A stretch of 64,000 bases of DNA. Origin: Gemmata massiliana (lineage in GTDB: Bacteria; Planctomycetota; Planctomycetia; Gemmatales; Gemmataceae). A model generated the notes under the pieces. That model had not been told where the DNA came from. It searched no databases and worked only from the letters and a program-made list of their open reading frames with translations. Positions within the stretch are counted from its first letter, which is position 1. Every line of letters begins with the position of its first letter. Below, in pieces: positions 1 through 64,000 of the stretch. The translations under genes were made by a program, and so were the position numbers. Location of the stretch: assembly GCA_000531095.1 (NCBI GenBank), contig HG799469.1, positions 1 through 64,000 of the forward strand. Reading direction: 5' to 3'.

Positions 1-49
1 TCAACGAGCGGGCGGGGCTACGTAACCGCGAGAACTCAACGGCTTTGTT

Positions 50-190
50 CTGAATCCTGTTAATCTTGTTGATCCTGTCCAAAATTCTGTTTCTTGTCTT
101 GATCCGCGTTATCTGCGTTTATCCGCGGTTCTGCCTTCTGCTCTCTGTCCTCTGCTTTCTTTTGTGCCTTTTGTGCCTTTTTGTGGCCAT
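50..190. repeat. Low-complexity, dispersed-repeat-like 3' flank
   Basis: Pyrimidine-rich stretch downstream of the split glycosyltransferase. It is built of near-repeated words such as CTGTTAATC, GATCCTGTCC, TTATCTGCG and TTATCCGCGG. The piece GTTGATCCTGTCCAAAATT recurs in altered form near 5,512-5,541, and a similar TCCGCG/CTCTGCGG text lies near 60,498-60,540. This looks like a dispersed non-coding repeat. No supported gene is visible here; the open frame on the plus strand is low-complexity and overlaps the real gene on the other strand. Confidence 0.4.
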
Positions 191-209
191 ACCGTCTTTA
201 TTCGTTTCC

Positions 210-1133
210 TCACTCCGCGCCGTCGCGCGGGGGGACGTGGTACTTCGGTACCACGACGGCCACGTCGCACAGGCCCCACGGGGTCGCGCCCGCGAATTTG
301 TCGAGGAGCGACGACTTTCCCTTGCGCTTGAGTGTGCTCGTCTCCACGATTTCCAGGCTCGGCGGGAGCGTGTTCTTGAAGCCCTGGAGCGAGTCGTGGT
401 GCGTGAACAGGATCACCGTGCGCGGGCGGTGGTGGCAGTCCACCATGAGCTGGTTCACGCTCTTGGTGCGCACGTTGCGCATGTCGGACCGGTCGTGATA
501 GAACGCGAGCGAGTCGCAGTTCCGCGGGAAGCACACCACTGCCACATCGTGGTCGCTCACGAACCGCTCGACCAGTTCCGGTCGGCCGAACGGTGACCGC
601 TCGCGTGCGTACCACGGCACCGCGACGTAGTGCGCCACCATCACGAGCGCGGCCATTCCCCCGATCAGTGCCCGGGTGCGGAACGCGGTGTTCCATTTCG
701 TGCGCGCCACGAACTCGCCGATCGCGAGACACAGGAACGGGTACGCCGGGAGCACGTAAGTCGGTAACTTGCTGCCGGAGCAACTGAAGAAGAACGCGCA
801 CCACGCCCCGGTGAGGAGCCAGAACCCGCCCGCGGACGAGCGGTTCGCGCTGTCCCCGGGTGCGGGGCGGAGCAACCGCCAGAAGTACGCCGCGAACAGG
901 AGCGTTCCGGGCAACAACCCGCCGAGCAGAATCGGCACGTAGTACCAGATGGGCTGCAGGTGGTCGAACGGTTGCAGGAACCGCATCACGTTGTGTTCCC
1001 AGAAGAAGTACTTCAGGAACTGCGGTTCGCGGAAGTAAATCGCCACGTACCACGGCAGGTTCACCGCGAACACCACGCCGAAGAACGTGAGGTACCAGTA
1101 CCACCGAACCACCGCGGGGGCAGGTTGCGTCTG
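210..1133 (-). pseudogene. ArnT-type GT39 glycosyltransferase, C-terminal part (split gene)
   Basis: C-terminal half of a polytopic GT-C fold glycosyltransferase of the ArnT/GT39 type, which transfers sugars from a polyprenyl-phosphate donor at the membrane. The frame runs through LPWYVAIYFREPQFLKYFFW and EHNVMRFLQPFDH, typical of this family just after the long cytoplasmic/periplasmic loop, then several membrane segments (PILLGGLLPGTLLFAAYFW; TYVLPAYPFLCLAIG) and a soluble tail. The first possible start is a GTG at 1,112, but the frame is open back to 1,133, where the inserted repeat begins. The N-terminal half lies immediately upstream on the same strand in another frame. Removing 1,134-1,249 joins the two into one frame of about 537 residues, close to the usual family length. 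Either a pseudogene or, less likely, a separately translated fragment. Confidence 0.75.
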
Positions 1134-1249
1134 TAACCCCTCCCAACCCCTCCCCTAAACGGAGAGGGGCTTAAAACCATCCCGGGTTGCACCGGCTTCT
1201 GTATTTGGTTCTGTTCCCCCTTCCTTCTTAGGGAAGGGGGTTAGGGGTA
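1134..1249. mobile_element. 116-bp MITE-like/REP-like insertion in glycosyltransferase gene
   Basis: Short non-coding element with a C/T-rich left end (TAACCCCTCCCAACCCC) and the inverted counterpart on the right (GGGGGTTAGGGGTA). A small hairpin lies near each end: CCCCTCCC...GAGAGGGG near 1,142-1,169 and CCCCCTTCC...GGAAGGGGG near 1,216-1,240. Both ends carry TA. The words GCAACCT/AGGTTGC occur at both flanks, at 1,122-1,128 and 1,249-1,255. It separates the two halves of an otherwise continuous GT39 gene. Its length is 2 modulo 3, exactly the shift between the halves. No transposase is present, so it would have been mobilised in trans if mobile. The exact ends are inferred. Confidence 0.6.
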
Positions 1250-1939
1250 GGTTGCTTTCCCCCCCCGCATCAGGAACCCGTACACCCACAGCGGCACGAA
1301 CAGCAACACTTCCGAGATCGGCCCTTTCGTGAGGAACCCCAGCCCCGACGCGACCGCGGCGGCGAGCCACCACCTGAGCTTCAGCTTACCGGTGCGCACG
1401 GCCTCGAACCCGCACAGTACGGACGTCGTCACGCACAGCACGAGAAGGCCGTCGAGCAAGAGCAGCCGGGCCACGCTCACGAAGCCGGGCGCGACCGAAA
1501 GCAGCATCGCGGCCCAGAACGCGCTGCGTTCGCCCACGCTCCGGCGCCCGATCAGGTACACCGCGAGAATCGTGAGGTGAACGCACAGCGCGGGCACGAG
1601 CCGGGCGGATTCCTGCGAAATACCGAACGCGCGATAACTCAGCGCGGTCAGCCAGTACATGAGCGGCGGCTTATCGAGGTACGGTTCACCCTGGAGCGTC
1701 GGCACCACCCACGAGTCGTTGACCAGCATCTCCTTCGGGATCTGTGCGTAGCGCCCCTCGTCCGGTTCCAACAGGTGAAATCCGCGCGTGGGATACAGCA
1801 GTATTGCGGGTAAGAGCAGGACCAACAGTAGCGACAGCCGTCGGACTCGGGTGTCGGCGTCGGCCGTACCTGGAAACAAAATGTCCGTGAAAAGCAGCCG
1901 ACACCACCCGATCGGGCTCCCGTGTTCGCGCGCACCCAT
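1241..1939 (-). pseudogene. ArnT-type GT39 glycosyltransferase, N-terminal part (split gene)
   Basis: N-terminal 230 or so residues of the same GT39 enzyme. After a first membrane segment (LSLLLVLLLPAILLYP) comes the family's conserved acidic motif in LLEPDEGRYAQIPKEML, where the DE pair is the expected catalytic/metal site in the first extracytoplasmic loop. PYLDKPPLMYWLTALSYRAF follows, the classic PMT/ArnT signature, then more membrane helices ending in FVPLWVYGFLMRGGKAT. The frame then runs into the inserted repeat and stops after two more codons (TYP, stop at 1,241-1,243). The start used is the ATG at 1,939; a shorter start cannot be excluded. Divergent from the secreted cyclase-repeat gene at 2,137. 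Alone, this part lacks the second half of the membrane domain. Confidence 0.75.
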
Positions 1940-2136
1940 GCCCCGCCTCCAACAAAGATGGAGGGTTATCGCACAGAACCGAAATTCCGGTCAACCCGGG
2001 CTGCGCGAGCACTGTAGTCACGTGTGGGCACGCTTTATCCAGCGCCAAAATGAGATCCGGTCTGTCGCGCCCTTTTCACTGCGGGCGCCGGTTTTGCTCA
2101 GTACGATGAAGGCGTCCATTCCTTCGGAGTGTTCCC

Positions 2137-3273
2137 ATGAAGAAGCGATTGCTCGTGTCCCTGTTCGCGCTCACCGCGCTGGTCGCGCTCGCGCTCGTGC
2201 CGGCGTCGTCGGCCGCAGAGCCGAACGAAGACGCGCTGAAGGCGGCCGTGGAAAAGGCCACCGAGTACCTAAAGAAATCGCAAAAGGAAGACGGGAGCTG
2301 GTCCGCGGAGCCCCAGAATCGCGGCATCACCGGGATCGTGGTCACGGGCCTGATCCGCACCGGGACCAAGCCCGAGGACGAGCCGGCGGCGAAGGGCGTG
2401 AAGTTCATCGAGAAGCTGGTGAACGCGAAGTCCGGGCACATCGCGGGCGACGACTCGAAGGCCGGGCTGATTAACTACACCACCAGCATCAACATTCTCG
2501 CGCTCAACGCGGCGAACAAGGGCGACAAATACAAGGGCGTGATCGGCAACGCCACGAAGTACCTCAAGGAGTACCAGTGGGACGAGGCCCGCGGGAAGAA
2601 GGACGACAGCGACTACTACGGCGGCGCCGGGTACGCGGGCGACAAGTCGCGCCCGGACCTGTCGAACACCGCGTTCTTCCTCGAAGCGCTCAAGGCCGCG
2701 GGCGTCGCGAAGGACGACCCGGCGTTCAAGAAGGCGCAGGTGTTCATCAGCCGGTGCCAGAACTTCGAGAGCGAGTACAACACCGCGCCGTGGGCCAAGA
2801 AGAACAACGACGGGAGCTTCGTGTACACCGGGGCCAACGGGGGCGAGAACCGGCGCAGCGACGACACGAAGAACGACCTCGGCGGCTACGGGAGCATGAC
2901 CTACGCCGGCGTGAAGAGCATGATCTACTGCGGCATCGCGAAGGACGACAAGCGCGTGCAGAAGGCGCTGGAGTGGATCGGCAAGAACTACACCCTCGAC
3001 GCGAACCCGGGCATGCCGGAGGTGAACAGCCAGCGCGGGCTGTACTACTACTACCACACGTTCGCGAAGACGATGGACGCGCTCGGCGTCGACGAGTTCA
3101 CCGACGCGAAGGGCGTGAAGCACGACTGGCGCGCGGACCTGCTGGCCGCGATCGCGAAGCGCCAGAAGCCCGACGGCAGCTTCGTGAACGACAACGACCG
3201 GTGGATGGAGGGCGACAAGAACCTCGTGACCGGCTACGCGCTCATGGCGCTGAGCTACTGCAAGAAGAAGTAA
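2137..3273 (+). CDS. Secreted prenyltransferase/squalene-oxidase-repeat protein
   Basis: 378 residues with a clear signal peptide (KKRLLVSLFALTALVALALVP, cleavage near ASSAAEP). The mature part consists of alpha-toroid repeats of the prenyltransferase/squalene cyclase superfamily. Recognisable repeats are LKKSQKEDGSWSAEP near residue 45, KYLKEYQWDE near 140, and IAKRQKPDGSFVNDNDRW near the C-terminus (QxxDGSW/F motifs). The DxDD motif of class II terpene cyclases is not evident. Proteins of this kind are common and uncharacterised in planctomycetes and are probably structural or binding proteins of the periplasm rather than cyclases. An ATG with a GGAG-type site in cggagtgttcccatg supports the start. 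The extreme 3' end is echoed 290 bp downstream at 3,541-3,572. Confidence 0.85.
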   Translation: MKKRLLVSLFALTALVALALVPASSAAEPNEDALKAAVEKATEYLKKSQKEDGSWSAEPQNRGITGIVVTGLIRTGTKPEDEPAAKGVKFIEKLVNAKSGHIAGDDSKAGLINYTTSINILALNAANKGDKYKGVIGNATKYLKEYQWDEARGKKDDSDYYGGAGYAGDKSRPDLSNTAFFLEALKAAGVAKDDPAFKKAQVFISRCQNFESEYNTAPWAKKNNDGSFVYTGANGGENRRSDDTKNDLGGYGSMTYAGVKSMIYCGIAKDDKRVQKALEWIGKNYTLDANPGMPEVNSQRGLYYYYHTFAKTMDALGVDEFTDAKGVKHDWRADLLAAIAKRQKPDGSFVNDNDRWMEGDKNLVTGYALMALSYCKKK

Positions 3274-3294
3274 GCCGGGCGTGACGGAGGACGT

Positions 3295-3528
3295 GTGGAC
3301 GAACAGATCAGTGTGCGGCAGGCGTACACCGCCATGTACGCCTTTCTGGAAGAACTCTACTCCAAATATGAGTTCGACCAGCTTGGATCGGTGCTGGGCG
3401 GCCTGAGTCTACTGGCGGACGGGTCGCCGGTGGATCAAGCCGCTTGGTCCGATTGGTTGAGAGCGGTGGAACGCGCGAAGGGTAATCAGGTGGACATGGG
3501 TCTGCACATTCGCCAAACGAGCAAGTAA
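3295..3528 (+). CDS. Small hypothetical protein, possibly immunity-like
   Basis: 77-residue acidic protein starting at GTG, preceded by a good GACGGAGGAC ribosome site 21 bp after the cyclase-repeat gene. It is predicted all-helical, with AMYAFLEELYSKYEFDQLG and GSPVDQAAWSDWLRAVERA. From memory, similar short orphan proteins with a YxAMxxFLE and DWLxAV pattern occur in varied bacteria, sometimes near polymorphic toxins, but no toxin lies here, so an immunity role is only a guess. The downstream flank (3,541-3,572) looks like a decayed copy of the 3' end of the upstream gene. That could mean this small gene arrived by insertion or duplication. Confidence 0.6.
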   Translation: MDEQISVRQAYTAMYAFLEELYSKYEFDQLGSVLGGLSLLADGSPVDQAAWSDWLRAVERAKGNQVDMGLHIRQTSK

Positions 3529-3540
3529 TCGCGCGTAGAC

Positions 3541-3572
3541 TTGAGTTACTGCAAAAATGAAGTAGTCGCCGA
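3541..3572 (+). repeat. Degenerate copy of the 3' end of the upstream cyclase-repeat gene
   Basis: ttgagttactgcaaaaatga resembles the last codons of the gene ending at 3,273 (tgagctactgcaagaagaag). In frame it would read LSYCKNE against LSYCKKK-stop, and a similar agtagtcgcc/agtaagccg tail follows. The similarity is short, roughly 30 bp, and could be chance. It is listed because it brackets the 77-residue gene. Confidence 0.35.
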
Positions 3573-3914
3573 ATGACAGAGCGAATTGTTTGTCGAACGC
3601 CCCTGATCGAAATTTGGGACGAAACAGGGGTGCTGCCGATTACAAGACATCGGGAGTTAGGTCGGTCCGAAATGACCGACCTCCTCCGACGAGGGCCAGT
3701 ACGTTTTGTGGTGGCAGATTGTGGCTTTCCACTGCGGTGGATCGACCCTCAAGACTGTTACCAATTCTGGAAAGAGGAAGTGAAACAGCGGGTGGTTGAA
3801 CCTTCCGCGGCCCGCTTTCGTTTAGAGGATTTTCCCGGAGAGTATTGCTTCGTGGCGGCGGAGTGGGGAGACAACGAAACCTCGCCGGTTGTTGTTCTCG
3901 AACGACATCATTGA
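3573..3914 (+). CDS. Hypothetical protein, 113 aa
   Basis: Unrecognised soluble protein of 113 residues. It has a mixed alpha/beta look, with the sequence RFVVADCGFPLRWIDPQDCY in the centre and a C-terminal strand SPVVVLERHH. There is no signal peptide, membrane segment or known catalytic motif. The start ATG at 3,573 has no strong ribosome site (agtcgccgaatg). Its codon use is less GC3-biased than its neighbours (codons such as att, tgt and gtt are common), so it may be accessory DNA. It lies 44 bp after the 77-residue gene and converges on prmC, with a 38-bp inverted repeat between them. Confidence 0.6.
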   Translation: MTERIVCRTPLIEIWDETGVLPITRHRELGRSEMTDLLRRGPVRFVVADCGFPLRWIDPQDCYQFWKEEVKQRVVEPSAARFRLEDFPGEYCFVAAEWGDNETSPVVVLERHH

Positions 3915-3921
3915 GCCCCAC

Positions 3922-4044
3922 GGTGGTGGGTTGTTGGTGAACCCCGCCCGCAAGGGCGGGGCGTTCGCCCCACCTTGTTCGGTAACCGCACTTGTGCTTG
4001 CACTCGCCGCCCTTGCGGGCGGGGTTCACCAACAACCCGCCACC
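3922..4044. repeat. 38-bp near-perfect inverted repeat (family B), possible terminator
   Basis: Arms at 3,922-3,959 and 4,007-4,044 pair at 37 of 38 positions. Each contains the inner palindrome CCGCCCTTGCGGGCGGGG followed by TTCACCAACAACC. The loop is 47 nt. It fills the junction of two convergent genes (ends 3,914 and 4,058) and may act as a bidirectional terminator, though there is no T-run. The 24-nt module with CCGCCCTTGCGGGCGGGG and TTCACC recurs at 14,812-14,835, so this is a dispersed repeat family and not only a local hairpin. Confidence 0.75.
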
Positions 4045-4057
4045 GCGTGTTCTCCGT

Positions 4058-4933
4058 TCACTTCTTCTTCGCAGTGATGACACGCGGGTTCTTGTTCAGG
4101 TCTTTGATGGTGGGGCCGAGTTCCAGTTCCGGGCGGTCGGCCAGGAGCCCTCGCACCGCGTCTTCTTGCTTCCAGCCGATTTCCAGCAGCAGTGACCCGT
4201 TCGGTTTCAGGAACGGGCCGACGCCGGCCGCGATGCGCCGGTAGAACGCCAGCCCGTCCGGTCCGCCGTCGAGCGCGAGGCGCGGTTCGTGGTCGCGCAC
4301 CTCGGCACTGAGTTCGGCGAACTCGGACTGCGCGATGTACGGCGGGTTGCTCACGACCACGTCGAACGTGCTGCCCGGCGCGACCGGCCCGAACAGGTCG
4401 CCTTGCAGGAACGTGACGCGGTCCGCGACGCCGTGCTTGGTGGCGTTGCGCTTCGCGACCTGGAGCGCGTCCGGGGAGACGTCGACCGCGGTCACGCGGG
4501 AGTCCTTCTTCAGGTGCGCGAGACTGATCGCGATGCACCCGGAGCCGGTACCGAGGTCGAGCACGGCGGGCGCGGGCAGCGGTTTGAGGATCTTGAACGC
4601 TTCGCCGACCAGGGTTTCGGTGTCCGAGCGCGGGATCAGCACCGCCGGATCCACCTCGAACGAGAGGAGGTAGAAATCGCGCGAGCCGATGAGGTACGCG
4701 GTCGGCCACCCGGCCACCCGGCGGTGGATCAGTTCGCGGAACTTCGCTCGTTCGGCCTCCGCGGGCTGCTCATCGAACCGCACGAACAGGTCCACGCGCT
4801 TGCAGCCGAGAACGTGCGCGAGGAGGATCTCGGTCTCCAGTTTGGCGCCCTCGACGTTTTTCGATTTGAGGAAGTCCGTCGTCCACGCGAGAAGCGCTTT
4901 GATCGTCCAGACGGTCGGCGTCGGTGCGGGCAT
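4058..4933 (-). CDS. prmC: Peptide chain release factor N5-glutamine methyltransferase PrmC
   Basis: Methylates the Gln of the GGQ motif in release factors RF1/RF2, using S-adenosylmethionine. The protein has an N-terminal helical domain (LLAHVLGCKRVDLFVRFDEQ), then RRVAGWPTAYLIGSRDFYLL and IPRSDTETLV. SAM motif I is VLDLGTGSGCIAISLA, and the substrate-binding NPPY motif is VVSNPPYIAQSEFA, followed by the family signature EVRDHEPRLALDGGPDGL. The start chosen is the ATG at 4,933, giving 291 residues, close to the family length. An in-frame ATG at 4,972 would add 13 residues without similarity. prfA is not adjacent here, unlike in many bacteria. A cytoplasmic housekeeping enzyme. Confidence 0.93.
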   Translation of the reverse strand: MPAPTPTVWTIKALLAWTTDFLKSKNVEGAKLETEILLAHVLGCKRVDLFVRFDEQPAEAERAKFRELIHRRVAGWPTAYLIGSRDFYLLSFEVDPAVLIPRSDTETLVGEAFKILKPLPAPAVLDLGTGSGCIAISLAHLKKDSRVTAVDVSPDALQVAKRNATKHGVADRVTFLQGDLFGPVAPGSTFDVVVSNPPYIAQSEFAELSAEVRDHEPRLALDGGPDGLAFYRRIAAGVGPFLKPNGSLLLEIGWKQEDAVRGLLADRPELELGPTIKDLNKNPRVITAKKK

Positions 4934-5543
4934 GAGAGGTCCGTTCTCGGTGAATGCGGGCGTTGAGGGCATTATTGCGAATCCCGCACCGGTGCAACAG
5001 ACCGGTTACCGTGCTTGCGGGCGCGCCGGGCGTCGGGTACAACATCACTCACTGGTCGTGCTTGTGTTTAGCTCGGTGCCCTGCACCAGGCTGATGTTGC
5101 GTCAGCCGAGCTGTTACTGTACCGTTCGGCGCGGGGAAGGCTGTTCCAGCAACGCTATCGACCCCTGGGGCCACCCGGGGTGGAATTGCTGGGACAACCT
5201 CGCGAGTCGCGGTTTAATTCCACCCCGGGTGGCCCCAGGGGTCGGCGTTGCCGTGAGCCTTCCACACCCCAGGTCGAGAAGTAAAGCAAGCCGATCAACC
5301 GGGGCGCGGGCCGATCCGCGCCCCGGTTCGTTTTGACGAACGCGGCCGATGGGAAGTGCCAACGAGCTCCCAGAGTTCGCGTTCCATGACGCACCTCACC
5401 ACCCGAGCTTCAACGGCAAGGTATCACAGGACGCGAACTCCGTTCCGCGCAAGTCGTTGTCCGAGGCCGGCTACAGAAAACAAGTCTTCTGCGCGGTCTG
5501 GTATGAGTTCGGTTGATCCGGTTAATCTGTCCAAAATTTTTTT
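4934..5543. other. 610-bp non-coding region with hairpins
   Basis: No credible gene. It holds a perfect 29-bp inverted repeat (5,159-5,187 with 5,216-5,244) whose arms can extend imperfectly outward through the GCAACGC and GGAAGGCT words. It also holds a strong hairpin at 5,297-5,328 (AACCGGGGCGCGG paired with CCGCGCCCCGGTT) followed by CGTTTT, which looks like an intrinsic terminator in the plus direction although no plus-strand gene precedes it. Near 5,512-5,541 is a degenerate copy of the low-complexity repeat seen at the window start. A structured RNA cannot be excluded but there is no direct support. Confidence 0.5.
5159..5244. repeat. 29-bp perfect inverted repeat
   Basis: The left arm starts CGACCCCTGGGGCCACCC and the right arm is its exact reverse complement, with a 28-nt loop between. 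The CCCCTGGGG and CCACCCGGGGTGG words are themselves palindromic, typical of REP-like elements. It lies between two genes on the minus strand, prmC and the nuclease-helicase. No second copy was seen in this window. Confidence 0.7.
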
Positions 5544-7484
5544 CTAATCGTGCCGGCCGTTCGCTGAGCCGAGGTTGTCGTAAGCGTGAGGCGGTCGGTA
5601 GAGCCGAACGCGGTGGCCGTTCACTTCGCTTTCGGCCACGAGTTCACTGCACAGTCCGCGCAGGGCTTTCCACAAAATGGCCGACTGGTAGTGCTCGGCC
5701 TCGGCCGGGATGTGATCGAGTAGCGTGCGGGAACAGACCACCACCAGTCGGTCCTGCACGCGGGAGAACGCGACGTTCGCCCGGTTCAAATCGAGGATGA
5801 ATTCGACACTCGCTTCGATCGCTGTTGGGTCGCTGACCGTTGCCGAGACGATCACAGTGGGGCGCTCGCCTCCCTGGAGGCGCTCGACTGTGTCGATCAC
5901 CCCCACCGGCCCCTCAGTTCCCGACAGTGCGGCCAACCGCGTTGCGAGGAGACTGCGCTGGGCGCGGTGCGGGGTGATGATCGCCACCGAACCGGCCGGA
6001 AGTGGCGGAGCAGCGCTGAGTAATTGCTCCACGATCGCGACTTCGACCGGGTTGCTTCGGCGCGAACCGTCTTCGTCGTGGATTGCCAGGAACAGCCCGA
6101 TGTTCCACTTCCAGACGTGCCCCCAGAACGGGCCGCCGACATCGGGGACCGCGGTCACGGTTCGCGGTAGGCCGGCCAGCTCGATTCGATCTCGACGGTA
6201 CACGCGGGCGATCAGCTCGCGAACCACCGGCGGGAGGCGGAACGTGAGCGTCAGCCCGGACCATCGGGCGCTCGTCGCGGGCACGGTCGGGTTGCCGCCC
6301 TCATCCTGTGCCCCGATGATGCGCCGAACAGCATCGTATGCACTGGCGAACGGTTGGTAGAGCACCATCGGGGGGCGGTCTTCGGCTTCCCAATCGTGGG
6401 CCGTGATCGGGGCCAGTTGTCGGTGGTCGCCGGCCAGCAGAATTCGGCCGTTCGAGGGTACAAGTGTTGCGAGCGCCAGGAAGTGCGGAAACACCATCAT
6501 GGACGCTTCGTCCACGACCAGGAGGGCCGCACCGAGTCCGGCCCCGCCGTTGAATGTCTTGAGTTTCTCGACCGCGGAGGCGAGTTTGAGCAATCCCGCC
6601 GTTGTTCCGCCGATCACCAGAACTGCACCTGTCGTGAGTTCGGTGAGTTTCTTTTTCACACCGAGTATGGCCGCAGGCAGGTTCTCGACCGAACCACCAA
6701 CGACGTGTTGTGTCGGGTCGTTCGTGTGAACCTTGACCAGTTTAATTGGCGGAACTCGCCGGCCGTTTGCTGCAGCATGTTGGGTGAACGCTTCACGGTA
6801 CCGGTCGATGCGCTCCAGCAAGTTATCGAGCGCGGTGTGCGTGTGTGCTGCGAGGAGCACGATGTCGCCCGCGCGCCCGCCAGCGAGCACCCGAAGCAGA
6901 ACAGACAGGGCCGTGGTCGTGGTCTTCCCGGTGCCCGGTGGTCCCTGGATCAACTGGACCCGCGTATTCAGTCCTTCGACCGCCGCTCGTGCCTGGTCCG
7001 GCGAGGCCGGGTAGATGTTCGCGGGCGGGAGCAGGAACGAATCCACCAACTGCTGTAGGCTACTGACTTCCGTGGTGGGGAGGGGAGTAACTGCGGGCGG
7101 CCGTGGATCGACTGGGTCGAACCATGCGTAAACGTGGCTCGGCTGCTGGAGCCGGTCGTCCACGCGCCCGGCGACGTAGTCCGATACGCTCTCGTCCAGC
7201 GTCGCGTAGCCACGCTCGAACAGCATTTCCGCTTTTCGGCTCGCGCCGCTCGACAGCCGGTACCGGTCCTCCTCGGCGTACATGGCGTCCAGAGTCACGC
7301 GACCGGTCGGCCAATCGATCTCCCGCACCACACACGTGCGCCCCACGGCCGCGGTCAACTGCCCCACCGTCTGGCCCTGCTTCGGGTCACCGTTCCACGG
7401 TGACAGACGAGCGAACGAACCGGGACCGAACCGGCACCGGGCTTCCAGATCGGTCAGCGTTAACCCGCCGAACGCGAACAGTTT
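5544..7484 (-). CDS. SF1 helicase part of a Dna2-like nuclease-helicase (second frame)
   Basis: C-terminal, roughly 646-residue helicase module of the Upf1/Dna2-like SF1 group (AAA_11/AAA_12). The visible motifs are Walker A GPPGTGKTTTTALSVLL; Walker B LLVVDEASMM; motif III ILLAGDHRQLAPI; a motif IV-like TLTFRLPPVVRELI; motif V near DTVERLQGGERPTVIVSA; and motif VI NRANVAFSRVQDRLVVV. The module begins in the second frame at about KLFAFGGLTLTDLEARC, just where the nuclease frame stops making sense. No convincing start codon with a ribosome site lies at the junction, so it is probably one polypeptide with the upstream nuclease frame, joined by a +1 shift, or a broken gene. The same frame stays open further upstream to 8,054, but that stretch is a shadow of the nuclease frame. 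Likely role: processing DNA flaps, ends or branched DNA. Confidence 0.85.
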   Translation of the reverse strand, partial: KLFAFGGLTLTDLEARCRFGPGSFARLSPWNGDPKQGQTVGQLTAAVGRTCVVREIDWPTGRVTLDAMYAEEDRYRLSSGASRKAEMLFERGYATLDESVSDYVAGRVDDRLQQPSHVYAWFDPVDPRPPAVTPLPTTEVSSLQQLVDSFLLPPANIYPASPDQARAAVEGLNTRVQLIQGPPGTGKTTTTALSVLLRVLAGGRAGDIVLLAAHTHTALDNLLERIDRYREAFTQHAAANGRRVPPIKLVKVHTNDPTQHVVGGSVENLPAAILGVKKKLTELTTGAVLVIGGTTAGLLKLASAVEKLKTFNGGAGLGAALLVVDEASMMVFPHFLALATLVPSNGRILLAGDHRQLAPITAHDWEAEDRPPMVLYQPFASAYDAVRRIIGAQDEGGNPTVPATSARWSGLTLTFRLPPVVRELIARVYRRDRIELAGLPRTVTAVPDVGGPFWGHVWKWNIGLFLAIHDEDGSRRSNPVEVAIVEQLLSAAPPLPAGSVAIITPHRAQRSLLATRLAALSGTEGPVGVIDTVERLQGGERPTVIVSATVSDPTAIEASVEFILDLNRANVAFSRVQDRLVVVCSRTLLDHIPAEAEHYQSAILWKALRGLCSELVAESEVNGHRVRLYRPPHAYDNLGSANGRHD

Positions 7485-9729
7485 CGATCGACCCGGTGAT
7501 CGTGCTTTTGTCCGCACCGACTTTGACCTGTCGCAACGGGAGTGTGCGCCCGGCCGGTACGCGGGCGATCGGCGGAAGTAAGTGCGCAGCGACCCAATCG
7601 GACCTGCGGACGTGTTGGTCCAGCCGGAGGAAATCGGTCGCGGCGCGGGCCACGCCGTCTCGTCCGAGGCGAAATACGGGTAGCTCGTTGGCGGCCAACG
7701 ATGCTTTCTCGACGCCGGAATTCTTCGGGCTGATCCCTTCCTCGACCCAACGCAGTGCGTGGACGCGCGCCCGGAGATACTGGGTGAGCAATCCGGGTGT
7801 TCCGGCACGTGCGTAGGCCGCGAGTGATTCGCGCACGCGATCATCGTTCGGATCGACTTTCGGCAGCGTACCCCACGCGGCGTGCCAGTACGGGGCCGGG
7901 AGCGCATCGGAGAACCGGCTGCGCACCTCGAACACGTGCCCCGCCGCGCCTTCGTCTGGTGCCCACGAACCGTCCGGTTCGACTGCGAGACGAATCGCGA
8001 AGTCGAAGATGCCCTGGGCGAACACGTGCGAGAGATCATGTTCGTTCCCGTCAACGAGACGGGTCCAGTGGTACCGCCGGCCCGCCCACTCCAGAGATGT
8101 GACGACGCCGAGTCCGCGCCCGGTCCAACCGAGGGCGAAGCGTCGATCCACTTCTTCCTGCACGGCCGAGTACATCAACTGTTCCAATCCCTCCCGGCAC
8201 CCGAACAGTTGGCGAATCGGGCCTAGCAACTCGGGACCGGCCCGACTGCACCCTTCGAGAAGTTGGCGCACTTCGGAACGGGACCAGACGTAGAAGTGAA
8301 CCGGGGCCGACGCGACTCCGAGTTCCTCGGCAACGAGGCGCACCAATCGGTCGAAGAATCTGCGGATCAACTCGCCCTCGGCGGCGGTATCCGCGGGGTA
8401 GTTGGTGCCCGACCACGGGACCGCTTGGTATTCGATGATTTCGCGCCCGTCGGGGAGCGGGCGGTCCTCGAATGTCGGTCGACTACTCGCGTCTTTTTTG
8501 ACTTCAAACCGCTCCCGCACCTCGGGCACGGCGCGGCCCTCAGTGAAAGATGTTTCGATGCGTCCGGCGCTGCGAGTGACGTGCGCCGACAGCGCCCCGA
8601 TGCGGTTCTCGGTGTAGTCGTAATCGATCGCGAGATAGATCCGGAGGAGCCGGTTCCCGTTCACTTCGTGTGGCGGTAAGTGCCCGACACCCGTATTCGG
8701 GATCGGCTCGACACCCGACCCTACGACGGTGCGCGTTTTGGGGAGCGTGAACAATCGCGCGCGGGCGCGGAGCCGGAGCCGATCGAGGTTCTCGCTGAAC
8801 CCGGGATCGCGTGCGAGTGATTCGATTTTGGGATCGAATAGAGGTGGGTTGGCCACCTGATCGAGCGTCTCCAAGCCGGCCGTGCGGAGCAGCCGCGTCG
8901 TGACCGGGTCCAGCCCGAGGAGTTCCGGGCGCCGTAAGCGCGCACTTTCGGTCAGGCAGTGTGGCGCGAACGAGCACCCGTCACATTTCGAGTCGATCTG
9001 GAACCCGATCTCCGCGAGCGGACGCGCGGCGGCAGAGTCTAGACGCCCTTCCGGTGCGAGGAGCTGAGTGAGATCAGCTTCTTCGTGCGTCAAATCGAGC
9101 GGCGCCAGCGCGAGAATCGACTGGTTCGTGTTTCGGTCGGCGTCAATGCGCGCCACAACGCATTCGATGGTCGTTCGATCGAAACTGTGGGCGCCGACGG
9201 GAACGGACTGGTCGCCGATGATGTCGCGGAGCAGCATCCGGTACGCGGCGACCTGGATGCGGTGATAGGTACGGTCCCGGCGGCTCGCTTTGCACTCGAC
9301 CAGCCACACGCGCGGCGCGCCATCGATCCAGCGGAGCAGAACGAAGTCGATAATGCCGTAGAGTCGGAACGCGCCCATGTTGCCGCCGACCGCGACTTGC
9401 CGGGCGTACCCCTGCGTTCCGGGCTGGAGGCGCGCGAAGACGCCCGCGAGTGCGTCCCACGTGACTTCGTCCCGCTTACCTTTGGGCAGCGGCGCGGCGA
9501 GGTTCTGGAACCCGGATTCGACCAACTCGATTTCCCAGCGGTCCTCGCGCCGGCGGCCCATTTCGGCGAGAACCGGGTCGATGCTGTCCCGGACGCGCTC
9601 GAAAAACGGGAGCGGGCCGACTTCACGCGCGGAGTGAACGGTGAGGTGGAACCGGCGGTCGCAGGAGTGGTGGCGGACGTACTCCCCGAGGTCGGTAGCG
9701 GTGATGTTGATGCGGGGGCGCGGACTCAA
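7387..9729 (-). CDS. Cas4/RecB-like Fe-S nuclease part of a Dna2-like nuclease-helicase (first frame)
   Basis: N-terminal part of a TM0106-type/Dna2-like protein. PD-(D/E)XK residues are visible as D128 (YGIIDFVLLR), E145 and K147 (WLVECKASR), with Q159 and Y163 in QVAAYRMLL. Four cysteines fit a Cas4/AddB-like 4Fe-4S site: C23 (HHSCDRRFHL), C249, C252 and C258 (CDGCSFAPHC). Helix-hairpin-helix-like text follows (residues 270-325). Then comes an RNase H-like region starting LLRIYLAIDYDY near 362 that keeps only part of the DEDD pattern. Starts at TTG with GAGG 8 bp upstream. Meaningful sequence ends near codon 748 (position about 7,485); beyond that the frame is a shadow until a stop at 7,387. 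The two frames together would give about 1,394 residues. Gene order on the strand: VOC protein, then this gene. Confidence 0.8.
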   Translation of the reverse strand: MSPRPRINITATDLGEYVRHHSCDRRFHLTVHSAREVGPLPFFERVRDSIDPVLAEMGRRREDRWEIELVESGFQNLAAPLPKGKRDEVTWDALAGVFARLQPGTQGYARQVAVGGNMGAFRLYGIIDFVLLRWIDGAPRVWLVECKASRRDRTYHRIQVAAYRMLLRDIIGDQSVPVGAHSFDRTTIECVVARIDADRNTNQSILALAPLDLTHEEADLTQLLAPEGRLDSAAARPLAEIGFQIDSKCDGCSFAPHCLTESARLRRPELLGLDPVTTRLLRTAGLETLDQVANPPLFDPKIESLARDPGFSENLDRLRLRARARLFTLPKTRTVVGSGVEPIPNTGVGHLPPHEVNGNRLLRIYLAIDYDYTENRIGALSAHVTRSAGRIETSFTEGRAVPEVRERFEVKKDASSRPTFEDRPLPDGREIIEYQAVPWSGTNYPADTAAEGELIRRFFDRLVRLVAEELGVASAPVHFYVWSRSEVRQLLEGCSRAGPELLGPIRQLFGCREGLEQLMYSAVQEEVDRRFALGWTGRGLGVVTSLEWAGRRYHWTRLVDGNEHDLSHVFAQGIFDFAIRLAVEPDGSWAPDEGAAGHVFEVRSRFSDALPAPYWHAAWGTLPKVDPNDDRVRESLAAYARAGTPGLLTQYLRARVHALRWVEEGISPKNSGVEKASLAANELPVFRLGRDGVARAATDFLRLDQHVRRSDWVAAHLLPPIARVPAGRTLPLRQVKVGADKSTITGSIETVRVRRVNADRSGSPVPVRSRFVRSSVTVER

Positions 9730-9832
9730 CGCGGAACCTCGGCACGGCCGCTCTGTCGGTTATCGGAGCGGGAGAAAACTGAGTGATACCATTCTGCGGG
9801 AACGAGAGGCAATCCCGGTTGGCCTGTAGTCG

Positions 9833-10246
9833 CTACGAACTCGGCCAGTCCGCGTGCTGGAGAACGACGCGGTAGCCGTCCGGATCGGCGAATGTCTTGC
9901 CCGATTTGTCCCAGTACGGATTGAACGATTCGACCGGTTCGTGCCCCGCGCCTTTTAATCGAGTGATCGCGCGGAGCCACTCGTCCCGGTCGGGCAAATA
10001 GAAGACGAGTAAGTTGTCGTCGGTCGGGGCTTTACCAACCGAGTGCCCCCGCTTGTGCGTGAATTCCAGGTGGTACGCCGCGCCCCTGTGCCCCAACATG
10101 ATCCCATCAAAGCCGTCGTGATCGCGAAATTCGCCGATCACCTCGAACCCCAACCCGTCCCGGTAGAATTGAACGACCGCTCCCAGTCGATCGGTCGGGC
10201 GCGCGACTCGTAAGTGCGCGGTCGCGATTGTTTTGGCCGGACCCAT
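9833..10246 (-). CDS. VOC (glyoxalase/bleomycin-resistance) family protein
   Basis: 137-residue protein with the two beta-alpha-beta-beta-beta modules of the vicinal oxygen chelate fold. Residues 1-60 contain HLRVARPTDRLGAVVQFYRD and GLGFEVIGEF. The second module has NLLVFYLPDRDEWLRAITRL and ends FADPDGYRVVLQ, the usual C-terminal signature. Possible metal ligands are H11, E61 (AYHLEF) and the late D/E positions, but the substrate cannot be read from sequence; such proteins include glyoxalase I-like enzymes, dioxygenases and antibiotic-binding proteins. ATG start. Divergent from the J-domain-like gene at 10,321 and about 100 bp upstream of the nuclease-helicase on the same strand. Confidence 0.85.
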   Translation of the reverse strand: MGPAKTIATAHLRVARPTDRLGAVVQFYRDGLGFEVIGEFRDHDGFDGIMLGHRGAAYHLEFTHKRGHSVGKAPTDDNLLVFYLPDRDEWLRAITRLKGAGHEPVESFNPYWDKSGKTFADPDGYRVVLQHADWPSS

Positions 10247-10320
10247 CAGTTCACCCTCTCTGCTCGCGGGTCAGGTTCTAAATTGATGGCACCGCGCCCG
10301 TTTGGAACTGGAACCCGAAC

Positions 10321-11361
10321 TTGGAACGTCAGTCCCACGATCAACTGTGTTCCTGGCTCGGGCTGCCGACCGGTGCGTGGCCGCCGGACCACTACACCCT
10401 ACTCGGACTCGAGCGCGGAGCGGGAGATTTTGCCGACATCGAGTCCCGCGTGCTCGATCGCATGGAACTGCTCCGGCGGTACCAGCTCCTGCACCCCGAT
10501 CCCGTCACGGCCGGGATGAACCGGCTCGCACAAGCGCTCGTGTGCCTCACCGATCCGGCCGCGCGCGCCGCATACGATCGCGGGTTGGGCATCGCCATTG
10601 CGCCGTTCGAGGTGGTCGATGATGAACCGCCGAGCGGCGAGTTCGGGGCCGTGCGCTCTGCGGAAGCCGTTCCGGTCGAGGTGGCATTCGAGTCGGGACT
10701 GGGAGCGCCCGGCGAAGATTCGAGCGCGGCCTACAAAGTGGCCGACCCGACTCCGGTGCCTTACGAGGTTGTGCCGGAAGAGTTGATTGCGGAGGAGTTA
10801 CCGGAGCCGGACGACGCACCCGACGCGCTACCGGCACTACCTCTACCAGCGCTTCCCGTTGCGCGCATCAATCAGCTCAAACCGCGCACCGTTTATCGAC
10901 GACTTGCCGCGCTGCGCCGAGCGCTTCGAGCATGGGACGGGCTGCGCCCGGTGATGGGGAACCCGACCGAAGCGCTCGCGACGCCGATCTCGGTATTGCT
11001 GTTTATTCGGGCCGTTGCGAGCGCCAGAGACGCGCTTCCGCGAGTCGCTTTTGTGCTCAACGAGCCGGGCGCTCCGGGTGCGCTGGTTACCGCGCTCGTC
11101 TCTTCATCACACGCCGCACACACGGTGCGCACACTGCTTCCTTCTCAGAGGCAATCGGTCGCGCTCGACTGGCGCCGCGGGTATGATGTGCTGCGGCGCG
11201 AGCACGATCAACTTCGCGCCCTCGCGCTCGGGCGCCGGGCACGCCGGCGCGCGAATTCGGGCGCCAATTTTCTGCTCGCGCTCCGGCGCACACCGGAACT
11301 GGCGCTCGTGGTGCTCGCGCTCGCGGCCCTCTTCGTAAGTCTAATTCGTCGCAACTCCTGA
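10321..11361 (+). CDS. J-domain-like N-terminus membrane-anchored protein
   Basis: 346 residues. The N-terminus PPDHYTLLGLERGAGDFADI, followed by HPDPVTAGMNRLAQALVCLT and DPAARAAYDRGLG, resembles the degenerate DnaJ-like domain of planctomycete proteins (YxLLG... and DPxxRxxYD), but the HPD tripeptide sits later than in true J domains. The middle is a Pro/Glu-rich linker (VPYEVVPEELIAEELPEPDD). An arginine-rich helical domain follows, and the protein ends in one membrane helix (LALVVLALAALFVSLI) with the basic tail RRNS inside. The only available in-frame start after an upstream stop is the TTG at 10,321. A stress-regulatory or chaperone-adaptor role is guesswork. Confidence 0.7.
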   Translation: MERQSHDQLCSWLGLPTGAWPPDHYTLLGLERGAGDFADIESRVLDRMELLRRYQLLHPDPVTAGMNRLAQALVCLTDPAARAAYDRGLGIAIAPFEVVDDEPPSGEFGAVRSAEAVPVEVAFESGLGAPGEDSSAAYKVADPTPVPYEVVPEELIAEELPEPDDAPDALPALPLPALPVARINQLKPRTVYRRLAALRRALRAWDGLRPVMGNPTEALATPISVLLFIRAVASARDALPRVAFVLNEPGAPGALVTALVSSSHAAHTVRTLLPSQRQSVALDWRRGYDVLRREHDQLRALALGRRARRRANSGANFLLALRRTPELALVVLALAALFVSLIRRNS

Positions 11362-11454
11362 AATCGTATTTGCTTGACGCGATTCCATGTGCTGTCTAGA
11401 CTTAGGACAGTTCCCGGATGATGAAACGGGCCGACTCACCGAGGGACCACGCTC

Positions 11455-11985
11455 GTGACCAAGAAAGAAATCGTCAAGACGATCTGCGACCGGGCTAACC
11501 ACGAAAAGCTCATTCCGAAGCACAGCCTCACGCAGCTCGCCACAAAGGAAATCGTGCAATGGACCTTCGAGGCGATTATCGCCACGCTGGTCCAGGAGGG
11601 GCGCATTGAACTGCGCAACTTCGGAGTATTTGAAGTCAAGCAGCGCAGGCCGCGCAAGGCGCGCAACCCGCGCACGGGTGACCCCGTCAACGTCGAGGCG
11701 AAGAACGTGGTAACGTTCCAGCCCGGCAAAATGATGGAAGAACAGGTTAAGAAGTCCACGAAGATCGCGGAAGTGAAGAAGAAGAAGCCGCGCAAATCGA
11801 AGGCGGACAAGGCCGCTGCGAGGAACGCGGAGCCGAAGACGGCTCCCGCACCGATCGCCCCGGAACCCTCGGCTAACGGTAACGGTACGGTCCCGACGGA
11901 AACCGCGAGCGTACCCGCGGTCGTCAGCACCGTGACGAAGTCCGCGGTCGAGCCGGTGACGTCGGACGCCCCGGCCGCGACCTGA
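11455..11985 (+). CDS. HU/IHF-family DNA-binding protein with long C-terminal tail
   Basis: Nucleoid protein of the HU family: residues 1-95 show the helical dimerisation part ([36 protein letters not shown]) and the DNA-binding arm with [20 protein letters not shown] and the usual NVVTFQPGK. It then continues with an 80-residue tail that is first Lys-rich ([17 protein letters not shown]) and then Ala/Pro/Val/Thr-rich, roughly doubling the standard ~90-residue length. Such tails are reminiscent of histone H1-like extensions and are known in planctomycete HU-like proteins. GTG start with GAGGGA 9 bp upstream. Followed by a perfect bidirectional terminator shared with typA. Confidence 0.9.
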
Positions 11986-12002
11986 GTTTCACCCAAGTGT
12001 CT

Positions 12003-12046
12003 AAAACAGAAACCGCCGGGGATTTTTCCCCGGCGGTTTCTGTTTT
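12003..12046. terminator. Bidirectional intrinsic terminator between HU gene and typA
   Basis: Perfect hairpin: arm AAAACAGAAACCGCCGGGGA (12,003-12,022), short T-rich loop, complementary arm ending TTTCTGTTTT at 12,046. A-run on one side and T-run on the other make it work in both directions, which fits its place between convergent genes ending at 11,985 and 12,107. Confidence 0.92.
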
Positions 12047-12106
12047 GAGGAAATCAAAAGAGCAGAGCACAGAGTGGAAATTCTGTGCTCCCAATGGTGT
12101 TCACGA

Positions 12107-13930
12107 CTAGCTCCGTGATTGCCGCTTGCGGTCACCTTCCTTCAGGTACAGTTTCCGCATCCGCACCGCGGCCGGCGTGATTTCGACCAGTTCGTCGTCC
12201 TCGATGAATTCCAGCGCCATTTCCATCGAGAATACGGTCGGCGGCTTCAGCACGGCGGCCTTGTCGCTACCGGACGCCCGCATGTTGGTCAGCGGCTTCG
12301 GCCGGGTCACGTTCACCACCATGTCGTTGTCGCGGCCGTGTTCGCCGACGATCTGCCCTTCGTACACCGCGTCCTGGGGAGCGACGAACAGGTTGCCCGA
12401 AAGGTCTTCGGCCGAGTACGCGGTCACCTTCCCGGTGTCCTTCGAGATGAACACGCCGGTGGGGCGCCCGGCCTGCGCGCCGCGCACCGGCCGGTAGTCG
12501 AGGAAGTTGTGGTGCATGATCGCGGTGCCCTGGGTGCCCGTCAGCATCCGCGTGCGCAGCCCGATCAGCGACCGGGCCGGGATGTGGAACTCGACCTGCG
12601 TGCTCCCGCGGTGGCTCTCCATCCGCTGGAACTCGCCCTGGCGCTCCAGGACCAACCGCATCACCGTGTTCTGGTGCTCCGCCGGCACCTCGACCACGAG
12701 GTGCTCATAGGGCTCCTGCTTCTGGCCGTCGATCTCCTTCACGATCACCTGGGGCTTGCCGACCGCGACCTCGCCGCCCTCGCGGCGGATCGTTTCGAGC
12801 AGCACCCCGAGGTGCAACAGCCCGCGCCCGCTGACGATGAACTCGCTCTCGCGGGCGCCCGGCTTGACGCGCAGGGCGACGTTGTGCTGCAGCTCCTTTT
12901 GGAGCCGGTCGCGCAACTCGCGGCTCGTCAGCGGCTTCCCGTCCTGGCCCGCGAACGGCGAGTCGTTTACCCGGAACACCATGTCGAGCGTCGGCTCGTC
13001 GATGGTCAGCGGCGGCAGGGCGTGCGGCTTGTCGAACTCGCAGATCGTGTCGCCGATGTCCGCGTCGTCGATGCCCACGATCGCGCACACGTCGCCGGCC
13101 TTGAGCTCTTCGACTTCCCGCTTCGCGAGCCGGTCGAACTCGAGGACCTGCACCACGGTGTCCGGGAACACGGTGCCGTCCTTCTGCTTGACGACGGACA
13201 CCTTCTGGTTCTTGCGGATCTTCCCGGCGAAGATCTTCCCGATGGCGATCTTGCCGACGAACTCGCTGTACTGGAGCGCCATCACCTGCATCTGGAGTGG
13301 GGCGCTCTCGTCCACGTCGGGGGAGGGCACCTTTTCCAGGATCGCGTCGAACAGCGGGCTGAGGTCCTTCGGCTCGACCTCCAGGTCGGTGGTGGCGATA
13401 CCGGCGCGGCCGCTCGCGTAGATGATCGGGAACACGGCGGTCTCGTCGTCGGCCCCGAGTTCGATGAACAGGTCGAACATCAGCGCGTGGACGTCCGCGA
13501 TGCGCGCGTCCGGGCGGTCGATCTTGTTGATGATGACGATCGGGCGCAGCCCGGCGGCGAACGCCTTCTTCAGCACGAACCGGGTCTGCGGGAGCGGCCC
13601 TTCGGCCGCGTCCACGAGGACGAACGCGCCGTCGGCCATCTTCAGGATGCGCTCGACCTCGCCGCCGAAGTCGGCGTGCCCCGGCGTGTCGATCAGGTTG
13701 ACCTTCACGTCGCCGATGCGGATACCGCAGTTCTTCGCGAGGATCGTGATCCCGCGCTCGCGCTCCTGGTCGTTGGAGTCCATGATGAGGCCGTGCTGGC
13801 CCCCCACCAGTTTGTCCAGTTCCTCGCTACGGAACTGACCGGACTGCCGGAGCATCTGGTCGACGAGGGTCGTTTTGCCGTGGTCAACGTGCGCGATTAC
13901 TGCGACGTTCCGAATGTCATTCCGCTTCAT
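12107..13930 (-). CDS. typA: Translational GTPase TypA/BipA
   Basis: 607 residues, the standard TypA length. Ribosome-associated GTPase of the EF-G-like family, needed for 50S assembly and growth under stress or cold. The G motifs are complete: G1 AHVDHGKTTL, G2 region ERGITILAKN, G3 DTPGHADFGGEV, G4 NKIDRPDA. Domain II and the EF-G-like domains III/V follow, then the BipA-specific C-terminal domain with KPLTNMRASGSDKAAVLKPP and EFIEDDELVEITPAAVRMRK. The start ATG at 13,930 is chosen because the 19 extra residues from 13,987 have no family similarity. Divergent from sixA at 14,178, with a 247-bp control region between them. Confidence 0.96.
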   Translation of the reverse strand: MKRNDIRNVAVIAHVDHGKTTLVDQMLRQSGQFRSEELDKLVGGQHGLIMDSNDQERERGITILAKNCGIRIGDVKVNLIDTPGHADFGGEVERILKMADGAFVLVDAAEGPLPQTRFVLKKAFAAGLRPIVIINKIDRPDARIADVHALMFDLFIELGADDETAVFPIIYASGRAGIATTDLEVEPKDLSPLFDAILEKVPSPDVDESAPLQMQVMALQYSEFVGKIAIGKIFAGKIRKNQKVSVVKQKDGTVFPDTVVQVLEFDRLAKREVEELKAGDVCAIVGIDDADIGDTICEFDKPHALPPLTIDEPTLDMVFRVNDSPFAGQDGKPLTSRELRDRLQKELQHNVALRVKPGARESEFIVSGRGLLHLGVLLETIRREGGEVAVGKPQVIVKEIDGQKQEPYEHLVVEVPAEHQNTVMRLVLERQGEFQRMESHRGSTQVEFHIPARSLIGLRTRMLTGTQGTAIMHHNFLDYRPVRGAQAGRPTGVFISKDTGKVTAYSAEDLSGNLFVAPQDAVYEGQIVGEHGRDNDMVVNVTRPKPLTNMRASGSDKAAVLKPPTVFSMEMALEFIEDDELVEITPAAVRMRKLYLKEGDRKRQSRS

Positions 13931-14177
13931 GGAGTCGTTGCGAGTTTCGAGTTCGGGTTCCGGAACCAAGTGAACAACCCGTTCCAACAGGACCGGGTCC
14001 GATTTTCAGGGCGACTTCAACTTGGCACCTGAAACCCAGAAGTCGGGAACTTCCCTCGGGTCTGGTGGAGTCAAGCGCTTCCTGTAATGTAGAAGTTACG
14101 TGGGCCGCGCGGAAGGGCAGATGACGTGTGGTTTCAGTGAACGTCACCGCGCTAGCGTTTGAGAGAGGTTGGCCGCG

Positions 14178-14666
14178 ATGCTTTTATATTTAATTCGGCA
14201 CGCCGAGGCCGTAGAACTCGGATCGCCCGGTGCGGCCCGGGACTTCGATCGCGCCTTAACGCCCCGCGGCCACGCCCAGACGCTCGCGATCGCGGAAGCG
14301 TTCGCCCGGCTGCAACTTACCGTCGACGCGGTCGCCGCCAGCCCGCTCGTTCGCGCGCACCAGACCGCCGTGGGGCTGCTGAACGTGTGGCAGCCCGGCA
14401 CGCGGCCCGTCACGCACGACGCGCTCAGCCCGGACCGACTCAAGCCCGGTAAACTTTCCGAATTTTTGGCCGACGTCCCCGGTGACCGGGTGGCCGCGGT
14501 GGGGCACATGCCGGACCTCGGCGCCTACGCCGAGTGGCTCCTCGGCGCGGCCGACGGGAGCATTCAGTTCGCAAAAGGCGCCGCCGCGTGCATCGAGTTC
14601 AAGGGCGATCCCGCGAAGGGCAGCGGGAAGCTCCATTGGATCATCACGCCGGAATGGTTCATGTGA
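14178..14666 (+). CDS. sixA: SixA-type phosphohistidine phosphatase
   Basis: Small histidine phosphatase of 162 residues. The catalytic RHG-type motif is LYLIRHAEAVE at the N-terminus, the second conserved Arg is in VAASPLVRAHQTA, and the second catalytic His is in AAVGHMPDLGAYAEWLL. SixA removes phosphate from histidines of HPt domains or PTS proteins; here the target is unknown. ATG 14,178 is preferred over the upstream TTG because GAGAGAGG lies just ahead of it. Convergent with the secreted protein ending at 14,975; the gap between holds a large inverted repeat. Confidence 0.88.
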   Translation: MLLYLIRHAEAVELGSPGAARDFDRALTPRGHAQTLAIAEAFARLQLTVDAVAASPLVRAHQTAVGLLNVWQPGTRPVTHDALSPDRLKPGKLSEFLADVPGDRVAAVGHMPDLGAYAEWLLGAADGSIQFAKGAAACIEFKGDPAKGSGKLHWIITPEWFM

Positions 14667-14700
14667 TTGCGGGAATTTCTGATTAATTCTGGGGGCGCCT

Positions 14701-14949
14701 GTTTGTTCCCAGGGTGCGCGTCTGCGCCGTGACCCTGGGCTGAGGAATCTAACCCCTTCGGGGTAGGTTTTCAGCACATACAGGCGGTCAACTGCATTTG
14801 GACATCACCCACCGCCCTTGCGGGCGGGGTTCACCCGTGCCGGCGACAACCGGTTCTCCCGTGCATTCCCTGTGCGTGTTCTGTACCCCGAACGGGGTTA
14901 GATTCCTCAGCCCAGGGTCGCGGCGCAGACGCGCACCCTGGGAGCAAAC
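14701..14949. repeat. Long near-perfect inverted repeat (families C and B)
   Basis: Arms 14,701-14,765 and 14,884-14,949 pair along about 65 bp with two or three differences and one inserted base. Each arm holds the palindromic module CCCAGGGTGCGCGTCTGCGC...ACCCTGGG, then CTGAGGAATCTAACCCC and a small TTCGGGG end. Inside the loop, 14,812-14,835 is one arm of the family B repeat found at 3.9 kb (CCGCCCTTGCGGGCGGGG then TTCACC). The element occupies a 308-bp convergent gap with no gene. A third copy of the CCCAGGGTG...CCCTGGG module lies at 19,789-19,834. Confidence 0.85.
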
Positions 14950-14974
14950 CGCGACATCGGGGAATGTTCTTCAT

Positions 14975-15895
14975 TCACTTCCCCGCCGAGATCCACCTGC
15001 GCCACGCGAGGTCGAGTGCGGGCAGGTCTTTTTCCTTCCACCCGGCCGCGTCGAGGCCTTGCTGAACGGTCGGCATCGCGATGTTCTCGCTGGGCTTGAG
15101 GCCGTCGAGGAACATCTGGAACTTCGAGGCGCCGGGGCCGTAAGCGAGGTACTCGGCGAAGCTGGTCGCGAGCACTTCGCCGTTCGCGGATTTGGCGTCG
15201 CTCCAGATGTCCGCGAGTGCCGGCGGGCGAGCGCCCTTCGTTAGCGCGGTTTTCGCCTGGGACTTGTACGCCACGTAGCGCTTCGAGGTGGTGCCCTCGG
15301 CCCGCATCGCGGTGACGCGGCCGAACCCGTCGCGCAGCCAGTCCGGAATTGCTTGCGCGCCCGTCCCTTTGGCCTTCAGGTGTTCGCCGGACACGCGGGC
15401 CGCGGTGCTCGCGTACAGGTCCGCGTCGGTCGCCTTGCCAGTCACTTCGGCCGGATCGACGATGAACGGCGGTTCGGCGCGGAGGTCGGCGAACGCGCCC
15501 TCGGGTGGTTGCTGGAAGGCGCGCCGCATGAGCGACTTGTACTCCGCGTTATCGGGAACGAAGTAGACCGTCAGCTTGCCCTTCCAGGACGCCTCTTTCT
15601 CGTCGTACTTGAGCGTCTTGCGGGTCAGAGTTGTGGTCTTTTCGAGGACTTCGCCGAGCGCCTTGGCTTTCTCCGCGCTCACCGACCCCACGATGATGAA
15701 GTTGTTGGTCTCCACCACCGTTGGCTTTTCCAGCCCGGCCTTCTTCAAGTTCGCGAGCGCGGTATCCTTGGCCTGCTTCACCAGCTCCTTGTCTTTATCT
15801 TTGTCCTTATCTTGGGCCGAGGCGGAACTCGGTGGAGCCAGCACGATCGCGGTGAGGAGCGCGATACCAACTGCGGGCCGAACGCGGAGCAACAT
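14975..15895 (-). CDS. Secreted hypothetical protein, gluzincin-like but lacking HExxH
   Basis: 306 residues with a signal peptide (MLLRVRPAVGIALLTAIVLA, cleavage near ASAQDK), then a repetitive charged stretch DKDKDKDKELVKQAKD. The body (ETNNFIIVGSVSAEKAKALG; KLTVYFVPDNAEYKSLMRRA; ipDWLRDGFGRVTAMRAEG) resembles the layout of planctomycete peptidase-MA-like/DUF1570 proteins, in which a helix after AxxWLxEG carries catalytic residues. No HExxH motif is visible, so it is probably not an active metalloprotease. The C-terminus contains LDLAWRRWI. Likely periplasmic. Downstream of dapB on the same strand by 143 bp and possibly separately transcribed. Confidence 0.7.
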   Translation of the reverse strand: MLLRVRPAVGIALLTAIVLAPPSSASAQDKDKDKDKELVKQAKDTALANLKKAGLEKPTVVETNNFIIVGSVSAEKAKALGEVLEKTTTLTRKTLKYDEKEASWKGKLTVYFVPDNAEYKSLMRRAFQQPPEGAFADLRAEPPFIVDPAEVTGKATDADLYASTAARVSGEHLKAKGTGAQAIPDWLRDGFGRVTAMRAEGTTSKRYVAYKSQAKTALTKGARPPALADIWSDAKSANGEVLATSFAEYLAYGPGASKFQMFLDGLKPSENIAMPTVQQGLDAAGWKEKDLPALDLAWRRWISAGK

Positions 15896-16038
15896 AGGCT
15901 GGGTCTCGGGGTACGGGTCGGGGCAGTGGAAGTGATTATAACCGACGTGCGGGCGCGAATGCTCGTTAGAACTGGCGCTTCAAAGGAGGTGCGTCCGTGC
16001 GCGCGTACTTCCCGAAGCGCCAGTTCGTCGGACGGGGC

Positions 16039-16830
16039 TTATAGCCCGAGTACGTCGTTCATCGTGTAGCGCCCGGCCGGGCGGTTCGCCATGTACTTCG
16101 CGGCCAACAGTGCGCCGCGGGCGTAACTGTCGCGGTTGTGGCCCTTGTGGACCAGTTCCAGCGTTTCGCCGATCGTGGTGAAGATGATCGTGTGCTCGCC
16201 CACGTTGTCGCCCCCGCGCACCGCGTGGACCCCGATCTCTTCGGACTTGCGCTCGCCGATGATGCCCTCGCGCCCGTGAACGAACGCGCCGCCTTGCACG
16301 TCCTTGATGATCTCCGCGAACCGCATCGCGGTGCCGCTGGGCGAGTCCTTCTTGAACCGGTGGTGCCGCTCGACGATCTCCGGGTCGAAGCCCTTGCCCT
16401 TGAGGGACTCCGCGGTGAGCTTCACGAGCTTGAACAGCAGGTTGACGACGAGGCTCATGTTCGGTGCGAACAGCACGCCCGTCATGTGGGCCGCGGCCTC
16501 GATTTCGGCCTTCTGCGCGTCGGTGTGGCCGGTGGTAGCGACGACAACGGGGATCTGCCGGTCCACGCACACGGGCAGGACCGCCATCGTGCCGACGGGC
16601 GCGGAGAAGTCGATGAGCGAATCCACCCGCAGCCCGAGCGGGATGTCGTAGCGGATCGGCACGCCGATCGCGCCGACGCCCGCCACTTCGCCCGCGTCTT
16701 TGCCCTGGAGCGGGTTCGTCGCCGAATCGATGGCCGCGACGATTTCCAGTTCCGGATCTTCTTTCGCCAGCGCCACGAGTCGCTGACCCATCCGCCCGCA
16801 CGCCCCGTTGATCGCAATATGAATCTTCAT
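16039..16830 (-). CDS. dapB: 4-hydroxy-tetrahydrodipicolinate reductase
   Basis: Reduces hydroxytetrahydrodipicolinate with NAD(P)H in the lysine/diaminopimelate branch of the aspartate pathway, which supplies peptidoglycan and lysine. 263 residues, the normal size. The Rossmann motif is IAINGACGRMGQRL, the mid-domain is LIDFSAPVGTMAVL and VVVATTGHTD, and the catalytic loop is EIVERHHRFKKDSPSGTA, with the His-His pair and the Lys used for proton transfer. C-terminal nucleotide-domain text RDSYARGALLAAKYM is also present. Start ATG 16,830, nine residues inside the longer frame. Lies about 100 bp behind a pseudopilin gene and 830 bp behind thrC on the same strand, another aspartate-family gene. 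Confidence 0.95.
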   Translation of the reverse strand: MKIHIAINGACGRMGQRLVALAKEDPELEIVAAIDSATNPLQGKDAGEVAGVGAIGVPIRYDIPLGLRVDSLIDFSAPVGTMAVLPVCVDRQIPVVVATTGHTDAQKAEIEAAAHMTGVLFAPNMSLVVNLLFKLVKLTAESLKGKGFDPEIVERHHRFKKDSPSGTAMRFAEIIKDVQGGAFVHGREGIIGERKSEEIGVHAVRGGDNVGEHTIIFTTIGETLELVHKGHNRDSYARGALLAAKYMANRPAGRYTMNDVLGL

Positions 16831-16931
16831 GTGTGCCTCGCATCGAGCGGGCGGCATTTAGTTCGGAATGCCGCGTGCTCGTGGGGTCGTTGTACACCGC
16901 GCGGTGGGCACCGGCCGTTCGAGTGGCGCGG

Positions 16932-17612
16932 TTACTGACCGTAAGGCACGCTGCCGTCGTAGAAGAGTTGGTTCGCTTTATCCATGTGGCGCTTCGGGGC
17001 GTGGCGCGCGGCTTGAGTTGCTGTATCCGTGGGCCACATCGTGAAGTGATCGGCCGCGCTGCGACAGGACGGCAGGTCGTCGTGCTCGAACACGAGTAAT
17101 CCGCCTCCAACTTCGGTCAGCTTCTTCCCGCCCACGTCTGGGTTGATCGCGTAGCAGATCTGAAACGATCCACCGTTTGTCGGGCTGCCGAAGTTCCGGT
17201 CGGATGCGTCCGGGCAGCGGAACACGCGGAGCGAGTTCTCAACGAACGGCGTAACAGAACCAGTGGGTGTGTACCCGGGAAGGGCGGTCGTTACGGTCGC
17301 GCCCGTGCGGTTGTCGTAGGGGCACCACCACGTTTCGGTCGCCCCGGTGTAAGTGTTGGCCGGGTTGCACGTGAGGCACCGTTGGTCTTTACCGTCCTTC
17401 CACGGCGCCGGACACAGGCGCCCGAACGGGAGCGTTTTGTGGGCGTCGTGGTACATGTGAAGTCCGAGCCCGATTTGCCGGAGGTTGTTCCGGCACACGG
17501 TGTTGTTCGCCGCCGCTCGGACGCGCTGGATGGCCGGGAGCATCAGGCCAATCAGGATCGCGATGATCGCAATGACGACCAGCAGCTCGATCAGCGAAGC
17601 CCCGCGGCGCAT
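16932..17612 (-). CDS. DUF1559 type IV-pilin-like/pseudopilin protein
   Basis: 226 residues beginning [20 protein letters not shown], a type IV prepilin/type II pseudopilin leader with the N-methylation-type segment just after a very short basic leader. Then comes the DUF1559 pattern [20 protein letters not shown] and [19 protein letters not shown]. The C-terminal signature, normally a displayed DGS with an H-x-G loop, is present as [16 protein letters not shown]1559 proteins are strongly expanded in planctomycetes, are thought to be exported and assembled or anchored at the membrane, and have no proven function. Sits between thrC (50-bp gap) and dapB on the same strand. It lacks the longer middle found in the other two copies in this window. 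Confidence 0.9.
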
Positions 17613-17662
17613 GGTACACCCGGCAATGTGGCCGACCGTGTCCCGGTCGGGGCCGGGAACAA

Positions 17663-19057
17663 TCAGGCGTGGGATTCGATGGCCCGGACGATCGCGGAGA
17701 GGTCGTTCGGCACTTGCACGGCGCGGTTCGCGAACGCGACCTGCTTCACCCCGCGCTTGCCGAGCTTCGCGTCGAAGGTGGCTTTGTCCGCCGAGTGGTA
17801 CGCGACCGTTTCGTCCGAGTCCTTCAGCACGTGTCCCGTCAACACACAGACGACGGAGTCGGATGGCGAAATCACCTTTTCTTGAACAAGTTGCCGCAAC
17901 CCCGCGACGCTCGCGGCGCTGGCCGGTTCGCACCCGAGTCCGCCGGCGCCGATCTTGGCCTTCGCGTCCAGGATGTCCGTGTCGGGCACCGCGCGCACCA
18001 CGCCGTTGCACCGGTCCATCGCGCGCAGGGCTTTTGGCAGGTTCACCGGGCGGTTGATCTCGATCGCGCTCGCGAGCGTGTCGGCCTTGCGGTTGTTCGC
18101 GTCGAGCGCGGCGTAGTAGCTGTCGATCTTCGACTGGTCGAACTGCCCGCCGTTCCACCGCAGCCCGTTCTTCTCGTAGAGCTGGTAGAACGTGTCCGCC
18201 CCGCCCGCGTTGATGACGGCCAGGCGCGGCACGCGGGAGATCAGCCCGAGGTCCACGAGTTCGCCGAACGCCTTCGCGAAGCTCGACACGTTACCGAGGT
18301 TCCCGCCCGGCACCACGATCCAGTCTGGTACTTCCCAGTTCAGCGCTTCCAGTACGCGGAACATGATGGTTTTCTGCCCCTCCAGGCGGAAGGGGTTCAC
18401 GCTGTTCACGAGGTAGATGCCGAGTTGCCGACTCACCTCCTGCACGCGACGCAGCGCGTCGTCGAAGTCGCCCTCGATCTGTACCGTGAGCGCGCCGTGT
18501 TCGAGCGCCTGCGACAGCTTCCCGTAGCTGATCTTCCCGCTACCGATGAAGATGACGCCGCGCATCATTTGCGTGGCCGCGCAGTAGATGGCGAGGCTCG
18601 CACTGGTGTTCCCGGTGCTGGCGCACGCGGCCCGGGTCGCGCCCGTCACGCGCGCGTGCGTGAACGCGGCACTCATGCCGTTGTCTTTGAAGCTGCCGCT
18701 CGGGTTCATCCCCTCGTACTGGAGGAACAGCCGGCCCGCGTTCAGCCCGGTGTATGCGGCCACTGCGTCCGCACGCTGGCAGAGCGTCTGGCCCTCACCG
18801 ATACTGACGATAGCGTCGTCCGGCGCGAAGGGGAGCAGCTCACGGAACCGCCACACGCCGGAGAAGTCCAGCGGGTTCGTGCGGTTGGCCCACTTGCCCT
18901 CGAAATGTTTGAGCGACTTGGGAACCGGGAGCTTGTTCCAGTCGTAAGCGACGTCGAACAGCCCGCCGCACCGGGGGCACCGGAACGCGGTGTCCGCGCG
19001 GTCCGCGGTGCCACCGCACGTCGGGTTGATGCAGCGCTGGAATACGAGGTCGGCCAT
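17663..19057 (-). CDS. thrC: Threonine synthase
   Basis: PLP enzyme converting O-phosphohomoserine to threonine. 464 residues with an N-terminal zinc-ribbon-like part ([11 protein letters not shown] ... [15 protein letters not shown]), then the fold-type II core. The PLP lysine is K124 in [12 protein letters not shown], the phosphate-binding glycine loop is [13 protein letters not shown], and the C-terminal half has [13 protein letters not shown] earlier and [14 protein letters not shown] later. In SIGEGQTLC the usual GEGxTPL motif is altered. Start ATG 19,057 is taken because MADLVFQRC begins the zinc ribbon. First gene of a same-strand run thrC, pseudopilin, dapB. Confidence 0.95.
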
Positions 19058-19295
19058 TCTGAGATCTCGTGGCTCAGGGCGCGTGTTTTGTTGCACACAC
19101 GGCGCCAACTCGGGGAGATAGAGACACTTCGATATAGGTTCTTATCAGCACAATGCACAGCGTAATTCTAAAGGATACCGCGCCGTGCCGATCGCGGCGC
19201 GCCTCAATTGCGGCCCGGTGACCGGATTGCATTCGGCCCGGTGCATCCGGGCGCGCGGCGTGGTATATAGAGGGTGCCCATCCCGGAGCCAGCCA

Positions 19296-19688
19296 ATGCC
19301 CGCGCACCTGCTCTCACTCGCCGACGGTCCGAGTATTCTCCTCGACAAGCCAATCTTACTGTTCGGGCGGCACGAGGAGTGTGACGTGCAGTTGAACTCG
19401 AAGAAGGTGTCGCGCCGCCACTGCGTACTCGCGCAGGTGAACGAGTACCTGGTGATCCGCGACCTCGGCAGCACCAACGGCGTGCGGATCAACGGCGAGC
19501 GCGTCGCGGAGGGGAAGTTGCGCCCGGGCGACGAAGTGCAGATCGGTAACTTCAAGTATCAGGTGTGCGGCGACCTGCTCGGTCGGTCGAAGGAACACCC
19601 GTCCGCTGCGGACTACAAGAGCGTGCCACCGGGACCGGCCGGCGCGGAGGAGATCCCGCCCGAAGAGAGCGGGCCGGCGTCGGATTAG
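19296..19688 (+). CDS. FHA-domain protein
   Basis: 130 residues made almost entirely of one forkhead-associated domain, which binds phosphothreonine peptides. Family residues visible are LLFGRHEECDVQLNSKKVSR (conserved GR and SR), followed by RHC and RDLGSTNGVRING (the NG pair near the end of the binding face), then PGDEVQIGNFKYQV. A proline/glutamate-rich tail follows. No kinase is adjacent, so partners are unknown, but planctomycetes have many Ser/Thr kinases. ATG 19,296 with GGAG about 10 bp upstream; a TATATAG word near 19,264 could be part of a promoter. Divergent from thrC, convergent with the gene ending at 19,985. Confidence 0.9.
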   Translation: MPAHLLSLADGPSILLDKPILLFGRHEECDVQLNSKKVSRRHCVLAQVNEYLVIRDLGSTNGVRINGERVAEGKLRPGDEVQIGNFKYQVCGDLLGRSKEHPSAADYKSVPPGPAGAEEIPPEESGPASD

Positions 19689-19692
19689 CAGT

Positions 19693-19977
19693 TCGTGAAG
19701 AGAAGGGGTGGCTCGGGAAGAGAAGGGGTGAGAGTGTGAGCGGGTGAAGGGGTGAAAAGGCCCGAGCCAAGAGGTTTGGGACGCGCCTGTTTGTTCCCAG
19801 GGTGCGCGTCTGCGCCGCGACCCTGGGAACAAACCGCGATATCCTGGGATCAATCCGCGATCGCACGCCAGAACAAACGGGCGCTCCGAAAACCCGCGAC
19901 CGCTCAGGGCATTTTCACCCCTTCACCCGCTCACACTCTCACCCCTTCTCTTCCCGAGCCACCCCTTCTCTTCACGA
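19693..19977. repeat. 66-bp perfect inverted repeat with an inner family C palindrome
   Basis: Arms 19,693-19,758 and 19,912-19,977 are exact reverse complements. The right arm reads TTTTCACCCCTTCACCCGCT, then CACACTCTCACCCCTTCTC, and ends TTCACGA; the left arm contains AGAGAAGGGGTG twice. Between the arms, at 19,789-19,834, lies a copy of the CCCAGGGTGCGCGTC...ACCCTGGG module with its own GTTTGTTCCCAGGGT/ACCCTGGGAACAAAC stem. The structure exactly fills the 296-bp gap between convergent genes ending at 19,688 and 19,985. It has no coding potential. It resembles a nested palindromic (MITE-like) insertion or a giant transcription-end hairpin. Confidence 0.9.
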
Positions 19978-19984
19978 TCGCGAG

Positions 19985-21253
19985 TCACTCCCGGAACAGC
20001 ACGTCCACGCCCGCGGCGTCGGCGGGAACGGTTTCCTGCGCGGCCGGCTTGTCGCCCTGCTTCCAGGTGAACGTTTGCGGCAGTTGTGCGTGCAGGAACG
20101 TCTTCGCGGGGAGCGTGACCGTCTTGCCTTCAATGGTCAGCGACAGGTCGCGGCTGGTGTGGTTGTAGAACCCGACCTTACGCAGCCCGTTCGTGGCCGC
20201 GGTGCCGGTCGCCGGGAACACGCTCACCTTCGGCGCCCGCGCGCCCGTGAGCGGGCTGGACTTCGATTCCGACGGCTTGCCGTCCGGCATGATCGGCGAT
20301 TCGGGCGGAACCGTGAGCGGCGGCAGCCCTTCCGGGGTCTTCGGCAGGGGCAATCCGGACGGCGGAATCAGGGCGTCCGGCGCCGGCGCGGGGACCGGTA
20401 CCGCGGTCGCGCCGCTAGGGAGTTCCAGGGCGGGCAGCTTTTGCTCCTTGTCCGGCTTCGGCAGCGTGGGGGCCAGCGGATCATTCACCTTCGGCAGATC
20501 GAGCGCCGGCGGCTTCGGTGCCTTGTCCTCCTTCGGTAAATCGAGCGACGGCACCTTGATCCCCGGCTCGTCTTTCGGGAGGTCGAGCGAGGGCAGCTTC
20601 GGGGTCTTGTCGTCCTTCGGCAAATCGAGCGGTGGGAGCTTGATTTCCTCGTCTTTCGGGAGGTCGAGCGACGGCGGTTTCACGCCCGCTCCGCCCGGTT
20701 TCGGGTCCAGGGACGGGAAATCGAGCGACGGCTTCTTGGGTTCGGGCGTGGGCGTTTTGCGCGGGTTCGTGTCCGTACCGCGTGGCACGTCGATCGAACC
20801 GGTCGTCGTCGGTGGTTTCGGGGCCGCTTCTGGTGTGGCCGGTTTCGGCGTCATCGGCGTCATCGGCGTAAGCGGTTCGGGTGAACCGGTTCGCGGAGCT
20901 TCCGTGCCCCCGATCGGGCGCACACTCGGATCGCCGTTCGGCCCCGAGTGGCCCGTCGCGGGCGGACTCGGTGGAGTGGTCGGGCGCGGGTTCGGATTAT
21001 TGGCCGCGCTATCGGGGCGCTTGTTGGGTGCGGACTCGACACGGGGGGGACGTGGCGGCGCGGCGGCCGGCGCGCAGGGATACACGTAAACGGGCTGGTA
21101 ATACATCGGCGGGTTGTAGTAAATCGGGGCGGGCGCCGGGTAGTAGTAGGCCGATTCGTAAACCGGCGATCCCCAACGCGGCCAGCACGCCGAAGCCCAA
21201 TCCGGGACCAGCACCAGCGCGAACAGCGCGCACAGGCAGAGTTGACGCTTCAC
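19985..21253 (-). CDS. Secreted Pro/Lys-rich protein with SLDLPK tandem repeats
   Basis: 422 residues. Signal peptide MKRQLCLCALFALVLVPDW with cleavage near ASAC, then a Tyr/Pro-rich stretch (YYYPAPAPIYYNPPMYYQPV). A long disordered Pro/Thr-rich linker precedes about six imperfect repeats of 14-18 residues around the core (S/P/A)LDLPKD or KE (PPSLDLPKDEEIKLPPLDLP and onward). The C-terminal 80 residues form a compact beta-rich domain (VGFYNHTSRDLSLTIEGKTV; LPAKTFLHAQLPQTFTW) that may bind a surface or partner. The repeats may act as a spacer across the cell envelope. No known family could be named. Convergent with the FHA gene. Confidence 0.75.
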   Translation of the reverse strand: MKRQLCLCALFALVLVPDWASACWPRWGSPVYESAYYYPAPAPIYYNPPMYYQPVYVYPCAPAAAPPRPPRVESAPNKRPDSAANNPNPRPTTPPSPPATGHSGPNGDPSVRPIGGTEAPRTGSPEPLTPMTPMTPKPATPEAAPKPPTTTGSIDVPRGTDTNPRKTPTPEPKKPSLDFPSLDPKPGGAGVKPPSLDLPKDEEIKLPPLDLPKDDKTPKLPSLDLPKDEPGIKVPSLDLPKEDKAPKPPALDLPKVNDPLAPTLPKPDKEQKLPALELPSGATAVPVPAPAPDALIPPSGLPLPKTPEGLPPLTVPPESPIMPDGKPSESKSSPLTGARAPKVSVFPATGTAATNGLRKVGFYNHTSRDLSLTIEGKTVTLPAKTFLHAQLPQTFTWKQGDKPAAQETVPADAAGVDVLFRE

Positions 21254-21408
21254 GGTGGATTCCTTTCCGTTGTCGATCCTCTGGGCGCTTCCACGCCCGT
21301 CTCCCCACCACCAAAATCGGGCGGCACAATTTTGGGGGCACTGCGAGGGAACACAAGTTGTAACTTTTTCACTGGGAGCGATTCAACCCGACTTCTGAGG
21401 GACGCGAA

Positions 21409-22836
21409 ATGCGGCAGTTCGGTACGTCGGTCGCGGTAATTCTCCTCCTGGCAAGCACATCCGCGGCCGAGCCGCCGAAAGCGGCCGAGGCGCTCGCACA
21501 GCGGTACGAACTCGGCCAGCGCCTTAAACGGTTCGAGCAGGAGTGGGAGAAACAGGACAACCCGACAGCGCGCAAACGTGCCCTCGCGCACATTCGGAAG
21601 CTCACCGAGCAGTTCCTGACGTTTCAGTTCGGTGAGGTCGCGCGGGCGCTCGATCTGGCCGGGTTCGCGCTCACCTCGGACGAAGAACCGAGCGTCACGC
21701 GACAATGGGCCTGGAGCCTCTACGCGGTGCCCGAACTGCGTGTCGTGGACGGCAAGGCTCAGGAGCTGACTGTCACGATTAAACAGTTCTACGTGCCGAA
21801 GGGCGATGTCCCGAAAAGTCCCGAGGTGCAGTTCTGGTTCACCGATAAGCAGATTACCACACTCCGACCCGACACGTTCCCGCACACGCTCAAGGTGCCG
21901 CTCCCGCCGCTCGGTGAGTTTGCGGGGCTGGACCGCAGGTTGTACTTCATGGTGGAAAGCGGGCGCGAGATTCGTCGTACCGCGATCGGTATTTCGCAGG
22001 TCGCGGACCTCGACGCGCGCCTGGCCGCGCTCAAGAAGACCGTCGCGTCGTGGGAGGCGATCGACACGATCGAGAAGGCAACCGCTCGTGATCGCGCCGA
22101 ATTGTTGACCGAACTGGTCGGCGGAACCGCGCCCGAAACGGATTTGCCGGCCGCGGACCTGCTCAAGAACGCGGAAACGATGCTCGACGGCAACCCCTTC
22201 TTTACGTCGGCGAAATCGGGGCAGTTTTGGCTCTCCGTACCGACCGACGCGAAGAAATCGGTCCCGACGCGGATCTTCGTTCCGAGGGGGCTGGACCCCA
22301 AGAAGCCGGTTCCGGTTGTGGTCGCGTTGCACGGCGCCGGCGGGTCGGAGAACTTGTTTTTCGAGGGCTACGGTGCGGGGCAGATCGTGACCGAGTGCCG
22401 CAAACGCGGGTGGGTGCTTGTCGCCACGCGCAGCGGGCTGAATTTCAGTAGCGCGCCGCCCGTTCCCGCGATTCTCGATCAGCTCGCGAAGCGGTACGAA
22501 CTCGATCCGAAGCGCGTATTTGTGATCGGCCACTCGATGGGTGCGACGCAGGCGGTCGGGTTAGTGCGACAGCACCCGGACCGGTTCGCGGCCGCGGCCG
22601 TGCTCAGTGGCGGTGGCTCCGTGAAAGACGCCAAGGCGTTCGCGGACCTGCCGTTCTTCATTGGCGCCGGCGAAAAAGACTTCGCGCTCACTAGTGCCCG
22701 CGCTTTGAACAAGGCGCTCGTGGCGGGCGGCGCGAAGAACATCACCTACAAGGAGTACCCGCACGTCGAGCACATGGTGATCGTGCGCGAGGCCCTCGCG
22801 GACGTGTTTGCGGTGTTCGACAAACGGGCGAAGTGA
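21409..22836 (+). CDS. Secreted alpha/beta hydrolase, PHB-depolymerase/esterase-like
   Basis: 475 residues: a putative signal sequence (TSVAVILLLASTSAAEPP), an N-terminal region of about 230 residues without a recognisable domain, then an alpha/beta-hydrolase domain. Visible elements: oxyanion strand-turn VPVVVALHGAGGSENLFFEG, nucleophile elbow VFVIGHSMGATQAVG (GHSMG), LSGGGSVKDAKAFADLPFFI and late GAGEKDFAL for the acid, and a C-terminal His in YPHVEHMVIV. This pattern is common to PHB depolymerase-like and feruloyl esterase-like proteins; the substrate is unknown. Start supported by GAGGGA 8 bp upstream. The stop lies one base from the stop of the convergent macro-domain gene. Confidence 0.88.
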   Translation: MRQFGTSVAVILLLASTSAAEPPKAAEALAQRYELGQRLKRFEQEWEKQDNPTARKRALAHIRKLTEQFLTFQFGEVARALDLAGFALTSDEEPSVTRQWAWSLYAVPELRVVDGKAQELTVTIKQFYVPKGDVPKSPEVQFWFTDKQITTLRPDTFPHTLKVPLPPLGEFAGLDRRLYFMVESGREIRRTAIGISQVADLDARLAALKKTVASWEAIDTIEKATARDRAELLTELVGGTAPETDLPAADLLKNAETMLDGNPFFTSAKSGQFWLSVPTDAKKSVPTRIFVPRGLDPKKPVPVVVALHGAGGSENLFFEGYGAGQIVTECRKRGWVLVATRSGLNFSSAPPVPAILDQLAKRYELDPKRVFVIGHSMGATQAVGLVRQHPDRFAAAAVLSGGGSVKDAKAFADLPFFIGAGEKDFALTSARALNKALVAGGAKNITYKEYPHVEHMVIVREALADVFAVFDKRAK

Positions 22837-22837
22837 A

Positions 22838-23311
22838 TCACGTCTCGAAGTCGTAAACGGTTACCCGAACGCCGCTCCCAACGAGATGCTCCAGAACGAA
22901 CGGCTCGACTTTTGACCAGTCACCGCCCGCGAGTCCGCACCCGATGCGCGGCATGTGAACGGACGCACCCAGCTCGAGCGCTTTCGCGGCGACTGTGCTC
23001 AGCCCGGTCGCGATGGCGTCGTACCGCACCGGTGGACCGGAGCTGCCCGTTTTCGTGCCGCGCTGCCCGATCAGGTTCGCGACCCAGATGTACGGTTCGA
23101 CTTGCACGAACTGAACGGCACCGAGAGCGAACCCGTCACGCGCCGCGAACCACGCCCGGTACGCGGACTCCGGTTCGCTCCAGCGCCGGGACAGGGCGAG
23201 CACGAACCCCTTTCCCCACCCGCCAACGTCGTTACAGACGTGGCAGATGAGCTTGGTCCCCTTCGCCTGCGGACAGGTCGCGTCACCTTTGAGGTAAGTG
23301 ATCCCGCTCAT
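22838..23311 (-). CDS. Macro-domain (ADP-ribose-binding) protein
   Basis: 157 residues consisting of one macro domain. The N-terminal strand and loop are ITYLKGDATCPQAKG, then LICHVCNDVGGWGKGFVLAL, with the conserved Asn-Asp and Gly-rich ligand loop (the ALC1/TARG1-like type rather than MacroD). The second ligand loop is SVHMPRIGCGLAGGDWSKVE. Such proteins remove or bind ADP-ribose from proteins or nucleic acids. In bacteria similar proteins (DarG) pair with the DarT toxin, but no DarT-like gene is adjacent, so a toxin-antitoxin role is not supported. ATG start at 23,311. Convergent with the esterase gene, with almost no gap. Confidence 0.9.
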   Translation of the reverse strand: MSGITYLKGDATCPQAKGTKLICHVCNDVGGWGKGFVLALSRRWSEPESAYRAWFAARDGFALGAVQFVQVEPYIWVANLIGQRGTKTGSSGPPVRYDAIATGLSTVAAKALELGASVHMPRIGCGLAGGDWSKVEPFVLEHLVGSGVRVTVYDFET

Positions 23312-23526
23312 GGCGTTCCCCCCTAATCGCGTGCGATCAAGAAGGACGAGACTCCGCGGGCGCGGGTTCGCGGTGGGTCGGCGCCACCCCGAACGAGGCG
23401 GCGTTGTTCCCCGGAAGCAAATCCGGGATGATGGGTGAGAGTACCCGCGGGAGCGCGTTGGTGACGTTCAACCCGTGTCACCACGCTGCCCTCATTGAGC
23501 CGATTCAGCACATCCTCGAGGTCATC

Positions 23527-24384
23527 ATGAGCGCCCTCACGGTATTTCTCCTCAATGCGTGCCTGCCCCTTGCCGCGCCCGTCCCGCACGCGGAACAACT
23601 GGCGTCGCTTCCCGAGGTCGCCAAGCGGCTCAGGGCCGGGGGACCGGGCGATACGCTGATCGAGGCGGGCGTGAAGCGGATCGCCGCTGTTCCGGCCGCG
23701 CAGTTGACGGACGAACTCGCCTTTCTGAGCGCCGTCGCCGGCCGGCGGTTGCCGGAACTGCGACTGCGGAGGGAACTCGGAGACGTGGCCGAGACCCTGG
23801 AACGGAAATACCGGGACGACCCGGACGCGCTGCTACGGGTTCTGCTCCTGAAGGCCGATCTGTACCGGGATTGTCTATCGGACCGGAAAAAGGAGAGGGA
23901 GATTCTGGAGAAAGCGGAGGCCCTCCAAGCGGACCTTCAGGCGCGGCAGGCGGTGTCCCAGCTCACCGTCTACTTCAAACTCGGAGAAAGTTCCCTGGGC
24001 GCGGTCGACCCGAAATCGGGAACCACAAATAAGGCGCGCGAGTATTACGCGAAGGTAATCGCGTTCGAGTTCCCGGCCCGCCCCACCAACCCGTACTACG
24101 GTGAGTACCAGGCCGCGTACACCAAGGCCGCGTGCCGCCTCGTGGAAATGTCAACGGACACGGAACTGAAGAACTTGCGGTTCCACCCCTTCGCCTTCGA
24201 GATGCTGGCAAAGCACTATCCGGACAAGGTCAAACTCATCAGCAACGAGAATCCCTGGGTCGCAGAGTTCAATGCCCGGGTCGAACGGTGGCTCGAACTC
24301 GAGACCAAGAACTTGCCCCGAGACAGCCCGATGCGCGTTCACTTCGCGTTGGTGCTGGAGCACCTCCGCAAGAACAAACCGTAA
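23527..24384 (+). CDS. Hypothetical secreted helical protein
   Basis: 285 residues. Starts MSALTVFLLNACLPLAAPV, a likely signal peptide with a possible lipoprotein cysteine (LLNAC) but no clean lipobox. The rest is Leu/Glu/Arg-rich and predicted helical, consistent with TPR/HEAT-like repeats (ERKYRDDPDALLRVLLLKAD; REILEKAEALQADLQARQAV; YAKVIAFEF). No named family was recognised. The ATG at 23,527 with GAGG 7 bp upstream is preferred; an open frame extends 41 codons further 5' but has no similarity and overlaps the promoter region of the divergent macro gene. Convergent with the DUF1501 gene. Confidence 0.65.
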   Translation: MSALTVFLLNACLPLAAPVPHAEQLASLPEVAKRLRAGGPGDTLIEAGVKRIAAVPAAQLTDELAFLSAVAGRRLPELRLRRELGDVAETLERKYRDDPDALLRVLLLKADLYRDCLSDRKKEREILEKAEALQADLQARQAVSQLTVYFKLGESSLGAVDPKSGTTNKAREYYAKVIAFEFPARPTNPYYGEYQAAYTKAACRLVEMSTDTELKNLRFHPFAFEMLAKHYPDKVKLISNENPWVAEFNARVERWLELETKNLPRDSPMRVHFALVLEHLRKNKP

Positions 24385-24510
24385 CCGGTCTGCGAGGTGG
24401 ACCGGGGCGCTTTATTGGGACCGCAATAGGACCGAGTGCGGGCGCGAATCGTCTGTTCTTCTGGAGCGACCGATGAGGGCCGCTACAGAAGCCACCGAAC
24501 CAATAGTGCG

Positions 24511-25887
24511 TCAGACGAGTTCCTTGATCGGTTGGGCACTCCCTTCCACGAGGTACTGCGGGCGGCCGGTGAGGTCCGCGAGCGTGGCCTTGTCCGCGTC
24601 GATCCCGAGGTTGTGGTAGAGCGTCGCGAACAGCTCGCCGAACGTGACCGGGCGCGACGCCGCTTCGCCCGCGATCCTGTCCGTGCTGCCGATCACCTGC
24701 CCCGTTTTCATCCCGCCGCCCGCCATGAGCGCGCAGTTCACCGCGGGCCAGTGGTCGCGCCCGACTTGCGCGCTGATCTTCGGCGTGCGCCCGAACTCGC
24801 CCATCACGATGACGGTGCAGTCCTTGTCCAGCCCGCGGTCGTGCAGGTCTTCGACCAGCGCGCTGACGCACTTGTCGAACGGCGGGAAGTCTTCCTGTTC
24901 CCGGAGGAAGATCGAGTTGTTCGCCCGGCCCTCGGCGTTCATTCCGCCGTGCCAGTCCCACTTGCTGTAGTTCAGCGTGACGACTCGCGCCCCGGCTTCG
25001 ATGAGGCGCCGGGCCATGAGCAGGCTCTGGGGCACGCGGGGCGCGCCGTTCGCGTCCATGAAGACCTTCGGGTCGCCGGTGCCGTACCGCTCGACCACGC
25101 GGAGCGGCTCCTTCGAGAGATCGAGCGCCTCCGCCATGCGCGACGACGTGAGCAGCCCGAACGCCTGTTCGGTGAACGAGTCCATCGCTTTCAGATCGCC
25201 GGACGAGTCCCGGTCGCGGCGCATGTCGTCGAATTTCTTCAGCAGCGATTTGCGGTCCGCGAGCTGGTTCACGGTGACGCCGCGGAGGATCATGTCGTCG
25301 CGGGTCGGTCCCATCGCGCGGAACGGCGTGAGGGCCGGTCCCAGGAACCCCGGTCCCGGCTCGTTGTACGGCCCGTGCGTGCAGGTGTAACAGAGGCTCA
25401 CGAACGGCGGCACGGCGGGATCGGCCGGCCCCTGTAACTTCGCGACCGCGGACCCGAACTGCGGCCACCCGCCGGCGGGCGTCGGCTTCTTCGGGTCGAA
25501 CCCGTTGTACACCTGGATGGCGTCGTGATCGGCCTGGTTGCCGACGAGCGAGCGCACGACCACGAGCTTGTCCATGATCTTCGCGAGGTGCGGGAGCGCC
25601 TCGCAAATCTGGATGCCGTTCACGTTGGTCGGGATGGGCTTCCACGGACCCGCGACCTCTTTCGGCGCGTTCGGCTTCAGGTCGAACATGTCCTGGTGCG
25701 GCGGCCCGCCGACGAGGTAAATGAGGATCACCGACTTGTGCGGCGAGCGAACCCCGGCCGCGGCTTCCGCGCGGAGCAAGTTCGGCAGCGTGAGCCCGCC
25801 CAACCCCAGCGCGCCGATTCTCAGGAACCCGCGACGCGGAATGAGATGAGGCGCGGGTGGTACGAGGGACGCGGTGCGTGCGGACAT
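24511..25887 (-). CDS. DUF1501 (sulfatase-like) Tat-exported protein
   Basis: 458 residues with a twin-arginine leader (HLIPRRGFLRIGALGLGGLT, then LPNLLRAEAA). DUF1501 proteins belong to the alkaline-phosphatase/sulfatase superfamily. Visible landmarks are SVILIYLVGGPPHQDMFDLK (first metal/active-site strand with the Asp), NGIQICEALPHLAKIMDKL, VVTLNYSKWDWHGGMNAEG, TVIVMGEFGRTPKISAQVGR and DHWPAVNCALMAGGGMKTGQ, the last two close to metal-site motifs. Planctomycetes encode many, often next to a DUF1549/DUF1553 partner; here no partner is adjacent, so it is a single gene. Export to the periplasm is clear, the substrate is unknown. Convergent with the helical protein gene. Confidence 0.92.
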   Translation of the reverse strand: MSARTASLVPPAPHLIPRRGFLRIGALGLGGLTLPNLLRAEAAAGVRSPHKSVILIYLVGGPPHQDMFDLKPNAPKEVAGPWKPIPTNVNGIQICEALPHLAKIMDKLVVVRSLVGNQADHDAIQVYNGFDPKKPTPAGGWPQFGSAVAKLQGPADPAVPPFVSLCYTCTHGPYNEPGPGFLGPALTPFRAMGPTRDDMILRGVTVNQLADRKSLLKKFDDMRRDRDSSGDLKAMDSFTEQAFGLLTSSRMAEALDLSKEPLRVVERYGTGDPKVFMDANGAPRVPQSLLMARRLIEAGARVVTLNYSKWDWHGGMNAEGRANNSIFLREQEDFPPFDKCVSALVEDLHDRGLDKDCTVIVMGEFGRTPKISAQVGRDHWPAVNCALMAGGGMKTGQVIGSTDRIAGEAASRPVTFGELFATLYHNLGIDADKATLADLTGRPQYLVEGSAQPIKELV

Positions 25888-26316
25888 GGCTTGGCTCGCG
25901 TTGGGTGGGAACGCTACGGCGGGCTGTAAACGAGAGGCAGGAGGGAGTGAGAACAGTTTCTACGAGGCCGAGTGCCACGTCAACGGCTTTTCTGGCTGAG
26001 TTCGGGATCGTTTGGTGTGGAGATAGGTAAGCGTGAGTGCCAACGAGCGGGTGGGGTTGTACGGCTGCCAGAATCGCTTCTGATCGCTCGGCAGAGTTTC
26101 GGACCGAGCTGGGATCGGGTACGCTGGGAACGAGCTTTGCAGTAGCACCCAGAGCCGCGCACGGGTCGAGGTCACCCAACCGGTGATTGTGCGGATCGCG
26201 CGAGCGTGGTGCTGAAGCGCCTGCCTGCAAACGGGCTTCGTCCGAGACGGAAGAGATGGGCCGAAATCGATTGCGGGCGCGAGTGCGTTACACCAACTCC
26301 GGGATCGAGGCGCCTC
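25888..26316. other. 430-bp divergent intergenic region
   Basis: Lies between the DUF1501 gene (minus) and the NTF2-like gene (plus), so promoters for both should be here. Open frames through it on either strand have Arg/Ser/Trp-rich unnatural composition and overlap real genes; I take them as shadows. No repeat, hairpin or RNA structure of note was seen. Confidence 0.4.
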
Positions 26317-26811
26317 ATGGAAGCATCCGTGATCGAGAAGTTCGTCGAAGATCTGGACACAGCGTTCAAAGCGGGTGACCCGCACGCCGCGACCAAGGCG
26401 TCCGAGACCTCGTGCGTAGAAGCTTTGCAGGGCATGTACCGAGCGGCCGTCAGAGGGGACATTGCGGCGTTCCTCGGGGCACTCGCCGAGGACGTGGAGA
26501 TGGAAAACGTCGGCCCGGAATCGATCCCGTTCGTCGGGCGCTGGAACGGGCGAGAGGCCGTAGCTGCTGCGGTGGCGCGCAACTTCGCCTGGCTGGAAGA
26601 CCAACGGCCCGAGGTTCTGACCGTGGTCGCACAGGGCGACACCGTAGTAGTACACGGACACGAGCGCGGCCGGTTTAAACCCACGGGGCGGCCCTACGCG
26701 ATGCACTGGGTGCAGCTCTTCACCGTGCGGGACGGGCGCCTCGCGCGGTTCCGGCAGGTGTTCGACAGCGCCCAAATGGTCGACGCCGTGGCAGGGTGGA
26801 AGCCACAGTAG
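26317..26811 (+). CDS. NTF2-like/SnoaL-like protein
   Basis: 164 residues. The C-terminal 120 residues fit the cone-shaped NTF2-like fold: ALQGMYRAAVRGDIAAFLG (first helix), LAEDVEMENVGPESIPFVGR (loop), WNGREAVAAAVARNFAW, then strands DTVVVHGHERGRFKPTG, YAMHWVQLFTVRDGRLARF and RQVFDSAQMV. Family members include ketosteroid isomerase-like enzymes, polyketide cyclases and non-enzymatic binding proteins; the pocket residues do not decide. A short helical N-terminal extension (MEASVIEKFVEDLDTAFKAG) precedes the domain. ATG 26,317 with GAGG about 8 bp upstream chosen; the frame is open further upstream without similarity. Confidence 0.85.
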   Translation: MEASVIEKFVEDLDTAFKAGDPHAATKASETSCVEALQGMYRAAVRGDIAAFLGALAEDVEMENVGPESIPFVGRWNGREAVAAAVARNFAWLEDQRPEVLTVVAQGDTVVVHGHERGRFKPTGRPYAMHWVQLFTVRDGRLARFRQVFDSAQMVDAVAGWKPQ

Positions 26812-26875
26812 CTCGGATCGGAGCTTTCCGGGAGAGAAGCACTATTGTCGCCTGACGATACACACGAGTTTCACC

Positions 26876-27979
26876 ATGATTTGGCCATTCCGCCGGCGCG
26901 ATTACGATACCCCTTCAACCCTACCCCGTTCCCGTCCCGCACAACTTCGGATCGAGTCTCTGGAAGATCGGAGCGTTCCCGCGGTGGTGGTGAGCGCCAC
27001 CGGTACCAACTTCTTCCCCAACCCGTTCGGGGGCGGCCCCTTCTTCCCCTTCGACAACTTCACGGGCACGGTCCGGTCCGCGAGCGGAGACGTAAACGGG
27101 GACGGGGTCGCCGACATCATCACCGCACAGGGCGTCGGAAGTGGGAGCGCGTCGCGCATTCGGATCTTTGATGGGGCCTCGTCCCGGTTCCAGTCGCGTG
27201 CAGTGGTAATTGCGGATTTCTATGCCTATTCCAACGTTCCCGACGCGAGCCAAACGCCCGGGTTCGCCGGGGGCGTGTTCGTCGCGTCCGCGGACCTCAA
27301 CGGCGACGGGTTCGCCGAGGTCATTACTTCGCCGGGAACGGGAGCCAGCGGGCACCTCAAGGTGTTCAACTTTAACAACGGGGCAGGCGGGTTCCTGGGA
27401 AGCGCTCCGAGCCTGCGTGCGAGCTTCTTCGCGTACCCCGGCTTCCTGGGCGAGATTCGGGTTGCCACTCTGGACCCGGGCAGCGGCCAGTTACCGTTAC
27501 TCGTCACTGCGTCCGGCGCGGGCACCACGCAGTCCGACATTCGGCTCTACACCAATGCGTTCAACATCGGTTCGGTCTCGTCGGGTACGCTCGTGGTGCC
27601 GGCCGTACAAATGTTCCCGTACCCCGGATATTTGGGAGGTGTGTCGATCGCGGGGGGCAACGCGGGGCGCTTGTTCGTGTCCCCGAACGTTGGACAGGCG
27701 CAAGTGACCGAGTTCGACCTGAACGCGCCCGTCGGAGGCCCGATGACGCTTTCGCCGGGTGTCACGCTCTCGACCGGGTTCAATGCTCCGTCGGACGCGC
27801 GCCTGGGGGTGTCCGACGTCAACGGGGATAACGTGCCCGACGTGCTCACCTCGTCCATCGGGAAGAACGCGACCGGCGCCATTTCGATCTTCTCGCTGAG
27901 TACGGACACGCTCAACCCCCTCACCGGTCTGTTCGGGTTCCAGGGGTTCGGGTTCTTCGGGGATTCGTGGGTGGGCTAG
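26876..27979 (+). CDS. FG-GAP/VCBS-like beta-propeller protein with LESLEDR-xPA motif
   Basis: 367 residues. The N-terminus is basic (WPFRRRDYD) and followed by LRIESLEDRSVPAVVVSATG. LESLEDR-xPA is the recurrent N-terminal motif of exported Gemmata-type proteins and is related to the planctomycete LEPR-XLL signal, thought to be a sorting signal. The rest contains calcium-binding repeats typical of FG-GAP/VCBS propellers: SGDVNGDGVADIITAQGVGS, SADLNGDGFAEVITSPGTGA and VSDVNGDNVPDVLTSSIG, separated by strands. Probably a cell-surface or secreted adhesion/structural protein. Starts at ATG 26,876. No partner genes. Confidence 0.85.
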   Translation: MIWPFRRRDYDTPSTLPRSRPAQLRIESLEDRSVPAVVVSATGTNFFPNPFGGGPFFPFDNFTGTVRSASGDVNGDGVADIITAQGVGSGSASRIRIFDGASSRFQSRAVVIADFYAYSNVPDASQTPGFAGGVFVASADLNGDGFAEVITSPGTGASGHLKVFNFNNGAGGFLGSAPSLRASFFAYPGFLGEIRVATLDPGSGQLPLLVTASGAGTTQSDIRLYTNAFNIGSVSSGTLVVPAVQMFPYPGYLGGVSIAGGNAGRLFVSPNVGQAQVTEFDLNAPVGGPMTLSPGVTLSTGFNAPSDARLGVSDVNGDNVPDVLTSSIGKNATGAISIFSLSTDTLNPLTGLFGFQGFGFFGDSWVG

Positions 27980-28098
27980 CGCATTCGGGCAGTGATAACG
28001 GGTGTTGGTGGAAGGGAGCCCGCAAACGAGTTCCCTCCGTTGCTACAGTGCCCTTAAGAACTGGCACCATTTCACGGTTCCCGACGCGGAGACGCCGC

Positions 28099-28902
28099 AT
28101 GCTGATCGCGCTAGCTTCCCCCCGAGTCGCGTCCTCGGTTGAGGACGGACTGGACAAAACCAAACAGTGTTTGGCTGCTGCCGCCGCTCGTGGCGCGGAG
28201 ATCGTGTGCTTCCCCGAAGCCTATCTGCCGGGGTTGCGGGGACTGGACTTTGAGGTGCCGCCCTTCGACCGAGAGCAGCAAGAACACGTTCTCCGCGTCG
28301 CGTCGGCGTGGGCGCGAGAGTACAAGATCGCCACGATCCTCGGGATGGAGTGGCACACGGACGCGGGCCGACACATCGCGGCCGTCGTTGTGAATGCAAA
28401 CGGTGAGATGCAGGGCGTTCAGACCAAGAACCAACTCGATCCGTCCGAAGAACCGCTGTACGTTCCCGGGCGCACCCGGCGCCTGTTCGAGGTCAACGGT
28501 CTCAAGTTCGGTGTGGCGATCTGCCACGAGGGGTTCCGCTATCCCGAAACGGTGCGGTGGGCGGCGGTTCGCGGCGCCAAAATCGTGTTCCACCCGCACT
28601 GTACAGGAAGCGACAAAACGGGACCGCAGTTAACGCAGTGGGGCGCGACTGATGCGCCGTACTACGAGAAGGCGATGATGATGCGCAGCCGGGAGAACAC
28701 GATCTACTTCGCCAGCGTCAACTACGCCTTCCGCTACCAGGAATCGGCGACCAGTCTCATCGCGCCGTCGGGCGAGTGCCAGGCGCATCACCCCTACGGT
28801 CAGGACGGCGTGCTGGTGCAGGACATTGATGCGGACGCTGCTACGGGGTTGCTCGCGTCCCGGTACGCGCCGGGGCGCTACCAGGAATCCCGCGCCGAGT
28901 GA
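28099..28902 (+). CDS. Carbon-nitrogen hydrolase (nitrilase superfamily)
   Basis: 267 residues. Nitrilase-fold amidohydrolase that cleaves non-peptide C-N bonds (amides, nitriles, carbamoyl compounds). The Glu-Lys-Cys triad is readable: E40 in IVCFPEAYLPGL, K110 in GVQTKNQLDPSEE, and C142 in FGVAICHEGFRYPE. The C-terminal part has NTIYFASVNYAFRYQESATS and PSGECQAHHPYG, the usual late strands. Closest in appearance to branches annotated as N-carbamoylputrescine amidase-like or predicted amidohydrolases, but the substrate cannot be set. ATG 28,099 with GGAG 8 bp upstream preferred over the longer frame from 27,967. Single gene. Confidence 0.9.
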   Translation: MLIALASPRVASSVEDGLDKTKQCLAAAAARGAEIVCFPEAYLPGLRGLDFEVPPFDREQQEHVLRVASAWAREYKIATILGMEWHTDAGRHIAAVVVNANGEMQGVQTKNQLDPSEEPLYVPGRTRRLFEVNGLKFGVAICHEGFRYPETVRWAAVRGAKIVFHPHCTGSDKTGPQLTQWGATDAPYYEKAMMMRSRENTIYFASVNYAFRYQESATSLIAPSGECQAHHPYGQDGVLVQDIDADAATGLLASRYAPGRYQESRAE

Positions 28903-29414
28903 ACGCGAGTGAATTTTTTGCGTCCGAAAGGGAAATTTTGTTTTTATGTCCATTGTGGTCGCGTGTATAATTGTGATATGCCCGGGCGAACGGCCGGCGT
29001 AAGCCGGCTGACAAACGATCGCAGTGTGTTTAGGCGAACGGCCGGCGTGAGCCGGTTGGTGGAAGTGGTCACGTGGATCGAGACTCTCACCACACCGGCG
29101 AGAGCGCGGTCCGTGGCTGCCACCAGCTGGCTCGCGCCGGCCGTTCGCCTAAGCGCCGTAACCGACCACCCAAATACCGATGCGGGTCGTGCGAAATGTT
29201 AGCCGTGGAACGGGCAACAAAAGAGCGAAAGTGTCAAAACGCCGGAGATTTTGGAGATTTTTGCTCGGAACGAGGCTTTGCGGCCCAACTTGTTAGCAAA
29301 TGTTAGCCACGGAATCGGAGGGCGTTTCGGGCGACATTGTTACGGTCTTTTGTCGTTGTGTTAGGTCGCGGTCCGCTGATAGTCTGACTGGTGGAAACCC
29401 CGCGAGGTACCCAC
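28903..29414. other. 512-bp non-coding island with repeat family A
   Basis: Begins AT-rich (28,915-28,980, including GTATAATTG, a possible -10 element). Then come a single arm of family A (28,984-29,012), a complete family A inverted repeat (29,031-29,151), and a G/A-rich part with TGTTAGCAAATGTTAG at 29,287-29,302 and AATGTTAGCC near 29,195. The same 16-mer and the same family A element occur in the island at 38.6-39.2 kb. No gene with credible composition is present. Could be a decayed insertion or a regulatory spacer. Confidence 0.6.
29031..29151. repeat. Family A inverted repeat (30-bp arms)
   Basis: Left arm 29,031-29,060 (TAGGCGAACGGCCGGCGTGA then GCCGGTTGGT) and right arm 29,122-29,151 pair at 27 of 30 positions across a 61-nt spacer. 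The core CGAACGGCCGGCGTxAGCCGG also occurs once more in direct orientation at 28,984-29,008. A related full element lies at 38,990-39,073. Confidence 0.75.
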
Positions 29415-30191
29415 ATGCTGAAGACGATTTTCGGTTTCACGGCTCTCGCCGCACTGGTCGTCGGCACGTCCCTGCCGCGTTCGACCGGCGCGGACGATCC
29501 GCCCAAACCGGAAGAACTGCCCGAGTACCCGTTGCTCGACAAGAAGAACACGGCCAAGGCCGTTACACCGGACGAAAAGACCATCGTTGCTGAACTGGCG
29601 CCCGACGGGGACAAGAAGAAAATTGTTCGCATCGGGATGATCTGTGAGGTGTGCTTGCGCGAGGGGGCGCTCGAACAGTTCCTCTGCAAAAAGGGCACGA
29701 AGGAACACGAAGCGATCGTCCGCATCGACCAGGACGCGGAAATGGTTCACCTCGCGCTCCTCGCGGCCGGCGCGAAGGTCGGCACCCCCACGCAGTTCGT
29801 GAACGCCCAGACCGGCTGCCCCGAGTTCAAGGCCGCGACCGGCAGCAAGGTGAACGTGTCCGTTCACTACAAGCACAAGGGCAAACTACACACCCACCCG
29901 GCGCAGGACTGGATCTGGGACACGAAGAAGAAGGCCCCGATCGAACACACCTGGGTGTTCGCGGGCAGCCAGTTCATCAAGAACCCGGACGACCCGAAGG
30001 CCAAGCCGTTCTACGGGGCCAACAGCGGCGACATCTTCAGCATCTCCAACTTCCCGTACTCGACCCTGGAGATGCCGGTCCAGATCAGCAAGGACGAGGC
30101 CCAACTCACTTACGAGGCCAAGACGGACAAGATCCCGCCGCTCGGTTCCAAGGTGTGGGTGATCCTCGAAGTGGTCGCGGAGAAGAAGTGA
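29415..30191 (+). CDS. YdjY-domain secreted protein
   Basis: 258 residues with a signal peptide (LKTIFGFTALAALVVGTSLP, cleavage near TGA-DDP). The body matches the YdjY domain of planctomycete secreted proteins: MICEVCLREGALEQFLCKKG then TKEHEAIVRIDQDAEMVHLA, LLAAGAKVGTPTQFV, HTWVFAGSQFIKNPDDP, and GDIFSISNFPYSTLEMPVQI. Two Cys in CEVCLREG and one in FLCKKG could form a disulphide or bind metal, and the late segment has a His. Function unknown; the Escherichia YdjY is a small lipoprotein of unknown role. ATG 29,415 with GAGG upstream. Single gene between two non-coding stretches. Confidence 0.85.
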   Translation: MLKTIFGFTALAALVVGTSLPRSTGADDPPKPEELPEYPLLDKKNTAKAVTPDEKTIVAELAPDGDKKKIVRIGMICEVCLREGALEQFLCKKGTKEHEAIVRIDQDAEMVHLALLAAGAKVGTPTQFVNAQTGCPEFKAATGSKVNVSVHYKHKGKLHTHPAQDWIWDTKKKAPIEHTWVFAGSQFIKNPDDPKAKPFYGANSGDIFSISNFPYSTLEMPVQISKDEAQLTYEAKTDKIPPLGSKVWVILEVVAEKK

Positions 30192-30429
30192 TCGAACGGG
30201 TGTTTGGTCCGCCGGGCCGGTGATTCGCGCGGCACCAAACACCTGCGTTTTCCGCCAACGGCGGCCCGATCTGTCCGTTAGAACGTCGTTGCGGCGCCGT
30301 TCTCGATTCGCTATTCTGGGCTGAATACAGAATCGGCAATCCGCCGCCGCGGGTGCGTCGTCATTCCGTTAGCCGCCATTCCGCCCGCGAACGACTCTCG
30401 CCGCGGGAACCCCAGTCGCAGAGGGGCGC

Positions 30430-33400
30430 ATGTCTATCCCGATTTCGTGTGCCGGGTGTAAATCCACGTTTGAAGTGCCGGACAATTTGGCCGGCAAGAC
30501 GATCCGCTGCACATCGTGCAAGGCGCAGATGACGGTACCCGAAGCACTCGAAGTGGCCGGGAAGAAACCGTCCGCTTCTGCTGCCAAAACCGCGCCGCAG
30601 AAGTCGGCTGCTAAAGCTGTTGTGGCAGATGATGACGAGGACGACGTCAAAACTAAACCGGGGAAGGGCGGGGGCGGCGCGAAGAAGTCCGGTATCGTCG
30701 GCTCGACCCGGAAGCGCCGGGACGACGACGATGACGACGACGACGACGATTACAAGCCGGCCCGCAAGAAGGGCAAGAGCCAGAACGGTTCTGGGGCGAT
30801 GATCGCGATCGTCGCCGCGGGCGTGGTCGGGCTGGCTGCGATCGCGGGCGCGGGGATCTGGTTGCTTTCCGGCGACAAGAAAGACGAAACCGCGGCCAAA
30901 AGCGACAGCACGAGCAACTCGTCCACCCCTCCCGCGAACTCCGGGAGCATGATGCCCGGTGGCCCGGGTGGGCCACCCGGAATGCCCGGACGACCCGGTG
31001 GCCCCGCCGGTGGTGGTTCGAGCGGCGGACCGCCGGGCGGGCCACTGCCTCCCGGTGGTCCCGCCGGAGGAGGTTCGAGCGGTGGTCCGCCTACTTCCGT
31101 GTCACTTCCCCCGGGCGGTCCTGCCGGCGGGGGTTCGAGTGGCGGTCCGCCGGGTGGGTTACTCCCTCCCGGTGGTCCCGTCGGTGGTGGTTCCAGTGGC
31201 GGGCCGCCTAGTGGCCCGGTTTACGGTCCGGGCGGCATGAGTCCCGGTCCCGGTGGGGCGATGCCCCCCGGTATCCCGGGACGCCCCCCGGGCGCGCCCG
31301 GCTCTCTGATCCCAGGTGGCCCGGCCGGCGGCCCTCCCGGCCAGCGGCCCCCCGGGGGCGCGAGTATCGGTGAGGGGGTTCTTGATCTCACCAAGGAACA
31401 ACTCGGAACCCCGGGCGAATGGGCTACTTACAAGGGCGAAGGTTACACCGCCGAGTTCCCAGGTACGCCAGCCGCGGACACAAAAACGGCCCCCGCCGGA
31501 CCGCTCGGCAACGTCAGTGTGAAGCTCGCCGTACTCGGAAAGAAGGGCGAATTTGCTCTGGCGATCGGGACAATGGATCTGCCGTTCGCGCTCGACCAGA
31601 CCGCGGCCCAGCTCGCGCTGAAACAAGCCTTTGACGTGCCCATTCCCAATGTGAAGATCCTGAACCCGCGAGAGGTTACGGTTGACGGGTTCGCGGGGCG
31701 CGAGGGCGAGATCGAAGTAGCCGGAGTCGCGCCGGGCAAGATGCGGTACGTGATCGCGAAGAACCGCGTGTTTTACGTGTTCAGTGTGAGAAAAGCGGGC
31801 GCGGACGAAACCGACGAGCAGCGGTTCCTCAACTCGTTCAAGATCACTTACAAGGGCGATGGGGTTCCGAACGCGCCCACTCCCTGGACCGGCGACGGGA
31901 ACCTGAAGGCGAAGATCGATCCCTTTTACACGGCCGCGTTTGATACGGAGAAGAACGAAGTTTTCACGTTCGACGTCCGCGTCATTACCTCGGGCCAAAG
32001 CCAACAGATTAAAGGGTGGCTCCGGCGCTACACGTACCCCGATTTCAAGAAAGTTTCGATCCACCGGGTGCCCCAACTCAGCTCGCGCGCCGTCGTCGAC
32101 GGCAAGGGCGGGTTGCTCTACACCACGACGATCACGAACCCGGGGGCCACAACCAAGCAGAGCCAGTACGACAACGCATCGGCCAGCGGCGACGTCGCAA
32201 TTTACGACCTGAACGCACTGCGCGACGGGAAAACGGCCGACGGAAAGGCGCTGGACGAAAAGACCGAACTGAAGCCCGTCGCGACGCTGACGGTCCGCCA
32301 CACGATCAACGCCATTGAACTATCCGAGGACGGCAAGAGCCTCTATGTCCTGACGACCCACGGGGCGCCGAAAAAGGTGTCAGAAATCGTCGCATACGAC
32401 ACCAGCACGCGCAAGGAAACCGCCCGCAAACAACTGCCTGAACCCGCACGGGACATGACGAAAGCCGCTGACGGCAAGAGCTTTATCGTCATGGGTGACT
32501 ACTCTGTGAAGAATAAGACTTCGGACGTTCTGTTATTCGACATCGCGACGATGACCCCGCAGCCTTCGACCTCGTTCCAGGGGCCTGTACTCGATGTGGC
32601 CCCCGCGACTAACGGCGGCATGCTGGTGACCGTAGCCCGACTGGACACACCGGCGCTACCCGCGGGCGGACCAGGTGGGCCGGGAGGAGGTATCGGTGGG
32701 CCTCCGGGCGGTGGGCCTCCCGGTGGCCCGGGTGTCGCTCCTTTCCCTGGCGGTCCCGGCGGGGGCGGACCTCCGGGTGGTGGGGCGCCCGGGTTCCCCG
32801 GCGTTGGTGGCCCGGGCGGACCCGGGATGATCCCCGGTGGGCCGGGCGGACCTGGGGGCGGCCCCGGCGGTGGGCGTCCGGGCGGCGGACAGAACAACGG
32901 AGGGAACGCGGCTCCGCAGATCCAATTCAAGATGTTCATGCTGAAGGGCAGCACGGAAATGGACCTCGGCGTGGGCGCGCGGTCCGCGAATGGGGGGTAC
33001 GCCGAGTACGACCTCGCAAACAAGAGGCTGTTCGTGTCGTCGTTCCGGGGCAACGGTCTGGACGTGTACGAGGTGACCGACGCTGACGCGGCCAACGGTT
33101 TGAAACTGAAATCGTCGATCCGCACGGTCAAGAATGAGTCGGTCCAGGGGCACTTCTTTATGGCCCCGGACGGTAAGGCACTGTTGTTCCACAACGGTAT
33201 GGTCATCGATCCCGACAACGTGGGGGGCGGAACCCCGGGTGTGACCAACAGTGGTGGGAACTCTGGTTTCCCCGGCTTCCCGGGTGGTGGACCGGGAAAT
33301 CCCGGCGGAAATCCCGGATTCCCTGGTGTGCCTCCAGGGGGTATTGGTGGCCCGGGGATGCCTCCAGGTGGTTTCTCCCCTCCCGGTGGACCTGGCGGTA

Positions 33401-33621
33401 TTCCGGGGATGCCTCCCGGCGGGCTGTCGCCCGCGCCTGGGGCGATTCCTGGAAGTCCTCCTGCCGGTCCCGGCGCTCCGGGAGGGTTTCCGATGCCTCC
33501 AGGCGCTGCGCCCCCGGGGGCAGCACCGGGAGCTCCTGGAAGTCCGCCGGGTAAACCGCCTGCTCCCGGATCGCCTGCCGCTCCTACTACTCCGGGAGCA
33601 CCCGGAATGCCCGTCGATTAG
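30430..33621 (+). CDS. Zinc-ribbon, membrane-anchored Pro/Gly-rich protein with beta-propeller part
   Basis: 1,063 residues. N-terminal MJ0042-type zinc ribbon (SCAGCKSTFEVP ... IRCTSCKAQM, two CxxC). An Ala/Lys linker and an Asp run (ten Asp from about residue 98) precede one membrane helix (AMIAIVAAGVVGLAAIAGAG). A long collagen-like Pro/Gly-rich block (GGPAGGGSSGGPP repeats, residues 175-310) follows, then a globular part resembling a DUF1559-unrelated PsbP/LpqN-like domain (YTAEFPGTPAADTKTAPAGP). After it comes a propeller-like part with SEDGKSLYVLTT and APDGKALLFHNGM, interrupted by a second Gly/Pro block, and finally a third Gly/Pro tail. Likely a membrane protein with a large periplasmic region. 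Slippage-prone repeats make length variation likely. Followed by a strong terminator. Confidence 0.8.
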   Translation: MSIPISCAGCKSTFEVPDNLAGKTIRCTSCKAQMTVPEALEVAGKKPSASAAKTAPQKSAAKAVVADDDEDDVKTKPGKGGGGAKKSGIVGSTRKRRDDDDDDDDDDYKPARKKGKSQNGSGAMIAIVAAGVVGLAAIAGAGIWLLSGDKKDETAAKSDSTSNSSTPPANSGSMMPGGPGGPPGMPGRPGGPAGGGSSGGPPGGPLPPGGPAGGGSSGGPPTSVSLPPGGPAGGGSSGGPPGGLLPPGGPVGGGSSGGPPSGPVYGPGGMSPGPGGAMPPGIPGRPPGAPGSLIPGGPAGGPPGQRPPGGASIGEGVLDLTKEQLGTPGEWATYKGEGYTAEFPGTPAADTKTAPAGPLGNVSVKLAVLGKKGEFALAIGTMDLPFALDQTAAQLALKQAFDVPIPNVKILNPREVTVDGFAGREGEIEVAGVAPGKMRYVIAKNRVFYVFSVRKAGADETDEQRFLNSFKITYKGDGVPNAPTPWTGDGNLKAKIDPFYTAAFDTEKNEVFTFDVRVITSGQSQQIKGWLRRYTYPDFKKVSIHRVPQLSSRAVVDGKGGLLYTTTITNPGATTKQSQYDNASASGDVAIYDLNALRDGKTADGKALDEKTELKPVATLTVRHTINAIELSEDGKSLYVLTTHGAPKKVSEIVAYDTSTRKETARKQLPEPARDMTKAADGKSFIVMGDYSVKNKTSDVLLFDIATMTPQPSTSFQGPVLDVAPATNGGMLVTVARLDTPALPAGGPGGPGGGIGGPPGGGPPGGPGVAPFPGGPGGGGPPGGGAPGFPGVGGPGGPGMIPGGPGGPGGGPGGGRPGGGQNNGGNAAPQIQFKMFMLKGSTEMDLGVGARSANGGYAEYDLANKRLFVSSFRGNGLDVYEVTDADAANGLKLKSSIRTVKNESVQGHFFMAPDGKALLFHNGMVIDPDNVGGGTPGVTNSGGNSGFPGFPGGGPGNPGGNPGFPGVPPGGIGGPGMPPGGFSPPGGPGGIPGMPPGGLSPAPGAIPGSPPAGPGAPGGFPMPPGAAPPGAAPGAPGSPPGKPPAPGSPAAPTTPGAPGMPVD

Positions 33622-33639
33622 GGCAAAGCAATGAAAAAC

Positions 33640-33676
33640 GAAACCGCCCCGCTCAAAAGCGGGGCGGTTTTTGTTT
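33640..33676. terminator. Bidirectional intrinsic terminator
   Basis: Stem AAACCGCCCCGCT (33,640-33,652), loop of 5 nt, stem AGCGGGGCGGTTT followed by TTGTTTT; the other side has an A-rich flank (GAAAAACG). It lies between convergent genes ending at 33,621 and 33,692 and can serve both. Confidence 0.9.
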
Positions 33677-33691
33677 TGTGCGGGATTAATG

Positions 33692-34402
33692 TTACTTCAC
33701 TTCGACTTTGTCTTCCCGGAACCGGTAGCCGATGCTCCGCACGGTCTCGATCAGGTCCGCCGACCCGCCCGCTTTCGTGAGCTTCTGGCGCAGCGTCTTG
33801 ATGTGAACGTCGATGGTCCGTTCGAGCACGATGGAGTTGTCGCCGATCGCGGCTTCCATCAGTTGCTTGCGGCTGAACGCGCGGCCCGGCTGCCGGACGA
33901 GGCACTCCAGGAGTCGGAACTCGGTGGGCGTGAGGTCGAGAGCTTCGTCGCCGTAGGTGACGCGGTGCCGGATGCGGTCGATCTTCACGCCACTGTAGTC
34001 GGTCACGTCGCCCGGTTCCCCCTGGCCCTGGGCGCGGCGCAGAAGTGCCTTCACCTTGTGGAGCAAGATCTTGTTGGTGAACGGCTTACCCACGTAGTCG
34101 TCGGCGCCGAGCGAGTACCCGACCACCTGGTCGGTTTCCTCGGTTTTGGCGGTGATCATGATGATCGGCATGTCCCGGGTGCGCTCGCCGGCGCGGAGCT
34201 CGCGGCACACGTCCAGCCCGTTCATCCCCGGCAGGTTCAGGTCGAGCAGAACGACGTCGGGTAGCGTGGTTTGGGCCTTGCGTAGCCCCTCCAGTCCGTC
34301 GTTCGACACCGTGACCTCGAACCCTTCCTTGTTGAAGTACCAGGTGAGCGACTGGGTCAGCCCGCGCTCGTCCTCAATGATCAGAATCCGCGGTTGCGCC
34401 AT
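33692..34402 (-). CDS. OmpR/PhoB-type response regulator
   Basis: 236 residues. Receiver domain 1-120: acidic pair in ILIIEDERG, phosphoacceptor D54 in DVVLLDLNLPGMNG, Thr in IIMITAK, Lys in YVGKPFTNK. C-terminal winged-helix DNA-binding domain (ALDLTPTEFRLLECLVRQPG; RTIDVHIKTLRQKL; IETVRSIGYRF). Closest in appearance to PhoB-like regulators. No histidine kinase, phosphatase or phosphate genes are adjacent, so it is an orphan regulator here. The ATG at 34,402 with GAGGGA 8 bp upstream is chosen over the longer frame from 34,486. Activated by phosphorylation; targets unknown. Confidence 0.95.
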   Translation of the reverse strand: MAQPRILIIEDERGLTQSLTWYFNKEGFEVTVSNDGLEGLRKAQTTLPDVVLLDLNLPGMNGLDVCRELRAGERTRDMPIIMITAKTEETDQVVGYSLGADDYVGKPFTNKILLHKVKALLRRAQGQGEPGDVTDYSGVKIDRIRHRVTYGDEALDLTPTEFRLLECLVRQPGRAFSRKQLMEAAIGDNSIVLERTIDVHIKTLRQKLTKAGGSADLIETVRSIGYRFREDKVEVK

Positions 34403-34707
34403 CGGGGTTCCCTCGTGCGTAGCGGACGGCCCGCTCTGGAGCGTGGGGGCAATTCCGGGGCGCGGGAAGGTAGGGGTCGCGATCACGATGTTGGTTCCCG
34501 TGGGTACGTTAAGCGGTCCGACATCTAACGCTAGTTTACCCGGAAAACGGACTTTGGGTGCGGTGGAGTTGTAGTTATGGGGTGTGAAGAACGAGTAAAG
34601 GACGGGTGAAGTGCTGTAGAGAACTGTCTATTCGTATGACAGGAACTGAAAAGCCCACCCGGACCGTCCGGGCGGGCGCGATCGACCGCGGAAACCCGTG
34701 CGGCCGG
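34403..34707. other. 305-bp intergenic region upstream of the regulator, with terminator
   Basis: Holds no gene. On its right side is the intrinsic terminator of the upstream pseudopilin gene (34,649-34,677). The rest is the promoter-side region of the response regulator. No operator-like dyad was obvious. Confidence 0.4.
34649..34677 (-). terminator. Intrinsic terminator of the DUF1559 gene
   Basis: Read on the minus strand: GCCCGCCCGGA, loop CGG, TCCGGGTGGGC, then TTTTCAG. 11-bp stem with one G-T pair and a T-run, about 30 bp after the stop at 34,708. Confidence 0.85.
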
Positions 34708-35730
34708 TCAGTCGTTGGCGTTCACCTCGCCGCCGCTGCGGGTCGCGAGCGCGAGCAGCGCGTTCGCCGTGGCACTGTCGCGCAGCAGACGCACGCTCCC
34801 GTCGGCCATGCACACGTTGGCCCCACCGGTGTGGAAGCTGTAAAAGAGGAAGCCCCATTCGTTGGAACTGTTGATCTTCATCGGCAGCCCCGTGTTCGGT
34901 CCGGGCGCCGAGTTGCTGTTGTTGCACCACTCGATGCGCTGACCGATTTCGTAGGGGTTATCGTTCGTCGCCCACGCGCCGCCACGCGCCCGGGCACACG
35001 ACGCGGCGTTCTTGTCCGTTTGTGCTTTCGCGACGAGCTTACCCAACCGGTACACGTCCTCGCGCCCGGCGCACTCGGCGAACAGGATCGTGTTCGAGGT
35101 ACCGTCGCCGATCGACGTGATCCGCGTGGTCCCCTCCACGATGTCGCGCAGCACGCCGCGCCCGTCGCTCGCGGTCAGTCCGAGTTCGGAGTACAGGGCG
35201 GCGCTGGCCCCCTCGACGGCGAAGTAGTCCGTCGTCGAGCCGATCTTGTTCTGAACGGCCGCGGATTCGAGCTTGTTCTGGAGGCGCGGTTGGTTCGGCG
35301 TGGCCGGGCAGTTGAACACTTTGAAATAGGTCTGAGCCGTGGTGCCGTTGGGAATGGTGACACCGACGTTCGGGGCGGCTTCCCCCGTGGTGCGCCACCA
35401 GTTCTCGTTCAGGTTGTAGTACGCGCCGGACACGGCGTTCGCCTGTTCGAGGTGCGGGAGCAGGTCGGGTGCCCAGCTCCGTTGCGGGAGCGTCGTTCGT
35501 TTCGACGCGGGGAAGTAGCCGTAAGCACTTTCGTAACTGTGTGCGGACAGCCCGAGTTGCTTCAGGTTGTTCTGGCAGCTCATACGAGCGGCGGCCTCTC
35601 GCACTTTCTGTACCGCGGGGAGCAGCAGGCCAATGAGGATTGCGATAATTGCGATCACGACCAGTAGTTCGATGAGCGTGAACCCGTGACGGGCACGCGG
35701 CACCGAGTGCGGCGAATAACAGCAGGGCAT
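34708..35730 (-). CDS. DUF1559 type IV-pilin-like protein
   Basis: 340 residues. Leader [16 protein letters not shown] then the prepilin segment [20 protein letters not shown], followed by [20 protein letters not shown] and [20 protein letters not shown]. The full-length DUF1559 body ends with the family's H-x-G-G...ADGSVRLL element ([20 protein letters not shown]). The cysteine pairs and the central [17 protein letters not shown] part are usual for the family. Exported, membrane-anchored and processed by a prepilin-peptidase-like enzyme by analogy; function unproven. ATG 35,730. Has its own terminator at 34,649. Confidence 0.93.
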
Positions 35731-35950
35731 GGCGGAAGTCGGTCCTTTCTGGGTTGGAGGCTTGGCAACTCGACTTTAGCAACCCCGGTGCCGTATCGGA
35801 ATCGAGCGTTTCTCATGAGATTCCGGTCGTGCGGTATGGATCGATGGGCACAGAATGGCCACGTGTGGTTACGTAGCGCTCGCGCCGGTGCTCGGTTGAA
35901 TTGCGGTTGGGGCTGGGTAAGATGAACGGATACACAGGACGGAGACCGCG

Positions 35951-36736
35951 ATGGTCCAGCGGAAATACCTCTTCCCCAACGTGATCGAGCTGAACCTCCA
36001 ATCGAGCCAGTCGTTCGGGGTGAACCTCTACCTCATCGACGGCGGTACCGAGTGGGCGCTCATCGACGTGGGGCAGGACGACACGCTCGGCGAGGTGATC
36101 GAGCTGATCCGCAAGCTCGATTTCCCGCTCTCGAAGTGCAAGATGCTGATCGCCACGCACGCGGACGCGGACCACGTGCAGGCGCTCGCCGCGGCGCGCG
36201 ACCGGCTGAAGGCGAAAACCGGCGCGCACCCGCGCGCCGCGGTCGCGCTCGAAGCCGGTGACACGGTGCAAACGTTCGCGCGGATCACGGCGCAGAACAT
36301 TGACATGCCGATGCCGCCGTGCAAAATCGACGTGAAACTGACCGAGGGCGACGAGATCAAAGTCGGCAAGCTGAAGCTGAAGGTCTGGCACACGCCCGGC
36401 CACACGCCTGGGCAACTCAGCTTCAGGCTCGGGAACCTGCTGTTCAGCGGGGACAACATCTACAAGGACGGCTGCGTGGGCGCGATCGACGCCCACCACG
36501 GCTCGCACCTGCCGAGTTTCATTTCGTCCCTCACGCGCATCCGCGACGACGACGCGGAGTTCCTCCTGCCCAGTCACGGCCCGGTTTTTCGGAAAGACCC
36601 CGCGATTCTCCAAAATGCCATCGACCGGCTGACGAAGTATCAGCACATGGCCGACTTCGGCACCTGCACCGTTTCGTGGCCGCTCGAGGAAGAGTGGAAG
36701 CGGGACATCCTCGCGGGGAAGATGCCGGAGCTGTGA
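35951..36736 (+). CDS. MBL-fold metallo-hydrolase
   Basis: 261 residues. Metallo-beta-lactamase-fold hydrolase. Metal-binding motif HxHxDH is partly altered as THADADHVQALAAARDRL (H-A-D-A-D-H); other ligands are visible in KVWHTPGHTPGQLSFRLGN (His), LLFSGDNIYKD (Asp) and LLPSHGPVFR (His). This pattern is found in glyoxalase II-like and RNase Z-like hydrolases; the substitution of Ala-Asp for the usual HSHxDH start recalls several unassigned branches. The C-terminus has a helical extension (QNAIDRLTKYQHMADFGTCT). Same strand as the head-GIN and YchF-like genes that follow (27-bp and 105-bp gaps), possibly co-transcribed up to the terminator at 37,514. Confidence 0.88.
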   Translation: MVQRKYLFPNVIELNLQSSQSFGVNLYLIDGGTEWALIDVGQDDTLGEVIELIRKLDFPLSKCKMLIATHADADHVQALAAARDRLKAKTGAHPRAAVALEAGDTVQTFARITAQNIDMPMPPCKIDVKLTEGDEIKVGKLKLKVWHTPGHTPGQLSFRLGNLLFSGDNIYKDGCVGAIDAHHGSHLPSFISSLTRIRDDDAEFLLPSHGPVFRKDPAILQNAIDRLTKYQHMADFGTCTVSWPLEEEWKRDILAGKMPEL

Positions 36737-36763
36737 GCCGTCGGCTTCATTTCCGGGGGCATC

Positions 36764-37492
36764 ATGATTCGCTGGGCAATCAAACACTCTCTGTACGTTG
36801 CCGCACTGGGGTTCGGGGGAATGGTTGCCTGGGCGGTCGCTCGCCCCACGGTCGAAGGTTCCGGTCATGCGGTTACCGAAGAACGCTCGATCGGTTCCGT
36901 GTCCGAGGTCACGCTCTCGGGCGTCGGTGACGTGACGATTAAGCAGGGTGACGTGGCTTCTCTGCGGGTCACCGCGGACGACAATATCCTGCAGCTGCTC
37001 GTATCCGAATCGAATGGGAACAAGCTCCGCCTCTCGACGCGCTCCTCCTCGATGCGCCCCAAAACGAAGATCGCGTATGTGGTCACGGTTCCGCAACTGG
37101 ATAACCTCAGCGTTTCCGGTGCGGGCAACGTGACGGTCGAGAAGTTCACCGGCGACGACCTGAAGGTGAAGCTGTCCGGCGCGGGTACCGCAACGCTGCG
37201 TGACGTGAACTACAAGGAACTCACACTGGACCTGAGCGGCGCGGGGAAGGCGACCGCGACCGGCACCGCGACGCGGACCATGTTCAAGCTCTCCGGGGCG
37301 GGCAAGATCGACGCCACGGGCTTGCAATCCACCTCTGGGGAAGTGCGCGTGTCCGGTGCGGGGTACGCAAATGTGTGGGCAGCGCGTGAGTTGAAGGCCA
37401 ACGTTTCGGGTGCGGGCGGTGTCCGATACAAGGGCACCCCGCAGCTCGAACAGAAGGTGAGCGGGGCCGGGAGCGTCCGCCCACTGGAATAA
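36764..37492 (+). CDS. Head-GIN (DUF2807) repeat protein, secreted
   Basis: 242 residues. A signal-anchor-like N-terminus (LYVAALGFGGMVAWAVARP) precedes a right-handed beta-helix of DUF2807 repeats: VSEVTLSGVGDVTIKQGD, LDNLSVSGAGNVTVEKFT, VKLSGAGTATLRDVN, LDLSGAGKATATGT, FKLSGAGKIDATGL, VRVSGAGYANVWA, VSGAGGVRYKGT and VSGAGSVRPLE. The SGAG word recurs seven or eight times, which is diagnostic. Such proteins are predicted secreted or outer-surface adhesion or structural proteins. 27 bp after the MBL gene; a terminator follows at 37,514. Confidence 0.92.
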   Translation: MIRWAIKHSLYVAALGFGGMVAWAVARPTVEGSGHAVTEERSIGSVSEVTLSGVGDVTIKQGDVASLRVTADDNILQLLVSESNGNKLRLSTRSSSMRPKTKIAYVVTVPQLDNLSVSGAGNVTVEKFTGDDLKVKLSGAGTATLRDVNYKELTLDLSGAGKATATGTATRTMFKLSGAGKIDATGLQSTSGEVRVSGAGYANVWAARELKANVSGAGGVRYKGTPQLEQKVSGAGSVRPLE

Positions 37493-37513
37493 CTCACATC
37501 GAGATGCGTTCGA

Positions 37514-37547
37514 CGAACAGGGGGCAACCGCCCCCTGTTCGCGTTTT
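37514..37547 (+). terminator. Intrinsic terminator after the head-GIN gene
   Basis: Stem CGAACAGGGGGC, loop AACC, GCCCCCTGTTCG, then CGTTTT. Twelve perfect pairs. It ends the MBL/head-GIN unit and lies 50 bp before the YchF-like gene start. Confidence 0.85.
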
Positions 37548-37597
37548 CGTACTCTATCACGAGGGGCACGCGCTCCCACAAACACGTGAGGTTCGCC

Positions 37598-38638
37598 ATG
37601 AAGATGGGCTTGGTCGGGTTCGCGGGGACCGGCAAGAGCACGGTATTCGAGTGGCTGACCGGCGAGAAACCGGACCCGTCGAAGGTGCAGCAGGGGCAGA
37701 CGGCGATGGCCGACGTCCCGGACGAGCGGCTCGCCAAAATCGCGTCGATTCTCAAACCGAAAAAGACCACCTACACGAAGGTCGCGGTACTCGACACGCC
37801 GGGTCTGATGGTCGGCGAGCAGAAGGACAACGCGCGCCGGCTCGGGGTGATCCGCGAAGCGAACGGCATGGTCATCGTGCTCGACGGGTTCTCGCGCACC
37901 GATTTCGCGGACCAGCTCAAGAAGTTCCGCGAGGAACTGCTGTTCGCGGACCTCGAAGTGGTGTCGAACCGCGTGCCGAAGGTCGTGGCGGGGTTGAAGA
38001 AGGCGAAACCTGCGAAGGAGCGCGAGGCAGACGAGGCCGAACTCGCACTCCTTCAGCGGGTGGTGGCCGCGTTCGAGGCCGGAACGCCCGCGTCGGCGAT
38101 CGGGCTGACCGCGGACGAAGACAAGGCGCTTCGCAGTTTCCAGTTGCTCACACTCAAACCCGAAATCGCGTTCGTGAACCGCGGTGATAGCGGGTTCAAT
38201 GATCCGCTGCCCGCGGACTTGCTCGCGCTCGAACCGCACACGGTGCAGGCCCCGGTGAAGCTGGAGAACGAACTGCTCGCGCTGGGCGACGAGGACCGGG
38301 CGACCTTCATGGCCGACCTGGGCGTGACCGAGTTCCGGCGCGACGCGACCGTTCGCGCGATGTTCTACGGCGTGGGCCGCGAGGCGTTCTTCACGGTGGG
38401 CGAGGACGAGTGCCGCACGTGGTCGATCCCGAAGGGGTGCGAAGCGGTCGAAGCGGCCGGGTGCATTCACAAAGACCTGAGTGAGAAGTTCGTCCGCGTG
38501 AACGTGATCGGGTACGACGATTTCGTCGCGTGCCACTACTCCGAGAAAGAGGCCAAGACGAAGGGACTGAACCGCACCGAGGGCAAGACCTACGTCGTGA
38601 AGGACGCCGACATCTTGCACATTCTCGCGAGCAGTTGA
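37598..38638 (+). CDS. YchF-like (DUF933) GTPase/ATPase paralogue
   Basis: 346 residues of the OBG/YchF family. Walker A is GFAGTGKSTVFEWLTG (canonical YchF has GLPNVGKST), then a switch-like DTPGLMVGEQKDN. A coiled-coil-like helical insertion (AGLKKAKPAKEREADEAELA) and the C-terminal TGS/DUF933 part (FFTVGEDECRTWSIPKGCEA; ADILHILASS) complete the family plan. The canonical NMxE motif that gives YchF ATP preference is not recognisable; the corresponding region reads EIAFVNRGD. Likely a divergent second copy, with canonical YchF elsewhere in the genome. Start ATG 37,598 with GTGAGG ahead. Ribosome- or redox-related function by family analogy only. Confidence 0.85.
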   Translation: MKMGLVGFAGTGKSTVFEWLTGEKPDPSKVQQGQTAMADVPDERLAKIASILKPKKTTYTKVAVLDTPGLMVGEQKDNARRLGVIREANGMVIVLDGFSRTDFADQLKKFREELLFADLEVVSNRVPKVVAGLKKAKPAKEREADEAELALLQRVVAAFEAGTPASAIGLTADEDKALRSFQLLTLKPEIAFVNRGDSGFNDPLPADLLALEPHTVQAPVKLENELLALGDEDRATFMADLGVTEFRRDATVRAMFYGVGREAFFTVGEDECRTWSIPKGCEAVEAAGCIHKDLSEKFVRVNVIGYDDFVACHYSEKEAKTKGLNRTEGKTYVVKDADILHILASS

Positions 38639-38821
38639 GCGACTGCGGTGTGCGCTTGTGGGCCGAATGCGCAGTTCGGCCCCGGGCGCCTCAATGCTAA
38701 CATTTGCTAACATTCCCGGACCCTCACTTGTTAGCGGTTCGGCGCAAATTGATTGTTATTAACAAGTTGAAAAATTCTAATATTTGTGATATTATCGCTC
38801 GCGTTAGCCTCGTTTCCTCGT

Positions 38822-38957
38822 AACGAGCCGCGCCCGCAAGGGAGCGGGGCTTTCCGTGCGTGGAATCGGGACGACAAACGGGAGTCCCTCCCGCTCTCTT
38901 GCGGGCGCGGCTCGTTCGGCCGCTACGGGTGTGTTGGGTGCCAACACACCCGTAGCG
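38822..38957. repeat. Two adjacent palindromes
   Basis: The first has arms of AACGAGCCGCGCCCGCAAGG type (38,822-38,847 and 38,891-38,916, 25 of 26 pairing), containing CGCCCGCAAGGG, which recalls the core of repeat family B. The second is CGCTACGGGTGTGTTGG-GTG-CCAACACACCCGTAGCG (38,921-38,957), a perfect 17-bp stem. Each could fold stably in RNA or as a cruciform. Confidence 0.7.
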
Positions 38958-38989
38958 GGGTCGTGCATCGCGTTCCGCGCACCAAAAAA

Positions 38990-39073
38990 GCGGTCGGCGT
39001 GTTTCGGCTGGTAAAGGTTCCTGTGCTTCGCAGCTCCAGTTCTTCACCAGCCGGGACACGCCGGCCGTTCGCC
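38990..39073. repeat. Family A element, second copy
   Basis: Left arm GCGGTCGGCGTGTTTCGGCT...GGTAA pairs imperfectly with the right arm CACCAGCC...ACGCCGGCCGTTCGCC (39,045-39,073). Shares GCCGGCCGTTCGCC and the CGGCGTG / GCTGGT words with the element at 29,031-29,151. Confidence 0.55.
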
Positions 39074-39214
39074 AGATTCGAGTTCTGGGGGTAGTGTGGG
39101 TTCTGTTCGGTCACCCTCCAAAACCTTCACTACTCCAAATCATACGCGAGTGGACAAAGGAATACAAGTGGATGTGCACCGTCACCAGGGGAGAAAAGCG
39201 CAGAGGAACATTTC

Positions 39215-40171
39215 ATGACCGGCACTCGAAGGCGACGTTGGGGGTACATCGACCAAACCGGGCGCGTGGGGATCGATTTCCGCTTCGATAACGCGAGCCA
39301 GTTCAACGAAGGGTTGGCGCTCGTGAAAGTCGGTGGGCTGTCGGGGTTCATCGACAATACCGGCGAAACTGTCATTGAACCTCAGTTCGGCGATGCGTCG
39401 CAACCCTTTTTCGATGGCCTTGCTATGGTCCAGGCTGCGACAGGGAAGTGCGGCTACATTGATCGATTCGGCCGGTACGAAATCGAACCGGTATACGACT
39501 GGGCGTGTCCATTTTCTGAGGGCATTGCTCTGGTCCGGGTCGCCGGCAAGTACGGCTACATCACCAAGAACGGCACGTTTCTCGTGGAACCGCGGTACGA
39601 ACACGCCAACTCCTATTCAGAAGGTCACGCAGGGGTGTACGACGGAGACCGTTGGTACGTGCTCAATCGGAGCGGAGCAATCGCGTTCGGTCCGTTCGGC
39701 TCAGCCGGTGAGTTCAGAGAGGGCGTCGCCAACGTGTGGCACGAAGGAGGGGAAGCTCTACTACGAAGCGACGGCACCGTGGTTTCTCCGCGGGGTGTCG
39801 ATTGGCTGAGCCAGTATTTCTCATGCGGCCGGATTGAATTCTCGCGATCGGATAAATACGGATACTTGGACCGTGATGGGAATGTGGTAATACCGCCCAT
39901 GTACGATGAGGCATCGTTTTTCCAAGAAGGCTTGGCGGGTGTGAAGTTGAACGGTCGGTGGGGCTACATCGATACGAGTGGTGCGATGGTCATCGAGCCA
40001 CGCTTTGACAAAGCTAGTTTCTTCAAGGAGGGAGGGCTCGCCTACGTCGAAGTTCGCGGGAAATCGTGTTACATTGACCGCAGCGGCAATGTGGTGTTGG
40101 AGACCAGTTTCATCAAAGGCGGGTTCCCATTTCGCGAGGGGCTCGCGCCGGTGTACGTTGACGTGGGATAA
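39215..40171 (+). CDS. WG-repeat (KWG) protein
   Basis: 318 residues made of about eight or nine WG repeats of roughly 35 residues. Core examples are RWGYIDQTGRVGIDFRFDNA, SGFIDNTGETVIEPQFGDA, KCGYIDRFGRYEIEPVYDWA, KYGYITKNGTFLVEPRYEHA, KYGYLDRDGNVVIPPMYDEA, RWGYIDTSGAMVIEPRFDKA and KSCYIDRSGNVVLETSF, each followed by F..EGLA or similar. No signal peptide is obvious. The repeats form beta structures of unknown ligand; such proteins occur in Leptospira and many planctomycetes. No membrane segment. ATG 39,215. Codon use is a little less GC3-rich than in neighbouring genes. Confidence 0.9.
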   Translation: MTGTRRRRWGYIDQTGRVGIDFRFDNASQFNEGLALVKVGGLSGFIDNTGETVIEPQFGDASQPFFDGLAMVQAATGKCGYIDRFGRYEIEPVYDWACPFSEGIALVRVAGKYGYITKNGTFLVEPRYEHANSYSEGHAGVYDGDRWYVLNRSGAIAFGPFGSAGEFREGVANVWHEGGEALLRSDGTVVSPRGVDWLSQYFSCGRIEFSRSDKYGYLDRDGNVVIPPMYDEASFFQEGLAGVKLNGRWGYIDTSGAMVIEPRFDKASFFKEGGLAYVEVRGKSCYIDRSGNVVLETSFIKGGFPFREGLAPVYVDVG

Positions 40172-40708
40172 GTTCAAATTCGGTTAGAGCGAGCAGCCGG
40201 AGGTCAACTTCTCCGGAGCCCCATTCGTGTCGATCAAGCGCGCGGGACAGCGGGGCGATGCATTCACAGGGATGAGACGTGACTCCCGACGGGCGGTTTC
40301 GCAACTGCGAAGCGCCGGTTCTGGCGGCTCGCAATCGTGTCAAATCGCCGAAAAGCAAGTCAATTGACAGTACGGTGATCGCGGCAGTTACAGCCCCCTG
40401 GGTGAAGAATTCCACTTCGCGAGCATCAAAACAGATGAAAAAAGAAAAAGTAGAATTGACGTTCATGAGAATTCGGTAATGATGTGCTTCATTACTGGGG
40501 TAGAGTTCTAAGTTGGCGACTCGCAAAACGGTGGCCCTCGCAACCACCGATCTCCACGTCAACACCTCTCCTACCCCGGATTTCTCTCCAGCGCGTCTCA
40601 TTCGGTCCTTTTTGTCCCGTCGGTAGCACCGGCGTTTGGGACCGTATGGTCGCGCGGACTCGATCACATTTCTCTCATCCGGCTCGTGTCCCGTTTTGGA
40701 GACTCGTC
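40172..40708. other. 537-bp intergenic region upstream of a DUF1559 gene
   Basis: No gene with credible composition. It contains an A-rich part near 40,436-40,455 (GATGAAAAAAGAAAAAGTAG) and a small dyad GTAATGA...TCATTAC at 40,476-40,495, which could be an operator. A TTGACA word near 40,364 could be part of a -35 element. The promoter of the DUF1559 gene should be here, but no assignment is certain. Confidence 0.4.
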
Positions 40709-41779
40709 ATGCTCTCGGTCCGTCCTGTTTCGCTCCGCCGCGCCTTTACACTGATCGAACTGTTAGTGGTGATCGCAATTATTGCGATCCTCATCGGTCT
40801 GCTCCTGCCGGCCGTTCAGAAGGTCCGCGACGCGGCCGCGCGGATGACGTGCCAGAACAACCTGAAGCAAATTTGCCTCGGATCTCACAACTACGAAAGC
40901 GCCAACGGCCGGTTCCCCCCGGGCAACCTGGGCGGGAACTCCAGTACCGGCTTCTGGGGCGGGCAGTCCGTGGGGTCGCTGTTCTTCATCCTGCCCTACA
41001 TCGAACAGGACAACCTGTTCAAACAGTTCACGGGCCAGTACTCCCTGGAAACGACCGTGGCCTTCCCGTCGAGCGGGGGCGTCAACTGGTGGAGCGCCAA
41101 CCCCGATTTCAGCCTCTCGTACACCAAGGTCAAGACCTTCAAGTGCCCCTCGGACCCGGTCACCACCGCCACACAGACGACGAACGGGGCGATGATTCTG
41201 GCGATGGCGGACCCGTCGGTCGCCGGCGGCACGAATGCGTGTACCTACGGTTGGTTTTCCGGGGGGAGTGCCTACGACATCGGCCTGACCAACTACACCG
41301 GTGTGGCCGGCGCGATCGGTGATAACGGTCACCCGTCGTCGCCGTCGGACGGCCCGGGTATCAATCTGCAGAAGTACCGTGGGATCTATTACAACCGCTC
41401 AAAGACCACCATCGTCTCGATCACCGACGGCACGTCGAATACGCTCGCCTTTGGTGAAGGATTGGGGCGCTCCGTTGGCGCAACGACACCCGACTTCGCT
41501 TGGTCCTGGCTCGGTATCGGGTCCATGCCGACGAAATTCGGTATGCAGTCGGCCACCGCGGGTTCGGGCGGGAGTTCGGCTAGTGTGCCGCTGTGCTTCG
41601 GGAGCACGCACACGGGCGTCGTCAATTTCGCAATGGCCGATGGAGCCGTTCGCACCCTCCGTCAGGGGAGCACTGGTGTCCGCAACCCGCTCCCGGCCGG
41701 AGGCGACTGGATGGTCTACCAACAAATGTCCGGGGCACAGGACGGAGACGTCTTCAGCACGGGCCAAATCGGTAACTGA
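40709..41779 (+). CDS. DUF1559 type IV-pilin-like protein
   Basis: 356 residues. Starts MLSVRPVSLRRAFTLIEL with a basic leader and the prepilin segment [20 protein letters not shown], then [20 protein letters not shown] and KQICLGSHNYESANGRFPPG. The C-terminal DUF1559 signature is FGSTHTGVVNFAMADGAVRT, with the H-x-G...ADG element. ATG 40,709 with GGAG 9 bp upstream is chosen because the prepilin leader should be short. It is followed 107 bp later by a small lipoprotein gene on the same strand, a pairing often seen with DUF1559 genes. Confidence 0.93.
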   Translation: MLSVRPVSLRRAFTLIELLVVIAIIAILIGLLLPAVQKVRDAAARMTCQNNLKQICLGSHNYESANGRFPPGNLGGNSSTGFWGGQSVGSLFFILPYIEQDNLFKQFTGQYSLETTVAFPSSGGVNWWSANPDFSLSYTKVKTFKCPSDPVTTATQTTNGAMILAMADPSVAGGTNACTYGWFSGGSAYDIGLTNYTGVAGAIGDNGHPSSPSDGPGINLQKYRGIYYNRSKTTIVSITDGTSNTLAFGEGLGRSVGATTPDFAWSWLGIGSMPTKFGMQSATAGSGGSSASVPLCFGSTHTGVVNFAMADGAVRTLRQGSTGVRNPLPAGGDWMVYQQMSGAQDGDVFSTGQIGN

Positions 41780-41886
41780 TCGCGCGCTAGCCAATCGTGC
41801 CGTTGCAGATCAGGCGCTCCGGTTCGGAGGGAACCGGACGCCCCTCCTTATTTCTTGCAGAGAACTTGCACTCTACGGAGAACTCG

Positions 41887-42084
41887 ATGAGACAGTGCGT
41901 TTTGAAAATTGCCTGCTTTTTTGTGCCCGTCGTCTTGGTCGTCGGTTGCGAAAAAAAAGAAGCAGCTCTTCCGACTAAACTGGATCAACCTTTACCCAAG
42001 GTGGCCGGTTCCGATGGGGGGCCGAAAACGACGCCCGGAGCGGGGGGCAAAAAGGCGCCGACGCCCGGTGCCGCGTCCGATTAG
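41887..42084 (+). CDS. Small lipoprotein
   Basis: 65 residues. Lipoprotein signal peptide with a clear lipobox ([20 protein letters not shown], Cys at LVVGC), then a Gly/Pro/Lys-rich disordered tail. It would be lipid-anchored after removal of the leader. Start ATG 41,887 with CGGAGA upstream. Located after a DUF1559 gene; planctomycete DUF1559 genes are frequently followed by small lipoproteins or carboxypeptidase-regulatory-like proteins, so a linked function is plausible but unproven. Confidence 0.75.
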
Positions 42085-42197
42085 CCAATCGACAACCGAA
42101 TCGCAGATGAGATGTCTGCCACGGGCGCAATGTGACGACGTGGGTCGCGCCACGATGGTGCTGCCCACGACTACTGATGGCTCGCGTATTTTGGGCG

Positions 42198-42426
42198 CAA
42201 CGAGCACCACGAAGGCGGCCTGGAACGCATCGTCCGCGTCGGTGGCGTTACCCAACACGCGGCGGCACATGCCGAGGACCAGTGCGGCGTGCCGGCGCAC
42301 CAGTACCGCGAACGCGGCTTCGTCCCGGTGTTCGAGGAACCGGCCGAGCAGTTCACCGTCCGGGGCCGTGTCCGGGTTCAGGCGGGCCGCAACGCGGCGC
42401 AGCCCGGTCGAAACGGTCGTGGTCAT
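42198..42426 (-). pseudogene. Truncated planctomycete ECF sigma factor N-terminus
   Basis: About 76 codons from the ATG at 42,426 match the N-terminus of the large planctomycete ECF sigma factors. Visible elements: [17 protein letters not shown] then [40 protein letters not shown] and [14 protein letters not shown] (region 2.1-2.2). Right after this the sequence loses similarity ([12 protein letters not shown]) and there is no region 2.3/2.4 or region 4. The start still has a reasonable GAGG upstream. It is a fragment left by deletion or recombination, between the small lipoprotein gene and the methyltransferase gene. Not expected to function as a sigma factor. Confidence 0.75.
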
Positions 42427-42551
42427 GCGGGCCTCGCGGGTGGATCCTGCCCTACTGTTCCCGCGCGGAGCGAATCCGTCGATGAAAAATGTGGGGACGT
42501 GCAAAGAGCACATGGGGACGAAGCCCCGCGTGCCCATTTGTGACCGTGCCG

Positions 42552-43808
42552 TTACGGTTTGCGGAGGAGGAGGGCGTGCTCGAACCGCGGGCGGTCGCGG
42601 AACGCCTTGGCGGTCGGGCCGTGGAAGTGCGGGCGGGCCTGTGACGCGCGCGCGGCCGGGTACAGTCCGCACACGCGGCTGACCTCTGCGACCACTTCGT
42701 CGGCGCGGATTGCCACGTCGCCGACGGCCGAATCCGCCATCATGATGACGATCGGCGCGTTTGGCGAAAGCACGCGCATCACCGAGCGGAAGAAGCGTTC
42801 GAGTTCCTTACCCCAAGTGATGCGCGCGTTCTCGGGCTTCATCCGCGAGTACGCGGTTCGTGAACCGATCTCCCCGCGCGCGAGGGGGGTGGGATCGAGT
42901 CCGAGCCAGCGCAACCGCAGCGCGTGGTGCGAGAGGTAATCGTAAGTGGCCGCGTAGGGCGGCGACGTGATGACCGCGTTCACCGGACCGGGCGGTACGC
43001 GCTTCAATTCGGTCGCGTCGTCCAAAAGTGCCGTTGCGATCGGGGTCGGGCGCGGGAGCAGGTTCCCGAGTACCGCGAGTCGGGCGGCGAGGTCTTGCGC
43101 CTTCTGCACGAACAAGCGCGCGGGGAATCCGGCCGCGGTGCGCCGCGGGGCCGTACCCGAGGTCGTGTCGCCCGACTTGCGCGAGAGCTTCACCAGTACC
43201 GAGGACAGCACCAGTTCCAGGTCGGTGCGGGCGGGATCGTCGCGCAGCGATTCGATCTTCGCGCGGAGCGAATCGAGTTCGAGCAGAACGTGCGGCTCGA
43301 ACAGGGCCATGTCTTCCGCGGAGAAGCGCCGACTCGCGCCGGTTTTGGCCTTCCGCCGGGTGTTGGCGTGGTCCGCGCACTCCTCGGCCCGGGTCGCGAA
43401 GTGCGCGAGGTCGCCGGGCGTGCGCGGGCGCGTCTTGCTGGCCGCGAGTCGCACCGCGATGGGATTTAGATCCGTACCGACCGCGCTCCGCCCGGCGATG
43501 AGCGCTTCCACGAGTACCGTTCCGGACCCGCAGAACGGGTCGAGCACGCGGCCCCCGGCGGGCACGAACGCGGTGACGAGCCGCGCGGCCGTGGCGGGGT
43601 GCATGCGCGCGGGGTACGTGTGGAACCCGTGGACGTGCGCGCGGGCCGGTTCGTTGTCGTCGTCCGTGGCCGGGGGAACGGTGAGCGCGCGGGCGAGCCG
43701 GTCCGCGTCGGCGCGGTCGCCCTCGGTGTCGATCGCGCCGCCCACGTGGGTCAGTGCCCGGCGGCGGTTCGGCTCGCGCGCGGGGCGTTTGTCGTGCCGG
43801 TCGTTCAC
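42552..43808 (-). CDS. DNA methyltransferase (N4-cytosine/N6-adenine type), orphan
   Basis: 418 residues. SAM-dependent amino-methyltransferase with the FxGxG motif before the catalytic motif. Motif I is [20 protein letters not shown] (residues 88-107), with the acidic strand end in [12 protein letters not shown]. Motif IV is [20 protein letters not shown] (TSPPY at 281-285, the type common in N4-cytosine enzymes). [10 protein letters not shown] just before motif I matches a recurring element of site-specific DNA-methyltransferases and also Trm11-like RNA enzymes, so RNA cannot be fully excluded. No restriction endonuclease or other R-M subunit is adjacent. GTG start overlaps the stop of the upstream lysozyme-like gene (GTGA), implying translational coupling. 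Confidence 0.88.
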
Positions 43809-44482
43809 TTCTTCAGCATCTCCAGCGCGTCGGTTTGTTCGCGCTCAAATCTCTTGGTGAGTCCGGGAATCAGTGCCTCGCCCACGTTCTTGAACCGCAC
43901 GAGCTTGCCGTCCTTGTCCTTGCGCCCGCGCTCTGCGTACACGGCGCGGATGATCGCCTCGTCGGTCACGTCCTCGATCTTCGCGTCCTTCAGCAGCGGC
44001 TTCACCGCGGTCACGATGACGTCCGTGTTCGGCCCGTGGTGAACCGCAACCGACCACACCACGTCGCGGATCGCCGCGCTGCGCTTGGTCACGTCGAGCT
44101 TCAGATCCCGTTCGAGCCGCCGGACCTGCGGGTCGTAGTGCGTTTCCTTGATGAACGTGTGCTCGTTGGCGTGGAGCGCCTTCGGGTCTTTCGCGGCGAG
44201 TTCCTTCCACTTCTTGGTGAACTCGTCGCTCCCGCCCTTCAGCCCCTTGAACTCTTCGGGGTAGTACCGCTTAACGAACTCGTCCGCGCGGCCGATCTTC
44301 GACGCGAGTTGGTACGTGCCGTATGACACCCCGCCCGGGTCGCCCTTACCGGTGGACACGGTGCCGGGGCCGCGCCCGCCGGACTCGTACTTCTCGGACA
44401 GCTTGCCGAGCGCTTCGTCCGCGGCCCGCGCGCCCGGCGCGCCCGCGAGGAGTAAACACGCGGTAAACAGAACGTGGCGCAT
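43805..44482 (-). CDS. Secreted lysozyme-like/phage-tail-type muralytic protein (predicted)
   Basis: 225 residues with a signal peptide (RHVLFTACLLLAGAPGARAA). The mature part has LSEKYESGGRGPGTVSTGKG followed by DPGGVSYGTYQLASKIG, with a Glu at residue 33 placed like a lysozyme catalytic Glu. TFIKETHYDPQVRRLERDL and RDVVWSVAVHHGPNTDVIVT follow. From memory this pattern is seen in phage-tail and VgrG-associated peptidoglycan-degrading proteins. Function is predicted only. It is directly upstream of the DNA methyltransferase gene with a 4-nt overlap, an unusual pairing. ATG start 44,482; promoter-side gap to the TIGR03067-like gene is 198 bp. Confidence 0.7.
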   Translation of the reverse strand: MRHVLFTACLLLAGAPGARAADEALGKLSEKYESGGRGPGTVSTGKGDPGGVSYGTYQLASKIGRADEFVKRYYPEEFKGLKGGSDEFTKKWKELAAKDPKALHANEHTFIKETHYDPQVRRLERDLKLDVTKRSAAIRDVVWSVAVHHGPNTDVIVTAVKPLLKDAKIEDVTDEAIIRAVYAERGRKDKDGKLVRFKNVGEALIPGLTKRFEREQTDALEMLKK

Positions 44483-44680
44483 GGGGCTTCTCGGGTTGGC
44501 GTTCCGCGCTCAGTAGTTGTTCTGCGGAATTGCGGCGCCGATTCGAGTGGCGCGAGTCAAACTCGCGCCGGCTCGCGTGACAAGAATTGAAGGGAAGGGG
44601 ACCGGAATTGATGTGGGAGCGGACCGGCTCGCCGTTGCAACGATGGCCCCGGTACCGTCGCAACGGCGCTGGTTAGACGC

Positions 44681-45148
44681 TTACCGTTCGTTCGGCCGCG
44701 GGTTCGAGCGCTGGAGTACGAACGTGCAGGTGTTCGTGGGTTTGTTATTGCCCGCGTTGTTCGCGTTATTTGCGTTGTCCGTGCTGTTCGCGTCGTGGAC
44801 GCACAGCGAGAAGAAGTCCTGCGTCAGCACGTACACGCCCACTTTTGCGATCGGCTTGTCGGACGGGTTCCCGCCGGCGGTCTCGGACACCTTGAGCGTG
44901 CCGTTCGGACCGAATTCGAGCTTCAAGGTCACGGCCGTTTTGCCATCCTTGCCGCTACACGTGATGGTGTCACCCTTGGCGGTCACCGTCATGTTTTTGG
45001 CGTCGGCGAGCGCCTTGCCGTCCCGCTCCGCGCAGAGGACGGTCCAGTTGCCGTCGAGCGAGATCGCGGGCGCTGCGGCGCTGCTGGCCCCGGGCTTGTC
45101 ATCGGGCGTGACGGCGAAGAAGGCCGCGTACAGAAGCATCGTGAACAT
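44681..45148 (-). CDS. TIGR03067-type small secreted protein
   Basis: 155 residues. N-terminal hydrophobic leader (FTMLLYAAFFAVTPDDKPG) and the planctomycete TIGR03067 pattern: ISLDGNWTVLCAERDGKALA, MTVTAKGDTITCSGKDG, TVTLKLEFGPNGTLKVSE, and DKPIAKVGVYVLTQDFFSLC. A short Asn/Asp-rich stretch near the end (ANSTDNANNANNAGNN) is unusual and low-complexity. The family is known only from its profile and has no assigned function. Start ATG 45,148 chosen at the signal peptide. Confidence 0.8.
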   Translation of the reverse strand: MFTMLLYAAFFAVTPDDKPGASSAAAPAISLDGNWTVLCAERDGKALADAKNMTVTAKGDTITCSGKDGKTAVTLKLEFGPNGTLKVSETAGGNPSDKPIAKVGVYVLTQDFFSLCVHDANSTDNANNANNAGNNKPTNTCTFVLQRSNPRPNER

Positions 45149-45550
45149 GTGCGTGCTCCGTGCGTCGAGAGAGGTGTTCCCGACCGGTTTCGACCCGACC
45201 GGTCCGGGTCCGGGCACCCGTCTTGGGATGCGCGACGGGGTGGAACGGTTGCAACGATCGCGCCGAATGGTGAGCGGCGCCGTGAACAACGCCACACTTC
45301 GGCCGCGTGCCGTCACTTCGCGCTAACGCGCGGGGATTTGCGCATTAGCGTTCCGCAAAGTGGGAAGTGCGTTGCCTTGCTTGCGTGGGTGAGATGATCG
45401 AGAGATCGGTTTTGCTAACAACATGTCGAATGATGGCGCAACGAAATGGTGCGCCCGGCCGAGTGGCCTTTGGTCGGGCGGAATGAACGAGGGTAACGCG
45501 CCCTTCGGTGCCGCCGGCAGAAGCTCAGCAGCGCCGAAGGGCGTTCGTGC
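45149..45550. other. 402-bp intergenic region between TIGR03067-type gene and serA
   Basis: No supported gene. An inverted repeat near serA's 3' end (AACGCGCCCTTCGGTGC at 45,495-45,511 with GCGCCGAAGGGCGTT at 45,531-45,545, with one mismatch and a loop of about 20 nt) may be serA's terminator but lacks a T-run. The word TTTTGCTAACAACATG near 45,410 recalls the TGTTAGCAA motif seen in the two non-coding islands, but the match is short. Confidence 0.4.
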
Positions 45551-47170
45551 TCAGCCCAGCCACGCGGGGAGTTCGCCCGCGGCGGGCAGTTTCACCACCG
45601 TGACCGAGCTGATGTGCGGGTGGTTCTTCACCGCGGCCAGCGCCGCTTCCGGCGGCGGGTTGTCGAGGTTCAGGATGCCGATCGCCTCGCCCCCGGGCGC
45701 CTGCCGGCCGACGGTCATTTGCGCGATGTTCACCGCGTGGGTGCCGAAGATGGTGCCGACGAACCCGATGAGGCCCGGCACGTCGTGGTGCGTGAACACG
45801 AGCAGCACGCCGTCGAGGTAACCCTCCATGCGGTACGGCCCGAGTTGCACGAGGCGCAGGTACTGGTCGCCGAACAGCGTGCCCGCCGCGACGGTCGTGC
45901 CCTTTTCGGTTTCGACTTCCGTGTGGAGCAGCGCGGCGAAGTCGCCCTTCTTGGGGTTGGACGATTCCGCGATCTCGATCCCGCGCTCGCGCGCCAGCAC
46001 TTCCGCGTTAACGAGGTTCACGCCCTCGCTCAGCCGGTACTCGAGCATCCCGGCCGTGAACGCAGCGGTGAGCAGCCGCGTCTTTTGCCCCGCGAGTTCA
46101 CCCCGGTAGGTGAGCGACGCGCGGCGGATCGTTCCCTGTGCGATCTGGGCCTGGAGCAACCCCAACCGGCGCGCGAGGTCCACGAAGGGCCGCACCTCGG
46201 CGAGTTCCGCGGGGTTCACGGCCGCCATGTTGACCGCGTTCGCGACCTGGCCCTTGAGCAAGAAGTCGGCGATGAGCTGCGCCGCTTCGATCGCAACGTT
46301 TTCCTGGGCTTCCAGCGTGGAGGCGCCGAGGTGCGGCGTGAGTACGATGTTCGGCGCCTTCAGGAGCGGGTTGTCCGCGACGATCGGCTCCACGGTGAAC
46401 ACATCAATGCCCGCGCCCGCGATGGTGCCGGCCGCGAGCGCGTCGGCGAGGGCCTTCTCGTCCACGATGCCGCCGCGGGCGACGTTCAGCACGCGGGCGG
46501 ACTTTTTCATCAGCCCCAGTTCACGCGCCCCGATGAGGCTCTTGGTGTCGTTCCCGAGTGGGACGTGGAGCGTGAGGAAGTCGACTTTCGGTAACAGTTC
46601 GTCCAGGTTCGCGGCCGTCTCGTACCCGAGTTCGGCGGCCTTCGCCGCGGTTACGAACGGGTCGAGGGCGATGACCTTCATGTCCATCCCCTTCGCGCGC
46701 CGGGCGACCTCGCGCCCGATGCGCCCCAACCCGACGACGCCGAGCGTCTTGCCCGCGACCTCGGTCCCGACAAACTTGTTGCGGTCCCAGCCGCCGGCCT
46801 TCATTGTCGCGTCCGCGACCGGGACGCGCCGGGCGAGCGCGAGGAGCAGCGCGATGGTGTGTTCCGCGGCCGAGACGGTGTTCCCGCCGGGCGTGTTCAT
46901 GACCACGACGCCCTTGCGGGTGGCCGCGGCGACATCAATGTTGTCCACGCCCACGCCGGCGCGCGCGATCGCGCGGAGACTACCGGTGTCCTCGAAGTAC
47001 TCGGCACTGAGTTTCGGTTGAGAGCGACAGATGACCGCGTCGGCGCCCCGAATTGCGGCCTTGAGTTCGTCGGCCTTGAGGCCGGGCCGGTTGTCTACTT
47101 CGAGCCCGGCCGCTTTGAGCAGCTCGATGCCCGGGGCTTCCAATTTGTCGGCAATCAGTACGCGCGGCAT
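45551..47170 (-). CDS. serA: D-3-phosphoglycerate dehydrogenase
   Basis: First step of the phosphorylated serine pathway: 3-phosphoglycerate to 3-phosphohydroxypyruvate with NAD+. 539 residues, the long form (type I) with an additional allosteric domain and a C-terminal ACT domain. Visible motifs: VLIADKLEAPGIELLKAAG at the start, MNTPGGNTVSAAEHTIALLL, Rossmann TLGVVGLGRIGREVARRAKG, catalytic region VARGGIVDEKALADALAAG, LTPHLGASTLEAQENVA (catalytic His), and ACT-domain VFTHHDVPGLIGFVGTIFGT near the end. Start ATG 47,170 inside a longer frame from 47,251. Last gene of the same-strand run prs, zinc-ribbon protein, lipoprotein, serA. Confidence 0.95.
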   Translation of the reverse strand: MPRVLIADKLEAPGIELLKAAGLEVDNRPGLKADELKAAIRGADAVICRSQPKLSAEYFEDTGSLRAIARAGVGVDNIDVAAATRKGVVVMNTPGGNTVSAAEHTIALLLALARRVPVADATMKAGGWDRNKFVGTEVAGKTLGVVGLGRIGREVARRAKGMDMKVIALDPFVTAAKAAELGYETAANLDELLPKVDFLTLHVPLGNDTKSLIGARELGLMKKSARVLNVARGGIVDEKALADALAAGTIAGAGIDVFTVEPIVADNPLLKAPNIVLTPHLGASTLEAQENVAIEAAQLIADFLLKGQVANAVNMAAVNPAELAEVRPFVDLARRLGLLQAQIAQGTIRRASLTYRGELAGQKTRLLTAAFTAGMLEYRLSEGVNLVNAEVLARERGIEIAESSNPKKGDFAALLHTEVETEKGTTVAAGTLFGDQYLRLVQLGPYRMEGYLDGVLLVFTHHDVPGLIGFVGTIFGTHAVNIAQMTVGRQAPGGEAIGILNLDNPPPEAALAAVKNHPHISSVTVVKLPAAGELPAWLG

Positions 47171-47261
47171 GGAGAGTTGGGTCTTTCGTGGTGAGTGTTT
47201 GGGGCCACAGTGCGTTATATCCCGCCGCGGCGGAGCGGCCGCAAACACCACCCGCGGAATG

Positions 47262-47762
47262 CTAATCTTCGTGATGCGCGTACTTTTTGGGGTTAAAGTC
47301 CTTCCATTCGATCACCGTGGGTTTGCCGTCGATTGTGACGGTCGTGGCGACGGTGAGGACGTCTTTGGCCTGCATCCAACCGACTTTCGCAACGAAGTGC
47401 GAGCACTTCCCGGCGGGATCGTCCTTGCGCTCGTCCGTCGGGGCCGGCTCGAACTCCAGTTTGTGCTCTTTGCCCTCGGCGGTCTTTGCGGTCGCGGTAA
47501 ATTTTGCGATCGGCAGCGCGACGGGCTTTTTGAGGTCGGCGGCGGCACGGAAGAACACGTCGAGTTCGTTGCCGTCCTTGCTGGAGAGGTGGGCGGTGAG
47601 TGCCGCGTGGTAGTGCCCCGCGTCCTCAATCATCATGTGTTCCCGCTCGTGCGAGTGCCCGTGCGGTTCCGACTTGAACATGGTCGGAGTGGTTTTCGTG
47701 TCGTTGAGGCACCCACAGAACGCGAGTGCAACGGCCGCGAGCGGAGCACAGAAGCGGAGCAT
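47262..47762 (-). CDS. His-rich lipoprotein
   Basis: 166 residues. Lipoprotein leader with lipobox (LRFCAPLAAVALAFCGCLND; the Cys in FCGC), then a His/Glu-rich stretch (SEPHGHSHEREHMMIEDAGH then YHAAL) with six His in a short span, suggestive of metal binding. The rest (LSSKDGNELDVFFRAAADLK; IAKFTATAKTAEGKEHKLEF; LTVATTVTIDGKPTVIEWKD) is beta-rich. No named family recognised. ATG 47,762 at the lipobox leader. Next to a zinc-ribbon membrane protein upstream and serA downstream, same strand, gaps 71 and 91 bp. Role in metal handling is a guess from composition. Confidence 0.75.
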   Translation of the reverse strand: MLRFCAPLAAVALAFCGCLNDTKTTPTMFKSEPHGHSHEREHMMIEDAGHYHAALTAHLSSKDGNELDVFFRAAADLKKPVALPIAKFTATAKTAEGKEHKLEFEPAPTDERKDDPAGKCSHFVAKVGWMQAKDVLTVATTVTIDGKPTVIEWKDFNPKKYAHHED

Positions 47763-47833
47763 GAGGCGCCTCGGTCGAGTGGCAGCGGGCGGATTCCGGG
47801 GCATTGTACTCGTTCGCTGCCATGCGACGGTCG

Positions 47834-48448
47834 CTATCGGGGCGCACCCGGGGGCACCACGAGCGGACCGAAGCCGATCACGAGTTGGAGGGCAACGAAC
47901 GCCAGTGACACGGCACCGATGACCATGCCGGTAATTGCCAGTGGCTTTCCCTTCGGATCATTAAGCCCGAACGCTCCAGTTATGATCGCGGCCAACCCCA
48001 GCGGAATCGTGACCGGCCACGTGAGTATGGAACAGCACCCGCAACAGGTCGCGGGGAGGGCGAGACTGCTCAGCAAGCCGAGAACGAGTGAGGCCACGGA
48101 AGCTGCACCCGGGCCGCTACTCGGGCGCGGCGGGCTGTAGTCGAAATCGTCTTCTTCTTCTTCGTCCCGTCTTCGGCGCGCGGGGCGGCGATCGGAATCG
48201 TCCTCCTCGTCGTCCCCATCCCGGCGCCGGGAACTCCGCGCGGGTCGGCTCCGCTCGCGGTCTTCGGGCTCTTCCTCAGTGCGCCGGGAACCAGACCCGG
48301 AGCGGCCGGCACTGTCCGGGCGTGTGGGCCGGGCTTCCGCAACGAACACGTGCAGGCAACTCCCGCACTCGATCTCTTGGCCCGCGAACTCGGCGCCGAT
48401 CTCCAGCACCGATTTGCACTCTGGGCACGTGACCTGAATGTTGGGCAT
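47834..48448 (-). CDS. Zinc-ribbon protein with two membrane helices (DUF4190-like)
   Basis: 204 residues. N-terminal zinc ribbon (VTCPECKSVLEIGAEFAG then IECGSCLHVF, two CxxC) followed by a charged, Arg/Asp/Glu-rich disordered linker (RRRDGDDEEDDSDRRPARRR) and two hydrophobic segments (ASVASLVLGLLSSLALPATC; PLAITGMVIGAVSLAFVAL) resembling the DUF4190 pair, with CCGCC between. The plan is the same as the N-terminal half of the 1,063-residue protein at 30.4 kb. ATG 48,448 at the zinc ribbon. Role unknown, common in planctomycetes. Confidence 0.82.
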   Translation of the reverse strand: MPNIQVTCPECKSVLEIGAEFAGQEIECGSCLHVFVAEARPTRPDSAGRSGSGSRRTEEEPEDRERSRPARSSRRRDGDDEEDDSDRRPARRRRDEEEEDDFDYSPPRPSSGPGAASVASLVLGLLSSLALPATCCGCCSILTWPVTIPLGLAAIITGAFGLNDPKGKPLAITGMVIGAVSLAFVALQLVIGFGPLVVPPGAPR

Positions 48449-48530
48449 GGAAGTGGAACGGGATGTGAGGAATGGAGGCCATTCGCGTGCGGGAACGAGC
48501 GGGTCGATCCCGCGCACCGTTCCCGGTTCT

Positions 48531-49526
48531 TTACTTCGTGTTGATTTCCCGAGTGATAGGTTCGTCCTTGAACAGTTCGCTGACGGATTCGTTGCCGTGA
48601 ATGCGCTGAATGGCGTTCGCGATCAGTGACGCGACGGAAATCACCTTAATGTTCGGGAGCTGCTTCTCCGGCGGGAGCGGGATGCTATCGGTGATGGCGA
48701 TCTGGTCGATTTTTGCGGACCCCAATCGCTCGATCGCGGGGCCGCACAGCACGCCGTGCGTGGCGCACACGTAGACCGCTTTCGCGCCGTGCTGCCGGGC
48801 CACGTTGACCGCGCCCACGATGGTCCCGGCCGTTGAAATCATGTCGTCGTAGATCACGACCGATTTGCCGTCGACCGGCGCACCGATCAGGTGCCCGTGC
48901 TTGATCTCGGTGGCACTGGTCCGGCGCTTGTCGGCGACGGAAATCTTCCCGCCGACGTTCTTCTGGAAGTCGAGCGCCTTTTTGATGCTCCCCTCGTCCG
49001 GGCTGAGCACGATGAGTTCGCTCTGGTCGATCCCGAGGCTGCGGACGTGCTTGGCGATTTCTTTGACCGCGTAGAGGTGGTCCACCGGGATGTCGAAGAA
49101 CCCCTGGATCTGAGCCGCGTGCAGGTCGAGGGCGAGGACGCGGTCGGCCCCGGCTTTCGTGATGAGGTTGGCGACGAGCTTCGCCGAGATCGGTACGCGG
49201 CCCTTGTCCTTGCGGTCCTGCCGGGCGTAGCCGTAATAGGGCAGCACGGCGGTGATACGCGCGGGGCTCGCCCGCTTAAACGCATCGAGGATGATGAGCA
49301 GTTCCATCAGGTGGTCGTTCACCGGCGTGGACGTCGGCTGGACGATGAACACGTCCCGCCCGCGCACGTCCTCTTCGATGCGGACGCTCGTTTCCCGGTC
49401 CGGGAAGTCCCCCAGCGTCATGTTGCCCAACGGGACGGCGAGCACCTTGGCGATGCCCTCGGCCAGTGGCCGGTTCGCGCGCCCGCTGAAGATTTTGAGC
49501 TTGTGATTGTTGCCGTTGCCGGACAC
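48531..49526 (-). CDS. prs: Ribose-phosphate pyrophosphokinase
   Basis: Makes phosphoribosyl pyrophosphate from ribose-5-phosphate and ATP, the central precursor for purines, pyrimidines, His, Trp and NAD. 331 residues. Family elements: KIFSGRANRPLAEGIAKVL, GDFPDRETSVRIEEDVRGRD, VFIVQPTSTPVNDHLMELL, AVLPYYGYARQDRKDKGRVP, LDLHAAQIQGFFDIPVDHLY, the PRPP loop KSVVIYDDMISTAGTIVGAV, and the C-terminal DQIAITDSIPLPPEKQ. GTG start with AGGAG 7 bp upstream. Divergent from dprA. Probably the first gene of the run down to serA. Confidence 0.97.
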   Translation of the reverse strand: MSGNGNNHKLKIFSGRANRPLAEGIAKVLAVPLGNMTLGDFPDRETSVRIEEDVRGRDVFIVQPTSTPVNDHLMELLIILDAFKRASPARITAVLPYYGYARQDRKDKGRVPISAKLVANLITKAGADRVLALDLHAAQIQGFFDIPVDHLYAVKEIAKHVRSLGIDQSELIVLSPDEGSIKKALDFQKNVGGKISVADKRRTSATEIKHGHLIGAPVDGKSVVIYDDMISTAGTIVGAVNVARQHGAKAVYVCATHGVLCGPAIERLGSAKIDQIAITDSIPLPPEKQLPNIKVISVASLIANAIQRIHGNESVSELFKDEPITREINTK

Positions 49527-49731
49527 GGCCGTCTCCTGAATTGGTCCCGGGTACGGCCCGGAACCGCATTATGCACCACGAGAAACGCAACCGCCAGCGC
49601 CCAATCGAAATCGGGCGCGCTGGGTACCAAAATCGGGTGTGTCGGGAATATCGGGGATCGGGTATCGTGAAAACCCCAGCTGGCCCATTCGTCCGGGTCG
49701 CGCCGCCCAACGCCCTCAATTGCACGCCGAT

Positions 49732-50871
49732 ATGTCCGATCTCAACGACCACCTCGCCCTTGCTCTAGTACCGGGGCTCGGGCCGAAGTTAACGGCCGCG
49801 CTACTGGAGCGATTCGGTTCGCCGGCCGCGGCGCTGCGCGCCACCGCACCGGAATTGCTCCAGATCCCGCACATCGGGGAGAAGTTGGCCGGCTCGCTCG
49901 CGGAGGCACTTCGGACCGTGGACACCGGTCGCGAACACGCGCTCCTCGAAAAACACGGTGTTTCACCGGTGCCGCTCGGCTCCGCGGGGTACCCGCCGCC
50001 TCTCGCTGCGGTGGTCGCCCCACCTCCATTGTTGTATTTCCGCGGGGCGTGGGTGGAAGCCGATGTGAACGCGATTGGTATTGTCGGGTCTCGCGCCTGT
50101 ACCGCTTACGGGCGAAAATTGGCCGAACAACTCGCCCGCGACCTCGTTCGAGCGGGCTTCACGATCGTTTCTGGGCTCGCACGCGGAATCGACGGCGTCG
50201 CGCACCGGGCCGCTCTCGACGCGGGCGGGCGCACGATCGCGGTGCTGGCGGGCGGATTGTCGGCGATTTACCCGCCGGAGCATGCCGAAGTCGCGGACGA
50301 AATCGCGCAGCGGGGGTGTTTGGTCACCGAAACGCCGATGACCGTGGCCCCGCAACCGGGCATGTTCCCGGCGCGGAACCGTATCATCAGCGGGTTGAGT
50401 CGTGCGATCGTCGTTGTGGAAGCGAACGCGAAGAGCGGGGCGCTCATCACCGCGACCCACGCGGCGGAGCAGGGGCGCGAGATATTCGCGGTGCCGGGCG
50501 CGGTAGACAGCTCTGCCAGCGCGGGCAGCCTCGAACTCATTCGCAAGGGCGCCCGGCTCGTCCGCAACGCGGACGATGTGATCGAGGATTTGAAGGGCAT
50601 TTCAACACCAGAATATCGGAGCGGGACAACCAGCAGTCAGAAAACGACCGAGCCGCGTTCCGCTCCCGCGCCCGAAGCCCCACCTCCTCCGCGACCGGCA
50701 CTCGATTCCGTCCAGGAGCGGGTTTTCGACGCGCTCGCCGCCAAGCGCCACGCGGACGAACTGGCGCGCGAACTGAGCCTACCGGTCGGTGACCTGTCCC
50801 GCGTGCTCATGCAGTTGGAACTGAAGAAGGTCGTGCGCCGACTGCCCGGCAACTTCTACGAACGGCGGTAG
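49732..50871 (+). CDS. dprA: DNA-processing protein DprA
   Basis: 379 residues. Loads RecA on incoming single-stranded DNA during natural transformation; also widespread in bacteria without known competence. N-terminal HhH/SAM-like part (LGPKLTAALLERFGSPAAAL; IPHIGEKLAGSLAEAL), Rossmann-like core with the family motifs AIGIVGSRACTAYGRKLAEQ, FTIVSGLARGIDGVAHRAAL, VTETPMTVAPQPGMFPARNR, IISGLSRAIVVVEANAKSGA, LITATHAAEQGREIFAVPGA. A C-terminal winged-helix-like domain ends with LPGNFYER (HADELARELSLPVGDLSRVL). ATG 49,732 chosen. Divergent from prs. Confidence 0.95.
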   Translation: MSDLNDHLALALVPGLGPKLTAALLERFGSPAAALRATAPELLQIPHIGEKLAGSLAEALRTVDTGREHALLEKHGVSPVPLGSAGYPPPLAAVVAPPPLLYFRGAWVEADVNAIGIVGSRACTAYGRKLAEQLARDLVRAGFTIVSGLARGIDGVAHRAALDAGGRTIAVLAGGLSAIYPPEHAEVADEIAQRGCLVTETPMTVAPQPGMFPARNRIISGLSRAIVVVEANAKSGALITATHAAEQGREIFAVPGAVDSSASAGSLELIRKGARLVRNADDVIEDLKGISTPEYRSGTTSSQKTTEPRSAPAPEAPPPPRPALDSVQERVFDALAAKRHADELARELSLPVGDLSRVLMQLELKKVVRRLPGNFYERR

Positions 50872-50926
50872 AGCCGCACGGGTCGGCGCTCCTCGCGGTT
50901 GCGTGCGACGTTTGTAAAACGAACGC

Positions 50927-52518
50927 ATGCCTTCACCTGCTCCCGCGCCGACCGGTCGCGTCCGCACGCTCGAAGCCGTCCTGCTCGCGATCGCGTTCGC
51001 GATGCACACACGCAGTCCCCGCTGTACTACTCGAACCAGAACCAGTATCTCCTTCACGGCGCCGTACTCGGCGGGCACGGGCACCTCGCGCACGACTGGC
51101 TCGCGAACACCAGCGACCCCACGCCGCTGTTCTCCGCGCTCGTCGCGGGGGTGTACTCGGTTCACCCCTGGGGGCTACAGCCCGCGTACTTCGTGGTTCT
51201 GATGGCGTACTTTCTGGCGGCGCGCTGGCTGGTCGCAGCCGTACCGGGGTTCTCGAATACGCGCTCGGCGCGGATCATGTTTGCCGCTCTCTTCACCGCG
51301 ACCCACGCGGCCATTTTGCGGTGGCTCTCGGTTCAGGCGGTGGGTGTGGATTACCCGTGGTATCTGCAAGCCGGCTTTGCTGCTCAGTACCTGCTCGGAC
51401 CGGGAATTCAGCCGTCGGCGTTCGGCGTGCTGCTCGTGTTCGCGCTGGCCGCGTTTGCACACGGTCGCCCGGTTGTGGCGTGCGCGCTGGCCGCGGTGAC
51501 GTGTTGGTTTCACTCGACGTACTTGCTGCCCGCTGGCTTGCTTGTACTCGGCTGCGTGCTGGAACTGATGCGCTCCGGGCGCACACGCACGGGCATTGGA
51601 GCGGGAATCGTCGCACTGCTACTGGTCGTACCGGTTATCGCGTTCACCTTGTGGCGGTTCGATCCGTTCGGCTCGAACGCAGACCGCGCGATGCACATTC
51701 TGGCGCGCGTGCGCATCCCGCACCACTGTGTACCGTCGCGGTGGTTCGACGTGGTGGCCGGCGTGCAACTGGCGTGGCTCATGTTCGGACTGTTACTCGC
51801 GCGGCGAATGCCGTTCGGCCGCGCTCTAGTGGTTGCAGCAATCGGTGGGGCGTTCCTGACCGCAGCGCAGCTCGTGCTTCAGAAGGATTCACTGGCGCTC
51901 GCGTTCCCGTGGCGCATCTCGGTGCTGCTCGTACCGGTCGCGACGGCGGTCATTATCGCGCGATTGGTTGCATGTGTTACTCCGGGAACGCGAGGTGCCC
52001 AGATTGCGTTTGCAGGGCTGGCGGGGTTGGTTGTGGGCGGAGTGATTGTGACGGTGGGAGGGCTCGGTTACCGCGGGGCCGACGAGCACGAATTGTACGA
52101 CTTCGTGCGCGCGACCGCGGGGCCGGGTGACGTGTACCTGATCCCGACCGATTTCCCGAAGGTGGGTGCCGGGCGCGGGGCCGTATCGAACACGTTCGCG
52201 CCGCCCCCGCGTGCGAAGGAGGGGACGAACCAGGTGCCCGTTGACCTCCAGCGGTTTCGACTCGCGACCGGGGCGTGCCTGTATGTCGATTTCAAGTCGG
52301 TACCGTATGCCGCAGCGGAAGTGGAGGAGTGGGCGCGCCGGATGAAGTTCGCGTCCGCGCTGGCGGCGGAAGGTGCCTGGAACGCTCCCGGGCGGCACGA
52401 GCAGTTGAAGGCGGAAAGGATCACGCACATCGTCTGGCCGCGCGCGAAGCCACTTGCGGCCGCGTACCTGGAAGAGACACACTCCGACTCGGCGTACACC
52501 GTCTACCGGGTAAGGTGA
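50927..52518 (+). pseudogene. DUF6798-like polytopic membrane protein, frameshifted near the N-terminus
   Basis: A large protein with many membrane helices. The start that fits is the ATG at 50,927 (MPSPAPAPTGRVRTLEAVLL then AIAFAMHT), whose frame then continues as Arg/Thr-rich nonsense. The family-like sequence resumes one frame over with QSPLYYSNQNQYLLHGAVLG, HDWLANTSDPTPLFSALVAG and VDYPWYLQAGFAAQYLLGPG. The switch lies at about 51,004-51,011, where the dinucleotide run CACACACGC makes loss of one base likely (a -1 shift is needed). The frame of the main part is open back to 50,899 but those 35 residues are not plausible. Could also be an error. The C-terminal 150 residues are soluble (TAGPGDVYLIPTDFPKVGAG). 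Function unknown. Confidence 0.7.
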
Positions 52519-52528
52519 TTTTCGGTTC

Positions 52529-53245
52529 TCACAAGGTGTCGGGATCGACGCCCAGTTCGCGGAGACGGGCTGCGAGCCGCTCGGCCTTCTGCCGCTCCTG
52601 TTCGGCGCGTTGTCGTTCTTGTTCGGCGTTCTGCTCTGCTGCTTCTGCTCGAACTTGTGTTTCGTGTTGGAGCGCGCCGAGTTCGACGTAGCTCAGGAAC
52701 CGTCGGTGGTCCGGGTGGTACACCGCGATGTTTCCGCGCTGCAACTCGAAGCGGATGCCGAGGCGCGGACTGGTGTACCCGTTCATGTCTGCGATTCGCT
52801 CGAACTGCTCGCCCTTTCGCACCCATCCATCAACGTGCGCCGGGAACTCCGGGTACACGATGTAGTATTCTTCCGCGCCGTACCGCTCGTAGAAGTCCCG
52901 TTTGTCTTCCATCTGGCTGAAGCGGTTGCCCGGCGACCATACCTCGAAGATCACTTGCGGGAAGACGTGGTCTTCCTCGAACACCTTATAGCTGCCGCGG
53001 TGCCCCTTGGGGCGCCCGAACGCGACGTACACGTCCGGCGCCTGGCGGACGTCCGCGGTGCCCTCGACCGGGTAAATGAGGTGGTCGCCCGCGACGAACA
53101 CGTCCGCCCGGTCGCGGAACATCAGGTCGATGTTCCCCTGGAGCGTGACGATCCACTCGAACTGGAGCGTGTTATCGGCCATCGGCTGACCGTCGGAGTC
53201 GGGGTAGTGGACCGCCGGCGGGGGCGCGTTGGTGATTGACGACAT
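52529..53245 (-). CDS. Uma2-family (DUF820) putative endonuclease with coiled-coil tail
   Basis: 238 residues. Restriction-endonuclease-like fold of the Uma2/DUF820 family, which is much expanded in cyanobacteria and planctomycetes. The PD-(D/E)xK-type elements are visible as APDVYVAFGRPKGHR (Asp), VIFEVWSPGNRFSQMEDKRD (E in FEVWSP and following Lys/Asp) and FYERYGAEEYYIVYPE. Enzymatic activity is not proven for the family. The C-terminal third is a highly charged Gln/Glu/Arg coiled coil (ERQRAEQERQKAERLAARLR). ATG 53,245. Separated from clpC by a strong hairpin. Confidence 0.85.
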   Translation of the reverse strand: MSSITNAPPPAVHYPDSDGQPMADNTLQFEWIVTLQGNIDLMFRDRADVFVAGDHLIYPVEGTADVRQAPDVYVAFGRPKGHRGSYKVFEEDHVFPQVIFEVWSPGNRFSQMEDKRDFYERYGAEEYYIVYPEFPAHVDGWVRKGEQFERIADMNGYTSPRLGIRFELQRGNIAVYHPDHRRFLSYVELGALQHETQVRAEAAEQNAEQERQRAEQERQKAERLAARLRELGVDPDTL

Positions 53246-53253
53246 GCTCTACC

Positions 53254-53304
53254 AATAACAGAAGCGGGCCACGCGCCGCAAGCGCGTGGCCCGCTTCTGT
53301 TATT
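53254..53304. terminator. Strong hairpin between clpC and the Uma2 gene
   Basis: Perfect 22-bp stem AATAACAGAAGCGGGCCACG... paired with ...CGTGGCCCGCTTCTGTTATT (53,254-53,275 with 53,283-53,304), 7-nt loop. It sits just after the clpC stop codon on the minus strand (clpC ends at 53,317) and before the Uma2 start. There is no long T-run; it probably ends clpC transcription or stabilises its 3' end. Confidence 0.8.
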
Positions 53305-53316
53305 GACCCGTCGCGG

Positions 53317-55854
<2,538 letters not shown>

Positions 55855-56145
55855 CGACGCCGTCTCCCGCGACTGGGGATGAATCTGCGAAGCGCCGTAA
55901 CGCGGCAGACCGTGTTCGGCTCCAGCCCATCATATTCCTTTTGAGGCGGGAACCAGCAAAAGGTTTCAAGGAAGGGCCGTTGGCCGTTCGGTGTTGACCC
56001 GTTGCGTTCGACCGTCTCGGACGGGAAGCCCCTGCGGAAGCGGGGGAGAGGAGCGTGGAAGCCTGCGGAATTCTAGACGCCGGTACGAGCTTAATCAAGG
56101 CAGGCGCCCAAAGGATGTGGTCGGGCGTTACGCGCCGGCGCGGAA

Positions 56146-56730
56146 TCACTTCGTGGGGCGCCGGTACGGTGCGTGCCCATAGTATTTGGGGCTGTTGTCC
56201 AGCCGCACGTGGAGCCACGGTACGCCGGCGCCGGCCGTGCTGAGCCATACAGGGGCCGCACCGAGGCGCTGAGCCATCGCTTCGCCGACCCGCGCCCACA
56301 GCGCGTCACGCTGAGATTCCGGAGCATTGCGCACGAACGCCGCGAGGTGCCCGTATGCGGACGGCCCCGCGATCGGACACGGGACAACCAGGACCGCGTC
56401 GCCGCTGAGGTTCGGGAAATCGAGCACTTCCGCCTCGGGGGAGTGGTGAAAGTGCTCCTCAAAAGCGTCCGGATTGGGAGCGCGGGTAAGGTGCGGAGCG
56501 TCCAACACAACGAACTCGAACGCTCTCGCCGTAGTCATGGAAGTGATGCCGGGCGTTTCCCAGCGGAACGCGGCGAACGGTACGTTTGCGAGGAGTGCGT
56601 TCAGCCAGGAACGGAATTCGGTGTCGGTTCGGAGCGCGTAAAGGACTTCGGCGAAGGTGGCGGGATGGTCGTCTCGTTGGACCGTGAAGTGGAGGCCCGT
56701 GGCCAACTCGGTGCTCTGTGAGGCCCACAT
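56146..56730 (-). CDS. DUF6940-like hypothetical protein
   Basis: 194 residues. Soluble protein matching the pattern I know as DUF6940: TFAEVLYALRTDTEFRSWLN, FRWETPGITSMTTARAFEFV, VVLDAPHLTRAPNPDAFEEH, FPNLSGDAVLVVPCPIAGPS, AYGHLAAFVRNAPESQRDAL, PVWLSTAGAGVPWLHVRLDN and SPKYYGHAPYRRP. No catalytic motif is established; His and Tyr clusters near the C-terminus could bind a ligand. Single gene, minus strand, upstream of clpC by about 290 bp on the same strand. Start ATG 56,730. The family name is from memory, hence moderate confidence. Confidence 0.75.
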   Translation of the reverse strand: MWASQSTELATGLHFTVQRDDHPATFAEVLYALRTDTEFRSWLNALLANVPFAAFRWETPGITSMTTARAFEFVVLDAPHLTRAPNPDAFEEHFHHSPEAEVLDFPNLSGDAVLVVPCPIAGPSAYGHLAAFVRNAPESQRDALWARVGEAMAQRLGAAPVWLSTAGAGVPWLHVRLDNSPKYYGHAPYRRPTK

Positions 56731-57246
56731 ACTGTGTACCCTGGACCAGATATTGAACTCAGCGATACGTGGTCGGTGAGTGATGCACTGTTATCGGACG
56801 CGCGGCGCAGATACTCCGTTATGTAATCGCCCGACGAGCCGATTCATTTCTCGGTTTCATGGACGTTTGAGTTGACGGTGGCTACCTTCTGGGACAATAA
56901 TCACCCAACCGTCTTCTGCAAACGGCCGGAGTGTTTTACCCGTTGGTTGGTTGTGCTTTTGGGATTCCACACCCGTTGGCACGTTGATCCACACGAAATA
57001 TTCAAGAAGTCCCAAAAAATCTGTCAATCACTGCGCTAAACTGGCTTGTTTCTAAAACCTTGTCCCACACAATGTTCAGACGCGGGAAGAATTCGCGCGA
57101 CGCCAAATTTGTGCGATCCGCCGATTTTTCCGACTGTTGCACCTGATTTTCTCGCCAGAACGAAAACGCTGTTCTACACTCGATACACCGGTTCCGCCCC
57201 AATCACCGCTCACCCGGAACCTGGGCTGCTCAGACGAAGGGGTTTC
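56731..57246. other. 516-bp intergenic region
   Basis: Divergent region between the DUF6940-like gene and the WD40 gene. More AT-rich than average. The plus frame open from 57,046 and the minus frame at 57,002-57,202 lack credible composition. No repeat or hairpin of note was seen. Promoters for both genes should be here. Confidence 0.4.
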
Positions 57247-59100
57247 ATGTCCACACCCGTTACCACGCACGTTGAAGATACGACCCCCGTTCGCCCGTCG
57301 CCGCTGGTGAAACGTGTCTTCGGCGAACCGCGGTTCCACACCGACGGCGACATCGCCGCGATCGCGTTCTCCACAGACGGCTCACTGTTCTCGATCGACG
57401 AAGCCGGCGTGCTCCGCCACTGGGCACAGGACGGCACGCAGCTCGCGCGGCACTTCCTGAGCGACCTCGAAACGCTGTGGTGCTTCAGTGCCGGGGCGAA
57501 GGTGCTCGCCAGCGGGAACGACGACCTCCTGCTGTGGGACGTGAAGACCGGCCAGCTCCTGCGCCGCATCGAACAACCGAGCGAGCAACAGTCCTGGGTC
57601 ACTGCGATCGCGTTCAGCGCCGACGGAACCACCGTCGTGAGCGGGCACGACGACGGCAAGCTCCGGTTCTGGGACACCGCCGCGTACAAGTTTGTGGGGG
57701 AGATCGCCGCGCACCCGCGGAAGGGGATCGCCGCGATCGCGTTCTCGCCCAACGGGGCCTTCGTCGCGACCGCGGGCGAAGACCTCAGTGTGCGGGTGTG
57801 GGACGCGGAAACGCACAAGCCCGTGGCCGAACTGAAGAGCCACACCGACCGCATCCCGGCACTCACGTGGAGCCCGGACTCGACGCTGCTGATTTCCGCC
57901 GGGTGGGACACGTCCGCCCGGGTGTGGCGCCCGCCGCAAGCGGACCCGCTCATGCTGCTCAACAGCCACGCGGACCAGGTGGTGACGGCCGCGTTCAGCC
58001 CGGACGGGAAGTACCTCGCGTGTGCCGATTCGGACTTCGACATTCACCTGTGGCTCGACGCGGTCACCGCGGTCCGCGGTCCGGTGCTCCGCGGGCACAA
58101 CGACGAGATCCGCTGCCTCGCATTCAGCCCCGACGGGACGAAGCTCGCCAGCGCCGGCGCGGACCGGGTCGTTCACGTGTGGGACGTGCGCGACGGTAAG
58201 CTCATCGCCGGGCCGAACCCGCGCGGCCGGCACGCGATCGCGGTCATCCCGGGTTCGCCGATGCGGTTGGCGAGTTCGGGGGCGGCGAACGTGCGCGTGT
58301 GGGACGTCGAGAGCGGCGACGAGGTCGCCCCGACGAACCTGTGCTCGGCGTTCTCGGTCGCGGCCAGCCCGGACGGGAAATGGCTCGGCGTCGGGGGCAC
58401 GGATTACTTCACCCAGTTGTGGGACGCGGCCGACGGACACCTCGCCGCGTCGCTCGAAGCGACCAAGCCGCCGATCGGGTTCGTCACGTTCAGCCCGGAC
58501 TCCAAGGTTCTGGCGCACACCAGCCCGGCCGACGGCCTCGTGTGGCTGTGGACGTGCGCGACCGGCCAGCCGGACATGATTATCGTCGAGGCCGCCGACG
58601 CCTGCACCCTGGAGACGGTGGCGTTTCACCCGAACGGCAAGTGGATCGCGTGCGGCGGCGTCGACTACATGTCCACGTGCGAGCGCGACGGCGCGGTGTG
58701 CATCTGGGACGTGACGACGAAGGAAAAGCTCTTCACCTACGACACGGGCGTGACCTCGCTCGCGTTCGACCCGCAGGGCAAGTACCTCGCGGGCGCCGGG
58801 CTCGACGACGCGGTGTACGTGTGGGACGCGGAGACGCAGCACACGGTGTTCGTGTTCGGCGGGCACCAGCAGAACATCAACGTGGTGGTGTTCGACCCGA
58901 CCGGGAGCTACCTGCTCAGTGGCGGCGACGACGGCACCGTGCGCGCCTGGGACGTGCTCAGCGGCCGGCACCTCGTGGCCCGCGCGTTCGACTGCCCGGT
59001 GCAGTCGCTCGCGTTCAGCCCGGACGGGAAGTACCTCTTCTGCGGGAACAGCAACACGACCTGCTATCAGGTCGAGTTCAAGAAGTTCCTGGAAGAGTGA
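57247..59100 (+). CDS. WD40-repeat protein
   Basis: 617 residues, almost entirely WD40 repeats, about 12-14 blades, so one or two beta-propellers. Repeats are evident from HADQVVTAAFSPDGKYLACA, IRCLAFSPDGTKLASAGADR, INVVVFDPTGSYLLSGGDDG and the WD endings (LRFWDTAAY; VRVWDAETH; VHVWDVRDG; VRAWDVLSG). No kinase or sigma domain is attached, unlike many planctomycete WD40 proteins. No signal peptide, so probably cytoplasmic scaffold. The start ATG at 57,247 with AAGGGG 8 bp upstream is chosen over the longer frame from 57,046. Followed by a terminator. Confidence 0.92.
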   Translation: MSTPVTTHVEDTTPVRPSPLVKRVFGEPRFHTDGDIAAIAFSTDGSLFSIDEAGVLRHWAQDGTQLARHFLSDLETLWCFSAGAKVLASGNDDLLLWDVKTGQLLRRIEQPSEQQSWVTAIAFSADGTTVVSGHDDGKLRFWDTAAYKFVGEIAAHPRKGIAAIAFSPNGAFVATAGEDLSVRVWDAETHKPVAELKSHTDRIPALTWSPDSTLLISAGWDTSARVWRPPQADPLMLLNSHADQVVTAAFSPDGKYLACADSDFDIHLWLDAVTAVRGPVLRGHNDEIRCLAFSPDGTKLASAGADRVVHVWDVRDGKLIAGPNPRGRHAIAVIPGSPMRLASSGAANVRVWDVESGDEVAPTNLCSAFSVAASPDGKWLGVGGTDYFTQLWDAADGHLAASLEATKPPIGFVTFSPDSKVLAHTSPADGLVWLWTCATGQPDMIIVEAADACTLETVAFHPNGKWIACGGVDYMSTCERDGAVCIWDVTTKEKLFTYDTGVTSLAFDPQGKYLAGAGLDDAVYVWDAETQHTVFVFGGHQQNINVVVFDPTGSYLLSGGDDGTVRAWDVLSGRHLVARAFDCPVQSLAFSPDGKYLFCGNSNTTCYQVEFKKFLEE

Positions 59101-59125
59101 AATAGGCTCGTGAACCGAAGTGAGG

Positions 59126-59160
59126 GCCGTGCTCGCGAATCGTTGCGGGCGCGGCTTTTT
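59126..59160 (+). terminator. Intrinsic terminator after the WD40 gene
   Basis: Stem GCCGTGCTCGC with GCGGGCGCGGC (two G-U pairs), then TTTTTCTTTC. Typical Rho-independent form, 26 bp after the stop. Confidence 0.8.
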
Positions 59161-59182
59161 CTTTCTGACAACTTCACAAACG

Positions 59183-59224
59183 CGGCCGCCAGAGTTCCGT
59201 TGTGCTTCGGAACTCTGGCGGCCG
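59183..59224. repeat. Perfect 17-bp palindrome before the next gene
   Basis: CGGCCGCCAGAGTTCCG, loop TTGTGCTT, CGGAACTCTGGCGGCCG. A possible GTG start at 59,202 falls inside this loop, so it is unlikely to be the real start of the following gene. Confidence 0.75.
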
Positions 59225-59255
59225 ATTCGCGCCGCCCCTCACACGCGAAATCCCC

Positions 59256-60407
59256 ATGTGCGAGGGCCAGCACGTGTTCATGGCACTGGCACTTCTCGTT
59301 GTCCTCGGTCCGGCCACCACTTCAGCACGAGGCACGAAGCCCCTACTCGAAGACGTGCGGGACCGCCACCGGGCCACACTCGAAGCGATCCGCACCGTGA
59401 CCTACTCCTACGAATGGACGCAACTGAAGAACGAGCCGATCCAATACGACAATGTGCCGTCGCAAGGTGTTCCGGGCACGCCAATTGATTCGGCGCACGA
59501 AACCGGGCCGGGACAGTATTGGCAATCACCCGACGTCTGGAGAACCCGGTCGCTTTATTCGGACGGGAGTCGCGTCGACGAAGTGTTCCGTTTCGGCCGG
59601 CTGATGCGGGCACGGCCGGCGAAGAAAAATGCCCCCGATCAGCGCCTCAAGGTGACGTCCGAAACGATGTCGGCGTTTCAATACGGTCACGGCCTGACGA
59701 TACTCTTTGGGCACCAGTCACGTGACTTTGAGATTTTGCCTTTTCACGGTCTGTTGCACCAGCCTCACAAGATCCGTTCTGTTGAGCGGCTCGCGGTGCG
59801 AGATGGGCGCCCCGGCGAAATCCGGGTGGTGCTGGAGAACGACAAGTGTGTCTACGAGTTGTGGTTCAGTCCGAACCACAATTATCTGATTCGCAAGCGG
59901 ATCGAACGCCCCGCCGATCAACCCCGTCACTGGCACGAACACGAGGTTTCGGAATTCGTCGAACCCAACCCCGGCCAATTTTTCCCTGCGCGGATCGAAA
60001 TGCGCTCGTTTGAGAATGGGGATCTCAAACAGCACACGCGAAGGAACCTATCCGACGTCCGGATCAATCAGTCAGTTCCGAACGAAGCATTCCGGGTTCC
60101 CGGTATGGAGGGGAGCTTGTGTGAGGATCTGATGGCGCGGACGCAGTACCGCGTTGACGCTGACGGGCACCGGTTCGGGGCCGCGCAGCCCATTCCCCCC
60201 ACGACGACTCACCAAACGGCTCACTTCGAGTTGTTCCCCTCGCGCCCAGCGTCCTCACCGTCCTCGCTCGCGGACCAGTCGACGGAGTTTTGGCTCTACG
60301 TCGTGATCGCTGTGCTGGTACTGGGGCTTTGCGTCGCGCTGTTTGAAATCCGCTGGTTGCGGGCCGAATTGCGAAAGAGGCCGATTCCAAAACTCGGCGG
60401 CAATTGA
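59256..60407 (+). CDS. Hypothetical exported protein with C-terminal membrane helix
   Basis: 383 residues from the ATG at 59,256; the ATG at 59,280 is an alternative that gives a cleaner signal peptide (MALALLVVLGPATTSARG). The body (LLEDVRDRHRATLEAIRTVT; DVWRTRSLYSDGSRVDEVFR; GEIRVVLENDKCVYELWFSP; YLIRKRIERPADQPRHWHEH; PGQFFPARIEMRSFENGDLK) looks like the LolA/LolB-type outer-membrane-lipoprotein-sorting fold used by many planctomycete secreted proteins, but the link is only suggestive. The C-terminus has one membrane helix (FWLYVVIAVLVLGLCVALFE) and a basic end. No known family name is certain. Confidence 0.7.
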   Translation: MCEGQHVFMALALLVVLGPATTSARGTKPLLEDVRDRHRATLEAIRTVTYSYEWTQLKNEPIQYDNVPSQGVPGTPIDSAHETGPGQYWQSPDVWRTRSLYSDGSRVDEVFRFGRLMRARPAKKNAPDQRLKVTSETMSAFQYGHGLTILFGHQSRDFEILPFHGLLHQPHKIRSVERLAVRDGRPGEIRVVLENDKCVYELWFSPNHNYLIRKRIERPADQPRHWHEHEVSEFVEPNPGQFFPARIEMRSFENGDLKQHTRRNLSDVRINQSVPNEAFRVPGMEGSLCEDLMARTQYRVDADGHRFGAAQPIPPTTTHQTAHFELFPSRPASSPSSLADQSTEFWLYVVIAVLVLGLCVALFEIRWLRAELRKRPIPKLGGN

Positions 60408-60438
60408 GAGCACAATTGCTCCCGGTTCCCGGTGCTTG

Positions 60439-60462
60439 AACGCGCTACGGTTGTAGCGCGTT
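60439..60462. terminator. Hairpin between convergent genes
   Basis: Stem AACGCGCTAC and GTAGCGCGTT, loop GGTT. Ten perfect pairs without a T-run. It lies in the 147-bp gap between genes ending at 60,407 and 60,555. The remaining part of the gap (60,490-60,545) is pyrimidine-rich text (TCTCCGCGCCCTCTCGTGCC, then CTCTGCGGTGAATAC) of a kind seen as dispersed repeats in many genomes. Confidence 0.5.
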
Positions 60463-60554
60463 CCTCGATATTGGTCCCACTTGGGATCAATACTCGCCTT
60501 CTGTTTTTCTCTCCGCGCCCTCTCGTGCCCTCTGCGGTGAATACTCCGCCTACC

Positions 60555-61409
60555 TCACTCCCACTTCGGCAGATCCGCGGGCGGCTTCGCTTCGGTCTTC
60601 TCTTTGTCGCGGGTGACCTGCTCCCGCAATTTGGTCGTCTTGTTCTCGATGTCGCCGCCCGTGACGAGGAAGTAGCGGCCCGAGGTCGCGCCCGCGTCGA
60701 TGTTCAGCACGGGGTTGGAGTCCGCGGTGAAGCGCGCTTTGTCGAGTGACACCCATTCGCCCTTGGTGGTCTTCACCCACCCGCCGCCGAAGCCCGCGCG
60801 CCGTTCCTTTGTGGTGGACACCTTGTTGCGGCGGAAGTCCTCCACGAACGAGTAGTACCCCCTGAGCAACTCACCCTTTGTGAGCGTCGAGAACGTGACG
60901 AGGTGCTTCCACTCCTTCTTTTCGGGCACGAAGAAGTAGCCGCTGTACGCGGTGCGGGTGTCGCCGTCGGGCTTCGCGGTCACGAGGAAGCGGTACGTCT
61001 GGCCGACCTTCCACTCGTAGTCGAAGAACGATTGCCCGCCCGTGCCCTCACCGCCGAACCGCTGCACGCGCACCGCGTCGTCCTTGTGGAGCATCTTCAC
61101 GCGCTTCTCGGCGTCCACTTTCTTGGGGTCGTCACCGGCCGTCGGATCCCACACGGAGAAGAGCACGAGTTTCTTCCCGTTCGCGAGTTCCTGGATGCCG
61201 AAGTACCCCTTACCCCACCCGGCGGCCATAAAGTACGTACCGTCGGCGGACTTCTCGACGGTCATCTCGTTGTAAAACGCGACCCCTTCCGGCGCCGGGT
61301 AGCCGAGGTGGACCGACCGGCACGCGATCCCCTTGAGCTTTTCGTCCGCGGAACTGGGACACACAGCGAGGGCGGCCAGAGCGAGCGTTGTGATTACGAA
61401 GCGGGTCAT
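60555..61409 (-). CDS. DUF3472 domain secreted protein
   Basis: 284 residues with a signal peptide (TRFVITTLALAALAVCPSSA). Then the DUF3472 pattern: ACRSVHLGYPAPEGVAFYNE, GWGKGYFGIQELANGKKLVL, FSVWDPTAGDDPKKVDAEKR and RVQRFGGEGTGGQSFFDYEW followed by KVGQTYRFLVTAKPDGDTRT. RRNKVSTTKERRAGFGGGWV follows in the C-terminal part. Function unknown; planctomycete members are secreted and may bind carbohydrate-like ligands, which is a guess. ATG 61,409. 56 bp behind a TIGR03067-type gene on the same strand, probably one transcription unit. Confidence 0.88.
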   Translation of the reverse strand: MTRFVITTLALAALAVCPSSADEKLKGIACRSVHLGYPAPEGVAFYNEMTVEKSADGTYFMAAGWGKGYFGIQELANGKKLVLFSVWDPTAGDDPKKVDAEKRVKMLHKDDAVRVQRFGGEGTGGQSFFDYEWKVGQTYRFLVTAKPDGDTRTAYSGYFFVPEKKEWKHLVTFSTLTKGELLRGYYSFVEDFRRNKVSTTKERRAGFGGGWVKTTKGEWVSLDKARFTADSNPVLNIDAGATSGRYFLVTGGDIENKTTKLREQVTRDKEKTEAKPPADLPKWE

Positions 61410-61465
61410 GGGTTCTCCGAGTATCGAGGAATGCCCAGGGCACCCGCCCCGGGCGCTCTTTGTGG

Positions 61466-61891
61466 TTACTTGGCCTTTTCTTTCTTCAACTCGAAGAAGT
61501 AGCCGGACTTGCCCTCGAAGTCCTTCGCACGCTTGTCCTTCTCGACCGAGTAAGCGAGCTTGAGCGTGCCGTCCTTGAGTTCGACGATGCCGAGCGCCTT
61601 GGAGCCCTTCGTCCCGTCCGGGCCTTCGACGATCTCCATGTCGATCGTGGCCGGCGTCACGGCCGTATCGAGCCGGTACTTCATTACAAACTTGACGTCG
61701 CCGCCCGAAATGGTGAACTTGTCCTCGGTCGCGGTGTACGTGGCCTTCTTCGCGGTCTCGTCCACATCGGCGCCGTTCTTCTTCCCGGCAACGAGCGTGT
61801 ACTTGCCGGCCAGATCGATCTTGTCGTCGGCTCGTGCGGCCGACTGCAGAAGGCACGCGGCCGAGATTGCCGCCAGCGCGAACATCTTCAT
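61466..61891 (-). CDS. TIGR03067-type small secreted protein
   Basis: 141 residues. Signal peptide (KMFALAAISAACLLQSAARA), then IDLAGKYTLVAGKKNGADVD, ATYTATEDKFTISGGDVKFV, MDMEIVEGPDGTKG-like text and VELKDGTLKLAYSVEKDKRA. This is the planctomycete TIGR03067 layout (GxW/Y core, DG-rich strands). Likely a lipocalin-like beta-barrel in the periplasm, by fold analogy only. First gene of the pair with the DUF3472 gene. ATG 61,891. Confidence 0.8.
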   Translation of the reverse strand: MKMFALAAISAACLLQSAARADDKIDLAGKYTLVAGKKNGADVDETAKKATYTATEDKFTISGGDVKFVMKYRLDTAVTPATIDMEIVEGPDGTKGSKALGIVELKDGTLKLAYSVEKDKRAKDFEGKSGYFFELKKEKAK

Positions 61892-62145
61892 TCCGATTCC
61901 CCACCGGCCAGATTGACCGCGCGCCTCCGGACCGTCCAGACGCGCCCGGCGGACGTGATTGTATCCCGGAAACGGGGCGCCAGAGTGGGAAGGCCCGGGG
62001 CGGTATCGTGTCGTTCGGGTCTGCGCTATCTCATTTTCCCCACAGCTTTAGCGCGGGAAAGCGGCATGGCACCGGTTGCGGAGCATCGGTAGAATCGTCA
62101 CCACGGGTAGAGATCCGCCATCTTCCTTAAAATTGGAGGAGCGCC

Positions 62146-63414
62146 ATGGTAACGGCGGGAGTGCGACGGGTGGTTCTGGTGGTCGCCGCGCTCGGGTTCG
62201 CGGGGCTAATCGGTTCGCAGGCGCGCGGGGACGAGAAGAAGAACCCGCTGCGCGAGGAGCTGCTGAAGCTCAACTCCGTCACCGGCGAAGACGCGCAGAG
62301 GGACAAGCTGGTCGCGCTGGCGAAGGACAAGGAGAAGACGAAGAAGCTGGTGGCCGAGGCCGGCAAGATGCTCAAGGAGGCGAAGGGGAAAGAGAACCCG
62401 TTCAACTTCAACGGCGCGCTCATGGTGGCGAAGCTCGCGCACTTCAACAAGCAGTACGAGGTGGCCGAGCCGTTCTACGAGTACCTCGTCGAGTCCGCGA
62501 CGAAACTCAAGAGCGGGAGCAAAATGGTCCAGGCCTACGAGGGCCTGATCGACTTGTACTGGGACAACAAGAAGTACGCGCTCGTGACCGAGACGTGCCA
62601 GAAGTTCGTCGACGACATGGGGCCGGATGAGTACGAACAGGCCAAGCCGTTCATCCTCGAGCGCCTCGTGCAGTCGATGGCCAAGGAGGAGAAGTTCGAC
62701 GAGGCGCTGCGGCTCGCCGAGACGCTCATCGAGGCCGACCGCGAGGGCTGGTACTTCTTCCAACTCAAGGGCTGGGTGCTGCGCGAACAGGGCAAGTTGC
62801 CGGCCGCGATCGAGGCGTACAACAAGTCGCTCGACAAGATCGACGCGAACAAGGGGCTGAAGGCGGACGTGCGCGACCGGTTCAAGGACCGCACGCGGTA
62901 CATCCTCACCGGGCTGTACGTCGACAATAAGGACGTCGAGAAGGCCGCGAAGAACCTCCAGACGCTGATCCAGCGGAACCCGGACAACGCCACGTACAAG
63001 AACGACCTCGGCTTCATCTGGGCCGACAACGATCTGAAATTCGAGGAGTCCGAGAAGCTCATCAAGGAGGCCCTCGACCTCGACAAGAAGGAAAAAGAGA
63101 AGCTGAAGAAGGAAGGGAAGCTCGACGAGGTGAAGCCGAACGCCGCGTACCTCGACAGCCTCGGCTGGGTACTGTTCAAGCAGAAGAAGTACTCGGAAGC
63201 GCTGGTCCCGCTGAAGGAAGCCGCGGCCGACGACGAGGACGGCAGCCACCTGGAAATCTGGGACCATCTCGCGGACTGCCACCTGGCGCTCGGCCAGAAG
63301 AAGGAAGCCATCGCCGCGTGGGAGAAGGCGCTCAAGCACGAAGACCTGACGAAGCGCGACGGCGAGCGCCGCCGAAAGGTGAGCGAGAAGCTCAAGAAGG
63401 CTCGCGCGGAGTAG
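62146..63414 (+). CDS. Secreted TPR-repeat protein
   Basis: 422 residues. A basic N-terminus and leader (VRRVVLVVAALGFAGLIGSQ, cleavage near ARG-DEK), then helical repeats typical of TPR: FNGALMVAKLAHFNKQYEVA, GSKMVQAYEGLIDLYWDNKK and YALVTETCQKFVDD. AIEAYNKSLDKIDANKGL, YLDSLGWVLFKQKKYSEALV, and SHLEIWDHLADCHLALGQKK with EAIAAWEKALKHEDL follow. A Lys/Glu-rich stretch is present (LDKKEKEKLKKEGKLDE). Likely periplasmic or membrane-associated scaffold, partners unknown. ATG 62,146, with GGAGG about 6 bp upstream. The first gene of a possible pair with the hydrolase gene at 63,469. Confidence 0.88.
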   Translation: MVTAGVRRVVLVVAALGFAGLIGSQARGDEKKNPLREELLKLNSVTGEDAQRDKLVALAKDKEKTKKLVAEAGKMLKEAKGKENPFNFNGALMVAKLAHFNKQYEVAEPFYEYLVESATKLKSGSKMVQAYEGLIDLYWDNKKYALVTETCQKFVDDMGPDEYEQAKPFILERLVQSMAKEEKFDEALRLAETLIEADREGWYFFQLKGWVLREQGKLPAAIEAYNKSLDKIDANKGLKADVRDRFKDRTRYILTGLYVDNKDVEKAAKNLQTLIQRNPDNATYKNDLGFIWADNDLKFEESEKLIKEALDLDKKEKEKLKKEGKLDEVKPNAAYLDSLGWVLFKQKKYSEALVPLKEAAADDEDGSHLEIWDHLADCHLALGQKKEAIAAWEKALKHEDLTKRDGERRRKVSEKLKKARAE

Positions 63415-63468
63415 TGGTGTCGCGCCCTCGTCCACCGGGGCGAGGGCGGCCCGAACGGAGTTGTTCCC

Positions 63469-64000
63469 ATGCTCGATGGCTGGACACAAACCGCCATCGG
63501 CGGGAAGTTGGTCGATGTGTTCGACCCGCCCAACGCACTTCCGCAAGCACTTCTCTACCTTCACGGTCTCGACGAACGCACCCCGGCAACCGACGCGAAC
63601 TTCACGGCCGCGCTGCGCGCACATCGGTTGCGGTGCGTGGCACCGCACGGTGGGCAGTGTTGGTGGGCCGATCGCGGGTGTTCGGAATTCGATGCGGATC
63701 TCACCCCGGAACGCTACTTATTAGACGCGCTCGTACCGTGGGCGGAATCGGCGTGGCGCTTGGGTCCGCGTGCGATCGCTATTGGCGGCGTGGAGATGGG
63801 CGGGCAGGGTGCGCTGCGGCTCGCGTTCAAGCACCCGGAGCGGTTCCCGATTGCGGCAAGCGTCTCGGGCGCGTTGGATTGCCAGGATTGGTACGGGCGC
63901 GGAACACCGCTCGATGAGATGTACGACAGCCGCGAGCGGTGCCGACAAGATACTGCCGTGCTCCACCTCCACGCGCACCGCTGGCCGCCGCACTTGTGGT
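63469..64000 (+). CDS. Esterase D-like alpha/beta-hydrolase-fold protein, partial, nucleophile Ser replaced by Glu
   Basis: Runs off the window end; 177 complete codons are visible. N-terminal strand region LPQALLYLHGLDERTPATDA, then CVAPHGGQCWWADRGCSEFD with TPERYLLDALVPWAESAWRL. The nucleophile elbow region is IAIGGVEMGGQGALRLAFKH, where related esterases have G-x-S-M-G-G: here Glu stands at the Ser position. The rest of the fold (HPERFPIAASVSGALDCQDW) is conserved. The protein is therefore probably inactive as a serine esterase, or works differently. ATG 63,469, about 55 bp after the TPR gene. The third acid and His of the triad lie beyond the window. Confidence 0.75.
   Translation, partial: MLDGWTQTAIGGKLVDVFDPPNALPQALLYLHGLDERTPATDANFTAALRAHRLRCVAPHGGQCWWADRGCSEFDADLTPERYLLDALVPWAESAWRLGPRAIAIGGVEMGGQGALRLAFKHPERFPIAASVSGALDCQDWYGRGTPLDEMYDSRERCRQDTAVLHLHAHRWPPHLW

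Follow-up and report, generated by a model that had tools for sequence, protein, structure and literature searches.

The window, that is, the whole 64,000-nucleotide stretch of Gemmata massiliana DNA that was analysed, carries two long overlapping frames on its minus strand from 9729 to 5544, a position range that matches the one given in an earlier reading made without database searches (the sequence-only reading), whose coordinates, strand and frames we could confirm by reading the ORFs directly. Frame A (7387..9729, minus) opens with a TTG, at the same leucine/TTG position as in homologues, and encodes 780 aa comprising an Fe-S RecB-like (PD-(D/E)XK) nuclease and a central region; its meaningful sequence stops at approximately 7485 and is followed by some 33 out-of-frame codons, which we regard as noise, up to the stop. 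Frame B is open from 8174 to 5544 and becomes meaningful from approximately 7484, this portion (5544..7484, minus) encoding an SF1B helicase (AAA_11/AAA_12) with complete motifs, as identified by domain search and tblastn. In the window genome the two open frames measure 876 and 790 codons. The neighbouring genes, named from their translations, are prmC, a VOC protein and typA, and no methyltransferase adjoins.

The domain content of the two frames is well defined. PDDEXK_1 (PF12705) scores above the cut-off in frame A, where four Fe-S cysteines (C23, C249, C252, C258) and the nuclease residues D128, E145/K147 and Q159/Y163 are invariant across four aligned homologues. By alignment and reading, the first of these cysteines lies in HHSCDRRF (9649-9672, minus) and the other three in CDGCSFAPHC (8956..8985, minus), while domain search and alignment place the nuclease core GIID...VECK, followed by QVAAYR, at 9280..9357 (minus). 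Frame B gives AAA_11 and AAA_12 above the cut-off, and all motifs can be read on the minus strand: motif I (Walker A), GPPGTGKTTT, at 6915..6944, motif II, LLVVDEAS, at 6501..6524, and motifs V and VI (GVIDTVERLQGGERPTVIVSAT ... NVAFSRVQDRLVVV) at 5736..5903, with motif VI at 5777-5736. The proposal that an N-terminal Fe-S RecB-like nuclease occupies one frame and a helicase with complete SF1 motifs the next is thus borne out. Among PDB structures the helicase is closest to IGHMBP2/SMUBP-2 (4b3f, E 1.9e-14), then to DNA2 (5eaw, E 1.9e-10) and UPF1. A PDB profile search with the nuclease and central part returned no match, the NCBIfam search gave no family above cut-off, and modelling the structure of the first 747 residues gave a mean pLDDT of 44, too poor for use.

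The change of frame was traced by DNA alignment to a minus-strand AAA (plus-strand TTT, 7482-7484), one A of which is surplus relative to every orthologue; skipping a single base here joins frames A and B, just as the sequence-only reading had proposed for a switch near 7,485. The gene is unbroken in seven related genomes, in a single frame of approximately 1,375-1,413 codons from its start: six relatives of the same genus keep the full gene open for 1384-1444 codons from stop to stop, and it is also intact in a MAG listed under a separate name (L087). The check suggested earlier, alignment with full-length homologues, gives a clear outcome, with nuclease and helicase fused in one frame in the orthologues, and one base fewer at the junction in all seven DNA alignments (G008, G012, G005, G013, G002, G009 and a paralogue in G012 with 65% identity). 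Orthologues share 78-97% identity with the frame B helicase by tblastn. The nearest relative, G008, which is 97% identical to the window in the amino acids of the helicase part and 94% identical in DNA, reads GAAC where the window reads GAAAC, and this difference (window GTCGATCGAAACTGTTC vs. G008 GGCGATCG-AACTGTTC) is the only one that changes the frame across the 4.16 kb of aligned gene.

When the substitutions between the window and G008 are counted by codon position in a single continuous frame, positions 1, 2 and 3 receive 19, 3 and 115 changes before the junction and 17, 6 and 98 after it. Since third codon positions take most of the changes on either side within one continuous frame, both halves are coding and belong together; frames A and B are parts of a single gene, each truly coding and neither open by chance.

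A natural arrangement of two genes, in which a nuclease protein is made beside a separately initiated helicase, might be suggested by the G012 paralogue, which likewise appears as two ORFs. That paralogue is split at a different place, however, and its two-ORF appearance is caused by an 88-bp repeat inserted at residue ~403. At the window junction no Shine-Dalgarno-like sequence was found ahead of the start codons, which agrees with the earlier remark that the helicase has no start of its own with a ribosome site, and the first starts past the junction (GTG at 7367 onward) already lie inside conserved sequence. The orthologues are fused rather than natively two genes with a clear second start, and we consider separate initiation scarcely credible. 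The repeat that interrupts the paralogue is itself a MITE-like element (L037, ~8150-8260; G012:C1:1758158-1758245) with perfect 16-bp terminal inverted repeats (GTGACTGTCCCATATG), present in 26 copies in G012 and in none in G000 (the window genome), G008 or G002.

Programmed +1 ribosomal frameshifting, or transcriptional slippage, would instead yield a fusion protein from the sequence as it stands. Such a shift is possible in principle, as frame A runs 33 codons beyond the junction, and selection acts on both halves. It is present in no orthologue, however, so that there is nothing conserved for selection to maintain; every orthologue is read through in a single frame, and no conserved frame change is to be found among them. 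The site itself, ATC GAA ACT G(TT), lacks slippery or stimulatory features: it contains neither an A-site stop codon nor an X XXY YYZ motif nor a long run of A or T, and by direct reading the GAA tRNA, were it to slip onto AAA in the P site, would be mismatched. The sequence-only reading had listed a programmed +1 frameshift among its three options, and this one can be set aside as very improbable.

Selection on the two halves bears on whether the break is old. Between the window genome and its nearest relative, dN/dS is 0.05 for the nuclease part and 0.08 for the helicase part, and with changes polarised by G012 as outgroup, the helicase part shows 2 nonsynonymous to 31 synonymous unambiguous changes on the window lineage compared with 4 to 38 on that of the sister G008. 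Purifying selection is equally strong on the two halves, and the window lineage shows no decay. An apparent excess of position 1 and 2 changes in the helicase half of the window lineage (16/51 vs. 9/52 in raw counts) vanished when only unambiguous codon changes were counted, and an old pseudogene is ruled out, as the window lineage carries no excess of nonsynonymous changes. A helicase left out of frame should soon decay, and since no decay is seen, the insertion is either extremely recent in this lineage or absent from the organism.

The first of these alternatives, a real and very recent one-base insertion, would inactivate the gene and leave a truncated product of ~780 aa, comprising the nuclease and central region but no helicase. 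Real frameshifts do occur, and the patchy distribution of the gene in the genus, where 7 of the 19 genomes (the window genome counted) have a full orthologue and a fragment also occurs, indicates that it is dispensable. Natural loss of such genes is likewise indicated by the G012 paralogue (65% identity), which a multicopy 88-bp element has disrupted, and because the family is demonstrably broken for real in this case, we retain a real mutation as an unlikely explanation that still deserves appreciable weight. Against it, the stranded helicase half bears no trace of relaxed selection, and other long conserved genes, including a frame of 2302 codons, show the same type of break only in the window assembly. 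A variant in which the strain truly carries the insertion and still obtains some full-length enzyme from low-level slippage on the new AAA, representing a fresh loss or a phase-variable state, seems to us very doubtful.

The first 187 kb of contig C8, which carries this gene, align with G008 and were compared gene by gene. Over 130 kb, one-base run-length breaks confined to the window assembly affect 4 of ~102 genes compared, this gene included. At C8:184962 a change of A to AA splits a frame of ~2302 codons (G000:C8:181404-188307; L050/L051) that six relatives keep intact at 2165-2334 codons; at ~65.5 kb (~65,540) a C run is longer by one, leaving 455 codons vs. 569-666; and at ~78.8 kb (~78,800; L045) one base is lost, leaving 315 codons vs. 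357-397. No clear mid-gene break unique to the sister genome G008 was found in the same gene comparison, although the resulting asymmetry of 4 to 0 is small (sign test 0.0625). Many further frame breaks from an automatic survey were dismissed because they precede the true start, fall in shadow ORFs or adjoin an N gap at 84.7 kb. The gap in question, of 5 bases (84719-84723), is surrounded by a cluster of small indels (G000:C8:84569-84912; L046) that reflects a local misassembly.

The 454 platform is known for run-length errors, which concentrate in longer runs, and the short run at our junction (2 to 3 A) differs in this respect and counts against a sequencing error. In other respects the comparison with published 454 homopolymer artefacts is close: a run-length change of one base, a gene otherwise intact, several cases per assembly and a similar frequency (PMC3277595). 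In a direct comparison such errors affect 2.1-2.8% of genes, with A and T runs favoured, and the frequency of breaks on the window contig is near this published rate (PMC3277595). The window assembly consists of 22 contigs and 9,269,192 bases with N gaps, and has a contig GC of 63.99%, while the published draft of Gemmata massiliana was obtained by 454 Titanium sequencing and Newbler assembly at 22.4x and comprises 22 scaffolds, 9.249 Mb and 64.07% GC (PMC4672568). These matching statistics are suggestive, though not proof, that the two are the same assembly; against the match stand the lengths of 9.269 vs. 9.249 Mb and the 6 N-gaps in 452 kb, compared with the ~19 implied by 417 contigs in 22 scaffolds.

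The surplus A is thus probably a sequencing error. According to this explanation, a short A run was miscalled, with AA read as AAA in a run-length error of the 454 type, which would create a false frame break, and the base would be absent from the cell; the organism would then carry one intact gene of ~1,395 codons for a bacterial DNA2-like (Bad-type) Fe-S nuclease/SF1B helicase. An error is favoured because the extra A, a run-length difference of a single base (AA to AAA), is unique to the window assembly, because both halves are under continuing selection and because similar breaks occur elsewhere on the contig. Of the options named by the sequence-only reading, sequencing error and inactivating mutation therefore both stand, with the evidence in favour of the error. 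Recognising this averts the annotation of a false programmed frameshift or a false pseudogene, and frame breaks elsewhere in the window assembly, at approximately 4 per 100 genes compared, deserve suspicion.

On its sequence features the intact gene is assigned to the bacterial DNA2-like (Bad-type) helicase-nucleases, having four Fe-S cysteines that flank a RecB-type nuclease core (iron staple) and a C-terminal SF1B helicase; nuclease and helicase share one polypeptide in all intact orthologues, and would do so in the window only were the extra A a sequencing error. Its closest known counterpart is Bad, the DNA2-like helicase-nuclease of Geobacillus stearothermophilus, which is 1245 aa long compared with ~1395 for the window gene (PMC7430649). 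Compared by description, both have a RecB-type nuclease of the iron-staple type, with its four cysteines, at the N-terminus, then a long central region with no assigned fold and, at the C-terminus, an SF1B helicase, and both are sporadically distributed (PMC7430649). The label "Dna2-like" used in the sequence-only reading holds as a description of this architecture: eukaryotic DNA2 has the same nuclease-helicase order and its PDB chains (5eaw) are matched by the helicase, although the best PDB match is IGHMBP2/SMUBP-2, the central region spans ~500 residues, and the nuclease and central parts are without a PDB match. By analogy with its family, the enzyme would load onto single-stranded DNA, translocate in the 5'-3' direction and cleave (PMC7430649), and it may serve in restriction-like defence or DNA repair.

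Genomic context separates the window gene from Bad, which adjoins a methyltransferase in Geobacillus: the window gene, whose copy is also frame-broken, and its direct orthologues lie among other genes with no methyltransferase beside them. More distant Gemmata relatives do resemble Bad in this respect, adjoining a Type III methyltransferase gene in one case (L041; G009:C42) and a Type I gene in another (L042; G006:C21), and relatives paired with methyltransferases could possibly form restriction or defence modules. It is this occurrence of a Bad-type nuclease-helicase in Gemmata, with distant relatives beside restriction-type methyltransferases, that makes the intact family noteworthy. The 65% G012 paralogue (L037; G012:C1) adjoins a cytosine (C5) methyltransferase and an HKD-Snf2 helicase.
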